Positions 1 to 64,000 of a stretch of 64,000 nt of DNA are shown here, in pieces. This stretch comes from Xylogone sp. PMI_703 (taxonomy: Eukaryota; Ascomycota; Leotiomycetes), in assembly GCA_021399445.1 (NCBI GenBank), contig JAJTUQ010000001.1:5208001-5272000 (forward strand), given 5' to 3'. Position 1 is the first letter of the stretch. The number at the start of each line of letters is the position of its first letter. Position numbers and translations under genes: made by a program. The notes beneath the pieces are model-generated. The model searched no databases and was not told where the DNA came from. It was given only the letters and a program-made list of their open reading frames with translations.

Positions 1-2119
1 AGGGCTCCAGGTGCAGTGAATGGACATCAAGCTTCTGCTTGGCCACTCAGCTTCAACATGCTGACCGTGCCTAGAAGACTCAATTGTCTCCAAATACCTG
101 AAAGGGTCGAACGACACACATTGGCCACTCTCTATCTTTCTTGAGCCAGCATACGCTCAACTCAATGCCGACTCATATATCACGAGTGAGTAAATACAAT
201 GCCAAACAAGTACCCGCTACGTCCCAATATAATAAATCGGACAAATGAGCGGTCTGGACATGTCGGTACATTGATTCAACGACCCTCACACCCATCGTGT
301 CACTCATGCATAAGTCCATCTCTTCCTTCTTCTCTCCTCTTCTTCCCTCCAGCTGAGCCCAACAATCCAATTTATCCTTCAAACATCCCTACCCTCGCCA
401 TCAAACCAATCGGTGTACTCCCCTGCCAAGGTGCCCCAGTTTAATCATGCATGCATGTATCTTCTGGAAAATGCAGTGTTTTGGTCTTCGTTCGGATGAT
501 ACATGCAATACCTTTACAGTTTTACTCGGGGAAGGAGGAGCAAATACGACCGAGAGAGGCTAACATAACGGCTACGGCACTGAGCCGGTCCTGGAGTTGC
601 ATCGGACAAGCGGAGACGAGCCGTGGAAGTGTGTAGAACAGCACGGCAGGAGAGAGCTATAACTGTATGGCATCATACGAATTCTCAAGGAGATGTCTTC
701 CAATGAAGTAGCTCAATGCAATGCAAGCCTTCTTAAAAACAAGAACCTCGAGCCGGTCTGGAATCGATTGAGTGTCAACCGCCAGGATGAATAGAGCCTC
801 AAGAAAATCCCAACTTCAGAAGCTCAAATATACATTCATATAATCCACATACTTATATATTCTGGCAACCAAACCAAACAAAAATAAAAGAATACATGGA
901 AAAGAAAAAAGAAGGAAGAAAAAGAAAATATAAGTTCTCACACACTCAAAGAAAGCTTAAATACACTACCACCATCTCATCGCTTGCCGCGCTTACCTAC
1001 GGTACCGGTACTACCGGTACCCATCCATCAACTACAGTACCGTAAGGTACTATAAACGGCACAGTACAGTACAGTAATCAACTGCCGTCTAATAATTATA
1101 CCCCATTCACCCCGGAAGAATAACTTCCCCACTTTCTCCAGTCCAATGCGGCTGTATATAGAGCACAGTACAGTACACCAGTCGTCAAAGACGCCATTAA
1201 TTCATTTTCTTCTTTAGTTTTCTCTCATTTGCTATGCTAACACTATGTATGATCTATGAACTCAAGGCCTCTCTCTTTCGCTGGTGCCGTGGTCCATCAG
1301 CCCAGAGAAGAGAGGACGGGAGCATACCCCTCCCACCGTATCCTGTTCCGAAAAATATGCACGCATGCATGCCCCCCTTTTTCTTGGTTATGCAGAGAAT
1401 CACACCTACGTTACTTACCATGCAGGTATTGCGTGCAGCCAGAGTAATAAATGTGGCCAGGATGTGTACCCCTCTCGTTTCCCTCCTATTCCACATTTTT
1501 CACGTGAGGTTCTAGATTCATAGCATTTATTACGGTTGTAAACTTATTTCTCCTGCAGCGTTTTAGTATATTTTATTTATATTTCGCCCCTTCCTCCTGG
1601 TTTTGATCGTTATGAAATTGCTAGGTTGCAATTATTAACTCTTTCCTAGATAGGGACAATAAATAGCCGGCAAAATTCACGCGTATAAGTCGTCCTTACA
1701 GACAATCTCTCAGTTCAATGTTGAAACATATTTCATAGATACCCAAGCGTGCCAAAGATCGAGACCTAGATGATCAAAGCATCATAATAACCTCCTACCC
1801 TCAATCCAACACGCAAGATAGTGATATAGTAAGGATGTATGCATGTTCATAATAACAAAAGACAGATAATCCTCTAGTAGTTTAATATAACAACTGTATC
1901 CCCAAATTCACCAGGCCAAACCAAGATCAAGATCTCTACCGGGGGCCATCATTCGAACCAACCATCCAGCTATAAAATGCGAATTGAGTTGTCGGAGGCC
2001 ATTTCTGGAAACCTAAAAAACGCCTGTGAAAGACGATGCGCCGTTCCAATGTGTCCTCCACCATAAAATATGTTTCCTAATATTTCATTTGTCCCACACA
2101 TATATGTATATGATTCGAC
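1..2119. other. Intergenic region, no gene recognised
   Basis: No reading frame here looks like a protein: the longest are under 100 codons, overlap one another on both strands, and show no domain. The stretch is AT-rich with pyrimidine runs. It holds a 21-bp palindrome at 1001-1021 and several CAGTACAGTAC-type tracts at about 1060-1075 and 1161-1177. The right end is the 3' flank of the quinate-repressor-like gene. Confidence 0.6.
1001..1021. repeat. Perfect 21-bp GTACC/GGTAC palindrome
   Basis: The arms GGTACCGGTA and TACCGGTACC flank a single central C, so both strands read the same apart from the centre. It sits among other GTAC-rich tracts (for example ACAGTACAGTACAGT at about 1062-1076). 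No gene is adjacent on the left; the nearest coding region ends at 2120. It could be a dimeric protein binding site or simply part of a GTAC-rich low-complexity patch. Confidence 0.7.
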
Positions 2120-4147
2120 TCAATACAGTCCCCTCCCGCTAGCAAGTCTCACAAAACTGTATGGTACATTCTGCCCGACTAGTAATCTCAACGTCTCCAC
2201 TGTCGTGAACGCGCTTGTATCGGCGACACCGTAGGTTGTCCAACCTGCAGCTTGAGCAACTGCCTGGGGATCTGCTTTCCTAGGACCACCGTTAGCAAGA
2301 TCTAGGAAGACCTTGCCAGACGAACTGGGAGATCCTGTTTTGCCATTCCGGAAATGTCGAAGAAGAGGTTGCACTAGATGTGACTTCTCGGGAGGTAGCG
2401 CAGAGATGATGGCAAATGGTTGGTTGACCATCTGCACTGATTCAACAGACGTGAAAGGTTCAACGCCGTAGAATAAGGGACCAACAAGGGATTTCAGACC
2501 GACTGTGTAGATCTTACCAATATTTAAGCTTCGTAGGGCGAATATAACCGATGCCGCATCACTTGCTGAGCTGGAGAGAAGGATCGCCGCTCGATCTTTA
2601 TATGCTGAAGGAGAAAAATGACGAGTCAATGTCGCCCGTATGCCTTTCCATATGGCGTTATCACCCATGAGTGTGCTAGACGAACCCTCTCCTCGCACGA
2701 CGATGGTATCGATGGTACCAATGGTTCGTGCTGCGTCCGACAACAGTGGTATATAGGGCTGATTGCTAGATACTGGAGGATTTACATAGGCGCCCCCAAA
2801 GTTAGGCTCTAAACAAAAGGTTTCCACAGATCCCCTTGATCCAAGGTCAATTGAAATCAGATTGTGTGGCAGACCGAGTTCATTAAAACATTTCTCAAAA
2901 AAGGTGGCTTGCGGTATCGATCGGAAACTTCCAATAGCATATATGTTCTTCTTTGGTAGTTGCCCCATGGTTGCCAGAGCACCGTTGATCTCGGCAGCAC
3001 TTAGTTGGCCGGGCGCTGCGACAATTGGAAGTAGAGGATGAGTGATGGGAGAGAAGACGGTGTTGAGCGCTCGAGAAAGCTGCCCCAGCTGGCCCATATT
3101 GACGGCCGATAAGGGTGGCCCATCTGGGTTATTCGCCTTGATTTGGGATCGGAAGTATTCCAGCTCGTAGTTTTCTGAAATGCTGTTGATGATAGTGATC
3201 ATCTTGACAATGTCGCCATACTTTTTGCTTTCCTGGAAGATCAGCTGTGCCTGCTCAGATGGCCACCTAAATGTCCCTGAAAAGTCATGGAAGGCGGATA
3301 TAATCCTACTGTTTCCTCGCTGCTCGAATAGCCGTCTTCGAATATCTTCTGGTAGCCATATCTCAACATCTATATACTCACATCCCCACTGGATGGCACG
3401 GTAGAGATACTGATAGTAGAGATCAGGATTATCCATTGGGAACCGCCCGTTCTCCTTCGTACATCTTGTTGTAAAGATGATCGGTAACTCTGTCCGTTGT
3501 CGTAAGAGCATTACCTGTTCTCCCACGTAACTTATACTTGGTACGGAACTGAACGTTCCATCTGGTAATGGTTCCTTCAAAAGATCTACGCGTATCTCAA
3601 CTGCATCTGAACCTACCGACAGGATATCCAGATTCGACAGCGCTGTCCTCACATCAGGGAAAGTAGTTGAGATGAAATACGTCCTTGGTTTCGTTATCAA
3701 CGCCTCATGATGGCTGATCTGGCCAAGAGTAAACGAGATGAAGCGCGCAAGATCTCTTCGGAAGAATGGCTTCTCGGTGTATAAGAACTCGTAGTCGCAT
3801 GCTTCTGAGAGTTCGATATCTGGTGGCATCCCCAGGTTTACGCAGTGTGAATTGATAGCAACCATGAGCGACTTATTCCTTGTCTTGATGTCTGCCTTGG
3901 CATCCTGCGCTGTGATGCCAATGACGGTCCCATGGTCCTCTCCATCAACAGCCCCAAAGTTTGCTGCTAACCGGTACGGCTTCCCCAGAACATCTGCAAA
4001 AACAGACACAATATTCTCTTGACCCTGCCCATACACGATTACTACAATCCTGGTGTCTCCTGCGCCCGCTTTTGACCCATTGATGACACCAGTGGTGCTC
4101 TTCGGCCTTGTAGGCGTGGGGACTGCTTGGTACTGCTTGGTCGCCAT
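2120..4147 (-). CDS. qutR: Quinate repressor-like protein (QutR/qa-1S family), 675 aa
   Basis: This resembles the fungal quinate-utilisation repressor, a protein derived from the last three domains of the pentafunctional AROM enzyme. Residues ~30-145 match the shikimate-kinase-like part, ~150-375 the type I dehydroquinase-like part, and ~385-675 the shikimate-dehydrogenase-like part. The kinase-like part lacks a Walker A motif ([10 protein letters not shown] where GxGKS is expected). The dehydrogenase-like part has lost the usual SxSxxLHN and Gly-rich motifs ([21 protein letters not shown]). The dehydroquinase-like part still shows a His in AFHDF (~287) and a Lys in DIVKMI (~315), at the positions of the catalytic pair. 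I chose the ATG at 4147. The frame stays open upstream to 4294, where it meets a TAG that could be a splice acceptor, so 5' exons may be missing. Family members are usually about 900 aa. In the family the protein represses quinate genes by antagonising the QutA activator; no quinate genes lie nearby. Confidence 0.8.
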
Positions 4148-6803
4148 CAGGCCGCCGATAACATTCAAGGACAGGTGTTTGGGACTCTCGGAGACGATTG
4201 AAGTTATGATAACGGCCGAAGGCAGTTGTAGGTTGGAGTATTGTTTCGCTTGCCCGGGACGATAGAGGCGGCTTCTCGCATCGCAATTCGAGTGCTATAT
4301 GCCGTATCTTGAGAAGAGCCACCCTCTCCCTGTCGCAGAGCTGCTAAAATGAGGTTCCGTAGGAAAATGAGAATAGTGCAGGGTACGTCGCTGGAAGGCC
4401 CGACGTCTAGAGCAACGGTACAAGTTATTGTAGTTTGATGACTCTAAAAACCGCTCTGCTGTTGTTACATGCCAGGTTGCGATTCCGTGGTCTGGGTGTG
4501 ATAGACATTCGGAGCCGTCGAATTGCCCTGGAGGATTCCCGGCTGCAGAAGGGGCCCTTGTCTGCCACCGACAAATGCCCACTACGTATCTGAGAAAATG
4601 GGCAGAGTCTTCGGCCGCAACAGGGTGAGCCCAGCAGGGTTCGCCGTCGACGACTCGAGGAATTTTGCCGTAGGGGCCTGTTTCGATCTGGGAAGCGTGG
4701 AGGGGGTTCCGCAACAGGATGAAGGTAGATCTCTCTCTTGCGTCGGTCTGTCTGTCTGTCTCGCTCTTTCTTAGTAGTCACTTTTTCCCAGCGAATCCCA
4801 TATTTCCTCGACGCGGTAAGGGCGAGTGAGAAAAGGCGGGCACAAGCTGCTTTCGAGGTGTGCCTCTGGCGCAATTGCCCAATTCAGTCCCCAGCAAGGC
4901 AGGCAGAGGGGGGTTTATGGAAAAACTCACCAGGCGCGACTCTCGCGTGGATGGAGCAGCGCGGATTATTCCAGCAACGAAGACCAAGCAAGCAATCAGC
5001 AATCAGCGTTCGCGACAGGGCACGGCAGATAGGAGATGGAGCTGCATTCGTAGGTAGAGCAAGAAGTGAGAAACCTCTGGAGGCTGGTGAGTGCTCTCTG
5101 GAGCGCGGCGTGTGGATGCTGTGAGGAAGCTGTTCGGTGATGGACGGACTGGGGGATTGGCGGCGTGGAGGGGGGAAGTGTGGAGTAGCAGAGGAGCTGC
5201 CGCGCGCTGGGAGTGGGCAGATATTGTCCGCCCGAGCGATCCTGGGGGTCGAGCTTCCCCCAGCGCCTGTGCCTTGTGGTCCTAGTACGGAGGTACTTGC
5301 CCCAGCTGCTGCCGGTCTCGCTGGCACAATCTTCCGCCAATGGCAGCAAAGCTTATTTTGCCCTCCTCGGTGTTCTGGCTGCAGCTGTGGTACGGTACCT
5401 TCGTACTCGCACATACTTTCGTACTGTATTACCATCACCAATTCTGAACCGTACTGCCAGCGCGCATTTACCCGTCAGATTATCCAATCTGTTAGCAAAA
5501 GGCAAAAAGCCATAGCTCAAAACTCCATGATGGCCAGAACGATCAGTATCTTGCACTCTGTACTGTACCTGTTACTGACCTTTCTCTTTTGCCACCGGTA
5601 CGCTCCGAGCAGGCGCCATCGTCGGTCCTCTTCAGCCTGAATACGGCATCTATCAGCCTCTGGCCGATTGACTGCACCACGATGTACAACCTGACCAAGC
5701 CAGAATTGTATCTTCCACCGACCCTTCTCCCAGATGGATCCCAGCCCTGTCCGCCGGCGAATTTCGTACAGCACCGTGGAAGTACCGGGAGCTCTCTCCT
5801 CATCCAGGCTGTGGTATTGGTGGAGCCTTTCCTCTGCTCAGCGAGCCAGGTACAGGTACACCGTGGTATTATCACGGTACAGCAATAAATGCTCATCCAA
5901 GGACATGGGAGGTACATTAGGAGGAATTTCCGCTCCTCTCATCTTCTCCAGGATCGACAAAAGTAAAATATCAATAAGGCCATAAATTAATAAATACCCT
6001 GGCATACTTGAGATTCCTCTAGGTTGAATGGCTCGAAATTTCTCCGTGTGGCTGTCACGTGCCATACTAAACTACCCTTCCCCCCTTTTTGATTCCAAAA
6101 CACCCCCTTTACCAAAAGGTTCAACGAGTACAAAAATATACACAAAATAGACTATCTATAACGTATCTATAAACAAGAATAGCTGATAATATTCGACATG
6201 CCTCTATCGGTCGAAAAGTAAATGTATCCCCATAAATAATCCTATACAAGAGAGCAGAAGAGCGCCTCTCCAATGATAAACTCAGATAATACCCTCCGAT
6301 CCGACTGGTGGGCTTAGAGAGAGCAGACCGATGGTATCTGCCCGCATGCAGCTGGCGCGGACGCTCTCTCTGCTTCTCGGTCCTCCCCAGACGCGATCAG
6401 CAACGTGGCTGATATGAGTGAGGAGAGGTCATGTCCAGCCAGGCCCCGATGATGAAATAATCCTCAGCAACGAAACTTCGGGCTGCAAAGAGAGAAAAAC
6501 AATCAAAGCAACGGAAGCATAATTCGAGATTGGAATGTCGCCATCGCGGCTCAGCCAGCACCTATGACTTCCATCCAGGCAACCGACCAGCCTATTTCCA
6601 ACAATGCAGTGACAAAGTCTCCCATCTAGACAAAAAGGAAACAGGCATATCGTTGAACATGGGTATCATGACAAACTGAAAACCGCCAAATACACCAAAC
6701 TCGTCGCACTCTCATGCTGCTAAATAACTAAAAGGAACTCTACAGTAGCATCGGTGGCTGTAGGTCCGTGGTTTATCCAAAAAACGGTGCGTAACATATC
6801 ATT
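4148..6803. other. Intergenic region between the repressor-like gene and uncA
   Basis: About 2.65 kb. The segment 4300-5900 is GC-richer and has overlapping open frames on both strands (up to 185 codons) with no recognisable domain; part of it may be the promoter, leader or missing 5' exons of the repressor-like gene. A TCTG repeat lies near 4745, and GTAC-rich tracts recur at about 5388-5415 and 5560-5575. The segment 5900-6800 is AT-richer and probably includes the 3' UTR of the kinesin gene. Confidence 0.5.
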
Positions 6804-9800
6804 TCAGTCGGCAGCTTCGTCCCCACTGCTGCCACTTCCACTTCGACTGCCGAAATAAGCTTGATCAATCTTGAATATCCAATCTACCTTTTCGCGTTCA
6901 CTTCTTGCGGCAAATAGCCACGTGTTATTCGTCCCGTACACCGCGAATACAGTGCCATCTCGCTGCCTGTCCCTCTCGCGCCGCAGAAGCTTAGCGATCT
7001 GTGGCTGGTGGTCGATTCTACTGTTCCTTAGGCTGACAATCGATACTTCCTCCCCATCAGGTACAGAATGAATGTGCAAATAAGGTCTTCGAAGCTCCAC
7101 AAAGCGACGAATCCAGCACGTGCTATCTGCCGATGGCGTAAGGAGATACCCACCTTTCAGAACCGTTGGATTCTTTTGAACGGTGCTGATAGTAGAAATA
7201 AGTTTGGGAGCATAGGGCGGCATGACCACATCTGATGCACCCGCTGAAGGAGGCTCTACGTTGGACTGTGAGAGAATTGTCTCCATAGGATCGCGACACA
7301 GCTTCCACAGATCGACAAACTTTGTCAAGATAGCCCTGTCATGCTCAGACAGCTCGGTTTCTTCATGAGAATCTCCATCACCATTGACACTGCCATTGAC
7401 CGATTTTACTGGTTTAAGCGCCCCAATACTTCGTAAGAAAGGCTTAGCAGCTTCCAGGTCTGCAAGTCGCTGTCGCCTCCTCTTGGCCGAAATAAAGTCG
7501 CGTATCAATGATACTCCGCGGGGAGCCCAGCTGGTAAGTCCTTCCTCTCCGCTGATATACTCGTTCTGGGTATTCATCCGCCATAAATCACCAGCGCGTT
7601 TGACTGGAGTTGGTCGCAGAGAGATCAAAAAGAGTCCGCTTACAGAGTGCACAATCCGGACTGTCTGCCAGAGCGAAGAGAACATGGATGTAGATCGCAC
7701 ATAGGACCTCGCAAGCACCTGGCAACAAACATCTATTGAGACTGCCATTGGCTGTGACAGCTTTTCAGATATGATATCCCACGCAATGGTCATCTGCACC
7801 TTGTACTTATCAGCTGTGACACGATCAAGTAACAGTGATTCATGAGCACTAGAATCCCATTGGCCAACAATTGTAACATTGGTTGTACCATTTGCGTTAG
7901 ACTTGACAATCGGTCTGGACAGCATCTTAAGTAGGATATCAGGTGTCGGAGAACTATCCGGTAGCTTGCCCGCGTGATCTAGAAGTTGTATTTTACCAAC
8001 TCTGAGACCTGTAATATCTTTCCATGGCAGTGACTCGGCAGAACAGTGAGCCATGTTTATGATAATGCGTCGCTGGAGGCCCTGGTGGAGCTGGAAAGTT
8101 CCCTTATCAGCCTCGCTTGCTTGGATCACTTCGACCGGAACGTAGTCGCCAGTTTCCGATAACTCAGCAATCTCTATCTTAGCAAAGAGATCATGCTCTT
8201 CTTCTGTAAAAAACTGGGACTCCGAAATCCGGGAATTTGTTCTCTTCTGTCGAGGGTCCTGGGAACCATCTCTTAATTCATCCCAGCTCAACAGCTTGTC
8301 AAGATGCATAGATGAGACACGCGCGAATATGGCAACTCGCAGTGACACTGTAGTTGAACTGAAGAGGGGCACGCTCATGCTATGGACGCTTTCGAATCGG
8401 ATTGGACCTTCATCAAAATCCTTGATCATCTGCGTCGTTGTCACCCCGCCTTCTTCGGAAATGCCAGGAATGAACAGTTGTGCATGAACATCTGTCCCCT
8501 CACGCTCGGCGAATCCCACCATATCATGCATGACAACATTAAATTTCAGGGTGCTAGATGGTGCTCGAGCAGAGGATGGCTCCAAGGAGAGCTTGATTAT
8601 ACCAATGGCATGCGAGGTATATGGGGACAAGACATCGAGGCTAAAGTCTTGGACTCGACTGTCGAAAACTGCCGCCAATGGGACGTCTACTTCGCCAACA
8701 TGCGTATACTGTGGCATACAAGTTTCCACGAATGGATTGTCGAGGCGGAAGTGGTGAAGGTATTCCGGTCGATCCATGTACTGGTGCATCTGCCTCATAA
8801 GTTTGACTCGATCTTGAAGCTTCTGTAAACTCCACAAGTGCACAATGCTGTTCTTATAATCAATAACTCGGACCCCTACACAGGGTTTTGGCGTATTTTC
8901 CAGAGCGATATCTTCGCCTTCGTTGGAGATCCCATTCAACACCATATCGTAAGAAGAGCATAAGCCGTGACCCACATCAATAATCGTAAACTGAAAAACA
9001 ACACTTTCGTCCATCTCTTGGCTCATGACTTGGGCTTCTTTCAGATATGCAGCAGACTGAAGCACGGCTTCAGCCATTCTAACATATTTCCGACGACGCC
9101 AATGCTCAATGGTCTTATTAGCAATTACGATTTCTTCCTCATTCAGTGGTTCGTGGCCCCTTTTGACAGGTTGTAGTTTTTGTATACGTTCTTCGAACTC
9201 TCGGCGTTGCGTTTCTAGTTGCGCCATCATCTGTGCTTTCACCTCCCGCAAGTCTTCCTCCATCCTCTCCTTTTCCTTTTTGATTTCTTCGATTTCAATA
9301 TTAGAGGCTTGAGCGGACTTTAGTTGGTTCTGGTAATCCTCTTTCTGCTTGTCAAACTGGACTTGCATTTCTTCTCTGATCTCGCGCAACCGCTCGTCTC
9401 CCTCTCCTTGTTTTGGTGTTGAAGGAATAGTCAATGCCGTGTCCAATGAAAAATTATCCAAGGTCCCATTAGACATATACTTCTCTCGTACGGGGTACGA
9501 TGTAACGGAATCCATGTCATCATCTCCATCACGCGCTGCGCGTTCAGCTCTTGCCCTCTGAACATCTTCAAACAAAATGTTCAGTTCCTCATCTGTGAGA
9601 CCAGCGATCTTTTGATCAGTGCCCAAAATTGCTCCTGCGGCTTCACGACGAGCAAACGACCAATCGGCATCCCGCCCCCGAAGTAACGGCATTGGAGAGT
9701 CAGGCCGGCTGCCATCCCAGTCTAAGTCTGAAGTTGTAGCTTTACTGAAATTTCTCTCATGGCCAGGTCTCGGAGTTGGCGATCCCGAACCTCTGTCGAA

Positions 9801-11700
9801 ATCCACCAACTGGCTCGGAGTATAAGAATGTCTTAACAAACTTTGTTCTGCTCGTTCTGCTTTTGCTTCCATTGGATGGTTAAATCGAAATATGTGGAAG
9901 TCACCCAGGATAATGCGATACCCGCTTCTGAGTCTCTTGGGCTCTGTAATCCTCTTTCCATTCACCATGATCGCGGCTCCTTCCTTAGGCACGACAGTGA
10001 CAACATTATCGACATTTTCAAATGTACAGTGCTCGTGTAAGATTCGGGTGCCATTCAGCCGTATCTCGGAGTCATGAGGGGCATTTGTCTCTGCATTCCC
10101 AACAGTGACCGTACCAGGCTTTAAGTTATATACCAGGCACTCCGCCAGAAGTGGGTCGTCAGATAGATTGACAAGATGGGGCATTTTCTTGGGCGTGTGC
10201 AGGCCAACATTTCCCTTCTCAATGCTGATACCCAGCTCTTCAAGTGCTGCTTCACGCTCTTTGTGGATCTCTTCGGTTTTGGCTAGCTTCTGTTCCCAGG
10301 TCTGGTTCAAATCCTGGTAAAGCTTTTCGCTTTGGTTCAGTTGTTCTGCAATTTCAGCCTTCGAGACCTTCTTGACAGTACCGTCCTGTTGCACAATGCT
10401 GACGATCTGCTGCTCTAGAGGTGTACCCTCCGCATAAACTTCTTCTGAGGGTCCACCACCACCTCCGCTTAACTTGCTTCGTAGCACAGCCAACTCCTCT
10501 TTCAGTTCCCGAATCATCCTGGCGTTGGCGTCTTCGTTCACAACAGCGTGATTCTTGATTCTCTTCGCGCTGTCTGCATATCTAAGGGTACTCAAGGTCT
10601 CGTCGAAATTTATATCTGCAGGACTGATTGCGGCGATCATGGCAGTCATACTATTACCACCCAGAGAATCTTTCAGAAGCCATGTCAAGACACTGTCACG
10701 GTAAGGTACCTGGCCTGCCGCTTTCCCAGATTTCTTCTTCTTTGGATCTGAAAGGTCGGCCAAAGCCGCAATAACTCGCCCTAGAGTGGATAAAGAACGG
10801 TTGATCTCAGCACCTTCCTTAAGACGAGCACCAGTAGCTCCAGTAGATGTCGCACGCTCGGAACCAGCCAAATCCACCAAACTGATTTTGGCGACTTTCT
10901 CCATTGACATATTGGTCTCGGCATCATGCTTCTTCTGGGTCAAGGTAAGAGTAAAGACAGCGTGACTACGACTACTTGTCGCGTTCATGTTGGTAGCCGC
11001 AACCGTACGAGCTTTGTTTCCCTCATCCATCAAATGCTCGATTTCATTGAAACTGCTCACCACCAACTTCGCAAGATCTTCGACATAAGGGCCGGTAGAC
11101 GGATGTTCTCGAACTTTCAGGTTGCTCTTTGTAGATGGATTCAAAAGATCTCTCACGCGCTCATTGTAAATTTCCAGATAAGAAACTTCCACGGTACACT
11201 TTAAGCTGTTATCCTTTTGCATCTCCTCGATTCTCGTGAACATATCCTGGCAAATCTTCGGTATAACACCGTACTCCGTTCCGTATCCCATCATAGAGTA
11301 AGACTTTCCTGAACCAGTCTGCCCATAAGCAAAGATACAGTTATTGTAACCTTGGAATGCGTTGTCCAACAAAGGCTTGCCCAAATCGTTGTGAAGATCG
11401 TCTTGTCCAGCATAATGTGGATCATCACGGCTGAAGGACCAGTATGACTTGTCAAATGCGAACACTTTCTGACCGAGATCCTTCGATCCTTTTCCAGCCT
11501 TAGCCTCTGCTTCCGGTGGTGGAGTAAGGACGGTCTGTTCGCCATTCATTTGAACAATACATTTTGCCCCGCGATCGATTTCTAGAAAAGCGAGTCAGTA
11601 CTCCAGCTGGTACCTAAGAAAGAGCTCCCGTCAAGTCGGACGCACCTCTGTTGTTGAACGGCCTCACTCGCACAACGACCTTGATGTTTCCCCCCGCCAT
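6804..11700 (-). CDS. uncA: Kinesin-3 motor protein (UncA/Unc104/KIF1A family), 1610 aa
   Basis: Plus-end-directed microtubule motor that in fungi moves early endosomes and other vesicles. Two exons: 11646-11700 and 6804-11581, joined through a GTGCGT donor and TTCTAG acceptor. The join gives the start MAGGNIKVVVRVRPFNNR-EIDRGAK, and the exons total exactly 1611 codons. Motor domain ~1-360 with P-loop GQTGSGKS (~105-112), switch I NATSSRSH and switch II LVDLAGSE. A neck coiled coil follows, then an FHA domain (~500-600, with SGYRIILGDFHIFRFN), a long stalk with coiled coils and a KIF1-type central region, and a C-terminal PH domain (starting GGYLLTPSADSTCWIRRFVE) that binds phosphoinositides on cargo. 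Length and domain order match Aspergillus UncA (about 1630 aa). No missing parts were seen. Confidence 0.97.
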
Positions 11701-13666
11701 GTTTGCGATCTTTCCCGTCCCTCTGGACAATTGCACTCCAAGCTAATCTCCTTTTCGGCTCGATGACAAATTATTTAATCTCGTATTTCCAAAGTCGAAT
11801 TCACAAAGGGCCAAGGATAGAGCCAGGACGAAAGCATCGAATTTGATTGATTGAAGGCGAGCAAGATGCGAATAGTCCCATCAAGGCTCCAGCTACCTAG
11901 AATATTGCTCGGTCCTCGAGAAGTACAAGGGATTCCGGAACTTCCACCGCCAGGTCGATTCAGAAGAGGTCAGAAGCTCCAAGTGACGTCGACAACGACG
12001 CTACCGTCAGTCAATATGCTGATGCGACTCGTCTGCCCAAGATTTCCAGGGAGATGGGGTATAATACGTCTGGAGGAGCAAAGCAATAATAAATGTTGAT
12101 TGTCGCGTCCATGCCCAGTGCGCGTGCTACCTTAAATTCGAGGAAACAGTTTGCATAAATGTACCCTGGTCATCGTCATATGCGGTGCCGAGCCGTCGGG
12201 GTGCTCCCAGGGGAATCAGCGAGTAACACCATGGTTTAGATCACGTGATTGAGTGCCCAGAGCTACCGGTATGTGCCTCGACTCAAATGGACAACAAGAT
12301 CTGTGGCGACAACCTTGTTCTCAGCTCATCTTACTGCCCAGTATTATGTGTCTCCTGTGCTGTGACGCTTTGAAATAACATCTCTTCCCATGTGGTGCTC
12401 GCAGGTAGAATCGTCACAAACAGAAAGATACCCTGAGCTCTTTTGTGGAAGGCGCAACCAGCTTACCAGAGCCATTTCGGGCAAATCTTAAAATCAAGAT
12501 TACTGCAGAGCCCCCCATGGAGAGCATCGCCTTCTGTGCATAATCAAGAGAAGAAATTTCCGTTCACTTACATATTTGCTAAAAACTTACGAACATTCTT
12601 TTGCAACTGTAAACTAGGTACTGGAGAGTACGGTTATATATGAGTACCAGAAAAATTTTTTTTTGAATGCTCCCCATTCTACCATATATGGAAAGTACGC
12701 ATTCGCCAATGCCACGTTTACGATGGTATGGAGATATCTGTTGATCCACAGACAATGAGGCACTTGGCAGATCACCTCAGCACGCTCAGCAGGCCAGATT
12801 AGCCGCCGTATTGGGCAGGAAAGAGGCCATCTCAGAGCGTGATCAGGAAAAAACGAAGCCAGATAAGAAAAGGGTACATCGTGCAGGAGCTGATCGGTCA
12901 CGTTGCCTCTATAGAGATGCAATGGAGGGCGTGGAGGGCTGAAGGGCTGGAGGGGAGGGCTCTTTTAGCAGGAGGATACCGTTGGATGGGCGCCCGAAGC
13001 AGCCAAGTGCGCGTACCCAGGTCCCTGGAAGTCGCAGTGCAGCATGGCCCCAGTGGTACCGCTCTGCCAGTCAGCGAGACGGCCAGCCCAAGCAGTCGCC
13101 AATCCAGCCAGCCGGACGGGCTACCGTACCTGCCCTGACCCTGACCGCCTCCGCTGTTTAGGGCCATCGCTAACTGCGCCTGCGACCCCCCGACCTCCCC
13201 CCTCCGCCGCCACATCACTGCACCCGCTAAGGCCAATCGCTTGTCCCCTCAGTCTGCACCAGCACGCACACACACACGCTAACCGAATCTTTTTTGATCT
13301 TAACTTTCTTCTGCTCCAAGATCCTTCAAATCTCAGTCTTTCTTCCTCTCTTCTTCACCCGTTCCAGAGACAAGCTGCTGCGGATCTGCCGAATCAGATC
13401 TCTTCCGTCCTCCCTTCAACAACTAACCCCCGAATTCTCCCAAAGAAATCTCTTTTCAATTCTCTCCTCTGTCCGATCTGTACGTCTGACCACCTTTCCA
13501 TGTTTGTGCTTTTTGCCCCACCATCATCAACCCCACAATGATATTTCTTCTGCCATGATATTTGCTTTTCACTCTGCCAGAAATAAAAGTTTTCTACTTA
13601 AAAATTTACTGACTTATCTTTCTCTTTTCCGGTAATTGCAGAATTCTCACTTCCAAATCCGAAACC
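11701..13666. other. Divergent intergenic region uncA / GIS2, with a GIS2 leader intron
   Basis: Nearly 2 kb between two divergent genes. A perfect palindromic E-box, ATCACGTGAT, lies at 12240-12249. From about 13260 the plus strand becomes strongly CT-rich, as in fungal core promoters and leaders. A probable 5' UTR intron runs from GTACGT at 13480 to TTGCAG ending at 13641, 25 bp before the GIS2 start codon. Open frames at 12839-13541 are short, overlap on both strands and look non-coding. Confidence 0.55.
12240..12249. promoter_or_regulatory. Palindromic E-box ATCACGTGAT
   Basis: CACGTG core with symmetric flanks, in the divergent region between the kinesin-3 and GIS2-like genes. Such a core is bound by bHLH factors (Cbf1 type in yeasts). 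Which factor, and which of the two genes, is not visible from sequence. Confidence 0.4.
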
Positions 13667-14871
13667 ATGGCTTACGCTGCTCCCGCACCAAACCGCGCCT
13701 GCTACAACTGTAAGTTTTTCTCGAGACCAATTTGCCCTGTTTTGCGCCACGGAGTTTTACCTCCACGTCTACCAACTTGTCCATCAGCCCGTGAGCCAAT
13801 CAGAACTGTTCAGATGAGCATATATGAAAGTTTACATGAACTCCGAGCTACGTTTTCTTAGGCTGTATAATGCTGGATGTCAGCTTGACATACATCTCCG
13901 GATCTGGCTAACATTTTGCAATTTTAGGCGGCGACCCATCCCACCAGGTACTATACTGCTCCACAGCTCTAAATTCTAGCCAGAGCATAATGAAGGACAT
14001 GCCATCATCTAACAATTTACGTAGGCCCGTGACTGCCCTACTCGTGGCCCAGCTAAGTGGTATGAATCAATTCTAATGGGGCCCTGATGTTTTTAGACTA
14101 ATTGAACGGTAGCTACAACTGTGGTGGTGAGTGATTGACAAGGAGGGACTCCATACGGAATGCGAACTAATACATATCTCCCTATTACAGGTGAAGGTCA
14201 CTTGAGTAAGAGATAATTCTACGCTGATTTACAAACACCAATTGGGATATTAATGCATGGATTAGGCCGAGACTGCCCCGAGGGACCCAAGGACAAGACA
14301 TGCTACAAGTGTGGCCAGCCTGGTCACATTTCCCGTGACTGCACCAACCCCCCCTCTGAGGGAGCTGGACGAAGCAACAACTCCACCCAGGAGTGCTACA
14401 AGGTAGACCTGCCTTGTTTATTTGTTATTGTGTTGACACCATTTTTGCACGTGCTAACATTCACTGCTAGTGCTCCAAAATAGGTCACATTGCGCGAAAC
14501 TGCCCGGAGGCTGGTGGCTTCAACGGAGGATATGGCGGCAACCAAGGTGGATATGGTGGTGGCTATGGAGGACGAGGCAGCCAGACATGCTACTCTTGCG
14601 GTGGTTACGGCCACTTGTCTCGAGACTGCACCCAAGGCCAAAAGTGCTACAACTGTGCGTTCCCTGCGCGCTCTCCTTTATCCAATACTCTGCTAACCTC
14701 CGATATACAGGCGGCGAAGTTGGTCACCTTTCACGTGACTGCCCATCTGAGACCACTAGTGAGCGAACTTGCTACAAGTGCAAGCAGCCAGTGAGTACTC
14801 AAACGTCAGATTCGGTCAGAAGTTACTAAGATCTTTTCCAGGGTCACGTCCAGGCTCAATGCCCCAACTAG
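13667..14871 (+). CDS. GIS2: CCHC zinc-knuckle nucleic-acid-binding protein (GIS2/CNBP/Byr3 family)
   Basis: Small cytoplasmic protein made of seven CCHC zinc knuckles. In yeast and animals the family binds mRNA or single-stranded nucleic acid and affects translation. Nine exons give one continuous frame: 13667-13709, 13928-13947, 14025-14059, 14113-14126, 14191-14205, 14266-14402, 14471-14655, 14711-14790, 14842-14871. The knuckles read, for example, [53 protein letters not shown] and the final CYKCKQPGHVQAQC; the protein ends in PN. A Gly/Tyr-rich RGG-like linker ([18 protein letters not shown]) separates knuckles 4 and 5. Three exons are tiny (20, 14 and 15 nt). The start [15 protein letters not shown] puts the first knuckle at the N-terminus, as in relatives. 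A 5' UTR intron is likely (13480-13641). Confidence 0.95.
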
Positions 14872-15928
14872 ATTGATCTTCGAGGTATTCAAACACGCGA
14901 CGCATGACATACAATAGGAACGATTTTACTATTCGAACAGGACTCTTATGAAAAATCCGGGCAAGTTTGCATGGGTTATGGTTTGAGGATCTAAATTAAA
15001 AGCAACGGGAAAAACAGCCTTTTTTTGTATGTTTGCACTGGCTATTACATTGCATCGGATGTCTCCATCTCTTTCTTATTTTATTTGTCCAGCACGCGCC
15101 ACCGGAGCCAAGGGCTCCTCTTTCTGCGCAGGAAAAGCTCTTCTATCGGCATCGCCTCAAAAGTCGGTCTAGTTTACTCATACCCTTTGATGAAAGGAAG
15201 GAAAAAAGCGTTCTGATGAATCTTGGCTTGAGCATTCTACTTTCCACATATGTTTGCACGTTCGCGGCAAACTAAGAAAAAATGGAATCCATGAATTGAT
15301 GCTTTGATGTTATATCTCATGCAGTTACGGCCTTTTTGACGTCGTTTGTAGTGGTTATCTGGAATCACCTTTCTGCAGGCTTGTTCTATGTGACTCATAT
15401 ATCTGTAATTATGCTGGTGATGCGAATAACTTTATATTCAATTGACAATGATCTATGTCGATATTATTTCGTGCTTTAAATTTATCCTTCCTTTCGTTAT
15501 CTGCAGAAAATCATCTAACGTGAATCAACATAATCAAGCAATTTACGTGTGATCCTAGGTCGTAAGGGAGATTTGGTTAGAGAATGGAGATGAGTGCTTC
15601 GAAAGTGAATAAAGCAGCCGCATTCTTCTTCCCACAAGCCTGTGACACACGGACAAGGACAATATTCAATGATGCACGATCTATGCAAATTTAACTCACA
15701 CATTTTCCATACAAATAACAATTTCCACTCTAAACCGCACTTCCCTAATCACTCCAGAAACAAAGCAAGGAAAAGAACCTCAATGCTACACATCGCCATA
15801 ATCAAAGAACCTGACATCTCTAACCTCTTCAAGACCTAAAAGCACGCAAGCACTACTAACACACTCCCATCACTAGTTATCAGAAACACCATTCAGTCAA
15901 TCTAATACTAGAATTTAAAAGCATCGAT
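14872..15928. other. Intergenic region GIS2 / MFS transporter
   Basis: About 1 kb, AT-rich. The left part (to about 15300) is probably the GIS2 3' UTR; the right part, with C-rich and A-rich stretches near 15700-15900, is the probable promoter and leader of the transporter gene. No coding signal, tRNA or repeat was recognised. Confidence 0.5.
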
Positions 15929-17967
15929 ATGCCGCGCATATATTCGCAAGGTGACCCAGAGTCACGGCCACTTGTCTTCAGGAACTTACTCCAGGAGGCG
16001 GCGTTCGTCTTCGCTATCATGATGGCTAATAACTCGACTCCTTTTCTGCTAGGTGTAATTATCATCAATACAGCGGCGATTAGTAGGGATCTCCAGATGG
16101 GTCCGTCGCAAATGACTTGGATTTCGGCGTCGATTGGGTAAATTGAACCTTTCCATCTCTTCCGTTTTCTCTCTTTGTATTTCTTTTCTGGTTAAATCTT
16201 TCTTTATTTCTAGTCATATTGAGAATTACGCCTAATTTGACCACTCTTAAACAGAATTACTGGCGGTTGTCTAATGTTATTCTTCGCAAAGACGGCAGAC
16301 ATCCTGGGTCCCAGAACTCAATTAATATCCGGTCTATCAATCATAAGTTTCTCAGCACTCTTTCTCTCGATCTCCCCAAATCCAATCTTCCTAATTACTT
16401 TCTGCGCTATTATGGGACTCGGTATAGGTGCGGTGGGTCCACCGGCGGTTCGAACAGTGCTCAAGACATATCCTGCGGGATCCTGGAGGAAGAAAATCGT
16501 CATGGGATGCCTAGCCGCTGGGAATCCGCTGAGTATTGTTGTTGGCTGCTTGTTGTCTGGGGTAGGTGCCGCATTCTTCAGCTGGAGGGCTGGGTTGGTT
16601 GCTATGTCGATTTTTTACTTTTTCATAGCTTTATTGGCTATGTGGACTACTCCGCGACTTCCTCGAAGCAGTGATAGGGGTAAGATTCTCAGACAGTTTG
16701 ATTATATTGGGACGGTGCTGATAGCTGTTGGGATTGCTTTGATATCCGCGGGTTTAACGTGAGTTATAATCTTCTCTTCTCGGGTCGAAATTCGGAACGA
16801 ATAGATGCTAACCGCTGTTCTAGTACCGGCCCAACAGCTACAAATGGCTGGAAGACTCCAATTGTAATTGTCCTGTTGATCTTAGGTGTAGGGTGCACAT
16901 TTATGTTTGCAGCATGGCAATACATCCACCCATACCCGCTTGTCAATCCCACAATCTGGAGAGATCGGAATTTTACGCTCTGCGTTCTTTGCGCCTTCTT
17001 CGGATACATGTCATTCGCGGCGAACGAATTTTGGATCACTTTCTTCATGCAAAACATGCAGGACCTGTCGGCTCTAAAAATTGCCGTCTATCTCACTCCT
17101 TTTGCGGCTGCGGGTCTTGTATGGACGTATCTTGGGCAATATTTTCTAAGGAAGATTGATGGACGAATTGTGATGGGAATTGGTGCTATTGGCTATCTCG
17201 TAGGTTCTATTCTACTTATGTTTAACAGAGAGAACACTTCCTATTGGAAAATAGTATTTCCAGCTCTCATATTCATGATTTTTGGAGTGGTCTTCCAATT
17301 TCTGGTCTCAAATGTAAGTCACTTTTTTCTTTATCCTAGATCAAAAGCATCACTTACAAGAATAAATGAGCGGTGGGCTTTGAGAATGTTGTTCAAATGC
17401 TGTGCGAAACTTACTGGTTTGCAGTTTTATATCGCTAAGCACATGTCAACACAAACCTCTCTTGCAGGCAGCGTCGTCCAGATTGCATTGCGGTTAAGTG
17501 TATCAATGGCTCTCACCATAACCACCGCAGTCTACGGAACAATTTCACATGCACAAGTAGGTCAGGAAAGTCAAAAATTTCCATATACGCATACATATCT
17601 CTGCAGCACGATTTTCGCCGTTTTAGGCTTGGTAGGTGTGCCTTTTATCAAAATCAAAACTCAGGAAAGAGAGTCATTAAATCAAATCGAAGCGGTTGAG
17701 ATTCAATACGACGGCTATCCAGAGACATCAATAACAGAGGAATGCATTTGGTGTAAGCAGAACCGAAAAGGTAAGAAATCAAGTAATGGCTCTCGAAGTA
17801 GCGAATATTCCATGGCAACTACTTATTTCCCGAGATTTTCTTGGGAAGATGAAAGAGATATGCTACTTGAAAGGGAGAAAAGGAGAGAGCCAGGCGTTGC
17901 TTATGAAGTTTGTATAAATTGCCTACGAGAACGGAGGATTGAGGCCAGAGGTGAACAGGCAGTATGA
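15929..17967 (+). CDS. Major facilitator superfamily transporter, DHA2-like, 581 aa
   Basis: Polytopic plasma-membrane transporter, probably a proton-coupled drug or metabolite exporter; the substrate cannot be read from sequence. Four exons total exactly 582 codons: 15929-16137, 16255-16758, 16824-17313, 17425-17967. The N-terminus begins its first helix at AAFVFAIMMANNSTPFLLG. A motif-A-like loop, ADILGPRTQL, follows helix 2, and GLGIGAVGPPAVRT resembles the antiporter motif region. About 13-14 hydrophobic segments suggest the 14-TMS type. The last helices read LRLSVSMALTITTAVYG and STIFAVLGLVGVPF, followed by a charged cytoplasmic tail of about 100 residues with two CxxC-like pairs (CIWCKQN, CINCLRE). 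Intron 3 (17314-17424) is 111 nt with no in-frame stop, so the retained form also reads through. I chose the ATG at 15929 because it starts just before the first helix. Confidence 0.88.
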
Positions 17968-18541
17968 GAGTCGAAAGTCATTAGAATTAGGTGTTTGTCC
18001 TGACGTCATCGTCGCATTTTAGGTATCTCTTTTGGTGGGTTATATCTTTTATCTTCTAGCAATTTGGTTTCATATGTATCAGATTTGAAATATATTGGTT
18101 ATAAGAGTAAATAAGAACTTTCTGCACTTCTTTGCGTCTAATGCGTATTCAATGAATTCTTAATTTCTTTCTGATTTAGGAAATTCTTATCGCCTGCTCA
18201 TCGATAAACTTCTCCTGTGTAACTCACAAGGTTCTTTCTTAGTGGTAAAATTCATGGCGGGTGAAATCCAACAAAATGAGAGTGTTTGGTAAAAGGGTGA
18301 TCTGGTAGTAATCAATTACATTTGGTTCATCCTGATAGGATTATCAGCTTTTACCCTGCTGCCTGGACATACACACACCATGCCCTTGTTGATATGACTG
18401 GCCTAGCTCGCATAGGTCTAGAACTGAACCCCTAAAATATGAGGCAAAAACTCTATACCACAACGCGACTCCCGCGTCTCCTATCATTAAACGTGCCGTC
18501 ACTAGCAGCAGCACAGTTTGAGGTAAATATTGGGAGGAAGG
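17968..18541. other. Intergenic region MFS transporter / SAE2
   Basis: AT-rich 574 bp. It holds the transporter 3' flank and the short promoter of the SAE2-like gene. I saw no coding frame, RNA gene or repeat. Confidence 0.5.
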
Positions 18542-21048
18542 ATGGATCAGGAGGAGATTGATGTGTCTGGTCAGGCAGTGAATGATCTTTTCACCAAAAT
18601 AGGGGGGGATATCGCTAAAGGTTGCAAGCGTTCTCCTAACTTGAGTGCGAAAACTGACAGACACGTGCAGGGCTTGATGGCAAACCAGGAGATTTCGTCC
18701 CGAGCTATGAGTTATTCGAGCTTCGAACGAACTCGGCATTACTGGATATTTTGAGGAAGGGGGCGGCCTCATTCAATGGACAACGAAATCAATTCGATCA
18801 GAGGTCACCGCGGGATGTCCTTGGCACCCCGGAAGACCCCAGGATTAAAAGAGTTCAAGACCAGGAGAAGTTACTCTCTCTGCTAGTAGGAAAACCGGGT
18901 GATAGGAACCAGCATCCTCAAAAGGAATCCCATGATGTCCAAGCCCTCGACGAAGATGAAGTGAAGCGATTGCGTCAACGAGTAGATGAGCTGGAGAATG
19001 AAAACAAGCGTCTAGCTAAAGAGCTGCAGCAAGCTTTGCAAAAGGCATCAAAGTCAGCAACGGAAGCCAGGAATACACCGGATTTGATTAGTGAACTAAG
19101 TATTAAGCCCATTACTGGTCCATCTCCGGAAGTGATTGCACTTGAGAGGGATGATGCTGGCAATGTTAAGAAGGACAGATACCAGGCTCTGGTAATTAGA
19201 TTTAACGACCTTCACATGAATTGGAGAGATCTTGAGTCTGCTAGGAGCAAAATGGAGGCAGCTTTGCGAAGCGAGAGGGAGAAATGTCAACGATGGACCT
19301 CGTGGGCGGAAAATCAAGAGAAGGTTCTCTCAAAAACAAAAGCCAAGGCCCAGAGGCAGGAAGACGAAAATAAGAAGCTGAGGGCTCGTATAAAAGAGCT
19401 TGAAAAACTGCATCAATTACATCTACCGGAAAATAATGAAGCTCAGCAGGAGACAACTGGAAAGCAATCGAATAAGCCCTGCCAATCTATGGAAGAAATA
19501 CAAGTTAATAGCATTGACTCACCTCATGCAACTAATTTGCTAAGTCTAACACCACCAATACTTCCCCCGCCTTCTCCAACTTTTCAAAACATCCAAAGCG
19601 ATGGCAAACTCGGCAACATGCCTCGTTCTCTACCCATAAAACTCGAGCAGCAATCATCTAATGCTACAGAAGACATGGTGGATCAGTCAAACCATTCCAA
19701 TCAGCAATTGACTACTCTGCTTCTTTTGCAAGAGACCCTAGTGGCTCAGGAATCCGACGACCCTGTAGTTATATCGACACGTCCTGTGAGGAAGAGGAAG
19801 GCTAGGGCTGATACGGCTGAGCCTGCTCGTCCAAAGGTAAAAGTTGAAAATATCAATAGCAGTCCAATTGGTTTGGCTCTCTTTAGAGAATTCAGTTCGT
19901 GTGGCAACGTTGATCTGGACGAGATCGGAGATAAGGTAGATACACCTCGAAAACGATATCGAACCCGAGGTTCCTCGAATTTACAACGTGGGGAAGAGGC
20001 TCATTCCGACGAGTTTATTCTTGAGGGGCGAAGCCCACTCCAGCCCTTATCCTCAAATACTTCTCAGAATACACCTAGCAGGGCCTCCAAGTCTGCTAAA
20101 GCGGAACCTGCTGTTCATATCGTCAGTTCAAATAGAAAAGTTCTTCCCAGGACATCGGATAAACCTGCTGAAGAGAGAGGTCATAGAGAGGCTAGAGCTA
20201 CAGCTATTGAGAATGTATTTGAGGGAGGTGAAATGCTTCCTTCAGCATCCAAGAAAATAGCAACGAAGCAATCTGATCTGTTGCATGACTTGCTTGAGCG
20301 GCCAAGTCCTAGATCACTGAGAATGCAGACGCTTAGCCCAACTAAAGGCGTTGTCTCAACGGATGGATTGTCACATGTAACGAAAGCATCCTCTTTTTCA
20401 GCTATAGAAACGCCACTATCTAAGCAACCAGTACGACTTGGAGCTATCAAGTCTGCAAAGAGTTCCATTAAGAAAAGGCAGGGAAAGTCTACTCCAGACC
20501 AGCTTAACGACAAACCACTGCGTTCAAGGCCACTGGAGCAGCTAGGCCTTGAGCATTTCAAAGTTAACCCAGATTATAATCATGGATATGACTTTGCGTT
20601 TTCAGATGTTGTTCGAAAGCAATCCGATCGCCGTTGTCTCCGAGGTTGCACAAAGCCAGAGTGCTGCGGTACTAAGTTCCGTAAGCTTGCAGAAATGGCG
20701 CTTGAATCTCCTGAAGCTCGAACACTATCGCAGGAGCAACATAACCAGAATCTGTTGGAGGACTTCTTGGGCTCTAATAAGCATCGACTTGATAGCATGA
20801 CTACAGCGGAGAAGGATGAGCTTCTGGTGCAAGCCAAGACTAGGGAGCTAGCCAACAAACTCGGGAGACATCGACATACGTTTGAGAGGAGAAAGACACC
20901 ACCCGGATTCTGGGACACGGATATGCCTAGCACGCAGGAGGAAATTACGATTCGAGAACTCGCTAAGAAAGCTGAGCGGGAGCTTGTTGAACAAAGGTAT
21001 ATGGAGGCGATGAGACAAGGTGGTGCATACATATTCAGGGACGAATGA
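18542..21048 (+). CDS. SAE2: SAE2/CtIP/Ctp1 DNA end-resection factor, 818 aa
   Basis: Cofactor of the Mre11-Rad50-Nbs1 nuclease; it starts resection of DNA double-strand breaks in the nucleus. Exon 1 is 18542-18620 (MDQEEIDVSGQAVNDLF...). A 50-nt intron (GTTGCA...CCTAAC...GTGCAG) leads to exon 2, 18671-21048; together they make exactly 819 codons. Residues ~120-230 form a coiled coil (VKRLRQRVDELENENKRLAK and ARSKMEAALRSEREKCQRW), the expected oligomerisation region. The middle is low complexity with several SP/TP sites typical of CDK targets. The C-terminal signature of the family is clear: NHGYDFAFSDVVR, a Cys cluster CLRGCTKPECC (~682-692), and PPGFWDTDMPSTQE (~770). The first TTG-initiated frame seen at 18751 is not the true start; splicing restores the N-terminus. 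Confidence 0.92.
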
Positions 21049-21505
21049 TTGCAATATTAGCATTTTACGTCGACTATCTATGTAATAAGGGGAACTTGGG
21101 AATGTCAGGTATTGTACGATATAGAGGTGGAACACATTACACCGTATGTACACATGGAATTAATGACTAGTTAAATTTTGTATTTCACGGAAACAAGAAT
21201 ACAACGTTGGCCTCAATATGGCTTGACAAAAGCCCGAGTTTCTTATGGGTAGTTCCGTAGAATCTTCAGCTCTGGACCGGCCGGGCCTTTGATTTATCCG
21301 CAAAAGGGGGGCGCCGAGACGTGTGTGGCTGAGCTTCGTAAGGAATGCGCTAAATGTGGAACAGCCGGATGTTGGAGTATGATTAAGCCATCATCGCGAA
21401 CGACAGAACTGAGAAACATATACAACCGTCTGCACAACATCAGTCGAAGAAGAAGAGGCCGCAAACCGGATAGAGCCGGTCGAGTGTCTCGAGATACCTA
21501 TCAAC
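21049..21505. other. Intergenic region SAE2 / CDC50-like
   Basis: 457 bp between two co-oriented genes. Around 21280-21500 a short open frame runs into the CDC50 leader but has no domain. No other feature seen. Confidence 0.45.
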
Positions 21506-23070
21506 ATGACCGACGCAGCACCGCCAATGTCCCATGAGGACTCCATTGATTCCCAAGATCCGCATAGCCATCCAGACGCGAAAACAAAAAGCCGGAGACC
21601 AGCAAGTGAGGCATCATTTCCATTGCAATATTGAGTGAATTACTGTGGGACTAATGGAATGTTCTCTTTACAGATACTGCATTCCGTCAACAACGACTGA
21701 AGGCGTGGCAGTAGGTGTCGAGATTGGAATTTTGGATTGGATTGAGGCTTACGTTGCGCAGACCTATTCTTACCCCAAAATCTGTTCTTCCACTTTTCTT
21801 CGTTATCGGTATTATATTTGCGCCCATCGGAGGGCTCTTATTATGGGCGAGTTCAGAGGTTAGTTTGTGACAGCATGCGCAATTCTGTGTGGTAGGCAGC
21901 CCAACTAATATTCTCTCTAATTAGGTCCAAGAGATAATTATAGATTACTCGAGATGCTTCACAGATGCTCCGGAATTCCCAACTTTTGGGGATATGCCTA
22001 AAGATTTGGTGACATCGCACTTCAAGAGTTCGAATAACACACAGAAATTTGACCCGCAGTGGACGAGGAGGCAGACTAATTTTACATACGCTCCTGGCGT
22101 TACTGTCCCTACGATCCGATGTTCCCTTCAATTTTTTATCCCCCACAACATGGATCCACCGGTGCTCTTCTATTATCGTCTCACCAATTTCTACCAGAAT
22201 CACCGTCGGTATGCCAAGTCATTCAACTCTGATCAACTTAAGGGCAAGGCTGTAAGCGCCGGCGACATTGACGGAAGTGACTGCACTCCTTTGGAAACTC
22301 ACAATGGCAAACCATACTACCCATGTGGACTGGCTGCAAATTCTGTGTTCAATGATACTTTCTACAACCCTGTCCTGCTTACCGTCCCAACCGATAGTGG
22401 CGTCAGTGTCGACAACCAAACATATTTCATGAGCAAGACCGGAATCGCATGGTCGAGCGACAGAGATCTTTATGGACCTACCAAATACAACTGGTCTGAC
22501 GTTGTTGCTCCCCCCAACTGGATCCTGAGATACCCAAATCAGACTTACACAGAAGAGAATCATCCTGATCTAGAGAATGATGAAGCGTTCCAGGTGTGGA
22601 TGCGATTGGCAGGATTGCCTACATTTAGCAAACTTGCCCAACGTAATGATTCAGCTACCTTGATTAGCGGTACCTACCAGGTTGATGTTGATCATCGTAT
22701 GTCCCACTAATTTTCTTCCCTCGTCAACCTATCACATCATAAGAGACTAATATCACAATCTAGACTTCAACGTTATCGAATACGGTGGAACTAAGTCAAT
22801 CATCATCTCTACTCGTACAGTTATGGGAGGCAAGAACCCATTCTTAGGAATTGCATATGTTGTCGTTGGAGGTCTCTGCATCTTGCTCGGTGCCATGTTC
22901 ACTGTAACCCATCTTATTAAACCAAGGTACATATCCCCATTGCCTGTGAATGGAATGAAGCTAATACACACAAACTTAGGAAACTTGGTGACCACACCTA
23001 TCTCTCCTGGAATAATGAGCAGCCTAGCACCGCTATGGCGTCGGGACGTGATATTCCAGGACGGAACTAG
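21506..23070 (+). CDS. CDC50/LEM3-family subunit of P4-ATPase lipid flippases, 419 aa
   Basis: Non-catalytic beta subunit that a P4-ATPase needs to leave the ER and flip phospholipids across Golgi, endosome or plasma membranes. Six exons sum to 420 codons: 21506-21605, 21674-21710, 21762-21858, 21925-22696, 22764-22926, 22980-23070. After a polar N-tail and the motif [18 protein letters not shown] comes TM1 ([20 protein letters not shown]). A large lumenal domain follows, with [18 protein letters not shown] (family signature) and several N-glycosylation sequons (for example NQT, NDT, NWS). TM2 is [20 protein letters not shown], then a short cytoplasmic tail beginning [13 protein letters not shown]. 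Size and layout are standard for the family. I cannot tell which of the fungal paralogues (Cdc50, Lem3 or Crf1 type) it is. Confidence 0.94.
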
Positions 23071-23525
23071 TGCAAGTCTCCCTGTAGGTGGTTAGTTGGG
23101 TGTAAATTACTTTTGATGTTTTCTTTAGCAGTATGGGTTTTGGTGTTTTTGATTTGGGAAGATTATGGCCAAATGTTTTGTTTTGCAGTTCAATCTTGAA
23201 ACGATGACCTCCCCGGCATATTAGGCTGCGGGAGATGTATGTAATGGTCAGAATAGATTTAACAATTTTTCATGCTTAATACGTTTCTGTTATCTCTGGA
23301 TTAAATACGGATCAATTGATACCAGCTATTATTTTTCTTTTTAATGACTAAGAAAATTTCATATCATATTAGCTTTTCCCAATCAAGGGCTGAAGCTTTT
23401 TTGACCTACTCCCAACGCCTATACAACATATTACACGGTTGAATAGAAATGAGCTCTGTCCCAGCGTAGATGAGTACCGAATAGTCTTGACAGTGTGAAG
23501 CAATACCGGCAAATGGTGATATAGC
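23071..23525. other. Convergent 3' flank CDC50-like / SPT16
   Basis: 455 bp between convergent genes, AT-rich, presumably both 3' UTRs and their polyadenylation signals. No gene or repeat seen. Confidence 0.5.
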
Positions 23526-26500
23526 TTAATGCTTCCTCTTCTTCTTTGGGGCATCCTCTTCTTCCAAGCCACTTTCCCGGTCCTTCCGCTTTGCTTTCTT
23601 TTCTAATTCATCCCAATCCTCCCCTTCGGATTCCTCATCCTCACTTGCATCCTCACTAGCCTCGTCACTAGCATTACTATCAAAGTCCGAGTCTTCCTCT
23701 GAACTCTCGTCAGACATGGCCAGTTCACTGTCTGAAATCTCGAAAGCAGACTCCTCGGATTCTTCCTCATTTTCCTCGTCATCAGACTCCGCTGCTAGGA
23801 AGGACCAACCACCATCAGCGAAGAATTGATGTGGATCGGCAGTGACTGTCTTCATAATAGTGGGCCAGTTGAGATTGAGGGGACCTTCCGTGAACGGGAT
23901 ATTTACAGAATCGAGCCACTCCTTCACATTTTCAAGAGACTCTACTGGAATGGTATTGATATGGTATGGAGGGCGATGGAAATCCTTGAAAACAAATACC
24001 ATATCAAAGTTCTTGAGCCCGAACTGAACACGTTCGAGGTGTGCAACTTCAATGTCCTCCAATGTGATAACCATGAAGGGTGGTTCAGTGAGCTGCACCA
24101 AGCAGTCTGTAGTGGGCTGGCAGAACACATTTGATCGGAATGGAACACCGTTGAAGCCGAGTTCCCGGAATGGAACATCAACGTCGACGTTTTCGTTCTT
24201 GCCTGCCTCTGCAATCTTCTCCGCAAAGGCTTTAAATTGACGGTCGAGATCAGCTCGACGTCTTCGCTCTTCCTGTTCCGCTTCAAATTCTTCCTCATCT
24301 CCGTACCTATACTTCCGCTTTCTGTTTCCAGTCTCGTCGAATTGAATATCCGTAGCTTCTCTATAGAATTGTACGTCCTTCGTCTTCTTTTTGCCAATCA
24401 AGATTGGATCTTTCAGGTGAACGTGAATGATCACGATCAATTCATGTTGGCAAGGCTGGAAAAAGAGATGCTTGACGTTACTAAAAAGAATATCCACCCT
24501 CTGTAAAGTGTTGAGAGGGGATTGATAACGAAGACCATTTTGGTGAATTTCGACCTTGCCAGGTACTCGCTTGCCATCCATCGCAGGACGGACGAAAACA
24601 TTATCCATAACAGCCGGGCGGCGGTCTAAACCAGTTAGCAAGAAGCATAACAAGAAATTTGGACTACTTACTTCGAATCTCTATAAGCTTATCCTGTTCC
24701 ACAACATCTTCCATTTCCTTCTTTTCCTGCTCACGTTTAACAGCATCCTTTTTCATATTGCCAATTTGATTGGCGATATCTTGGAGATGATCTCCATCGT
24801 GAGAACGGAATGTCAAGCTTCGGACGAAGTGGGCAGACGCATCTTCAAATGGTTGGTCATCTTTCCTTCCAACACCTTGACCGGGAGAGAGGAAGTTAAT
24901 TCGGAGATAAGCATATTCGCCCTCATCACTCTTGCTAGCATTCTTGATCGTTTGGATATGGAATGGTACTGGTCGGCCCATAATTGGAAGGACGATAGTA
25001 GAATTCTTCGGATCGACAACTATCGCCAAGTCGCGCACCTTTGATGGGAACTGGTTGTCCCGTTTGTAGGATTCAAATCGTTTGAACTTCTTCACAGCTA
25101 CGCCATTTTGATTTCCTGTAGCTTCTGCAAAGCGTGCAAGACCTTCTTCCTGTTTCTTCTTGGCTAGCTCCTTCTGGTGCTCACGTCGTCGGGCCTCAGC
25201 ACCCTCATCGATCTGAGTTGTACGCTCGGCACGCAGTTTTGTCTTGGTGATATTCTTTGCAGCCACTGCACCAACAGACGGGTCCTTCTTGCTTTTCTTC
25301 GGTGTTGGCTCTGGCTCTTCATCATCTTTGAAAAAGAATGAGGTAGCATCAAGATCAGATGGTGCATCGCCAGTAAAAATGACGGGATCTGTTGTAGTAA
25401 CGCGAACGGTATCTGATAATACCATAGAATATATCTTGCTTTTCTTATCTTGTGGCGAGGGATTCTCAATATCATTGAAACCCGTAGTCACACAAAGTGT
25501 CATACCATCTTTCAGACTACGTGTGCTCTTGGCGTTTAGCAAGAGAGTGCCGTCCCTAGTCTCAATACCAATACCACTACCCACGTTTCTTAAGAAGTGC
25601 TTCTCAAGTTCTGGCTTCTTCGATTTGACAAGTGCCAACGCCTTGTTGTATATATCTTTAACAACGGCACCATCTCGTATCTCTTTCATTACGAGCCCAT
25701 GAACTTGAAGCAATAATTTATAATTACTCTCTTGCGACTTATTTGGGTCAACAAGATAGGTACGAGCAATCATAGAACAGTATGTCTTGTAGCGAAGGCC
25801 CATCGAAGCCAAAATCACACCAGGGTGTAGTATCTCATCATCAACTTGGGCGGTCATCTTCAAATCGAATTTACCGCCGCTTTGGATGATGGGGCCATGA
25901 GTCCAATCCAGTTGTCCAGGATCAAAATCTGACGGCATTCGCTGGCCGCTGGGAAGTTCAACGGTCGTCCAAAACTTCTTATCATCGAGTTTGCTATCAA
26001 CATTGTTGGCCAGGGAGCTATGTTTTACTTTTTTCTCCTCATCCAATATATTTGACATTTCCTCGACAAAGTAGGGGTTCATAAGAGCGATGCAGGCTTT
26101 CGAGGCGTTTCGCATTGCACGCTGGGGGTTTGTTAGCAGAATCTAAAGTTACATAGGTCTGTACGTACTAGCTCATTCTCGTCTTTAACAGACAGGGCAG
26201 CGGCTGAAAGGGCAGTCGAAATATCCACCTGCTCTACATCTTTCGAGATCTCCGAAAATGACTTCTTCCATTCATCTATAAAAGGGCCCGTCGAGGTATC
26301 TTTTGTGATTACACCCACTTTCTTCTGAAAACCGATATCATATTAGCAACCATAAATGAATGTTCGGCAGATAGAGTATGACTCACGCCAGAAGATTTGA
26401 TGAGATCGGTGATCTTATTGAAAAGCTTCTCGTTCTGCTCCGCATCTTTGCCTCTAACGAGGATTTCAAGAGGTATTTTGCCGCCTTTCAAAGGTTCCAA

Positions 26501-26876
26501 ATGTTTGGCTGTCTAATTGTCAGTTTGCGCAGTCTTAGCAACAAAGAGTCTATCTCATTGATACCTTTTTTAGCTGTCGTAACAATGTATAAGGCCTCCA
26601 GAGTAAAAAGAAAGAGAGTTGCGGGAAATTCATAGCCAAGTAACCAGAACTGGATTAAGGTTAGCTGCAATCCTCTGTGAAATGGCAGTTTATGCTTACA
26701 TGGATAGCATTATTCTTCTGAAATTGGGCGGTTTCTTCGGATTTGCCCATCAACACCAAAATGGAATTTGCGCCGCCGAAAAGCGCGTCCCCTGCCCGTT
26801 TGTCTGCCTTCCATGCTGAGATGAAATGGGAGAGACGCTCCTGGAACAGGTTTTTGTCGATTTTTATCTCTGCCAT
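23526..26876 (-). CDS. SPT16: FACT histone chaperone subunit Spt16, 1029 aa
   Basis: Large subunit of FACT, which loosens and rebuilds nucleosomes during transcription and replication. Six exons, minus strand: 26700-26876, 26565-26649, 26387-26508, 26169-26324, 24672-26121, 23526-24625; they sum to exactly 1030 codons. The N-terminal aminopeptidase-like domain starts [15 protein letters not shown] and includes [14 protein letters not shown] and [21 protein letters not shown] charged linker and the dimerisation region follow, then the tandem PH-like middle domain ([35 protein letters not shown] near the end). The C-terminal ~90 residues are highly acidic and Ser-rich ([20 protein letters not shown]), ending in the basic tail APKKKRKH, an NLS-like cluster. 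Gene length and layout are standard. It is divergent from the PRP6 gene across a 282-bp shared promoter. Confidence 0.97.
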
Positions 26877-27158
26877 GATTATCTCCTTTTAAAATGATGG
26901 CAGAGAGTGATGTGGTTGTTCAGGCAATGCCTTAGACGCGATGTCAGGATAAATGAGAGCTTCGCGATACTGTAATTGATTTGCGCGCTAAGGCGTTCCT
27001 GCTTACCGTAGCGAGCGTGACTTGCTAAACGCCACACACACCTGGTGTGTAATTAGCAAATATACCTCATCTGCATAATTGAGATATCTACCTACGAATT
27101 TGAGCCTTAAGGTTTAGATCGTTTTCCAAAATCTTTTAGCCGGCTCCCACTCTACAAA
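26877..27158. promoter_or_regulatory. Bidirectional promoter SPT16 / PRP6
   Basis: Only 282 bp separate the two divergent start codons, so both core promoters and leaders must lie here. The stretch contains two near-matching GCTAA/TTAGC-type blocks (GCGCTAAGGCG near 26985 and TTGCTAAACGCC near 27020) and a pyrimidine-rich run before the PRP6 start. I see no TATA box at a convincing distance. Confidence 0.55.
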
Positions 27159-30082
27159 ATGTCAGGCCGACGTGACTTCCTCAATCAACCTGCGCCGGAG
27201 AACTACGTAGCAGGCCTTGGTCGAGGAGCGACTGGATTTACAACGCGTTCAGACCTTGGTCCCGCTCGAGAAGGGCCAAGTGAAGACCAAATCAAAGAGG
27301 CACTTGCTAAACGTGCAGCGCAGCTTGGGGCGACGGGTTACGGCACTGACAAAAAAGATGACGATGATGACGATGAACGATTTCAGGACCCGGATAACGA
27401 AGTAGGGTTATTTGCTGGAGGCGTATACGATAGAGATGACGATGAAGCGGATCGCATTTATCAAGAAGTAGATGAAAAGATGGATAAACGCCGGAAGGCA
27501 AGAAGGTTAGTCTCTCTATTTATAATCCTCTCCGTATCATTTATACAGCTAGTTTATCATATACACTATACATAGATGAGCAATTACCGACGTTTCTACC
27601 TACAGGGAAGCCCGCGAAAAAGCTGAACGAGAAGAATATGAACGGAACAATCCCAAGATTCAACAACAATTCGCCGACCTAAAGAGAGCTCTAGGCACCG
27701 TCACTGATGATGAATGGGCAAATCTACCAGAAGTTGGAGACTTGACTGGCAAAAATCGAAGAGCTAAGCAGGCGCTCAGACAGAGATTCTATGCTGTGCC
27801 AGATAGTGTTATTGCAGGAGCGCGTGATTCCACGGAGCTGGGGACTACTGTCGCAGATGATGGGCCTACTGGCGGCGAAGTCTCCGACGGGACTATGACC
27901 AACTTTGCTGATATTGGAGCTGCTAGAGATAAGGTTTTAAAGGTCAGGCTGGACCAGGCATCACAAAGCAATGGGGCGGACTCGGTTGCCGGGAGTGCAA
28001 CAAATATCGACCCTAAGGGCTACCTTACTAGTCTTGCAAAATCGCAGATCAGCGAAGGCGAAGCACAAGTCGGAGATATTAAGCGTGTACGGGTGCTACT
28101 AGAATCTGTCATTCGTACCAATCCAAAGCATGCCCCAGGTTGGATTGCGGCAGCTCGCCTGGAGGAATTAGCCGGTAAGATTGTTGCGGCAAGAAATGTT
28201 ATCGCCCGGGGCTGTCAGCATTGTCCAAAGAGCGAGGATGCGTGGTTGGAAAATATACGGTTGAATGATAATCACAATGCCAAGATCATTGCAGCCGAGG
28301 CCATAAAGCACAATGACCGCTCAGTGCGCCTTTGGATTGAGGCAATGAAACTTGAATCCGAATCCAGGGCTAAAAAGAAGGTAATCCGAAAGGCTTTAGA
28401 TCATATACCGCAATCGGTTATGCTCTGGAAAGAGGCAGTTAATCTCGAGGAGGATCCTGAAGATGCTCGACTTTTGCTTGCAAAAGCAACCGAAATTATC
28501 CCCCTCTCTGTAGAATTATGGCTTGCTCTGGCTCGACTTGAGACCGCAGAAAATGCCCAAAAGGTTCTCAACAAAGCTCGAAAAGCAGTTCCAACATCAC
28601 ACGAAATTTGGATAGCTGCAGCACGACTCCAAGAGCAAATGGGAAATGCAAACAAAGTAAACGTTATGAAAAGGGCGGTGCAGGCGCTTGCAAAAGAATC
28701 TGCAATGTTAAAGCGTGAGGAATGGATTACAGAAGCTGAAAAATGCGAGGAAGAAGGCGCTATCCTTACTTGCGGCAATATCATACGTGAAACACTAGGA
28801 TGGGGCCTCGACGAAGATGATGACCGAAAAGACATCTGGATGGAAGACGCAAGGGCAAGTATTGGGAGGGGTAAATATGAAACTGCCCGAGCAATATATG
28901 CGTACGCGCTTCGGGTCTTTGTTAACAGCAGGAAACTCTGGCTTGCCGCAGCGGACTTAGAGAAGAACCACGGTACTAAAGAGGCATTGTGGCAACTCCT
29001 TGAGAAAGCGGTTGAAGCTTGTCCGCAAAGTGAAGTATTGTGGATGATGTTAGCAAAAGAAAAGTGGCAAGCTGGGGAAATAGACAATGCCAGACGCGTC
29101 TTGGGCAGAGCCTTCCATCAGAATCCAAATAACGAGGATATATGGCTTGCGGCAGTAAAGTTGGAAGCCGAAAATCAAGAGACCGAAGCGGCAAGAGACC
29201 TTTTGAAAACGGCAAGACAAGAAGCCCCAACGGATCGTGTATGGATGAAGAGCGTAGCATTTGAGTGGCAATTAGGAAATATTGATGTTGCGCTTGACTT
29301 AGTCAATCAAGCCCTTCAGTTGTTCCCAGGTACCGCCAAACTCTGGATGATGAAAGGCCAAATCTACGAAGGGGAGGGCAAGTTAAACCAAGCCAGGGAA
29401 GCTTATAGCACTGGTACAAAGGCCTGTCCTAAGTCTGTGCCTCTTTGGCTACTTTACTCGCGCTTGGAAGAACGGGCCGGAATGCTTGTAAAGGCACGAA
29501 GTATCCTAGATCGAGCCCGGCTAGCAGTTCCTCGTTCCGCGGAACTGTGGACGGAGTCTGTGCGTGTTGAGAGACGAGCAAATAATATCACTCAAGCCAA
29601 AGTTTTGATGGCTAAAGCATTGCAGGAAGTACCAAACAGTGGTCTTCTGTATTCCGAGTCGATATGGCACCTCGAACCAAGAACGCAGCGCAAGCCAAGA
29701 GCATTGGAAGCAATCAAGAAAGTTGATAATGATCCAATTCTCTTTGTTACCATTGCTCGAATATTTTGGGGAGAGCGAAAGTTAGAAAAAGCACAGAATT
29801 GGTTTGAGAAAGCTATATTACTAGACAGCGACCTTGGAGATACTTGGGCGTGGTACTATAAGTTCTTGTTGCAACACGGAACAGAGGTTAGTGTTAAGAA
29901 GAGACATCTTCTGGTCCACCTAGCTAACTTATTTGCAGGAGAAAAAAGCGGATGTCATTGCAAAATGTATTCTCAGCGAACCAAGACATGGTGAATATTG
30001 GCAAGCTGTTGCCAAAGATCCTAAAAATGTGGGCAAGAGCGTGGAGGAGATTCTCAAAATGGTAGCGGCAAAATTAGAGTGA
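27159..30082 (+). CDS. PRP6: Pre-mRNA splicing factor Prp6/Prp1 (U4/U6.U5 tri-snRNP), 923 aa
   Basis: Bridges U5 and U4/U6 snRNPs in the tri-snRNP; called Prp1 in fission yeast and PRPF6 in man. Three exons: 27159-27505, 27606-29886, 29939-30082, totalling 924 codons. The N-terminal PRP1 domain shows [20 protein letters not shown], an acidic patch ([17 protein letters not shown]), and [18 protein letters not shown]. From ~residue 270 to the end run HAT/TPR-type helical repeats with the typical W...A..E pattern (for example [42 protein letters not shown]). The last exon adds [10 protein letters not shown]...EPRHGEYW and ends in KMVAAKLE. The fully conserved length argues for an intact gene. 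It shares a promoter with SPT16. Confidence 0.97.
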
Positions 30083-30659
30083 AAATTGTGATCTTAATGA
30101 AGTGTAACGATTACAGGATAGGAAGATTATGGGTAAAAAAAGACAAAAGGCTGTTTGAATGCAGCAAATAAGATACCTTGAAGCATTATCTGATCTTCCT
30201 CGCATAAATAATCCGTAGGTATGTCTGCTCGTATCCTAATTAGTCCGCTAAGACACCAATCTGGGCGGTAGATCTAATATCACGGTTTCTAGGCCCACTA
30301 GAAACTATGGTTATATATTTATATCAGCTAGCTGTCATCGAGTGCAACCTATTCTGTTCTATTCAATAGTGGCCTATTCCAGGAGTGTAAAGTATTTTAA
30401 GCATTCTTTAACTAATATCCGTACATCACGAACCCGTCGCTAGAAGGTCGTTAGAGGGGGGATTTTTTACCTATAAACTAAAGCCACGACATTAATGGAC
30501 CAAATCAGGACTCCGGACACGTCAGGGTATCCCCATCCATCTCTATCTCATAATACAATGCTGAAGTGAACTCAACACCAATTATTTCCATGGTTCATGC
30601 AGGGATGTACATAAAAAAACTCATGATAAACGAAAACATAACGTAGAGTCATATATATA
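30083..30659. other. Convergent 3' flank PRP6 / coiled-coil gene
   Basis: 577 bp, AT-rich, between convergent genes. No coding frame, RNA or repeat recognised. Confidence 0.5.
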
Positions 30660-32603
30660 CTATTCTTGAATCGCCTCTTCGGTCGTAACCACCTCATCCT
30701 TCTTTCCAAAAGCCCATCCCATCCAGCTTCCTCTTTTGCTCTTATTATCGTCCCCGTCACTGACCTTCCTGTTGCTCTCATTCTGATCTTGAACTAATCT
30801 CAAGGGGCGGGGCTTGTTTCCAGCAAATGTTGTCTGCCTCTCAGAACGAGGAGGCGAGTGTGATGGTGGCGTTGAAACTTCCCCAGAGTCACCGCTGGTG
30901 CTGGACGTTTCGCTCTTCATGCCAGGGAAGTTGCCAGTAGCAGGACCTTGACCTAAACTTGGCTTCCGAGCCGCAGCATTTGGATTCGTTCCTACAGGAA
31001 GGGGTGCGAAAAATGACTGCGAAGTTCGTGGAGTTGAAGGCCCATGCAGTCCAGGCGAGGTTGGTCCTCTGTACATCTGGTTAACAAAAGTAGCGCCGCC
31101 AGTATACTGCTCACTCCTTGGCCGACTTCGAACGCTAGTGGAACGTGTGAGACCAAACGGAATGCTAGGCGCTGTTTCCGGGTCTTCGATAGCGGAGTAA
31201 GTCGTTGATGCTGCTGTTTGAGACATCGGTCTGGGTCTCTTAGTAGCGCCCATTGCAACTGACTTTGCACGCTGCAAGATTGAGGTTCCACTAGCCTGGT
31301 CTTTCGTCTGGTCCTTCGGTGGTGGTGGCAGATCTTTCTCTGTGTTCGGTGTTGGTTTGAAATCAGAAGACTGGTCCAAGATCGTTTCAAAGTCTCGATG
31401 CTGCAGAAGACGTTCAATTATCTTGTTGATATACAATGTAAGAGCCTTATTTTGATCTTTCGCCGTCTTCAGCTCGGCTTCCAAGCGGCGATAATTCTCG
31501 CTCTCTCCGTCGACAGCTTCAGAAGCTTCAGAAAGTTCGTCCGCGAGGCTTGCAACTGGCGTGCGACCTTCCAGAGCATTCAGCGCGTCTGCATTAGATG
31601 ACGAGCCGAAACCGAAATCGCTCTTGTGGAAATCCCCATTTAAGGTCTTTTCAGAAAGAAGTAATTGGAAACTCTCGTTGTCTTCCATCAACCTCGCATT
31701 AGCCATTCTTGTCTCGAGGAGCAATTTCTCTATTTCGCGCATGCGGCCACCTTCCATGTTTTCCGTTTCTACAAGCTTTATCTGCGCCTCGGCCAATTCC
31801 AGCCGGAGAGATTCTATAAGTCTATCTTTCTGTAGCAGTAGTTTTGAGTTGTTGCGAGAGTCGCTTCTATTTAATCCGGCAGGAGGCGCAAACTGCCCGT
31901 TTTCAATGCTCGGGGAGGAGTTATTTGCTGCATCTGTTAGTTATCTATAAAATGGAGCGTCGTAGCTATACTCACAGCGTCTAGAAACCCGACCCTCTTC
32001 GTCACTGGTGGTTCTTTGGGCTAAACTATCCTTCAATCGCTGGATAACCGCCTGCATCTCTTCTTCCCGATTTGCCATATCTTCCCTTTCCTTGGTCATT
32101 GCACTTCTCTCAGCTTCGTATATAGATTCCATTTCTCGAATCCGTCTAGAAGACTCCCTTTTCTCATTTTCCAAAGCCTCTAGTCGCTCTTCATTCTCGT
32201 GAAGGCGGTCCTCCAATTTTCCTTGTTCAAGCAAGGCTTCATCCAATCTTGATTGTAAAACCTGGGTTTGTTTTTGGAACTGTTCAGATATTGTTTCCGC
32301 CTTTTGGAGCCTTTCTTTCAGGTCATCAATTAGCGCTACAGTCTCCGCGTGTACTTCTTCCTCGCCGTCAGATGCTGTACTACTCGAGCTAAGGTTCGAG
32401 GCGCCTGCGCCTTGTCTTTGAGTTCTCGTAGAGACCGGAGTACCACCTCTCAGGGAACGAGTTCTAGAAATTGAACCATTGGATCGATGCGTCGGGCTAG
32501 ACGTTGGAGAGCGAGTTGGAACACGGGTTGAATTTCCGGAGACATCAGTTGAAGCCCGCCGATCATGAGTGGCTACGAGAGGTTTCTTTGTAGAAGCAGA
32601 CAT
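30660..32603 (-). CDS. Conserved coiled-coil protein of unknown function, 633 aa
   Basis: Two exons, 31976-32603 and 30660-31933, spliced GTGAGT/TAACAG and summing to 634 codons. The first ~80 residues are Ser/Thr/Arg-rich and disordered (RSNGSISRTRSLRGGTPVST). Residues ~85-205 and ~235-300 form strong heptad coiled coils (SEQFQKQTQVLQSRLDEALL; DRLIESLRLELAEAQIKLVE). A further helix at ~345-385 ends in ALTLYINKIIERLLQHRDFE. The C-terminal 250 residues are Pro/Ser-rich, with phospho-site-like RTSQSFFAPLPVG, and end in a basic SKRGSWMGWAFGKKDE stretch. The architecture suits a cytoskeletal, polarity or trafficking scaffold; in some fungi similar proteins are labelled M-protein-repeat proteins, which is a compositional name. 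I do not assign a function. Confidence 0.85.
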
Positions 32604-33414
32604 ATTGATTCAACTTGATATGGTGTTTCTTCTGGAAATGTAGGAATGTTGACGTTGACGGTGTCGTTGTCCAGGAGAAATCCAAGCACTCGCGTGTAGC
32701 ACCCCCGACTGATAATAAGATTACGATAATGCGACAGTAGGTTGGCCTGGGCCCCCTACTAGAGCGAGGTAAGTATCCCTTGCCACCAAAATGCGGTCTG
32801 AAAATTAACTCAAACTCTTTGCGTAGGACAATTAAAAAACGTATACCGCCGTCTCACAGTGACAATGGGGGCGATTTCCCGATCCAAGTTGTACAGTTGT
32901 TGCGGCTGGGCATGCGAAGCCACGGCTATGCATAAAACTTCATTCGAGCCTAATAATATTCTGAGGCTTAGCCCACCCTCAGAATCCAGCAATGTTTACT
33001 TGAGAGTTTTGGAGTACCGTGAGTACTTACTCTGTATATGTATCGTTTTTATATCACTCCGCATACAATCGAATGTGAAAGCTTTAGTCTCTCCCTATCA
33101 TCACCATGTTGTTATTGCTAACCACACCGTATTCCCCTGTTGTTGCCGCCCTGATCCTCACTGCAGAATTTAAGTCACGTGATAATATGCGCTATGCCAA
33201 AAACGTTTTGAAGTGGCTCGTTTATCCCACCACACCAAGTGCAAAATCATTTTATTCACAAGCACGACTTATTTCATTCCAACTTCAATTTCCGGCCGGA
33301 GCTATCAACTTGACAGCATTTTGTAGGTCAGTATGAGGAACCGTCTTGAAGCCATTGATTCCTTCGAGCATAGCAGAATTGACAATTCTCATAGGATCGA
33401 TTTGATACGCAGCG
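32604..33414. other. Divergent intergenic region coiled-coil gene / RPL30
   Basis: 811 bp holding both promoters. An E-box (TCACGTGA) lies at 33175-33182, 233 bp before the RPL30 start codon. Several stop-limited short frames are present but none is convincing. Confidence 0.5.
33175..33182. promoter_or_regulatory. E-box TCACGTGA upstream of RPL30
   Basis: CACGTG core 233 bp upstream of the eL30 start. The neighbouring uL16 gene has one 184 bp upstream of its start (34633-34638). Cbf1-type factors control ribosomal protein genes in some yeasts, so a similar role is plausible but unproven. Confidence 0.4.
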
Positions 33415-34293
33415 ATGGCACCCAAAAAGACCAAGAAGGAGGCTAACTCCATCAACTCCCGACTTGCCTTGGTGCGTTTAAACCGGATATTGTTGGGAGA
33501 ATATTATTAACAAAATGGCTATAGGTTATGAAATCTGGTAGGGTGACTTTGGGCTATAAAAGTACCCTAAAATCCCTCCGTTCAGGTAAACTCTCCCTCT
33601 TGCAATGAGTACGACGAGCTTGGCTTACAACAACTAGGAAAGGCGAAGCTTGTGATAATCGCTGGAAATACTCCCCCTCTTCGCAAGTCAGAGCTTGAGT
33701 ATTACTCTATGGTACGTGAAACAAGAGCTAGCACGGGTTGAAGAGCATGTTCAATCTATGGAGTTGGTCGTTAACAGAGTGAATTGGCATTACGTCCTTT
33801 GGAGCTCTCAACTCTTGCATATACTTCTGTCTTTAATCTCGTCAGCAACGAGGGGAGGTGTCAGAGCTGAATTATCTCACCGTCCATGATTGGCCTCCCT
33901 CGTTGCCCGAAAGTTGGTGTGCTGGTACCTCGTTATCCACCATACCAATTTTCTGGCAACAACGAGCACATCTACTTCAACATTTTGACCTTAGTTGCAC
34001 CCATTTCTAACGTTATTTTTAGTTGAGCAAGACCAACGTTCATCATTTCCAAGGAAACAACGTAAGTTACCCCCTTATTAAGCTTGTGGTCCAACGATCA
34101 GACCGTTCAGGCCGTGGGAGGACCAATCTAACTAACTCATACAGATCGAACTCGGAGTATGGTTACCCCATCATCCCTTACTTCCAAAAATACTAACCAT
34201 ACGCAGACTGCATGTGGAAAGCTCTTCAGATGCTCCACAATGGCTGTGCTGGATGCCGGTGACTCTGATATTCTCAGCGGAATTGCCGAATAA
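33415..34293 (+). CDS. RPL30: 60S ribosomal protein eL30, 109 aa
   Basis: Component of the large ribosomal subunit, of the L7Ae-like fold that binds kink-turn RNA. Six exons sum to 110 codons: 33415-33471, 33525-33585, 33638-33711, 34023-34061, 34145-34156, 34207-34293. The protein starts [20 protein letters not shown]. It continues [37 protein letters not shown] and [18 protein letters not shown], and ends [13 protein letters not shown], all near-invariant in the family. Exon 5 is only 12 nt (IELG), and intron 3 is long for this genome (311 nt). In yeast this protein represses splicing of its own transcript; whether that applies here is not shown by the sequence. Confidence 0.97.
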
Positions 34294-34821
34294 ATATGAC
34301 ACGGCTCAGGGCTTCGGGAATTGGCGCATGGAGGGTAGCATTTGCATACATGGTCTATGCTCTTATTACATAGGAATGATAAAAGTCTCTCCTGGTCAAA
34401 TTATGAGTAGCCTGTGCAACGTGTTTTCGATTTCTATTCTCTCGACGTTGCACAACGTCATCCCCATCTAGCCTGATCGTTCATATTTACCCCTCCAACT
34501 TGAGAAGAAAAAAACAATGCGTAATGTAGAGATTGTTTGAGCCAGCTATCTAATTTCAGATTCAAACTCCGTAAGTTTATTTCGTCGTCGATAACACTTT
34601 ACTCCGTACTGACTCACACGGACTTCGGAGGGCACGTGTGGCACGTTAATTCCGAAATTTCCAATGTGGGCGAGTAGGGTTGTGCTAAGCGAGAGAGTTA
34701 GCGTCATCTTTGATTGATAATCCTGAAGTCGCCTTGAGGCGAAGTAATAGAAAGACGGGCGACTTCACTCCTCCATCTCTCGACAAACTAACAATCACAG
34801 CAATCTCGAACATCATTCAAG
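34294..34821. other. Intergenic region RPL30 / RPL10
   Basis: 528 bp between two co-oriented ribosomal protein genes: the RPL30 3' flank, then the RPL10 promoter. It holds CACGTG at 34633-34638 and a second half-related GGCACGT at 34640-34646. No other feature seen. Confidence 0.5.
34633..34638. promoter_or_regulatory. E-box CACGTG upstream of RPL10 (uL16)
   Basis: CACGTG core 184 bp before the uL16 start codon, followed at once by another GGCACGT. It parallels the E-box before RPL30. Confidence 0.4.
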
Positions 34822-35723
34822 ATGGCACGTCGTCCAGCGAGATGTTATCGTTACTGCAAGAATAAGGTGGGTTTGCTCCCTCATCCAGACGGCTTCAAAT
34901 TCGCAGAGAAATGAGATACCACCGCCTCTCGGTCGCAAACGTCGTGCTGAGAAATCGATTTTCTGTGGGATTTAAGTCGGATTTTGACAGCAAAAACAAC
35001 GTGCAAAAAAAGAGCCTCGAAACTAACTGCTTCATTTTTTTTAGCCATATCCAAAGTCCCGGTTCAACCGTGGTGTCCCAGACCCAAAGATCCGAATCTT
35101 CGATCTCGGCCGAAAGCGCGCCAACGTCGATGAATTCCCTCTCTGCATCCACTTGGTATCCAACGAATATGAACAGTTGAGCTCCGAAGCCTTGGAAGCT
35201 GCTCGTATCTGCGCCAACAAGTACCTGGTCAAGCTTGCCGGAAAGGATGGTTTCCACCTTCGTGTCCGTGCTCACCCATACCACGTCGTCCGTATCAACA
35301 AGATGTTGTCCTGCGCCGGTGCCGATAGACTGCAAACTGGAATGAGAGGTGCTTGGGGCAAGCCCAACGGAACCGTTGCCCGTGTCAACATTGGTCAGAT
35401 CATCTTGAGTGTCCGCACTCGTGATTCTAGTATGTTTTAAGCTTCTTTTTAAAACTTAGACTCCTCTTTGTTTCTAACAGATTTACGCAGACCGTGCTGT
35501 CGCTCTTGAGGCTCTCCGACGATCGCAATACAAGTTCCCCGGTCGCCAGAAGATCATCGTCTCCAAGAACTGGGGCTTCACCCCTCTCCGACGAGAGGAG
35601 TACGTTGAGAAGAAGGAGGCTGGCAAGGTCTTGGTTGATGGTGCATACGTCCAATTCTTGAGAAACAAGGGCAACCTCGAGGAGAACATGAAGCGATTCC
35701 CAGCTGCTTTCGCTGAGGCTTAG
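34822..35723 (+). CDS. RPL10: 60S ribosomal protein uL16 (L10), 220 aa
   Basis: Large-subunit protein near the peptidyl-transferase centre; its late loading licenses 60S subunits. Three exons sum to 221 codons: 34822-34866, 35045-35429, 35491-35723. The start [35 protein letters not shown], the P-site loop region ([19 protein letters not shown]) and [13 protein letters not shown] are all family-typical. For the last intron two AG acceptors lie 10 nt apart (CTAACAG, then TTTACGCAG). Only the second gives the conserved [20 protein letters not shown]; using the first would shift the frame. The protein ends [10 protein letters not shown]. Confidence 0.98.
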
Positions 35724-36747
35724 ATTCTTTAATAGGTTTCAATGGAATCATTGGGTTGCAATAATTTGGCGTATTATCACACTGATGGGCTCTCGCGTTG
35801 CATATTGAGTAACTACGTGGCGGGCTAAAACATTGTAACTATTGGAATTCGCTATTGCCTTTGGGTTTTTCTCTTATCTTTGCTTTTCCCAGATCTGTCT
35901 CTTTGCAATATCGTAACATGTGAGATTGGATGATAAATGCCTGGAATCCGATCCCGGGAACTACTCCGTATGCATTTTGGGAGCAATCGCATCCTGGATA
36001 TACCCCGAACGTGGAACTCCTCACTTAGTTGCTCGTTTTGATGCTCAACCCCTCTTCACATGCACAATCCCTTGTAGAATTCCCCAATGCCTAAGCTCGC
36101 CTCGAGGGTCTTATCTCTGCATAGCGTTGAGGATTTACCCGGCGCGAGGGTACAGTAATTACAAAGATAATGGTTAACCTGGCTACTACAGTTGTACTAC
36201 ATAACGAGCATTGCACTGATAATGAGGTGATACTTAACCACAAGCAACCAGCCAAGACAACATCTGCCGTGGTATCTTTCGGAAGTATTCCCTTCTGGTG
36301 CCGGTAGCCCTAGTCCCCAGCGAAGCTTATTGAGAAAGATCCTGGTGGATCCCAAGGGGGATGTCACACAGAAATGGGAAGCCGTACTCCGCTCAACCGA
36401 TTCAGCCTATCTAATAGGCATGTTCAATCAGGGTCATTTTCTTGAAACAGGAACTCCACCTGCCCCAATATCGAGAGGAGTAAGTAGCCGTAGTAGTGGT
36501 TATTGTAGAAAAGCCCTATATAAATGGTAGGCTGGAACTGCCGAAGTGTCTTTAAAGAGATGTAAGGGGTCCAGCTCGAATTGGCTTTGGCTTTTACAAG
36601 TTAAAAAGAAAGAGAAAACTAAACTACTACTTTCTATCGGTATTATTTGCAATTGTATTTTTTTGTCTATCTATCTGATCTTATCTGCCTCTGCCATTCT
36701 TTAATGTGTGACGTACTCCTATACTATCATCATCACCATCTCGAACC
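35724..36747. other. Intergenic region RPL10 / DUF4334 gene
   Basis: About 1 kb. Short frames at 35920-36177 and 36330-36530 have no domain and mixed composition; I take them as non-coding. No RNA gene or repeat recognised. Confidence 0.5.
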
Positions 36748-37338
36748 ATGCCTGCAACTACTCCTGAAGAGACCTACAAAGCCTTCACGGAGCAAAAGAG
36801 GCGATTGGACGGCTCCGGGCTGGAGTCCACGGTGAATAAGCTCAAGCCAGCCACCATCGACGTGCTCACTCGCAACGGCGGCGAGTGGCGCGGCGGAGAT
36901 TTCGACACTGGCAATCCCAGCGAGGGAAAGCTCGCGCAGCTGCGATGGGCGGGCAAGACGTTCCATTCGGCGGATGACGTGGAGCCTATTGTGCTGTATA
37001 ATGCTAAGGGGGAGAGGGAATGGGCGAGGGAGTTCGGGCGAGGCTCGGTGAGTTTAGTCTTTTGTCTCTTTCTGTTTTATTCCGTTTCATACTTTTCTCT
37101 CGGAGTTTGAAAAGCAGTTATTCAGGTGTTTGAAAAGACTTGTTTTTCTAATCAGACAGAGTCATGTTAACAGCTCCAAATGGTGGAACGCAACGGCATG
37201 AAGACGATTGGCATGGTGTATGAGAACAAGCCCATCGTGGATTATTTCTATTACGTGAACGACGATCTGGTTGCGGGAGTCATGGACAACAGGGAACTGG
37301 GGAGGTTTGCAAGATACCACTACTATCTGTACAAGTGA
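36748..37338 (+). CDS. GXWXG / DUF4334 domain protein, 154 aa
   Basis: Two exons, 36748-37047 and 37174-37338 (GTGAGT/TAACAG), give 155 codons. The N-terminal half carries the GXWXG-type motif NGGEWRGGDFDTGNP (~52-66), with the following LRWAGKTFHSADDVEPIVLY. The C-terminal half is the DUF4334-type part: NGMKTIGMVYENKPIVDYFY, then VNDDLVAGVMDNRELG. This pair of domains makes up small soluble proteins found in bacteria and fungi, of unknown biochemical role. No signal peptide or membrane segment is seen. The start codon is preceded by CACC-type context and the protein begins MPATTPEETYKAFTEQKRRL, a typical opening for the family. Confidence 0.85.
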
Positions 37339-38939
37339 AAGACTTGTAACTTGTTACATGGAGCATGGGTAATTAATGAGAGAAAGACGGCATTTGGAAA
37401 GATGATGCAATCGGGACGTACATTGTTGTTGTATTTTTGCTTGATGTCACGGGCCGGAGATATTTCATGACTTAATAGTTTGTGTCGTGCCGCCCTGCAG
37501 TAGCCAACTAGGAGTCTGTTTTGACTTTGTGGGCATTTTTCTAGAACACTTAGTACTGCGCGAGCCACACGCCACCATCTTCAGAGGAGGGATCTCCTAG
37601 ATGTCATTGTCATCAGGTGGATGCGACTCAGTCAGAGTTGTTGGGGGCTTACAGCAGCACTTGCGGATCTCGCCCGTCGAATTTAATAATCAACGTTGTT
37701 CTCTTGTACTTTTTCTTCCCTCCATTTCTTTGCCTAGAGTATTGCTGACCTCAGAATCCAACCCCTTTTCTGACAGTGGCTGCCCATTCATCCGATATAC
37801 CCACAGTAATGACTGTATTCTATGCTTAGCTCGCATATACTCTTCTGCCTCAGCCACGGTGGTGGGTGTAGGAGCAAAGCTTCCTTCCAACGATAATACC
37901 GTACGCCTCTTGACAACGCAACCAACCTGCCAACCCAGAAGGAGTGAGTGGATCGGATTTACGACGCAGGACCGTTGCGCGCGAGTGCCTGAATAGTCGG
38001 GAGAGGAGCCGGAGGAGCAGCGAAGGAGGTCGAGTCTCCCGCGCGGTATCTGGCAGATGGCAGATGGAGCTTCCTAAGCTAGCTGCAGCGTGGTAGTGCT
38101 GCAACTGCGGTATCAGTGGGCCCCAGAGGTCTGCGGTAAGACCCTAGCAATGGCCCGATTACGCTGGCTTCCGGCATATCTCTCGTGCGCCTATATCGGG
38201 GATGATGAAATCCCAAGCCTCAGCCCGTCATGACTTTTGAGATCGCTGGAGGGTCAATCCATCATCCATGACCGGGGGGCAGAGACAACTTTCCTCAACA
38301 GTCTTGGACTCGATTACCTGGCGTGCGGCGTACGTTCAAAACAACATTCTATTATTTGTTTTTCTTATCCTTCGTGTTTCATGCTGTATTACCTCGTTCT
38401 GGTGAAACCTCCTTTTCCAGCGTCTTGCTGAACGCCTTACTGCTGCGACTCGAGTTTTGACGTGTTGATTCGTGCTGAACTGTATCCCACGTTGAGCGTG
38501 GCTTGCTGCTGCTCGTGGTTGGTGCTGGCTGAATTCCCATTATCCGCCCCATTAAGTCATCGCGAGAAGGACCCTGCGAATATAACCCGTTTGGCTCGCG
38601 ATCCCAAACTCCTAATCCTTCTACTCGTAAGATATCTCTCCTGAGAATCATCAACTTTACCTCTGCTTCGTGTTTCGACCGCGACATCCCCAAGTGGTCG
38701 AGCCCAAGTACCCACAACCCTTGCACGGTACTTCCAGACGACGAGGCGATGTGATACGGGTCGCGCGACCTTATCCGGTGCCGTCATTTCTCCCAACTGG
38801 GCATCGACCCCACGCCGAGCCTCTTTTGATAATCTGATAACAACACGCTCTTTCTTTCAACATCGATTTTACCTCAGATCTCGGTTTTTTAAACTATAGA
38901 ATAGTATCCGGCAACGGAACTGCAGCCGTTTAGACCATC
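37339..38939. other. Intergenic region upstream of the 598-aa protein gene
   Basis: About 1.6 kb. Overlapping frames of 60-131 codons on both strands show no domain. The right end, rich in pyrimidines with many CG steps, is probably a long promoter and leader for the next gene. Confidence 0.45.
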
Positions 38940-40736
38940 ATGGCTTTTCGCCAGCCCACTTATCACGCTCCCCAACGGATCTACACGACTCGCGAGGAGT
39001 CATCAACCGTGCCCCATCGGGCCCGGTCGCTCGATGAGTCGGAGGAATGGATTCTTTTCTCACCAGGAGCTGCATCAACGACAGATCGTACATATACCTC
39101 CGGGAAAACCTTCACGGCGGGTCGTTCACGTATCAGTGACTTGGGCAGCTTAGATAGTGCTGCCAGATGGGGCTATGGACAGGGGTCTGAACATACAGTG
39201 GAGGAGGAAGATGACGAAGATGAGGATGAGGGCGATGACGATGACGACGATGGTGAGCTTGATAGTCTAGACACGCACTTACACGAATTTCGAGCCGAAG
39301 GGAGCTTGTATGCTCCGTCTCAGTCACGTAATACCACCAACGAGCAGGACTCCAGCCAGCCCGTCTTACCAAGGCATGATGGGTTAGGATCATTCCGGCT
39401 GGATCATCCAGCAATTGGAGATGATGCTCAGCAGCATCTCTACGCATTCGAAATATATAATCCTCGACGCGTTAAACGACGGCGAGAGAGTTTGGAGCTA
39501 GGACAACTGGAACTGGAGGGTACCAGATCAGCGGAAGACGAACGAACGAGAAGGATCGAAGAATGGCGAATGGAGCAGAGCAGACTCCTGATCGATGAGA
39601 TACAGAAGGAAACACGACGTCGCAAGATGTCAATGTCTACCGACCGAAGGCTCTCCATGGTGGAGCGTGAGCAGGAGGATATGGCTACGATGAGCAACGT
39701 CGAGTCGTCCTCTGTTATAGAAGAGGAGACGGCCGAAGAAGAAAACGAGGGATTCTGGAAAAGGATTACCAAAAGAGTTATTCACGATCTTATGGGCATT
39801 GACGATGATCTATTGTCGATTATACTTGGCGAAGCATTGCCGAAGGATGAGCTATCGAGCACTCCCAGACAAGGTCAATCCCTAAGTGAGATGTACGGGG
39901 CTACGTACCTGAACGGCCTGGAAAAAGAGTCAAGCTGGGAGTATAAACTCCTGAATCGAATTGCACGAGAGCTTGGTATTCTTGTCCATCAACTCCACGA
40001 TCATCCAGGCGCCTTTTCAACATATCAGCAAGTGCAACAGGCGCCTCTGCCATATGCTGGTTTGCCAGTAATCCCCGAGACTGCTAAGGACCAAGCCCCC
40101 GAGCCACAGGCGTCTAACCTCAACTCGTCTGCAGTCGAGTTTCAACCTACGATCCAAACAACACTTCAACCTGTCGCAATCCCGACACCTACCTCACCCA
40201 TCAATGGGCCAGAGCTCGATCCAATGGATGCAACTCCTCGACCCGCGAACCCTCTCTACGATGCCACACCACTTTCAGCACCCGAGCCACTTACTCGTGA
40301 AGAATGGGAGCAAGATCTAGATATCAAAATGGTGTTTCGATATCTACGTTCCCGGTTCAGTTCCCGCCCCGCCACCACTCCTGCATCTTCATACCAGACA
40401 TCTCATCTAGCTATTGCTAGTACCTCAGACACAGCGGCGAGAGCTGCCAGGGTAAGGCAGCACCATCCCCTCGTCACTCGCCCACACCAGCACCGAAGAC
40501 CTAGTATAGAGAAGCGGACATTTAAAGTGACAATGCCTAGGGACGGTAGCCAGGTCGCTGGCGGGCCCAGCGCCATGCACCGAAGGAGCGGATCCAGCTG
40601 TGCCAGTGAACGAACGAGAGTGTCGGCGAAACTGTCGGGCAGCAGTCGGCACTACTGGGACATTGGTGGAAGCACCATCGGCAGCGGAAGCGTTATTGCC
40701 AGTACCGGAGCCATGGGGAGTTGGGGTGACATTTAA
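38940..40736 (+). CDS. Fungal protein of unknown function, 598 aa
   Basis: A single intronless frame from the ATG at 38940. I do not recognise a named domain. Features seen: a disordered N-terminus; a very acidic run at ~80-105 (EEEDDEDEDEGDDDDDDGEL); and a charged helix at ~195-250 with coiled-coil character (RTRRIEEWRMEQSRLLIDEI). The probable folded core is at ~275-355, starting NEGFWKRITKRVIHDLMGID and continuing DDLLSIILGEALPKDELSS, with WEYKLLNRIARELGILVHQL behind it. The C-terminal 240 residues are Pro/Ser/Thr-rich with basic patches (RRPSIEKRTFKVT). No signal peptide or TM segment. The long clean frame, acidic and helical blocks and codon use support a real gene. A nuclear or cytoskeletal regulator would fit but is a guess. 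Confidence 0.85.
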   Translation: MAFRQPTYHAPQRIYTTREESSTVPHRARSLDESEEWILFSPGAASTTDRTYTSGKTFTAGRSRISDLGSLDSAARWGYGQGSEHTVEEEDDEDEDEGDDDDDDGELDSLDTHLHEFRAEGSLYAPSQSRNTTNEQDSSQPVLPRHDGLGSFRLDHPAIGDDAQQHLYAFEIYNPRRVKRRRESLELGQLELEGTRSAEDERTRRIEEWRMEQSRLLIDEIQKETRRRKMSMSTDRRLSMVEREQEDMATMSNVESSSVIEEETAEEENEGFWKRITKRVIHDLMGIDDDLLSIILGEALPKDELSSTPRQGQSLSEMYGATYLNGLEKESSWEYKLLNRIARELGILVHQLHDHPGAFSTYQQVQQAPLPYAGLPVIPETAKDQAPEPQASNLNSSAVEFQPTIQTTLQPVAIPTPTSPINGPELDPMDATPRPANPLYDATPLSAPEPLTREEWEQDLDIKMVFRYLRSRFSSRPATTPASSYQTSHLAIASTSDTAARAARVRQHHPLVTRPHQHRRPSIEKRTFKVTMPRDGSQVAGGPSAMHRRSGSSCASERTRVSAKLSGSSRHYWDIGGSTIGSGSVIASTGAMGSWGDI

Positions 40737-43126
40737 GGTATATATATTTTGGAGTTTGTCTGCTTTTTATCTCTATTTCCAACGAAATAATTATGACACA
40801 TATGGCACGGAGCTATAATCGGGATTTCGGACAGGATTTCTTATTCATATTTTCTAGGGTGGCCTCGTGATTGGTCTATTTCCTTAATTGCATTTTCCAC
40901 TCACTACTTTTTGGGAGACTGCTGCCTAACCACAGTCCCGCCTCACTTACGATTCTCTTCTCCCTTTTCGTTTCTTTCTTGAACTTCTAATTTGGCGTGG
41001 TTAATCTTTTGATTTTAGCATTACGTTGCAATGGGCATAAGGCATATTGGGCTTTTGACGACACACATGATTTGGGAGGATTATTGAATAATTCATCGCA
41101 CGCTTTTTACGGAGGTTCACGAGATTGTGTTTTGTTCTAGCATCCTGCATATTCTATCCACACATGGCATACTTCTGGAATCAGGTTATACGGCTCGGTC
41201 TTTTTTTGGCGCCGTTTTTGAGTGATATACTTGCTGCATGGTTGGGTTATTGGTTGCATGTATACAAAGCAGACAGAAGAGCTAGACTCTAGAGCTGAAT
41301 ATATGGTATCTCCAGATTCCGTGTACGGAAGGTCTTATCATGAAAATGAGGCGGACCGCAGGGCTGTGGCTATTTGTGCTTCATCTATACAGAGTCGATA
41401 GGAGCCGTTGACGTGCTGTCGTGGTTGTGTGTATTCAGGCAACAACCAGGCAGCAGTTGCGATGGAAAATAGTAAAAATGGCCAGAGATGATCAAAATCA
41501 GTATTGGAGATTTTAATCTTGGTAGGTGTCAATATATTCACTGAATACTAATGTCAAATTTAAATATCCAAGTTAAAGTGATGGCAGTATGTATAATCAG
41601 TATGTAGGAGTGTATGTTGACAAACGGCATAGATTCGGGCGTGGCAGTTGGCAGCAAGTTCAGGCGAACGGAAGGGCGACCCGTACCGCGGCCCATCCCG
41701 TGGGGCACCAAAACGTCCAGCACGATTGCACCACTACAAACACTCATATTCGTACTGTGTAGAATAATGGGAATAAACCCCTCAACTGATTACTTATTTG
41801 TATACAGGCACAAAGTTTCCAAAGTGAATGCATCACTACCGTACAGGATCGAAATACTAGTGTCGAGATGAAACAAACCTAATGGATGCGCTGGCCTCCT
41901 CAGCGGCCTCGTCAGTAGGTGGGCAGCGCTGAGCTGTCCCATAGAACCTCTCATACTCTCTCCCGCCAACGCACGCAATAAGCCAGTACACAGTGGAAGA
42001 CTCTCAATTAATAATTATCCCCTTTCTTGACTGTACCGTCCCGTATCGTACCTTATGCCTGCATATCTTTCCACACGAATGTAAGATTCGGGTCCCTTGC
42101 AACCTCGCCCCTCCCTACCCAGTTGAAGAACCGGCGCTGGTTCAACCTGGCCAAGTAGTCGAATCGGAAGACGCTCCAGACAAGCCCATCAGCCAGATCA
42201 CCACGGCGTACTCTCGCTGCTGCAACCACAATCTCGCCCATCATCTTCTGCCCGTTCAGACGTACGCGAAGGACGAGGAGTCCGCGAGGCGTGCCACCCC
42301 CAGCACAGCATCCGGCATGCAGCCAGAGGCGGGAAGCATCTTCACGCAGGTCCATCTCAGTTGTATAGCAACTGCCATAGTGCGCGCGATAGAGCTGGTG
42401 CACGACTTGCGCGGCGCTGGATGCTGTGGTTGTGCTGCCGCACGCTGGTCTGCCCCTCCTCGCCCTCGTCCTCCGCGTCGAGGGAAACCACTTAAACACG
42501 GGTCGCCCTGGAAAACCGCCAGACCCCACGCGAATTCGAGAAGCAACCACTCTGGGTACAGTAACCACCTACCTACCCTTCTCACCCCCCGTTCCTGTTC
42601 TGCTGCACCACCACTTTCAACTTACGCCTATTTCCTCTCGTTGCGCGCAATCCTTCCCTCAATATATCCTTATCTTCCCTTTTTTCATTTTCTTCCAGCG
42701 ATCGCATTCTTGCATTATTATTTTCCTTCGGCGTTTCTTGTTCAGGGAGTTTAATTGTAATTGGGAGAGCTTTTCTTATCTAGGTGAGTCTCTTAAGGCA
42801 ATGAAGTGCGAACAACATCATGGGACCCCATGGCTGCCTCACCGATACTGATGGGGGGTTATAAAGACATAGCTTGCTGCCTCGAGTCCTCGAATCTAAA
42901 CCTCTGCGAGTTCGAATTGAGTGTATTTAGTGCTTCCCGAGAGCTCCTGCGATTGCCCAATTCCGTGCTTGCGAAACTAGCTCCATTGGCGTAGCTGATA
43001 TACATAACCGCCGACGACTTCCTCTCAACAACTCGGTGTGCTGATTTTGCGTGAGAGAGAGATAATGCGACAGGAGCCGTCGCTCTCGCTGCCTGTCTCG
43101 ATAATAACATCTGCTACAGCTTGTCC
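40737..43126. other. Intergenic region with probable 5' UTR intron of the 963-aa protein gene
   Basis: About 2.4 kb. The GC-rich part 42050-42760 is open in several frames on both strands (up to 253 codons on plus, 171 on minus), with no domain in any. A probable leader intron runs from GTGAGT at 42784 to TACAG ending at 43119, eight bases before the ATG at 43127. The left 1.2 kb is AT-rich and featureless. Confidence 0.5.
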
Positions 43127-46018
43127 ATGGCGACGCCGTCCCGCCTAACGCAATCATCGAGGTCTTCTTCATCGGCAAACCTAAACATACACAGCGGGTT
43201 ACGGGAGGATCAACTTAGGCTACCAACGGGTGCCTGCAACTTCACCAACCTCAGCGGCGGAGGTACACGATGTGGGTGTCGGCGGTTTTGGGATCGAGCA
43301 CTGGGCGAATCTGACTCCCATAATGGCAATGGGCTCTCGAAGCCCGGATGGTGCATGTGTGAGCACCATGCCTGCTTCCATGATTTCGCCCCAGTAGGAG
43401 GACTGGACGGCAGCGTGATAGAGGCCGGATCGCTCTCATCTAGCAATCGGGCAATACTAGCGGTTGAGGCCGCTGGCGCCGCTGCAGCTGAGCTTGATAA
43501 CCAGGATAATAGCATTCCAGATACTTATAACTGGAGGAACCTGGCGAAACATGGTTCGAGTCTCGGGAGCTTGCCGCCTATTCCCTCGCAATGCTTGCTC
43601 CCGTCGGATAGTGGATCGGACGGTACAGCTAGTCAGACTCGATATACCCGTCCGTTTGCAGGCGTTGGACTACACACGCTAAGTCACATACCGAGACCGA
43701 CCGGTCCATCTGCTCCCGCGATCGATGTGGAAGCGGCGTCGCAGCATGAACAGGCATTGCAAACTTACGAGGAATCAGTTGGCCATGGATATTTACAGAG
43801 TCTTACGGATGTTGCGACACCAGTACGTTCCGGTACCCCAGTTAAGCTACACCAGACGGCCAGCTCCCACACCATTCAAGAGAGTGTAACTCTCGGGAGC
43901 CAAGAACCTCCTAACGAGGGTCGACTGCTTGCTCGACTGGACAAGCTCATCAGTCATGTTTCATCCTACCCAAATCAAATACAGAATCATGAGAGGCGAC
44001 TAGATCTACTTGAGAATGCTTCTTTCTCCAATGCCGGATTGGAAGACTTGCAGGACAAGATCGATCAGATGGATGCCCACATAGTAGAGCTCGAGAATAA
44101 GATAGAAGAGATGGAAAAGGCACAAGTCATTGCCATGAATGACCACAATAGCATCAGTAGCAAGGTGGACGGCTCTTTTTCTTCCGGGATTACTGTCACA
44201 TCCTCAGCAATGATCTTATCGGCTGTTGACCGTGTGGATGTCTCGTCACGCATCGAAGCTCTGGAAGCCGAAATACGGGACCTTCAGGCAGCAGCTCAAC
44301 CGTCATATACTCGACCTTGGGAAGTTGAAGTCGTCTTCCTTCCTTACGGCTCCTACTTACCGGGAATCTGGTCGAGTGACTATTCCAGCAGGCCACCATC
44401 GAGACCTAGCAGCGGCACTCCAGATGGATGGACTCAGTCTCAATACAATTCCTTGGCCGCAGCCCAAGCACGCCTCGTTTCCCTGAATGAGAGCATCACT
44501 TGGGAAGATGCCTCAACTACGGGTGGCGACCAAGGCAACCCGTGGCTACTGCCTAGAGCCTGTGGCCGACGAAGCAAGATAGATGAAAGACTTCGCAGTA
44601 GAGGTTTGGTCAAGTGTATCCAGATCCGGGGACCTGACGCAAGAGATGTCCAAGCTGCCATGTTATCCGAGTTTGGAGACGTACTCTCTACTATCAATGG
44701 ACAGACCGACAAATATGCTGCTCCGGCCATTCCTGATTCCCTAAGTAGCTATCTTGGACTCCAGGCATCATGGGTGCCCCTACGGAAAGTCCACAAGGAC
44801 TCGCGCCTCCGGTTTCTGGAGCCTTCTGAAATGGTTACCCCTGCTCTTTGGACTGTCCCATTCCTGGCATCGAGTGTAGCCATGCGAACCAGTGGAATCA
44901 GACGTCTCTATGTGACTCATCGAGACAGTTATATCCAGCATCTTAGCAATGTAGCCACCGAGTGGACCTGGCAAAAGCTCCGCGAACTTCCCCGGATCTA
45001 TCCTAATGGTGAATCCAGTATGAGCCACACCCCCGAGGCAGATGCCCAGGAGCCATGCTGGGAGTACGATGAACGTCTTGATGCTCCTTTGAGCGCGACA
45101 TCCTCCTTCTCATCGCTCCACCAGTCTTTGAATGCCGCAGCAATCGAAGACAATGCCGTTCATCCAGCATCTCCTTCAGACCACTTCTCGTCCAGGGCTG
45201 CATCCCGCAGTCCCTCTTCAACACCATCTCCCACTGCTGCTTTGGCTCTCCGAGCTCTTCCTCCCATCAAGGAGCGACAGCCCTTCGGACAGATCCACAA
45301 ACGGACTTTTTCCTTACCACCACTCGCCATCAAAACCTCTCCTCTCATGAATAAAAGACGCAATGCTTCTTCATTCGAGCATGAGTCGCAACAAACGCCA
45401 GGTACTATCCCTTCTTCTGGGTTGAAACGTCGTCGCCTCTCTCGTTCTCCTAGCCGTCCAGATGATACGCCACGCTGGAGTATTGGCCCACCTAGTCCCT
45501 ACTTTGGAGATGAGCTGGAACACAAACGTGGCACCACTCCTTTTGCGTATGCCACGCCTCATAGCAATGCTCCATACGTGGAAGGCTCCAGACCTCGTAG
45601 TGGAGCTGGTGAGTCCCACCTTGGGGATATCGAAGAGGATCAAGGCAGTACAACGGATGATTTCAATCTTGAAGACGATAGCAAGAACGATGATGATCAG
45701 GAGCATGACTACGATTACTATGGTTCAGATGATGATGCCGCATTCGTCGATGATCAGGGCCATCAGACTAGTAGCAACTGGGAGGGCATGGATGTGGACT
45801 CCCATAATATGTCATACGCGTCTCGTAAGCAAGAGCCGATCAAGGTTTATGAAGACGAGGCCGAGAGCGATGGTGGGAGTGAATCCAGCAGTCAGCCATC
45901 TGAATACCCTATTACGGAAGAGCACCGTGACAGCTTAGCTCTAAGAGAGAGGGTCATTGACAAAAAGCGGGATCCCGGATTCACGATCCATGTCGACGAG
46001 GTTGATAATATTGACTGA
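43127..46018 (+). CDS. Large fungal protein with N-terminal Cys/His cluster, unknown function, 963 aa
   Basis: Single frame; I use the ATG at 43127 (a TTG lies two codons earlier). Residues 37-85 contain a dense set of possible zinc ligands: C37, C49, C51, C76, C78, H80, H81, C83 and H85, in CNFTNLSGGGTRCGC and WCMCEHHACFHDF. A coiled coil follows at ~285-335 (ENASFSNAGLEDLQDKIDQM, ENKIEEMEKAQ). A conserved-looking globular region at ~400-640 includes RPWEVEVVFLPYGSYLPGIW, SWVPLRKVHKDSRLRFLEPS and TEWTWQKLRELPRIYPN. The rest is disordered, with basic NLS-like GLKRRRLSRSPSRP, acidic runs (~835-900) and a C-terminal segment ending VIDKKRDPGFTIHVDEVDNI. The layout suggests a nuclear regulator. 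I do not recognise the family. Confidence 0.85.
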   Translation: MATPSRLTQSSRSSSSANLNIHSGLREDQLRLPTGACNFTNLSGGGTRCGCRRFWDRALGESDSHNGNGLSKPGWCMCEHHACFHDFAPVGGLDGSVIEAGSLSSSNRAILAVEAAGAAAAELDNQDNSIPDTYNWRNLAKHGSSLGSLPPIPSQCLLPSDSGSDGTASQTRYTRPFAGVGLHTLSHIPRPTGPSAPAIDVEAASQHEQALQTYEESVGHGYLQSLTDVATPVRSGTPVKLHQTASSHTIQESVTLGSQEPPNEGRLLARLDKLISHVSSYPNQIQNHERRLDLLENASFSNAGLEDLQDKIDQMDAHIVELENKIEEMEKAQVIAMNDHNSISSKVDGSFSSGITVTSSAMILSAVDRVDVSSRIEALEAEIRDLQAAAQPSYTRPWEVEVVFLPYGSYLPGIWSSDYSSRPPSRPSSGTPDGWTQSQYNSLAAAQARLVSLNESITWEDASTTGGDQGNPWLLPRACGRRSKIDERLRSRGLVKCIQIRGPDARDVQAAMLSEFGDVLSTINGQTDKYAAPAIPDSLSSYLGLQASWVPLRKVHKDSRLRFLEPSEMVTPALWTVPFLASSVAMRTSGIRRLYVTHRDSYIQHLSNVATEWTWQKLRELPRIYPNGESSMSHTPEADAQEPCWEYDERLDAPLSATSSFSSLHQSLNAAAIEDNAVHPASPSDHFSSRAASRSPSSTPSPTAALALRALPPIKERQPFGQIHKRTFSLPPLAIKTSPLMNKRRNASSFEHESQQTPGTIPSSGLKRRRLSRSPSRPDDTPRWSIGPPSPYFGDELEHKRGTTPFAYATPHSNAPYVEGSRPRSGAGESHLGDIEEDQGSTTDDFNLEDDSKNDDDQEHDYDYYGSDDDAAFVDDQGHQTSSNWEGMDVDSHNMSYASRKQEPIKVYEDEAESDGGSESSSQPSEYPITEEHRDSLALRERVIDKKRDPGFTIHVDEVDNID

Positions 46019-48257
46019 GAATCCGTTCGAAAAAATTCGATGAAATTAATAGCGTCTTATACAACAACCAAACATTTATATAATGATAAAGCAACCAGAG
46101 AACATGAAGCATATTGTACCACAACCTGCGAGAACACACTACTCGATATACTATAGCAACAATCTCCACGGGACTTGGCTTCTTTGAGTATGTCTATGCT
46201 GCGCAGCATCTCTACTTTGCGTGGAAGTTATTCCCTGATTTACATTGAAACATATGTCGACCTGCGGACATCTCCTATCTATGAAGAATATATACGCAAC
46301 AATATCTGCTCGACCTGATCTATTATATCACTATTTAAATCCCCACTTATATATATATCACTTAGTTCTCTGTGCTCAAGTCCATGGTCCGTGGTAACTT
46401 GGCGGCGGCTTTCTCCATGCTTACCAGGCAGTTGAAGAAGTCGATTTGCAGCAAGGCGTTTTGGGAGGGCATCTTTTGGATTGGAATTTTTGGAATTTTT
46501 TTTTTGAATTGTATACACAGCGAGCGCTTGAATTTTCTGCTTTTGGCTTTTTGGGTATAGGTTATTTTTGAGTTTTGTGGATTTAAAAATGCTGCAGGTA
46601 ACTTTGTTTTGTCTTTGCTTGAATATAATAAGATGGGGTTCAAAATATTCTGGGGGAGCATATAAGGGCTGGAGATCTCTAGATGGGACTTTGCCTTGGG
46701 GATCATTTATTTGTTATCAGTCATACAAGGGTCTGGGTTGGGAGAGGGGATGGTTATTTGGGTCTCTGGCTACTGTTTCCGCGTTTCTGTGGACCTTGAG
46801 ACAGAGAAATTGTATAACTGTTGTCAAAGTGATCTGACTTGATGGTGCTTGCATGTGAATATTTTGTGCTCTTGTAAGTCTTTGAGTAAGAGTGTGAGGT
46901 TTATTGTGTAGTGTTGGGAATAATTGGACAGGGTGGGGTTTATTCCAGGCCCCCCTATATTACCACCACAATATCAACATCTACCAACCCTCCTATTCCC
47001 ACCCTCCAGATCGACGTCCCCAGGTGCCAGAGCTAGAGCTAGACCAAGATAAGAAATCGATAATGAGCACAGTACAGTACAGTCCACAGAGAAAACCTCA
47101 AACGCGGACAATTTTCCTTACGCTCGTCCGGCATCTCCGGGGTGGAGTGGGGAGAAAGGATACGGTAGAAGTCAATGCCCCAGTTTGCTTAATCAAACCT
47201 TATCTTGACCCTCTTTTTCTTCCTCTTCTACACTCACTCATCCTTACACATAAGCTTCTTCCAGATGGAAGAAAGACCTTTCTATATTTTATGTTTATCT
47301 AAAGGGAGAAGAGACACGGGGTGGCTTCTGCAGTTCTGCTGTAGCGGGTGAAATCAGCGTTTGGTTCACTTTGTCTTCACTTTGCGGGGACTTGGGGCAA
47401 CTGGACTTTAGTTTTAGTGCTGTGGGGACGAAGCATAGCTGTGTAGATAGTGCTAAGTGCTAAGTGCTAAGTGCTAAGTGCTAGTGGTGTTGCTTTGTAC
47501 GAACGAGACATTCTACCCTCTACATTGATAGAGCAGGCCGGATATATTCCCGTTTATGATGTGCTGATGCAGTGGCTTGGTTGGTTTTGTTTTCATGATT
47601 GGGAGTTTTTATGTTTTATATTTGTGAATGTGAGTGTGAATGGATGGGAATAGATGGATTTGGAGGTAGGTAGTTATTCCATGTAGGTTGGGAGGTGTGG
47701 ATTAGAATATGAGGGAACGTTATGAAGGGATGGAAGATTGTTTTGAAATTAGAAGCTCTTTGGCGTTCTGGATTATTGAGAGTAGCATTGGATAGAATAT
47801 TTGGCACATAATGGATTCTGTTAGATTGCGGGGACCTTTAATAACTGATAACTCGCTGAGCTTGATCTTCCTTTGCCTGTAGAAACATTGTCATGGGATT
47901 GATCAGAGATACATATTAACAGTCGATATATTCTTGCTGAATAGAACCTAGTGATCGAAAAGACCCTATCTTAGAGCCCAGGCTTCTAGATCTTGAAGTA
48001 GATGCGCGCATCTCTCGAACCAGAACAAAACAAGCAACGCCATGGCACCTATAATAACTTGACTATATCGAACGAAGATACCATATTCTTTCCTGTATCG
48101 TTCATTACCACATCATCGTCGTCACCAATCCCATCCCCGATCCAAACCAACTTTCCAGACCCCCTCATCCTACTACCCGCAGCCTGCCCCGACATTACAC
48201 GGTCATCAATTCCTCTCTCCATTCCTACTCTCCCAGCTGGCCTTCCCCGGTCTAGGC
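46019..48257. other. Gene-poor region, no gene recognised
   Basis: About 2.2 kb, AT-rich. Frames here are under 135 codons, lack domains, and several start at non-ATG codons. A tandem TGCTAAG repeat lies at 47451-47484, and a GAGCACAGTACAGTACA tract near 47065. Confidence 0.5.
47451..47484. repeat. Tandem 7-bp repeat (TGCTAAG), about 4.9 copies
   Basis: Four perfect TGCTAAG units followed by TGCTAG. No gene is close on either side. It looks like an ordinary minisatellite produced by slippage. Confidence 0.85.
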
Positions 48258-48449
48258 TTAAACTGAAGCACGAGCTGCGCGGCGACGGCTGAGTGCACGG
48301 GTGACCCACAGCAGGATAAGGCCCACGGCGACGACGAAGACGATGCAGAAGACAACAATGACACCTGCTTCACGACCGGCCCAGTTGCTTCGGCGGGCGA
48401 GCTGGTGGAGGGTAGCGTCTCGCACGGTGAGAGCTGAGATGGCTGCCAT
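48258..48449 (-). CDS. Small single-pass membrane protein, 63 aa
   Basis: Starts at an ATG in good context (CACAATGG). The probable layout is a short N-terminal region (MAAISALTVRDATLHQLARR), one strong hydrophobic segment at ~29-51 (GVIVVFCIVFVVAVGLILLW), and a short basic C-tail (TRALSRRRAARASV). That is a positive-inside pattern with the C-terminus in the cytosol. Just upstream, the minus strand reads GCTAAC...CTTCATAG nine bases before the ATG, matching the 3' end of an intron; this suggests a spliced 5' UTR and supports a real gene. I do not recognise the family. It could be a small organelle or plasma-membrane protein. Confidence 0.55.
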   Translation of the reverse strand: MAAISALTVRDATLHQLARRSNWAGREAGVIVVFCIVFVVAVGLILLWVTRALSRRRAARASV

Positions 48450-50102
48450 TGTTGGGTATCTATGAAGAGGAGCAGTTAGCGTATCTGGCGGTAAAGGTAC
48501 ATGAGATTCGCAATAGGAAGTCTTAATTAGAGCGCTATTTTTGTGGAAAGCTGGATTGATCCATCGCTTTCTATTCCTCTTCTTTGCGTGGTGGCTTCTC
48601 TGTCGCGAAAGGTCCCAACATCACACGTCAATGGCGCGACTGCGAGCTTTCCAAATGCAGCGAAGGCATTTCCAATTGTCGAGCCTCGGAGGATCAGAAA
48701 TAAAATTGACGTACCTTAAAGTTACTCGGGGGTATCAACAAGTATTCAATGACGAACAGACAGCTTCAATCGATGAAGACGATGCTGGGAACGATGGCCT
48801 GGTGAGGGAGTCAGTAAATTAGCTTGGTCGATCATGCAAGCCAAAAAAGCAAAGGTTCGTGTATGGCTGGGTGACAAGAGCAGAAGAAGAGACCTCGGAA
48901 CAGCAACAGCAAAGCGGAGATCTTAGATCAAGTAAGGTTTCGCAGTATCAAACAATCACTGATCAGGAATCGGCGAGTGGAAAAGAAGAGGTGACTTGAA
49001 GATGCTGGAGGTATGTCTCCATCCTCATCACCGCAAAATCCACGAGCGAATTACGCCCCGATCACTCAATCGTCATAAGGTTCACACTCGGCGCGCCGAT
49101 GCGGGTAAAAAAGCTCGCTTGCAGCTCTTTGCTGGGTCCTGCTCTCCAGCACCATGGAGTACAAAGAGCGAAAGATAGAACGGGTGAAGCAATTGGGCCA
49201 CCTACAATAAGCTTGGGATCTCAGTTCTCGTCGAAGGATGAAAGAGGATTGAAGGGATTTCCGTCGGAAGAGTAGGAATGAGGTAATGGGCGAGTAGTGG
49301 AAAAGAAAGCAGCAGCGCCGCGAGAGACAGAGCTCACTCTTCTGATCTTCCCTGCCCACGTCCAACTGGCCAAGACCACGGCAACGAGCAGGCAGCGCTT
49401 GGCTCCATCGGGACTAGACTGCCGCCTATCATCCCCGACTTCAATGCACGCGGTGACGGTTTGCTTCTGCGAGCTTGCTTTTGATCAATTGTTTGCACCA
49501 CCGAGGATAACAATTACATTACATTGATTATACCGGAGACTCCAAGACGGCGATATGTCTTTTTGCTATCGACTGCGATTGCGATATTATTACGATGAGT
49601 GAATATGTACCGGCTCTGCCAATTCAGGGCAGCACAAAGAGGAAGAGTTCGCGGCGTCCCCCAGCGGTATGTAATCAGCAGAGCTTGTCAGCGTGCTGAT
49701 CAATGATCTTGCAGCCGTGCTACGACCCAACTGGCCAGCCGACTTGCGGCTTGCTGCTCTCTGCCATTCTGCCCTGGCTGGAATCTACCGCTTGACGGAA
49801 AGCGGTAATTACTGTGGTATACTGTGATGTATTACTGTACATATCACTCATATCGTGGCCAGCATCCCGAGGTTGATAGAGCTTCCTTTGACATGGAAAT
49901 AAGGTCCTGCCAAAAGGCTCCAGCAGCTCTAATTTACGGTGCGCGGTGGATCGAGCGGAGATCCACATCTCAGCGCATGAAGCCAACCGTGCACAAGCTT
50001 GGTGTTGATTGGCCAGGCCTCGAGAGCTTCTTGTTCCGTCGTACCTGGTCTGAGCGTCTCGAGGTCACGGGAGTTATCGTATCGGCTACGTCATGTGCTA
50101 GT

Positions 50103-50125
50103 CACGTGTAAATCTGTATCACGTG
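50103..50125. promoter_or_regulatory. Pair of E-boxes (CACGTG x2, 17 bp apart)
   Basis: Two CACGTG cores start 17 bp apart at 50103 and 50120, in a gene-poor region. No gene lies close enough to name a target; the nearest recognised starts are the 63-aa protein (48449, minus) and the SIS gene (52490, plus). Confidence 0.3.
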
Positions 50126-51100
50126 CCATGAGCTAATCAAGAACATAGTCCCGTGACATGTAGCATGGAGCTCGGATATAAGCTGTCAACTCGGACATAA
50201 AACTGCCTCGGTGATTTTGCCTTTGTTCTTAGGCACCACATCTTTATGACAAACCGCCCAGGGGAGATTCCGCGGCCTCTATGAAATCCATGCTCTCGGC
50301 CTCGATCTCGTTGTGACTTGGTCTTGATGATTTGTTAATCCGGGGTTAATCACGCCTTTATGCCCGATACAACGAGCTTGCTTGGCCATCTGTTTGCTTT
50401 GCACATGCAGTGTGACCCTCCCGAGTACGGCCAACCCAGCGGTAAAACACCAATTACTTGCATGGCGGGGAGTTTTGTTATGGTTCATTCAACCTCCATC
50501 GTTAAGGTCGGTTAGGCTTTGATGATACAAGTTGCTGGATATACCTCCCCAATGCTCGTGGGTAAAGTGAAAGAGTTATCAGTAAACTCTGGCTTTCTCA
50601 GCACTCGTGTCCTTGGCAATACGCAGAGGCTGCAGTGCCGATACTGTCATACCCTTAAGTTGAGGTGCTCTTGTGTTGGACCGTATGTGTTTGTGTTGCC
50701 TGGGTTGAACGCACTGGAAACCTTCCCCACATCAGGAGGTGGCTCTCTGGGCCAAGCTTGATGGAGTTATTAATTGCTGGATATCTCGGAATGTATTATA
50801 TACCCGAAGAGGAAGGGTGATATCCCCCACGGCAGGATACACGCAGCCTTAGCGCTCTTTGTAAACGGCATAGGTTGCATCTCCATTATCGAGGGAGGCA
50901 TGTGGAAGTGCCATTAAAAGCTGCGAGCAATCGGTTGTAAGATGAGAGCGGAACTGCTTGAATAATGCAAAATTGCAAATCACACTGATTACTTGATATC
51001 CGCGGAATCAAGAGCGCTGTACAGAACTGGTCATATTCCACAACGAGTAATGATTTTATCAGATGAAAAAGCACCCTGTTTTGCTCGAGGAGGATGAGAA

Positions 51101-51120
51101 GGAGCAGGAGCAGGAGCAGG
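51101..51120. repeat. GGAGCA microsatellite
   Basis: About three and a half copies of GGAGCA in a purine-rich run starting near 51089. Simple-sequence repeat with no gene context. Confidence 0.7.
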
Positions 51121-52489
51121 CATAGTGCAACAAAGCAATTGCAGTTGTTATCGAGGAGTCAACCTTTTTTTGGTGCTTCCGTCTCCACCTCACCCGATGC
51201 CGGTATCCCGGCATGGCAGCATCCCTAGTCTTCACACTACTTACGACGACATCTCTGTGCCTTTTGATGCAAGCAGACAAGAGTCGACAAAGCCCCAGCT
51301 AGGGATGGAGAAGCTCACCGGAAGAGATCTTTGCCTATTCTTGAATTTGCGATATCCTGAGACACCGGGAAGTGAACAAGGCAGCCTTGCGATCTCACTG
51401 CGTCTGACTACGGTTGATACTGTACGAGTATAGCTGCCGTACTCTGATGCTTCTTGCTCAACCCTCTATTACCGTGCCCAATAGCCTTGAGCCCCACCAC
51501 ACGCGGTTCTTGGAGGCATCGCCATTCGAACCCCGGGACAAGCGTTCGGAGGTACACCAAGCAAAGTCTGCAGGCAATCGCAACGTCCCAGATGCAGGGC
51601 CCTTGAGTCACCCCAATGCGGCCCCTTTGCTGTGGCTCTTCTGCGGCGCGGATTGCGTGCTAGACGAGCTGGACGGGCTGAGGGTGCTGGCGGACTGCAT
51701 GGGCGTTTGTCGTTGGCTGCGTGAGATGGTGAGAAAGATGCAGAAGATTGCAGCAGATACAGAACTCGCCGCCCCAATAATTGCCCACCAGCCTCGGGCA
51801 TCTCAGGGGGTTGCGCGGCGATCTGCAAGGGTTCGCGGCTGTCGAGATGCTTCAGTGCTGATGCCAAAGCTTCTGGGGTTGTTCGCGGCCACTCAGATCC
51901 GTATGCTGGCGTAGATAACCCCTCCCTGCCTATCTGGGCCTTGCGCTCCCCGCTAAGACCTAGCTCCACGCCTCCTTCTCGATCTTCGCCTTCTCTCCCT
52001 CCTGGTCCATGGTCTTTCTTATTAAGTACCGCACTACGACCTCTCCCCCAGCTATATCAATCTCAATCAGCCAGTCTCAGCTTCTGTTTTGCTTTTTGCT
52101 CAATGGCTCCCGTCAACAACCAATACAGGATGATCCGCAAGCGCAGATTTACTTTCCGTTCTATCTGAGAAGTTTCGACTACTTTTTGGCTATTCCTGCA
52201 TATCCGTCCGGTCCGTCCGCAACTACACGTTTACAGTTACCGGAAAGATAAGTCATATATTCAGTATATATATACATAATATCTCCAGTCAGTAGATAGC
52301 AGCACACTGGTGTTACTCCATTGTCTTCTGGCCGAATTCTGACTTCTTTCAGCTCACACATTTTCTTCGCCACACGGCAGATAACCGATTAGGCCAAGCG
52401 TCTCCCACTATCGGTATCAGATTAGATCTCCAAGAGACAGGAACTACTTCGACTTCTTCTATACCTGCGACTACTTCCAATTGGTCACC

Positions 52490-53731
52490 ATGGCCGTGGA
52501 TCACCCAGTCCAGAACAGCGAGGTCTATATCCTCAACAATACCATCCATCCTCCCTCGCTGCCTCCCTCACCTCCATCTCCTCCTTCGCCTGCAACGCCA
52601 TGTGAACGAGGAATGTCTCCTCCATTGGAGGACGATTTGATGCCTATTACTCCTGCTGAGATCCAGGATTCATTCCCGTGCTTCCAGCAGAGACTGTCGA
52701 CCGCAATTCATGTTCTCGGTACCGAAGCAACCGCTCTATCGTGTCTAACACGCCTATACCAGACTGATCCTATTGCTAGAGGAGGATTTAATTCTGCTGT
52801 GGAAGCAATTGCTCGTTACCAAGGTGACAGGGGCAAGCTGGTTATCTGCGGAGTTGGCAAGAGCGGGCATATTGCCAAGAAGTTGGTGGCTACGATGAAT
52901 AGTCTTGCTGTCCATGCGACATATCTCCATCCAACGGAAGCATTGCATGGAGACCTTGGAAAGGTTGGGCGCTACGACACTATTCTCTTTATCACATTCT
53001 CGGGCAAGACACCGGAACTCTTGACTCTTCTACCACATATTAAACCCGAATTACCTGTCATTGTGATGACATCCCACATCCGCCCCTCCACCTGTGAAAT
53101 TCTGAACCAGCGCCCGGATGCCATTCTTCTGCCTGCCCCAATTCATGAGTCTGAGACCTTGTCTTTCGGTGTCTCGGCACCTACGACATCCACAACTATG
53201 GCGCTTGCGCTGGGAGATGCGCTCGCGGTGGTGATCTCTGGCGAGCTACATCAGAACAATGTTGCAAAGGTATTTTCGCAGAACCATCCTGGGGGCGCGA
53301 TAGGGGCAGCATTTAAAGGCCCTCAAAAGATTCTTGATATCGCTCTCGAATTAAACGGGATACCTGACATCAAGGCCACAAGCGGCAAAGATGTCGTTAC
53401 GGCAGCCCATGCCCTTATGTCAGCCTATCAATCCACTTCTGGATGGGTTAGATCTGGTACGGATGTCGTCCTATCTCCACGCCAAATCAAGAGGCTAAGT
53501 CCCTTGCACATGTCTCTTCCAATAGAGCAGATCGAAGGGCTAATGGCAAGGAAGGACGCTTGGATCAACGTTGCTGGAGAAATGGAGATTCAAAGTGCGG
53601 CAGAGTGGATTCGGGGTTTGAGAAAGAGAGAGAAGAACGGCATGGCTGTTTATGGCGACGATGCCATTCTCGCTGTCGTTCAAAATGGAGTTATCTGTGG
53701 TGTAGTCGAGGTTGGCACGTTGCTTGCTTAG
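52490..53731 (+). CDS. SIS-domain sugar-phosphate isomerase homologue (KpsF/GutQ-like), 413 aa
   Basis: Resembles bacterial arabinose-5-phosphate isomerases, which interconvert ribulose-5-P and arabinose-5-P. The ATG at 52490 follows CACC. After a Pro-rich N-terminus (~19-36, PPSLPPSPPSPPSP), the SIS domain covers ~65-265. It carries the phosphate-binding GVGKSGHIAKKLVATMNS (~121-138), the HPTEALHGDLG block (~147-157) and FSGKTPELL (~170-178), all characteristic of KpsF/GutQ. A later NHPGGAIG motif (around 265) is also typical. The C-terminal ~130 residues stand where bacterial enzymes have two CBS domains but look divergent. Fungi do not make the KDO that this enzyme feeds in bacteria, so the substrate here is unknown. 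A single-exon gene of bacterial type suggests an old transfer, which is an inference. Confidence 0.88.
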   Translation: MAVDHPVQNSEVYILNNTIHPPSLPPSPPSPPSPATPCERGMSPPLEDDLMPITPAEIQDSFPCFQQRLSTAIHVLGTEATALSCLTRLYQTDPIARGGFNSAVEAIARYQGDRGKLVICGVGKSGHIAKKLVATMNSLAVHATYLHPTEALHGDLGKVGRYDTILFITFSGKTPELLTLLPHIKPELPVIVMTSHIRPSTCEILNQRPDAILLPAPIHESETLSFGVSAPTTSTTMALALGDALAVVISGELHQNNVAKVFSQNHPGGAIGAAFKGPQKILDIALELNGIPDIKATSGKDVVTAAHALMSAYQSTSGWVRSGTDVVLSPRQIKRLSPLHMSLPIEQIEGLMARKDAWINVAGEMEIQSAAEWIRGLRKREKNGMAVYGDDAILAVVQNGVICGVVEVGTLLA

Positions 53732-54879
53732 ACCTCCACACGGTTCACATAGAATACACGGACATAATAGTGTTACATCGATTCGGCGGCCGGATTTGAG
53801 CATTTGATACATACAACCTTCGTTGACTGGCGTTTACAATATGGAAAGACTTAGACGTCCAAGACGTCAAAGTGACGGGAACCTGGAGGCTTTTGTGAGT
53901 CTGCAAGGTGCATTTAGAAGGGCTAGAGCAGCGACCTTCTAGATGGGATTTATTTCATCGGATATTTATATAGAGAGATTTCTTTTCTATTTACGAGCTA
54001 CATTTTGGGCAGGCGGCTTTTAGCTATTTGAGGCATTTTGGCACTTGACAGATTAAGAATATTACGAATGGACCAGGGGTTTCTGGTCTTGAGCGCAGCA
54101 TTGTCGTCTGCTGCTCCCCACTCAGTTTGATCTCTCTTGTTTCTGCATTGGTTCAAGTGTGAAGTACTAGACTTTGGATCTCCTCGTATTTCCGATTGAT
54201 ATGACAGTACTCCGTATGTAAAGTATTATCGTAGAGCCGTTAATTACGTACTGATTACGGAAGAGGTTTACTGACCTCCACAGTATCATCGGCTCTCACG
54301 TTGGGATGCGGTAACTTAAGCTTGCTCTTACCAAAAATTTTGTTGCACATCTATGATCAGAATGCAATACAAGAGAGGGAGAGTCTTGCTGTGGAGAGTC
54401 TTGCTGTTGACCAAAGTTCTGTTGCATGTCTGTAATGGTTCAAGACTGCAATATGAGTGGCTGAAGCTTGCTCTGGCCAAAGTTCTGTTCCATGTCTGAG
54501 ACAGTTCAGAATTCCAATACGATTGGTTATGAGGTGCTGTTAATGCTAGCTTTCAATATGTTATTGCTAAGTAAACTTTTCCTCAATGACCACGTGCTCA
54601 TGCAATTGTTAGCTTATAGCTAGTTAACTAGTTCACTTTATTTTTAACTATTTGATCTGGAAAACTTAGGTAATCTTTAAGCGTTATATATTATTAAAGG
54701 GTAATAATATTTACAGATTAATATAATCATAATATTGATACAAAATGTACATTAAAGAAAGACAATAATATACCTTTAATTGGCTGTATGGCATAACCAG
54801 TTTACCGAAAAACCATGCATCTGTGAAACACCTCTGTGCTCATTCATCTATTTATATAGTTAGGCGTTCCCCACATACT
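53732..54879. other. AT-rich intergenic region SIS gene / tRNA-Leu
   Basis: About 1.15 kb. Three decayed tandem units are at 54321-54533; 54540-54800 is strongly AT-rich, with TA-rich inverted fragments such as GGTAATAATATTTAC. It could be a decayed, perhaps RIP-mutated, mobile element beside a tRNA gene, but no coding remnant is seen. Confidence 0.45.
54321..54533. repeat. Three degenerate tandem units of about 67-79 bp
   Basis: Each unit starts CTTGCT, then CCAAAGTTCTGTTGCATGTC or a close variant, and ends in a CAATAC/CAATAT-type motif. Starts are at about 54321, 54400 and 54467. The middle and last units resemble each other most. No open frame spans them. Confidence 0.6.
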
Positions 54880-55026
54880 GGCATGATGGCCGAGTGGTCT
54901 AAGGCGGTTAGTGGGCTTGTCCATCACATGTAGACTCATTTACTAACAGAGGTTATAGGCGGTTTTAAGCTATCCCGGATTGCACCGCTCTCGAGAGAGG
55001 CGTGGGTTCAAACCCCACTCATGTCA
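54880..55026 (+). tRNA. tRNA-Leu(UAA) with two insertions
   Basis: A type II tRNA gene. The acceptor strand GGCATGA (54880-54886) pairs with TCATGTC (55019-55025), and the discriminator is A, as leucine tRNAs need. A box TGGCCGAGTGG is at 54887-54897 and B box GGTTCAAACCC at 55005-55015. The T stem is GTGGG/CCCAC, and the 13-nt variable arm (CTC-GAGA-GAG) is Leu-like. Anticodon stem GCGGT (54960-54964) pairs with ACCGC (54984-54988); the loop TTTAAGC gives anticodon UAA with the required U33. A 13-nt intron (54970-54982) sits at the canonical 37/38 site. A second, 52-nt insert (54907-54958) lies between residues 26 and 27 and must be removed to form the cloverleaf. The mature body would be 82 nt. 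A T6 run at 55031-55036 fits a Pol III terminator. Confidence 0.85.
54907..54958 (+). other. 52-nt spliceosomal-intron-like insert inside tRNA-Leu(UAA)
   Basis: It begins GTTAGT (the donor also used in the CDC50 and PRP6 genes here), contains TTTACTAACAG with a branch-type A at 54946, and ends TTATAG, with the AG 12 nt after that A. Size, donor, branch site and acceptor all match this genome's mRNA introns. It is flanked by the direct repeat GGCGGTT (54903-54909 and 54958-54964). It lies between tRNA residues 26 and 27, where eukaryotic nuclear tRNA introns are not expected. It may be a spliceosomal intron, an introner-like insertion, or damage that makes this copy a pseudogene. Confidence 0.6.
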
Positions 55027-55030
55027 AAAA

Positions 55031-55036
55031 TTTTTT
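55031..55036 (+). terminator. Pol III T6 terminator of tRNA-Leu
   Basis: Six T residues start five bases after the discriminator base, the usual distance for a Pol III stop signal. Confidence 0.75.
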
Positions 55037-55114
55037 GTTCCCTTTTTAGAGCAAATAAAGTACTACTGTATGGAGATTCTTAGCCAGCATAGACATACAA
55101 CAAAATTTTACATT

Positions 55115-55131
55115 CACACACACACACACAC
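55115..55131. repeat. CA dinucleotide microsatellite
   Basis: About 8.5 copies of CA. Simple-sequence repeat. Confidence 0.85.
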
Positions 55132-55960
55132 TGATTACCACCCATCTATCAAAATCCGTCTATGTTCTTTATCTCCAATACTACGTCTCTATCTACCTAT
55201 CTGTCTATCTAACGGATACTCCGTACCCATACCCATATCATATCGCTTGCACAGGCAACAATGCAATGACCTACTGCAAAAGAAAGGATTCGCCCAAACC
55301 CGCATTCCGCAGATCCCCAAGCTCCCCCAGCGTGGCGTTCTCGCCCGTGGGCCAGTGCAGCCTTTCTATTTGCGGGGAGGCGGCTTTGGCTATGGCATTG
55401 GCATTGGCCATTTTCCGGTTGGTTGCATTCGCTCCATTGTTTCTACTGTACCTTCTCGCCTTTACAGTTACTTGGGTAATTTGAGGTCACTATCTGCGAT
55501 GTGCGGTACAGTGCTAGCAAAGGGAAGATGGGTAAGGCGGCGAATGGCCGGTCTTTAGACTGATTATTGGACTCTGCCCAATTCCTGGGGCTTTGTTTAA
55601 ATAACTGGGGTTTCTTTTTGTTCTGGTTTCCTTTACTTTTATTTGCTCTTTTTTGGCACTCCATCACGCTCGTATTGTCGTGCGTTTGATGAGTGCAGAT
55701 TGGTTCTTCGAATTGAGAGAGTTTGATCCGTGCAAACTCTGATCGAGAAGTTTGTTTGATCAACTGATTAGTTGATTCCAGCATTCTTTTGGGTCCTGCT
55801 GCTCCAATTCCTTCGTTTCGTAAACAAACGGGGTCTCGTTTCTCTACGAGGTTGATATCCTATCGGTTCTCTACGATACTTAGAGTCAACTGATAGGGAT
55901 CGAATTGTGTCGTACCCGAGGAACCAACATCAACATTAACCAGCAAGAAATACCTGGAAA

Positions 55961-56251
55961 ATGCATCTTCCAATAGTTACTTTCCTCCTCCTCCTCCTCA
56001 TCACACCAATTCTCTCTCGTGCTCGTGCCATAGAACCAGCCACCAAGTCTCCACAGCCACCACCGTGGTACACCCTCTCTCCAGAAGAAGCCATGATGGA
56101 TGATATCAAAGATATCAATGCACTGTTCCCGGATGAAGAACGGCCGCTGCATACGACTGTTTTGATGGGGTTGACGAGAGAGACGGCGGCTGCTAGGGCG
56201 GGGACGGACAGAGAGGGGGAGATGAGGGTGGAGTTGAGGCGAAAGAATTGA
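55961..56251 (+). CDS. Small secreted protein candidate, 96 aa
   Basis: A single short frame. The N-terminus is a convincing signal peptide: MHLPIVTFLLLLLITPILSR, then ARA as a likely cleavage site around residue 23. The mature part is about 73 residues, with PPPWYTLSPEEAMMDDIKDI and a charged C-terminus (DREGEMRVELRRKN). No cysteines are present in the mature part, so it is not a typical disulfide-rich effector. A 134-codon frame on the opposite strand overlaps it but has no signal or domain. Expression evidence would be needed to be sure it is a gene. No family is recognised. Confidence 0.5.
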   Translation: MHLPIVTFLLLLLITPILSRARAIEPATKSPQPPPWYTLSPEEAMMDDIKDINALFPDEERPLHTTVLMGLTRETAAARAGTDREGEMRVELRRKN

Positions 56252-57182
56252 ATTGAAGATGTAGGGATATATTAAAGAACACAGTGGCATGAGAGGGTCG
56301 TATCTAGGAGGGAGGAAAGACGGAACGTATCTTCCTACATTGGAAGATGAGGTTCCATGCGAGCACTAAGTTTATGAGGAGATATACTGAGGGGTATGCG
56401 CCGGGTATGCTTGCAGATTAAAACATCCGGATGATGGCCTGGGAATGGCAGAAGACAGTCGAGTTCGAAGGACTGAAATTGCGGCGTAAGAGAGACAGGA
56501 GCCAGCGATTGTATGTAGGTTTATGGTACGTTGGACTCTTTTGGATATACTAGAGCCTTTCAAACTGGAAGCCTGACTCTATCCTGGAAATCGACATCTT
56601 CACATTTGATTTTATGGAATTAGACACTGCCGCTTTCTACAGACGCTCGAGGCGAAGGACCTAAAGAAAGGAAGCTGGACAATGTGACAGGCTTTCTTCT
56701 GGCCAGGAGAGGTGGTCAGCTGGCTAGTCAGTCTGCTATTCTTCCTTTCCATCGTTGCAATTTTGATACATTTCAAACGCCGAAGCCCTTCCAGAATGGC
56801 CCCAAAACATCACAACTGATACCATCATTTCCATCCTGGCACCATCGGGACTTTGATACTAAGCATCTCGGTTGCCTTGGTTCTAGAACGGTCAAAATTA
56901 GATATGGCTCCAGAAAATGAGATCATTGAATGATTTCAGGCTTTTGGACGAAACTAGTCGTGGCCCTCGTGGTTCATGATATGATCGCTGTCAATCCAGA
57001 ACGGCACATTGGTCAAGAAGCTATAATCTACCGGGACCAATCAGCCCAACATGGTACTAATAGACTCTTCTTCCGGAGCGTTCTATTATTTCAAGTCCGG
57101 TACACCTCAAGCGGCGACGCTACGACTCCCACCGACCTGTGACAAGGCTCATTTCTGACAGGGAACATCTCTTAACAGTCTA
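56252..57182. other. Intergenic region upstream of the gene relic
   Basis: About 930 bp. Two short plus-strand frames (56684-56920 and 56930-57142) could be further remains of the decayed membrane-protein gene to the right, but neither has a clear match. Confidence 0.35.
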
Positions 57183-57669
57183 TTGCCGTGCGAATCGTTT
57201 TTCAATCATGGGAATCTCTCATATTTTCGTCAGCCTAAGTTCAGACCATTTTACAGCTCCATGAACAGCTCGAGAACTGGTTTCCACAATCTTATAGATA
57301 GGACAGCCGACGGTCTAGCGCTAACTATTCGGTCCAATGACCTTCGGGGGATGGTGGCTAGAGCCAAACCATGTTGCAGAACTAGAAAGTCGTTCCCAGG
57401 CATGGCTGATCATACCATTTGCAATGCTTTTCTTAAGCCTGGTCTTCTTGATCGCTATTATGCTCAATGCCAAAGAGAGAAAGGCCCGTCCCTGTAATGA
57501 TGACATGGTGGCGACGATGTCCCACGGGGTCGATTTGAGAGAGCTGAGGACTTACCGACCACTGGATCGAGTTGTCAAGATGGATGATGTCGTTCGGGCA
57601 TCTTTCTATGGAGACACAGGAGAAGTTGTTACTGGTGATGGCAGTCTTGGTGGCCAATATATGAAGTGA
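57183..57669 (+). pseudogene. Probable relic of a large fungal membrane protein (DUF3176-like C-terminus)
   Basis: The last ~110 codons (57337-57669) encode a single hydrophobic helix (AWLIIPFAMLFLSLVFLIAI), then a basic stretch and MSHGVDLRELRTYRPLDRVV. This helix-plus-tail pattern resembles the end of the large DUF3176-type fungal membrane proteins. A second frame just upstream (57183-57336) supplies SSRTGFHNLIDRTADGLALT, which resembles the segment that normally precedes it. The two are in different frames and no clean intron joins them, so a frameshift or decay is the likely explanation. The rest of such a gene (usually over 500 residues) is not found upstream. The family assignment is from general resemblance only. 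Confidence 0.35.
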
Positions 57670-60078
57670 GCTCAGTAGTTTCTTTATAAGGTGCCTCTAT
57701 AGGGGCAGCCTCAACTTATTGAACCTGGTGTTGGAGCTACAAAAGAAGATAGCCAATTGCATGACTATTGATCTATAGCTCTATCAGCATTACCTTTTTA
57801 TCATTATCTTGCAACTAGATCTCGTTCAAATAATCTATAAGAGTTCACAGGGTTCTATATGCTAAAAGGAAAAGGCGAATCGTGTGTTTCTGATATATCT
57901 TGAACCTAGGGCGTAGTAGCGGCATGGACTCTAGTCGGATGATAGGCATTCTAACGTCATTCTTTTGCGTAGATTATACGAGCAAGGCTACCTATTATTT
58001 ATAGAGCATGAGGTGCTACTGCAATACCGGCAGCAAAGCACGTGGATGGATGTAGACATGGGTGCATGTTACAGATAGATAATCTTGGGTGGATGATGAC
58101 TGTTAAGGAGCAGGTACTGTAGTACTAGTAGTATTACACGGATGATAGAGGTGATGAAAGGTGATAAGAGTAGAAAAAGAAAACATGCACAAGCCCCAAT
58201 GAAAGGCATCTCCTTGGTTATGCAGTGAGGTTACTGGGTCTCTTTGAAATGAGTGGATATACCTCCTGCATCCTGCCACTGTACATACAAGTATTGTCCT
58301 TATCAACTGCCTGAAAGCAGCAGCGTATCCACTCTGTTTGTGGTTCTGGAGATAGCTGAAAGCTCCACCCGTTGGGAAAAAGCAAAACCTGTAAGACCTG
58401 CGTCTTGCGCCTTGCACCCAAGACAACAGGCTGGTCTAGAAATGAATCTATTCCAACGATTGCAAAAGGTGAATGAGCTAACCTGTACTCTCCTGAGCAC
58501 TTTCTTTGCTATCGCAGTACAGTATTCTTTCTCAATACCGCACTCGCAACGGATGAAGTCCAAATAAAAGCACGCTTAACTCACCTACCCCCAATCACTC
58601 CCTTCCATTCCTTCCCTATCACTTCTATCCCAATCCCTCATCACCGAGGTCCGCGCGCACCGCAATCGCATCGCATCGCATCTACAAAAAACAAACCACC
58701 ATCACCAAAAGAAAGCGCAACCAAAGAAAACAACAACCACAATATTTTGTTGCACATCGTAAGGCGAAAGTGGGTCCAGCCCCTTCTCCTCACAACATCT
58801 CCATGATCACTGTCTCCATCACGACCGTCTTCCTTGACTGGCTGCCGCATTCTTTTGTTGCACATCGTAGAAAAGTGGGCCAGACGCCATTGGGGGGTTC
58901 AGCAAGCATCAAGCAAGCAAAGGCACCAACCTCTTGCGGCGGCGATGGTGGTGGATTCTTTTTTTGGTGGGCTCGTGGGGAACTTGCAACTCTTGGGGCT
59001 CCTCTCTCTTCTCCTCTACTGTGTACAGTACCCGCTGGGCGATTCTTGGGGGCATGGAGATGGGCCTGGATGGGCTCATGGGCTGGTTTTCCCCGCTATT
59101 TGCCCCCCCAGCTGGGGCGGACTATTACTCGGATTAGCCTCTTGGGTGCTGTGGAGTCGTTGTGAGGAGATTTTGTGGAGACGGGATGGAGGTCATTTGG
59201 GTCTCTCTCTTCTGCCTCTTTACCCTTTCCTGTCTCTTCTCTCTTTGCCCTTTGCCTTGGAAGTTGAGAAGTTTTGGATGATGGCCTGGACTTGCGCCAT
59301 TGGGGGCGGTTGCAGAGGGAGCGCCATTGAGGCTTATCGATTAGACCTCTTCCGACTCGCTGTCGTGGGCGCATGATTACGACAATCAGTACGTGACGGG
59401 TGTTAGTTTACTGTAAGTTAATTACTTACTTCCTTGGGTGGCCAGGGCCACGCCTCTCAGCGCTGCTGCAGTGTTCCTTGATTCGCATGTGCGTGATGAG
59501 ACGTTGGGGATGCGGTTGTTGTACGACCTCAATCCTGCATGTTGCTGTCCTGTGTCTGGCTCATATTACTGCATTGACCGTTCCTGAGAAGGGGCCTCTG
59601 GTCTTGCGGTGAAAGTACTGTGACGGACAATCTGTCCACAGCCTCGTCCAGGCCGACGTCGTGCATTCATACCCGCTTGCTGTGCCTCCTCATCACAGCC
59701 AGATCGTCGAATCCTCGATGGTCGCGTGGGCCCATTGCGCCGCTGGTCAATTGATCTCTCTCTTCCAAATCACAGCGTCCCAACCAGAGTAATAATCCAG
59801 GAATAGATGCGCAAAGTACGTCTCATCACCACTTTGCTCAGAAAAAGAAAAGCCGGCAAAGGCGCATATAATGGATTTGACATCTTCATTGTTAAAACAT
59901 GTGCAAACAGCCTTAGCTCGTCTAATGCGTCTAATATATAACAACCCCCCTCCCCCTCAACTCGTACACTCTATTCCAACTCTTGCGCTGCAAAATCGTC
60001 ACTGTCTCGGTTTGTTTCCGAAGAGAGCCAGACAAACGCATATCCTCCAAATTGCCCCGAATAACGAATCTTCTTCGC
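57670..60078. other. Intergenic region with a direct repeat, no gene recognised
   Basis: About 2.4 kb. A direct repeat occurs at 58744-58779 and 58853-58882, both reading TTTTGTTGCACATCGTA then AAAGTGGG. An ATCGC run is at about 58664-58682. The frame 58834-59376 (180 codons) is rich in Trp, Gly and Leu and looks like chance. Confidence 0.45.
58744..58882. repeat. Direct repeat pair, about 30-36 bp, starts 109 bp apart
   Basis: The units at 58744-58779 and 58853-58882 share TTTTGTTGCACATCGTA, followed, after a short gap in one copy, by AAAGTGGG and CCAG. No gene is associated. Confidence 0.65.
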
Positions 60079-60496
60079 TCACAGCTTCGCCTTCTCCTCG
60101 ACGGTGCCGATCTTGAGCTTCGGGCTGTACTTCTTCAACACGCCCTCGTTGTGGTACTTCCAGAACTGCTTCGACGCATCCTTGCCTGCCACGCGCTTGA
60201 GGATCTTTGCGCCGCCGGGGTGTTCGTCCACGAATTCTAGAGAAACCGGGTTAGCGAGCTTTCCATGGCAAAGCGGTGATGATATCACGAGGGGAGTCTC
60301 GGAGATGCGGAGCGCAGAGCAAAGCGCATACTCAAGATCGTTCCATGAGATCGGAGTAGTAGATGGTGAGTCTAGATTATGACAATGGACCCTTACCTGT
60401 GACGTTGTACACGTTGTTATCGATGATGATGTAGAGGCCGTCCTTGGAATCCTTGTTGTGTGCGGCAACGTCCGCGACGGAGAAAGACTTGGACAT
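60079..60496 (-). CDS. Small cytochrome b5-like heme-binding protein, 85 aa
   Basis: Two exons, 60397-60496 and 60079-60236 (GTAAGG/TCTAG), sum to 86 codons. The protein is a bare cytochrome b5 fold: MSKSFSVADVAAHNKDSKDG, LYIIIDNNVYNVTEFVDEHP, then GG. The first heme ligand is in HPGG (~40-43), the second His in KYHNEGVLKKY (~64). It ends at KIGTVEEKAKL with no C-terminal membrane anchor, unlike ER cytochrome b5 (about 130 aa). Small soluble b5 proteins occur in many fungi; the electron partner is not known from sequence. Confidence 0.93.
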
Positions 60497-61336
60497 CTTG
60501 CAAGTGTACTATCGCTGCGAAGAGACAGAGAGATTTGATTAAAATGCGCTCGCGGCAGGAGGAGAAAGCAAACTCTATATCAATCTAATACCCACTTGCG
60601 AGAGAAAAGGAATGAGGAGTAGGAAAGATGGTCTCATTTACCCCAGGATTTGTGATCGTTTGAGTAATACCGAACTTGTTCGTCAAGTTCTTTGGACCTC
60701 GGCTGCTGATTCAGTCGACAATAGCAGTGCCGTGATTGGCTGATGAGCGTCGGCCGCCTTGATTTTTCGCCGAGGAGCCATTTCCGTTCGAGTCGTCTTC
60801 CATGTCATTGTATGTAAACTTCGGAGAATTGAAAATAGAGGAGGAGGTCTATCTATTCATCCTAAGCGCATCTATAGTATCATCAATTTCTTTTGTATCT
60901 TTATCATTTCATATTGATACACCTCCCAGGGTTTACACGTGCCCATTTGACGGGCCGCAGCTTAATTATCTACACCCCGGCCGTCCGTATACGTGTACTC
61001 ACGGCTTAGTTCGTATTGGCCTACCGTAGCCACGCCAGCATAGCAAAAAAGCTTAAAATGATACACTCGAGAAAACATGTGTGCTCCTATTCTCTGTGCC
61101 TATAGCGTTGTGCCTTAGTACATCATTATCATAGCATTTCTTGCCAATTGGGGGTTTCATACAGTACTCTTAAACACTTCATTCTTTCGTTGAAAAGTTC
61201 TCTCCCGAGATATCCGTGTTGGAGAGAGAGAGAGAGAGCGTGTGTGTCTGGACCCCTTTAATTTTTGGGCAAGCTCGATTTCAGTAGACTTCTGTGCTGT
61301 TTGTGCCACGAGAGAACCCAGAGTCTTCATCAACCA
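60497..61336. other. Divergent intergenic region cytochrome b5 / ceramidase
   Basis: 840 bp holding both promoters. The GA/GT microsatellite is further right, inside an opposite-strand frame at about 61222-61246. No RNA gene recognised. Confidence 0.45.
61222..61246. repeat. GA and GT microsatellite
   Basis: A run of about eight GA units followed by GTGTGTGT, 91 bp before the ceramidase start codon, so probably in its leader or promoter. Confidence 0.7.
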
Positions 61337-62890
61337 TGGCCGGACTATTATCCTGGCCGTACAGAAAACATGCTCACTCGCCGTACTGGGGGGAGATAAA
61401 TTCCGAGTATAAGTAATTGCACATTCACAATCAATCCTTTTCTTTTTCAATATTTCCATTGTGTTCTTTTTTACTGATACGTAATCTTTGTTGGGGTTTG
61501 TAGTTTCTGTGAAGAGGTATGTTTTCATGTTTGTCTTTATGTTTACGCTATTTCATTATGCAGTCAATGACCGTGGGGGATGTACGATATGAGGCAAGAT
61601 TAGTGAAGGGGCTGAGAAGCTAACTAACTCCTGGCTGGGAATATATAGGATTATATCATCACGGAGTACATTGCTGAGGTTGTGAATACTTTTACGAATA
61701 TTGTATACTGTAAGTCTTTTTCTTCTTTGAAATGGCACTTTTAGCCTTGGTCTGTTGATCTCCCTAGAGCGTGTGGATTGGTGCTCTTTGCTCGTGAGAA
61801 TGAAATACTTATATGATTTGCTTATACGATTCTCAGGTTATTATGCCTACCGTGGCATGAAGCTCAATAGTAACCGTCCTGATGCGTTCATGCGGAATCT
61901 CTCTTACCTGGGCCTTGCTACTGTGGGGTTCGGTTCGATTATTTACCATGCTACTCTCAAGTACTATACGCAGTGGTGTAAGTCTTTATATTTTCTTATT
62001 CTTGGTATTGCTGCTTCTTAAATTATGTATAATTTCTGTCCATGGCCTTGCTTTTGGCAATTCTGAGATACCGTTGAGAGCATTTAACTAACCGGAAACA
62101 CCAGTTGATGACCTCTCCATGCTCATCGCAACAGGACTGGTCATGCACCGAGTCTATACGTACGACAAGTCACTCAAGTACACTGTCGTCTACGGCGTGG
62201 TTCTTTCTACGATCATCTCTGCGTTCATTGCCTGGCATTGCATCATGGATGAAACGACTGGGCATTCGATATTCTTCGGTAAGTTTTGACTCTTAGAACC
62301 TCTCTCTTTCAAGACGTATGCTGAAATATCTATTCCTCTCAGCTATCATGATGCTCACTGTGAGCCGGAAAACAAGACGTATGATGGCCGAGAAGATCGA
62401 GGATAAAAAGATCCTGGGCCAGCTTCGAGATATGGCTTTTTGGGGAACCGGTAAACTCATCCCCCTTGTAGTTATAATGAGGTTCCAGTGTGATTACGGG
62501 TGGCTAATGGTAATGAAACAGTCATATTCGTTGCAGGCTTTGCTATCTGGCTCGTGGATAACGGGTACTGTGACCAGCTGACTAGCACAAAACGTGCCAT
62601 TGGGATGCCTTGGTCCTTCATACTGGAGTTCCACGGCTGGTGGCATATTCTTACCGGTATCGGTGGATACGTCCGTAAGTTCCCCACTCATCCGTTGAAA
62701 ATCCGTTTTCATGGGGTAATCTTGGCATGAGCTGAACTAACCGTTATAAATAGTCATTGCTGTGGTGGAATATGTCACTTCTGAAGATGCTGGCAAACCC
62801 CTTGGAAGCAGTTTTGCCTGGCCAGTGGGCTTGATTATTGAAGGTTCTGATCTTGATGCAAAGCCATCTGGTGAAAAGAAGCGCTCATAG
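61337..62890 (+). CDS. Alkaline (phyto/dihydro)ceramidase, YPC1/YDC1 family, 285 aa
   Basis: ER or Golgi membrane enzyme that hydrolyses ceramides to a sphingoid base and fatty acid. Eight exons sum to exactly 286 codons: 61337-61406/7, 61504-61516, 61649-61709, 61837-61977, 62105-62278, 62343-62450, 62522-62674, 62754-62890. Splicing gives MAGLLSWPYRKHAHSPYWGE, the family block DFCEEDYIITEYIAEVVNTF, then GSIIYHATLKYYTQWFDDLS, which carries the Ser, His and Asp of the zinc-dependent active site. Near the end EFHGWWHILTGIGGYV holds the two further His (HxxxH). About seven hydrophobic helices are present. Exon 2 is only 13 nt (encoding FCEE) yet holds part of a conserved motif. The tail ends DAKPSGEKKRS, a basic C-terminus. 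Confidence 0.93.
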
Positions 62891-63289
62891 AGCATATGGA
62901 GTCATCATTGCGATTAAAAGCTTAGAAGGATTAGATATAAGATATACTATTGGCTTTTGGAGAAGTTGATTTGGCAAAATAGACAGAATTTGTTTTGGAT
63001 AAGGGAATTTTGGTAGAGTTAAGGCCTCTAGACTTAGATTATCTTGTCAGATAGGTGTCAATATAATCCATTACGAGCATAAAATATGGGCAAGACGCAC
63101 TTCATGATAATGTCGTCTGGGGTGCTCCAAGTAATCCCCAGGGTGCGCATATCACATAGCGGGGAAACCTCAGCCCGATTACTGTAAGCTTCCATATACG
63201 TCGCAGCCTTGCCGCGCTGAAAGAAAGTCAGAAGAACAACCTCCCAATCCCCGGGACCAAGGTGGGAACTCAAAGCACCGCTGGGAAGA
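62891..63289. other. Intergenic region ceramidase / OMA1
   Basis: 399 bp, AT-rich at the left (ceramidase 3' flank) and more GC-balanced near the OMA1 start. No other feature seen. Confidence 0.5.
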
Positions 63290-64000
63290 ATGTTATCTCG
63301 ACGTCTCCTCCAGTCCTTCAAGCCAAGGAGCATACCTGTCCTTTTCCCACGAGCGACTCCAACAACCGCATTCAGCCGCGTGCCCTCAATCGCAACTCGA
63401 ATACCACGACGATTCAACTCCCAACTCCCGCGCCGCTTCCCACCACCGATCCAGCGTCCCTCACGGCCAATAACCCAATATGATCCCATCCGAGCTCAAA
63501 ATGCCAAACCACTCATCACGGTAGACCAGATTCTCGACGCGGCGCAAAGCCGGTCTTTCAAATGGATAGTTGCCATATCATGCGGCTCTGCGGTGGTGTT
63601 CTATTTTGCCAATCTGGAGGTCGTGCCTGTGTCTGGGAGGAGGAGGTTCAATTGTTACAGCGAGGAGGCAGTAGAGAAAGAAGGCGAGATGATGTACCGG
63701 AAGATCATGCAGGAGTACCAGGGCGCGTTTCTCCCCTCTTGGGATCCCAGGACGAGGATGGTGCGTAGGGTTATGGGGAGGTTGATTCCGGCGAATGATC
63801 TGGAGCATGTAAATTGGGAGGTGCATGTTATTGAATCTCCTAGTAAGTTTTGGCTTTTTGTATCTCTTGGGCGGCAGAGCTGGGTTTGCTGTGTGAATTT
63901 GGTTTTGCTGACATGTTACCTTCCCTAGGAACATTAAACGCCTTCGTAATTCCTGGCGGTAAAGTCTTCGTCTTCACTGGCATTATCCCAATATGCAAAA
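63290..64000 (+). CDS. OMA1: Mitochondrial inner-membrane metalloprotease OMA1, 5' part
   Basis: Stress-activated M48-family protease that cleaves misfolded inner-membrane proteins and dynamin-type fusion factors. Exon 1 is 63290-63842 and exon 2 starts at 63929 (GTAAGT/CCCTAG) and runs off the window. The N-terminus (MLSRRLLQSFKPRSIPVLFP, continuing Arg/Ser-rich) is a clear mitochondrial presequence. One hydrophobic segment, WIVAISCGSAVVFYFANLE (~92-110), anchors the protein. VPVSGRRRFNCYSEEAVEKE, NWEVHVIESPRTLNAFVIPG and GKVFVFTGIIPIC then match the start of the peptidase domain. The catalytic HExxH helix would lie beyond the window end. ATG 63290 is the first in frame and gives the presequence. 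Confidence 0.93.

Follow-up and report, generated by a model that had tools for sequence, protein, structure and literature searches.

The introns of nuclear tRNA genes and those of mRNAs are taught as separate systems. A leucine tRNA gene of the fungus Xylogone sp. PMI_703 contains 52 extra nucleotides that resemble an mRNA intron, which raises the question of whether a tRNA gene can depend on the spliceosome. The gene lies in a stretch of 64,000 nt, hereafter the window (C1:5208001-5272000), and the genome comprises 50.1 Mb in 25 contigs; the closest relatives with a name belong to the Leotiomycetes.

We read the gene both directly and by script. It extends on the + strand from base 1 to the discriminator A73 (54880..55026) and is divided by two introns; all its features given here lie on this strand. 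Exon 1 (54880..54906) comprises the 5' strand of the acceptor stem, the D arm and residue 26, and contains TGGCCGAGTGG (54887..54897), the A box by its consensus. An intron of spliceosomal type follows between residues 26 and 27 (54907..54958, 52 nt), with the 5' splice site GTTAGT (54907..54912), a hexamer shared with both prp1 introns in the window, the branch site TACTAAC (54941..54947) and the 3' splice site AG (54957..54958, within TATAG). Exon 2 is 11 nt long (54959..54969) and provides residues 27-37 with the anticodon TAA. Between residues 37 and 38 lies a canonical tRNA intron of 13 nt (54970..54982), which is not GT-AG. Exon 3 (54983..55026) supplies residue 38, the 3' strand of the anticodon stem, the variable arm, the T arm, the 3' strand of the acceptor stem and A73, and includes GGTTCAAACCC (55005..55015), the B box by its consensus. 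The acceptor stem pairs GGCATGA with TCATGTC, the anticodon arm reads GCGGT-TTTAAG-(13 nt)-C-ACCGC, and the variable region has 13 nt. With a T6 run downstream (55031..55036), A box, B box and terminator are all present by sequence as predicted Pol III promoter and terminator, and a TATA-like stretch 5' of the gene, TTATATAG (54852..54859), is a possible Pol III upstream element.

The preliminary description had identified a tRNA-Leu(UAA) with A73 and T6, and this assignment was confirmed, as were the coordinates of the 52-nt insertion, the branch A (54946), which precedes the final base of the insertion by 12 nt, and the 3' strand of the anticodon stem, ACCGC, at 54984-54988. The opposite strand GCGGT had been placed at 54960-54964 and is actually located at 54959-54963. 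It had also been said to pair only there; a second GCGGT occurs at 54904-54908, the use of which destroys the D stem. The 13-nt canonical intron had not been named. A search of the window with Rfam at gathering score gave no tRNA, and ARAGORN without introns found none there either.

We then removed the introns in silico and ran ARAGORN without its intron option. When both introns were removed, tRNA-Leu(taa) was recognised with a score of 115.6; when the canonical intron was removed and the 52-nt insertion kept, no tRNA was recognised. After excision the sequence forms a cloverleaf with a type II variable arm and the anticodon UAA, as expected of Leu(UAA) (ARAGORN, covariation). The gene (54880..55026) matched, at 70.7 bits, a leucine covariance model (R1) whose members include its own spliced form. 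Sliding the 52-nt excision over 67 registers gave three that tied for the best score, the GT..AG register being one of them. Folded for minimum energy, mature Leu(UAA) does not adopt the cloverleaf, as is common for bare tRNA sequences.

The insertion was compared with the mRNA introns of the window. Two of these belong to prp1 and were placed by exact spliced alignment to its own protein: intron 1 (27506..27605, + strand, 100 nt, GTTAGT...CAG), in which the script pattern found no branch site, and intron 2 (29887..29938, + strand, 52 nt, GTTAGT...GCTAAC...GCAG). The third lies in a kinesin gene (11582..11645, - strand, 64 nt, GTGCGT...CTGAC...CTAG), so that a branch site is recognisable in two of the three, and all three resemble the insertion. 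The earlier proposal that GTTAGT...TACTAAC is the mRNA intron signature of this genome can be set against these introns in part: both prp1 introns begin GTTAGT and the kinesin intron begins GTGCGT. The exact pattern GTTAGT..ACTAAC..YAG showed no genome-wide enrichment (67 matches against 97 for the reversed pattern). A loose intron motif was likewise not clearly enriched in the window, with 22 matches compared with 17 in the reversed sequence and, over 20 shuffles, 14.3 on average and 19 at most.

A search for another Leu(UAA) gene had been recommended, and a genome DNA search returned one other match (L002, UAA-2; C12:5300761-5300918) with an insertion at the same place. The mature parts of the two copies are 98% identical, whereas the intron interiors agree at 50% of positions (shuffle 48%); despite this divergence the second intron keeps GTTAGT, ACTAAT and CAG. 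ARAGORN with introns allowed reported nothing at this copy.

Other tRNA genes carry such introns as well. We found at least 20 tRNA genes with mRNA-type introns, 23 introns in total and up to two per gene, and the finding is therefore larger than the single gene first described. Besides both Leu(UAA) genes, they are three Leu(CAA) genes (L034, L035, L036; insertion at 30/31), found by a D-arm pattern; four Leu(AAG) (L127, L128, L129, L147), three Phe (L130, L145, L148), three Pro(AGG) (L131, L132, L149), one Pro(UGG) (L153), one Arg(ACG) (L143) and one Ile(AAU) (L140), all found by a census of B boxes plus T runs, which also returned a Phe gene without such an intron (L141); and two Arg(UCU) genes (L108, L109) among the Rfam matches. 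The introns sit at several positions across these genes, mostly other than the Leu(UAA) site, and 15 of the 20 genes also carry a canonical intron.

These numbers depend on the searches behind them. The D-arm pattern (at most 3 mismatches) gave 57 matches, fewer than its reversed control (83); 45 were fetched, corresponding to 44 loci, all of which were run through ARAGORN, and the contexts of 32 were read, with 12 of the 57 matches unread. The B-box plus T-run census gave 94 matches against 21 for the reversed control, many of its rows being unread, and a second B-box search gave 51 against 27. The Rfam tRNA search, which is biased against interrupted genes, yielded 53 matches from 63 scored candidates out of 1824. 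Altogether 84 tRNA-like genes were read and assigned: 20 with such introns, 61 without, and 3 damaged Arg(ACG) genes set aside. The 61 comprise 51 of the 53 Rfam matches and 10 others (the second gene in L005, L042, L135-L139, L141, L144 and L150), not all of them re-derived, and with the Rfam search biased and candidates partly scored, 20 and 61 are counts and not rates. Two further loci (L151, L152), labelled Asn by ARAGORN, received no confident assignment and stand outside the 84, and several ARAGORN isotype labels were misparses. The introns also account for standard tRNA finders overlooking these genes or labelling them wrongly, and the tRNA sets of related fungi may therefore have been miscounted.

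Some copies are visibly damaged. Two Arg(ACG) copies (L133, C1:6080970-6081300; L134, C1:6083410-6083740) contain an insert that ends in TG or CG instead of AG, and by their sequence they look like genes that have lost the 3' splice site. A third Arg(ACG) copy (L142, C19:7290530-7290850) is degenerate. Residue 9, in the gap between acceptor and D stem, is missing from UAA-2 and from CAA-3 (L036), which belong to two tRNA families; these two may be weak or dead genes.

We next examined the splice motifs. Every one of the 23 introns in the 20 genes begins with GTNNG and ends with AG (the damaged L133 and L134 being outside this count), and 22 of 23 have a branch motif YTAAH with its A 9-15 nt from the intron end. 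The lone miss is Arg(UCU)-1, in which GGTAAC replaces the branch motif. The full motif GTNNG..YTAAH..HAG accordingly fits 22/23 introns, compared with 87 of 2,000,000 random 53-mers and none of 138 intron segments slid by 1-3 nt; these figures are flattered by limits that were set after 21 introns had been seen, and of the two introns found later one fitted and one missed. Canonical tRNA introns are the fairest control for the GT-AG motif, and none of 53 distinct ones ran GT-AG (38 + 15, with borders from ARAGORN or set by eye; the 38 are 42 rows less the repeats L007/L100 and L103/L146 and the misparsed L108 and L109, and the 15 come from a second set of 16, one of which was already among the first). 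The mRNA-type introns of the tRNA genes measure 49-64 nt, similar to the three mRNA introns measured (52, 64 and 100 nt).

Excision restored the expected tRNAs. With the intron option off and any canonical intron removed, ARAGORN recognised no tRNA when the mRNA-type intron was kept and the expected tRNA when it was removed in 19/19 complete genes, a set that leaves out Leu(AAG)-4 (L147), whose 5' end is absent from the sequence used; with the option on, other and mostly wrong parses were obtained for some interrupted genes. The GT..AG register was among the best-scoring ones for 14 of the 21 introns tested, and for the other 7, all in the D loop or the variable region, another register scored 0.3-2.3 higher. 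Once all introns are taken out, Leu(AAG)-1, -2 and -3 share one 82-nt sequence despite an extra D-loop intron in the first, Pro-1, -2 and -3 share one of 72 nt, Phe-1 equals Phe-2, and the two Arg(UCU) genes are identical. Phe-3 differs by one base from Phe-0, the copy without such an intron, and Ile-1 differs at 10 of 74 positions from an Ile copy without one (L096). Copies that yield one and the same mature tRNA can thus be cut at different sites: in Pro-1 and Pro-2 the interruption follows nt 18, whereas Pro-3 has one after nt 14 and another within its anticodon loop.

The spliced Leu genes were also aligned (6 sequences). In this alignment 98.5% of cells were paired. Changes on both sides are seen in 12 of the 23 pairs, including 4 of the 5 pairs of the anticodon stem, which among the aligned Leu genes is split by an mRNA-type intron only in Leu(CAA). 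The pairing and the two-sided changes show that the exons evolve as tRNA.

Introns of the same kind occur in U6 genes of this genome. One U6 gene (L083, C20:2705914) contains one mRNA-type intron (positions 1482-1534 of L083) and another (L084, C21:3523655) contains three (1428-1479, 1492-1542 and 1574-1627 of L084), and their spliced bodies are identical over 100 nt. Two weak U6-like matches fall below the family cut-off: one (L085, C12:1734791), whose body is damaged, resembles a pseudogene, and the other (L086, C1:6317519) may be a chance match. Among the 5S rRNA matches listed, 28 dispersed ones from 47 scored candidates out of 2097, all span the whole model and are thus uninterrupted.

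Taken together, the splice motifs, the identical tRNAs obtained on excision, the several insertion sites, the existence of copies with and without introns, and the U6 introns argue for introns, and we consider it highly probable that the 52 inserted nucleotides are a spliceosomal intron of U2 type and that the tRNA-Leu(UAA) gene they interrupt is functional and transcribed by Pol III. It would be one of no fewer than 20 tRNA genes with such introns in this fungus. The reading is one of sequence, and four other explanations were weighed against it.

The strongest of these, which we nevertheless regard as improbable, accepts spliceosomal introns and assigns the RNA to Pol II, through read-through, the tRNAs being either cut from that transcript or not made. 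The usual spliceosome substrate is a capped Pol II transcript, which speaks for this explanation. Against it stand the Pol III signals. A B box is present, within the sequence that defines each gene, in all 17 complete interrupted genes of the main set, a run of T6-T8 starts 3-14 nt past the gene end wherever the flank sufficed, and T runs also lie downstream of both Arg(UCU) genes. Inside the introns, T runs of 4 or more are scarce, occurring in 2/23 compared with 5.8 in shuffles (P = 0.037; 1/21 compared with 5.0 for the first 21 introns), as Pol III transcription would require. Moreover, the U6 genes, which are classical Pol III genes, hold the same kind of intron. In the D-loop introns of Phe and Leu(AAG), the first G of the intron may take the place of the final A-box G.

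A second explanation, to which we give little credence, is that the insertions disabled these copies and that intact genes elsewhere supply the tRNAs. It gains from the missing residue 9 in UAA-2 and CAA-3, from the damaged Arg(ACG) copies, and from the copies of Phe (L141) and Ile (L096) that lack such introns. It would also gain from one disputed label: ARAGORN labels L042 (C2:578431; also L063) as Leu(taa), placing a 22-nt intron at 35/36 in a gene that has no mRNA-type intron, and if ARAGORN is correct an intact Leu(UAA) would exist. Eukaryotic tRNA introns sit at 37/38 (PMC4090602), and L042 resembles the Leu(CAG) gene L106, with which it shares the acceptor and the T arm; for these reasons we take it as Leu(UAG), with its intron placed at 37/38.

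An intact Leu(UAA) gene elsewhere, combined with no spliced RNA from this locus, had been named in advance as a finding that would point to a pseudogene. Apart from the disputed L042, no uninterrupted Leu(UAA) was recognised, nor any uninterrupted Leu(CAA), in incomplete Rfam, D-arm, D-arm-to-anticodon, B-box and joined-exon searches. The D-arm-to-anticodon pattern gave 26 matches, all run through ARAGORN, against 36 for its reversed control, and the joined-exon DNA search, which had 11 first-look candidates, gave 23 matches of exon size and did not recover the known L034, L036, L127 and L147. Intact Leu(AAG), Pro(AGG) and Arg(ACG) genes were likewise not recognised in the incomplete searches. 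Disabled copies are also at odds with mature sequences that are identical across copies while 6 of the 13 pairs of intron interiors compared lie within 5 points of the shuffle level. Furthermore, TTA codons are in use (14 in prp1, 15 in the kinesin gene and 2 in the SIS gene), and therefore a Leu(UAA) tRNA is needed. The preliminary description had left two possibilities: either both splicing systems are required for this tRNA, or the insertion disabled this copy. With a second Leu(UAA) gene interrupted at the same site by an intron of diverged interior, 18 more genes, identical tRNAs and TTA use, the first is now strongly favoured.

A third explanation, less probable again, holds that these are ectopic introns cut by the tRNA endonuclease at sites resembling a bulge-helix-bulge (BHB), on the model of Cyanidioschyzon merolae and the nucleomorph of Guillardia theta. 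Ectopic introns are indeed described from red-algal nuclei and cryptomonad nucleomorphs (PMC4090602, PMC3978253). Here, a strict 4-bp helix was found at 1 of 22 borders, with a mean of 1.7 of 4 pairs against about 1.3-1.7 at random borders, in a simple and weak test in which canonical introns also gave 0/16 full matches and from which the D-loop intron of Leu(AAG)-4 was left out. Such a mechanism also does not predict GT, a branch site and AG. The last explanation, ARAGORN's own parse of the window gene with introns allowed (tRNA-Leu(taa), score 109.8, a single 53-nt intron between residues 32 and 33), can practically be set aside, as it requires mismatches in the anticodon stem and a greatly oversized variable arm, finds nothing at the second copy and leaves the other genes unexplained.

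Under the preferred reading of U2-type introns in Pol III-transcribed tRNA genes, we propose the following order of events. Pol III would transcribe the gene from its A and B boxes. The spliceosome, judging from the motifs, would recognise the 5' splice site, the branch site and the AG and join residue 26 to residue 27 in the nucleus. The tRNA endonuclease would then cut out the 13-nt intron at 37/38 from the completed tRNA fold, and ligase and end processing would come last. This order, Pol III before spliceosome before endonuclease, is the most likely one on the gene structures. It is most compelling in Leu(CAA) and Pro-3, which have both kinds of intron: there the anticodon stem or loop is itself interrupted by the mRNA-type intron, and the endonuclease should be unable to cut before the spliceosome has done so. 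One RNA thus appears to need both splicing systems.

A wider conclusion seems likely to us. All located, intact-looking copies of certain tRNAs are interrupted, so that the decoding of whole codon sets (TTA; probably also TTG, CUU/CUC, CCU/CCC and AGA) would be spliceosome-dependent; and tRNA genes would have been repeatedly colonised by new spliceosomal introns, with up to three introns per gene taken out in a set order by two splicing systems that are unrelated. If this is true, the spliceosome of a living lineage commonly acts on uncapped Pol III transcripts and translation depends on splicing in a new way; prp1, a splicing factor with 14 TTA codons, would itself need a spliceosome-made tRNA. 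The identical mature tRNAs with introns at different sites would then be a natural record of intron gain.

We compared these introns with known systems. Fungal U6 snRNA genes reportedly contain mRNA-type introns (Tani and Ohshima in 1989; Canzler and co-workers in 2016), and spliceosomal introns are said to occur in fungal nuclear rDNA (Rogers and co-workers in 1993). The U6 introns are alike in being U2-type introns in a Pol III-transcribed structured RNA, and also occur in the Xylogone genome, as described above (L083, L084); the present hosts differ in being many tRNA genes, interrupted at several positions, 15 of 20 with a canonical intron too. The rDNA introns are likewise mRNA-type introns in a non-mRNA gene, but in Pol I transcripts. 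Canonical introns at 37/38 are matched by the 13-nt element of the window gene (54970-54982) and those of 14 other genes, unlike the 49-64-nt introns, which sit elsewhere (the 52-nt one at 26/27) and have splice motifs. According to PMC5832005 (2017), frequent interruption by an intron is so far known, among small structured RNAs, for U3 and U6 only; the U3 snoRNA introns are also spliceosomal introns in a small structured RNA, but tRNA is not among the hosts there. The introns of C. merolae and the G. theta nucleomorph are similar in that a eukaryote has more than one intron per tRNA gene at non-canonical positions (PMC4090602, PMC3978253); those are either attributed to BHB-type cleavage or left without an explanation and very short, at 3-24 nt, whereas the Xylogone introns carry mRNA splice signals. 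Elsewhere, noncanonical tRNA introns are treated as archaeal BHB types (PMC8450103), the tRNA introns of one yeast are restricted to 11 isotypes (PMC13148404), and a 2026 review describes tRNA splicing as spliceosome-free (PMC13149111). U2-type introns in Pol III genes are therefore already known, and tRNA is a host class for which no precedent was found: a literature search, with subscription journals mostly outside its scope, returned nothing on nuclear tRNA genes with spliceosomal introns, and priority is unproven.

Several candidates for the nature or source of the insertions were rejected. GTTAGT and ACTAAC are reverse complements, and a structural stem between them fits Leu(UAA), but the 5' ends of the Leu(CAA) introns (GTGCGT, GTGAGT, GTACGT) do not fit. 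Group I or II introns are excluded by size, as 49-64 nt is too short for a ribozyme core, and Rfam gave no match in the window. For introner elements, interiors compared across tRNA types had a mean identity of 46.9% and a maximum of 64.5% over 182 pairs (Arg(UCU) left out), against 45.9% and 60.6% in the shuffled control; paralogs interrupted at the same site reached 45-71% compared with 41-50% when shuffled. Two pattern scans for relatives in viral contigs returned none. Direct repeats at introns are treated in PMC11782384; target-site duplication was rejected here, with in-register repeats averaging 1.7 nt over the first 21 introns (random 0.7). The window gene itself has an 8-nt direct repeat, AGGCGGTT, at 54902-54909 and 54957-54964, out of register with the splice sites, and a short CA repeat lies directly downstream of the gene at 55115-55131.
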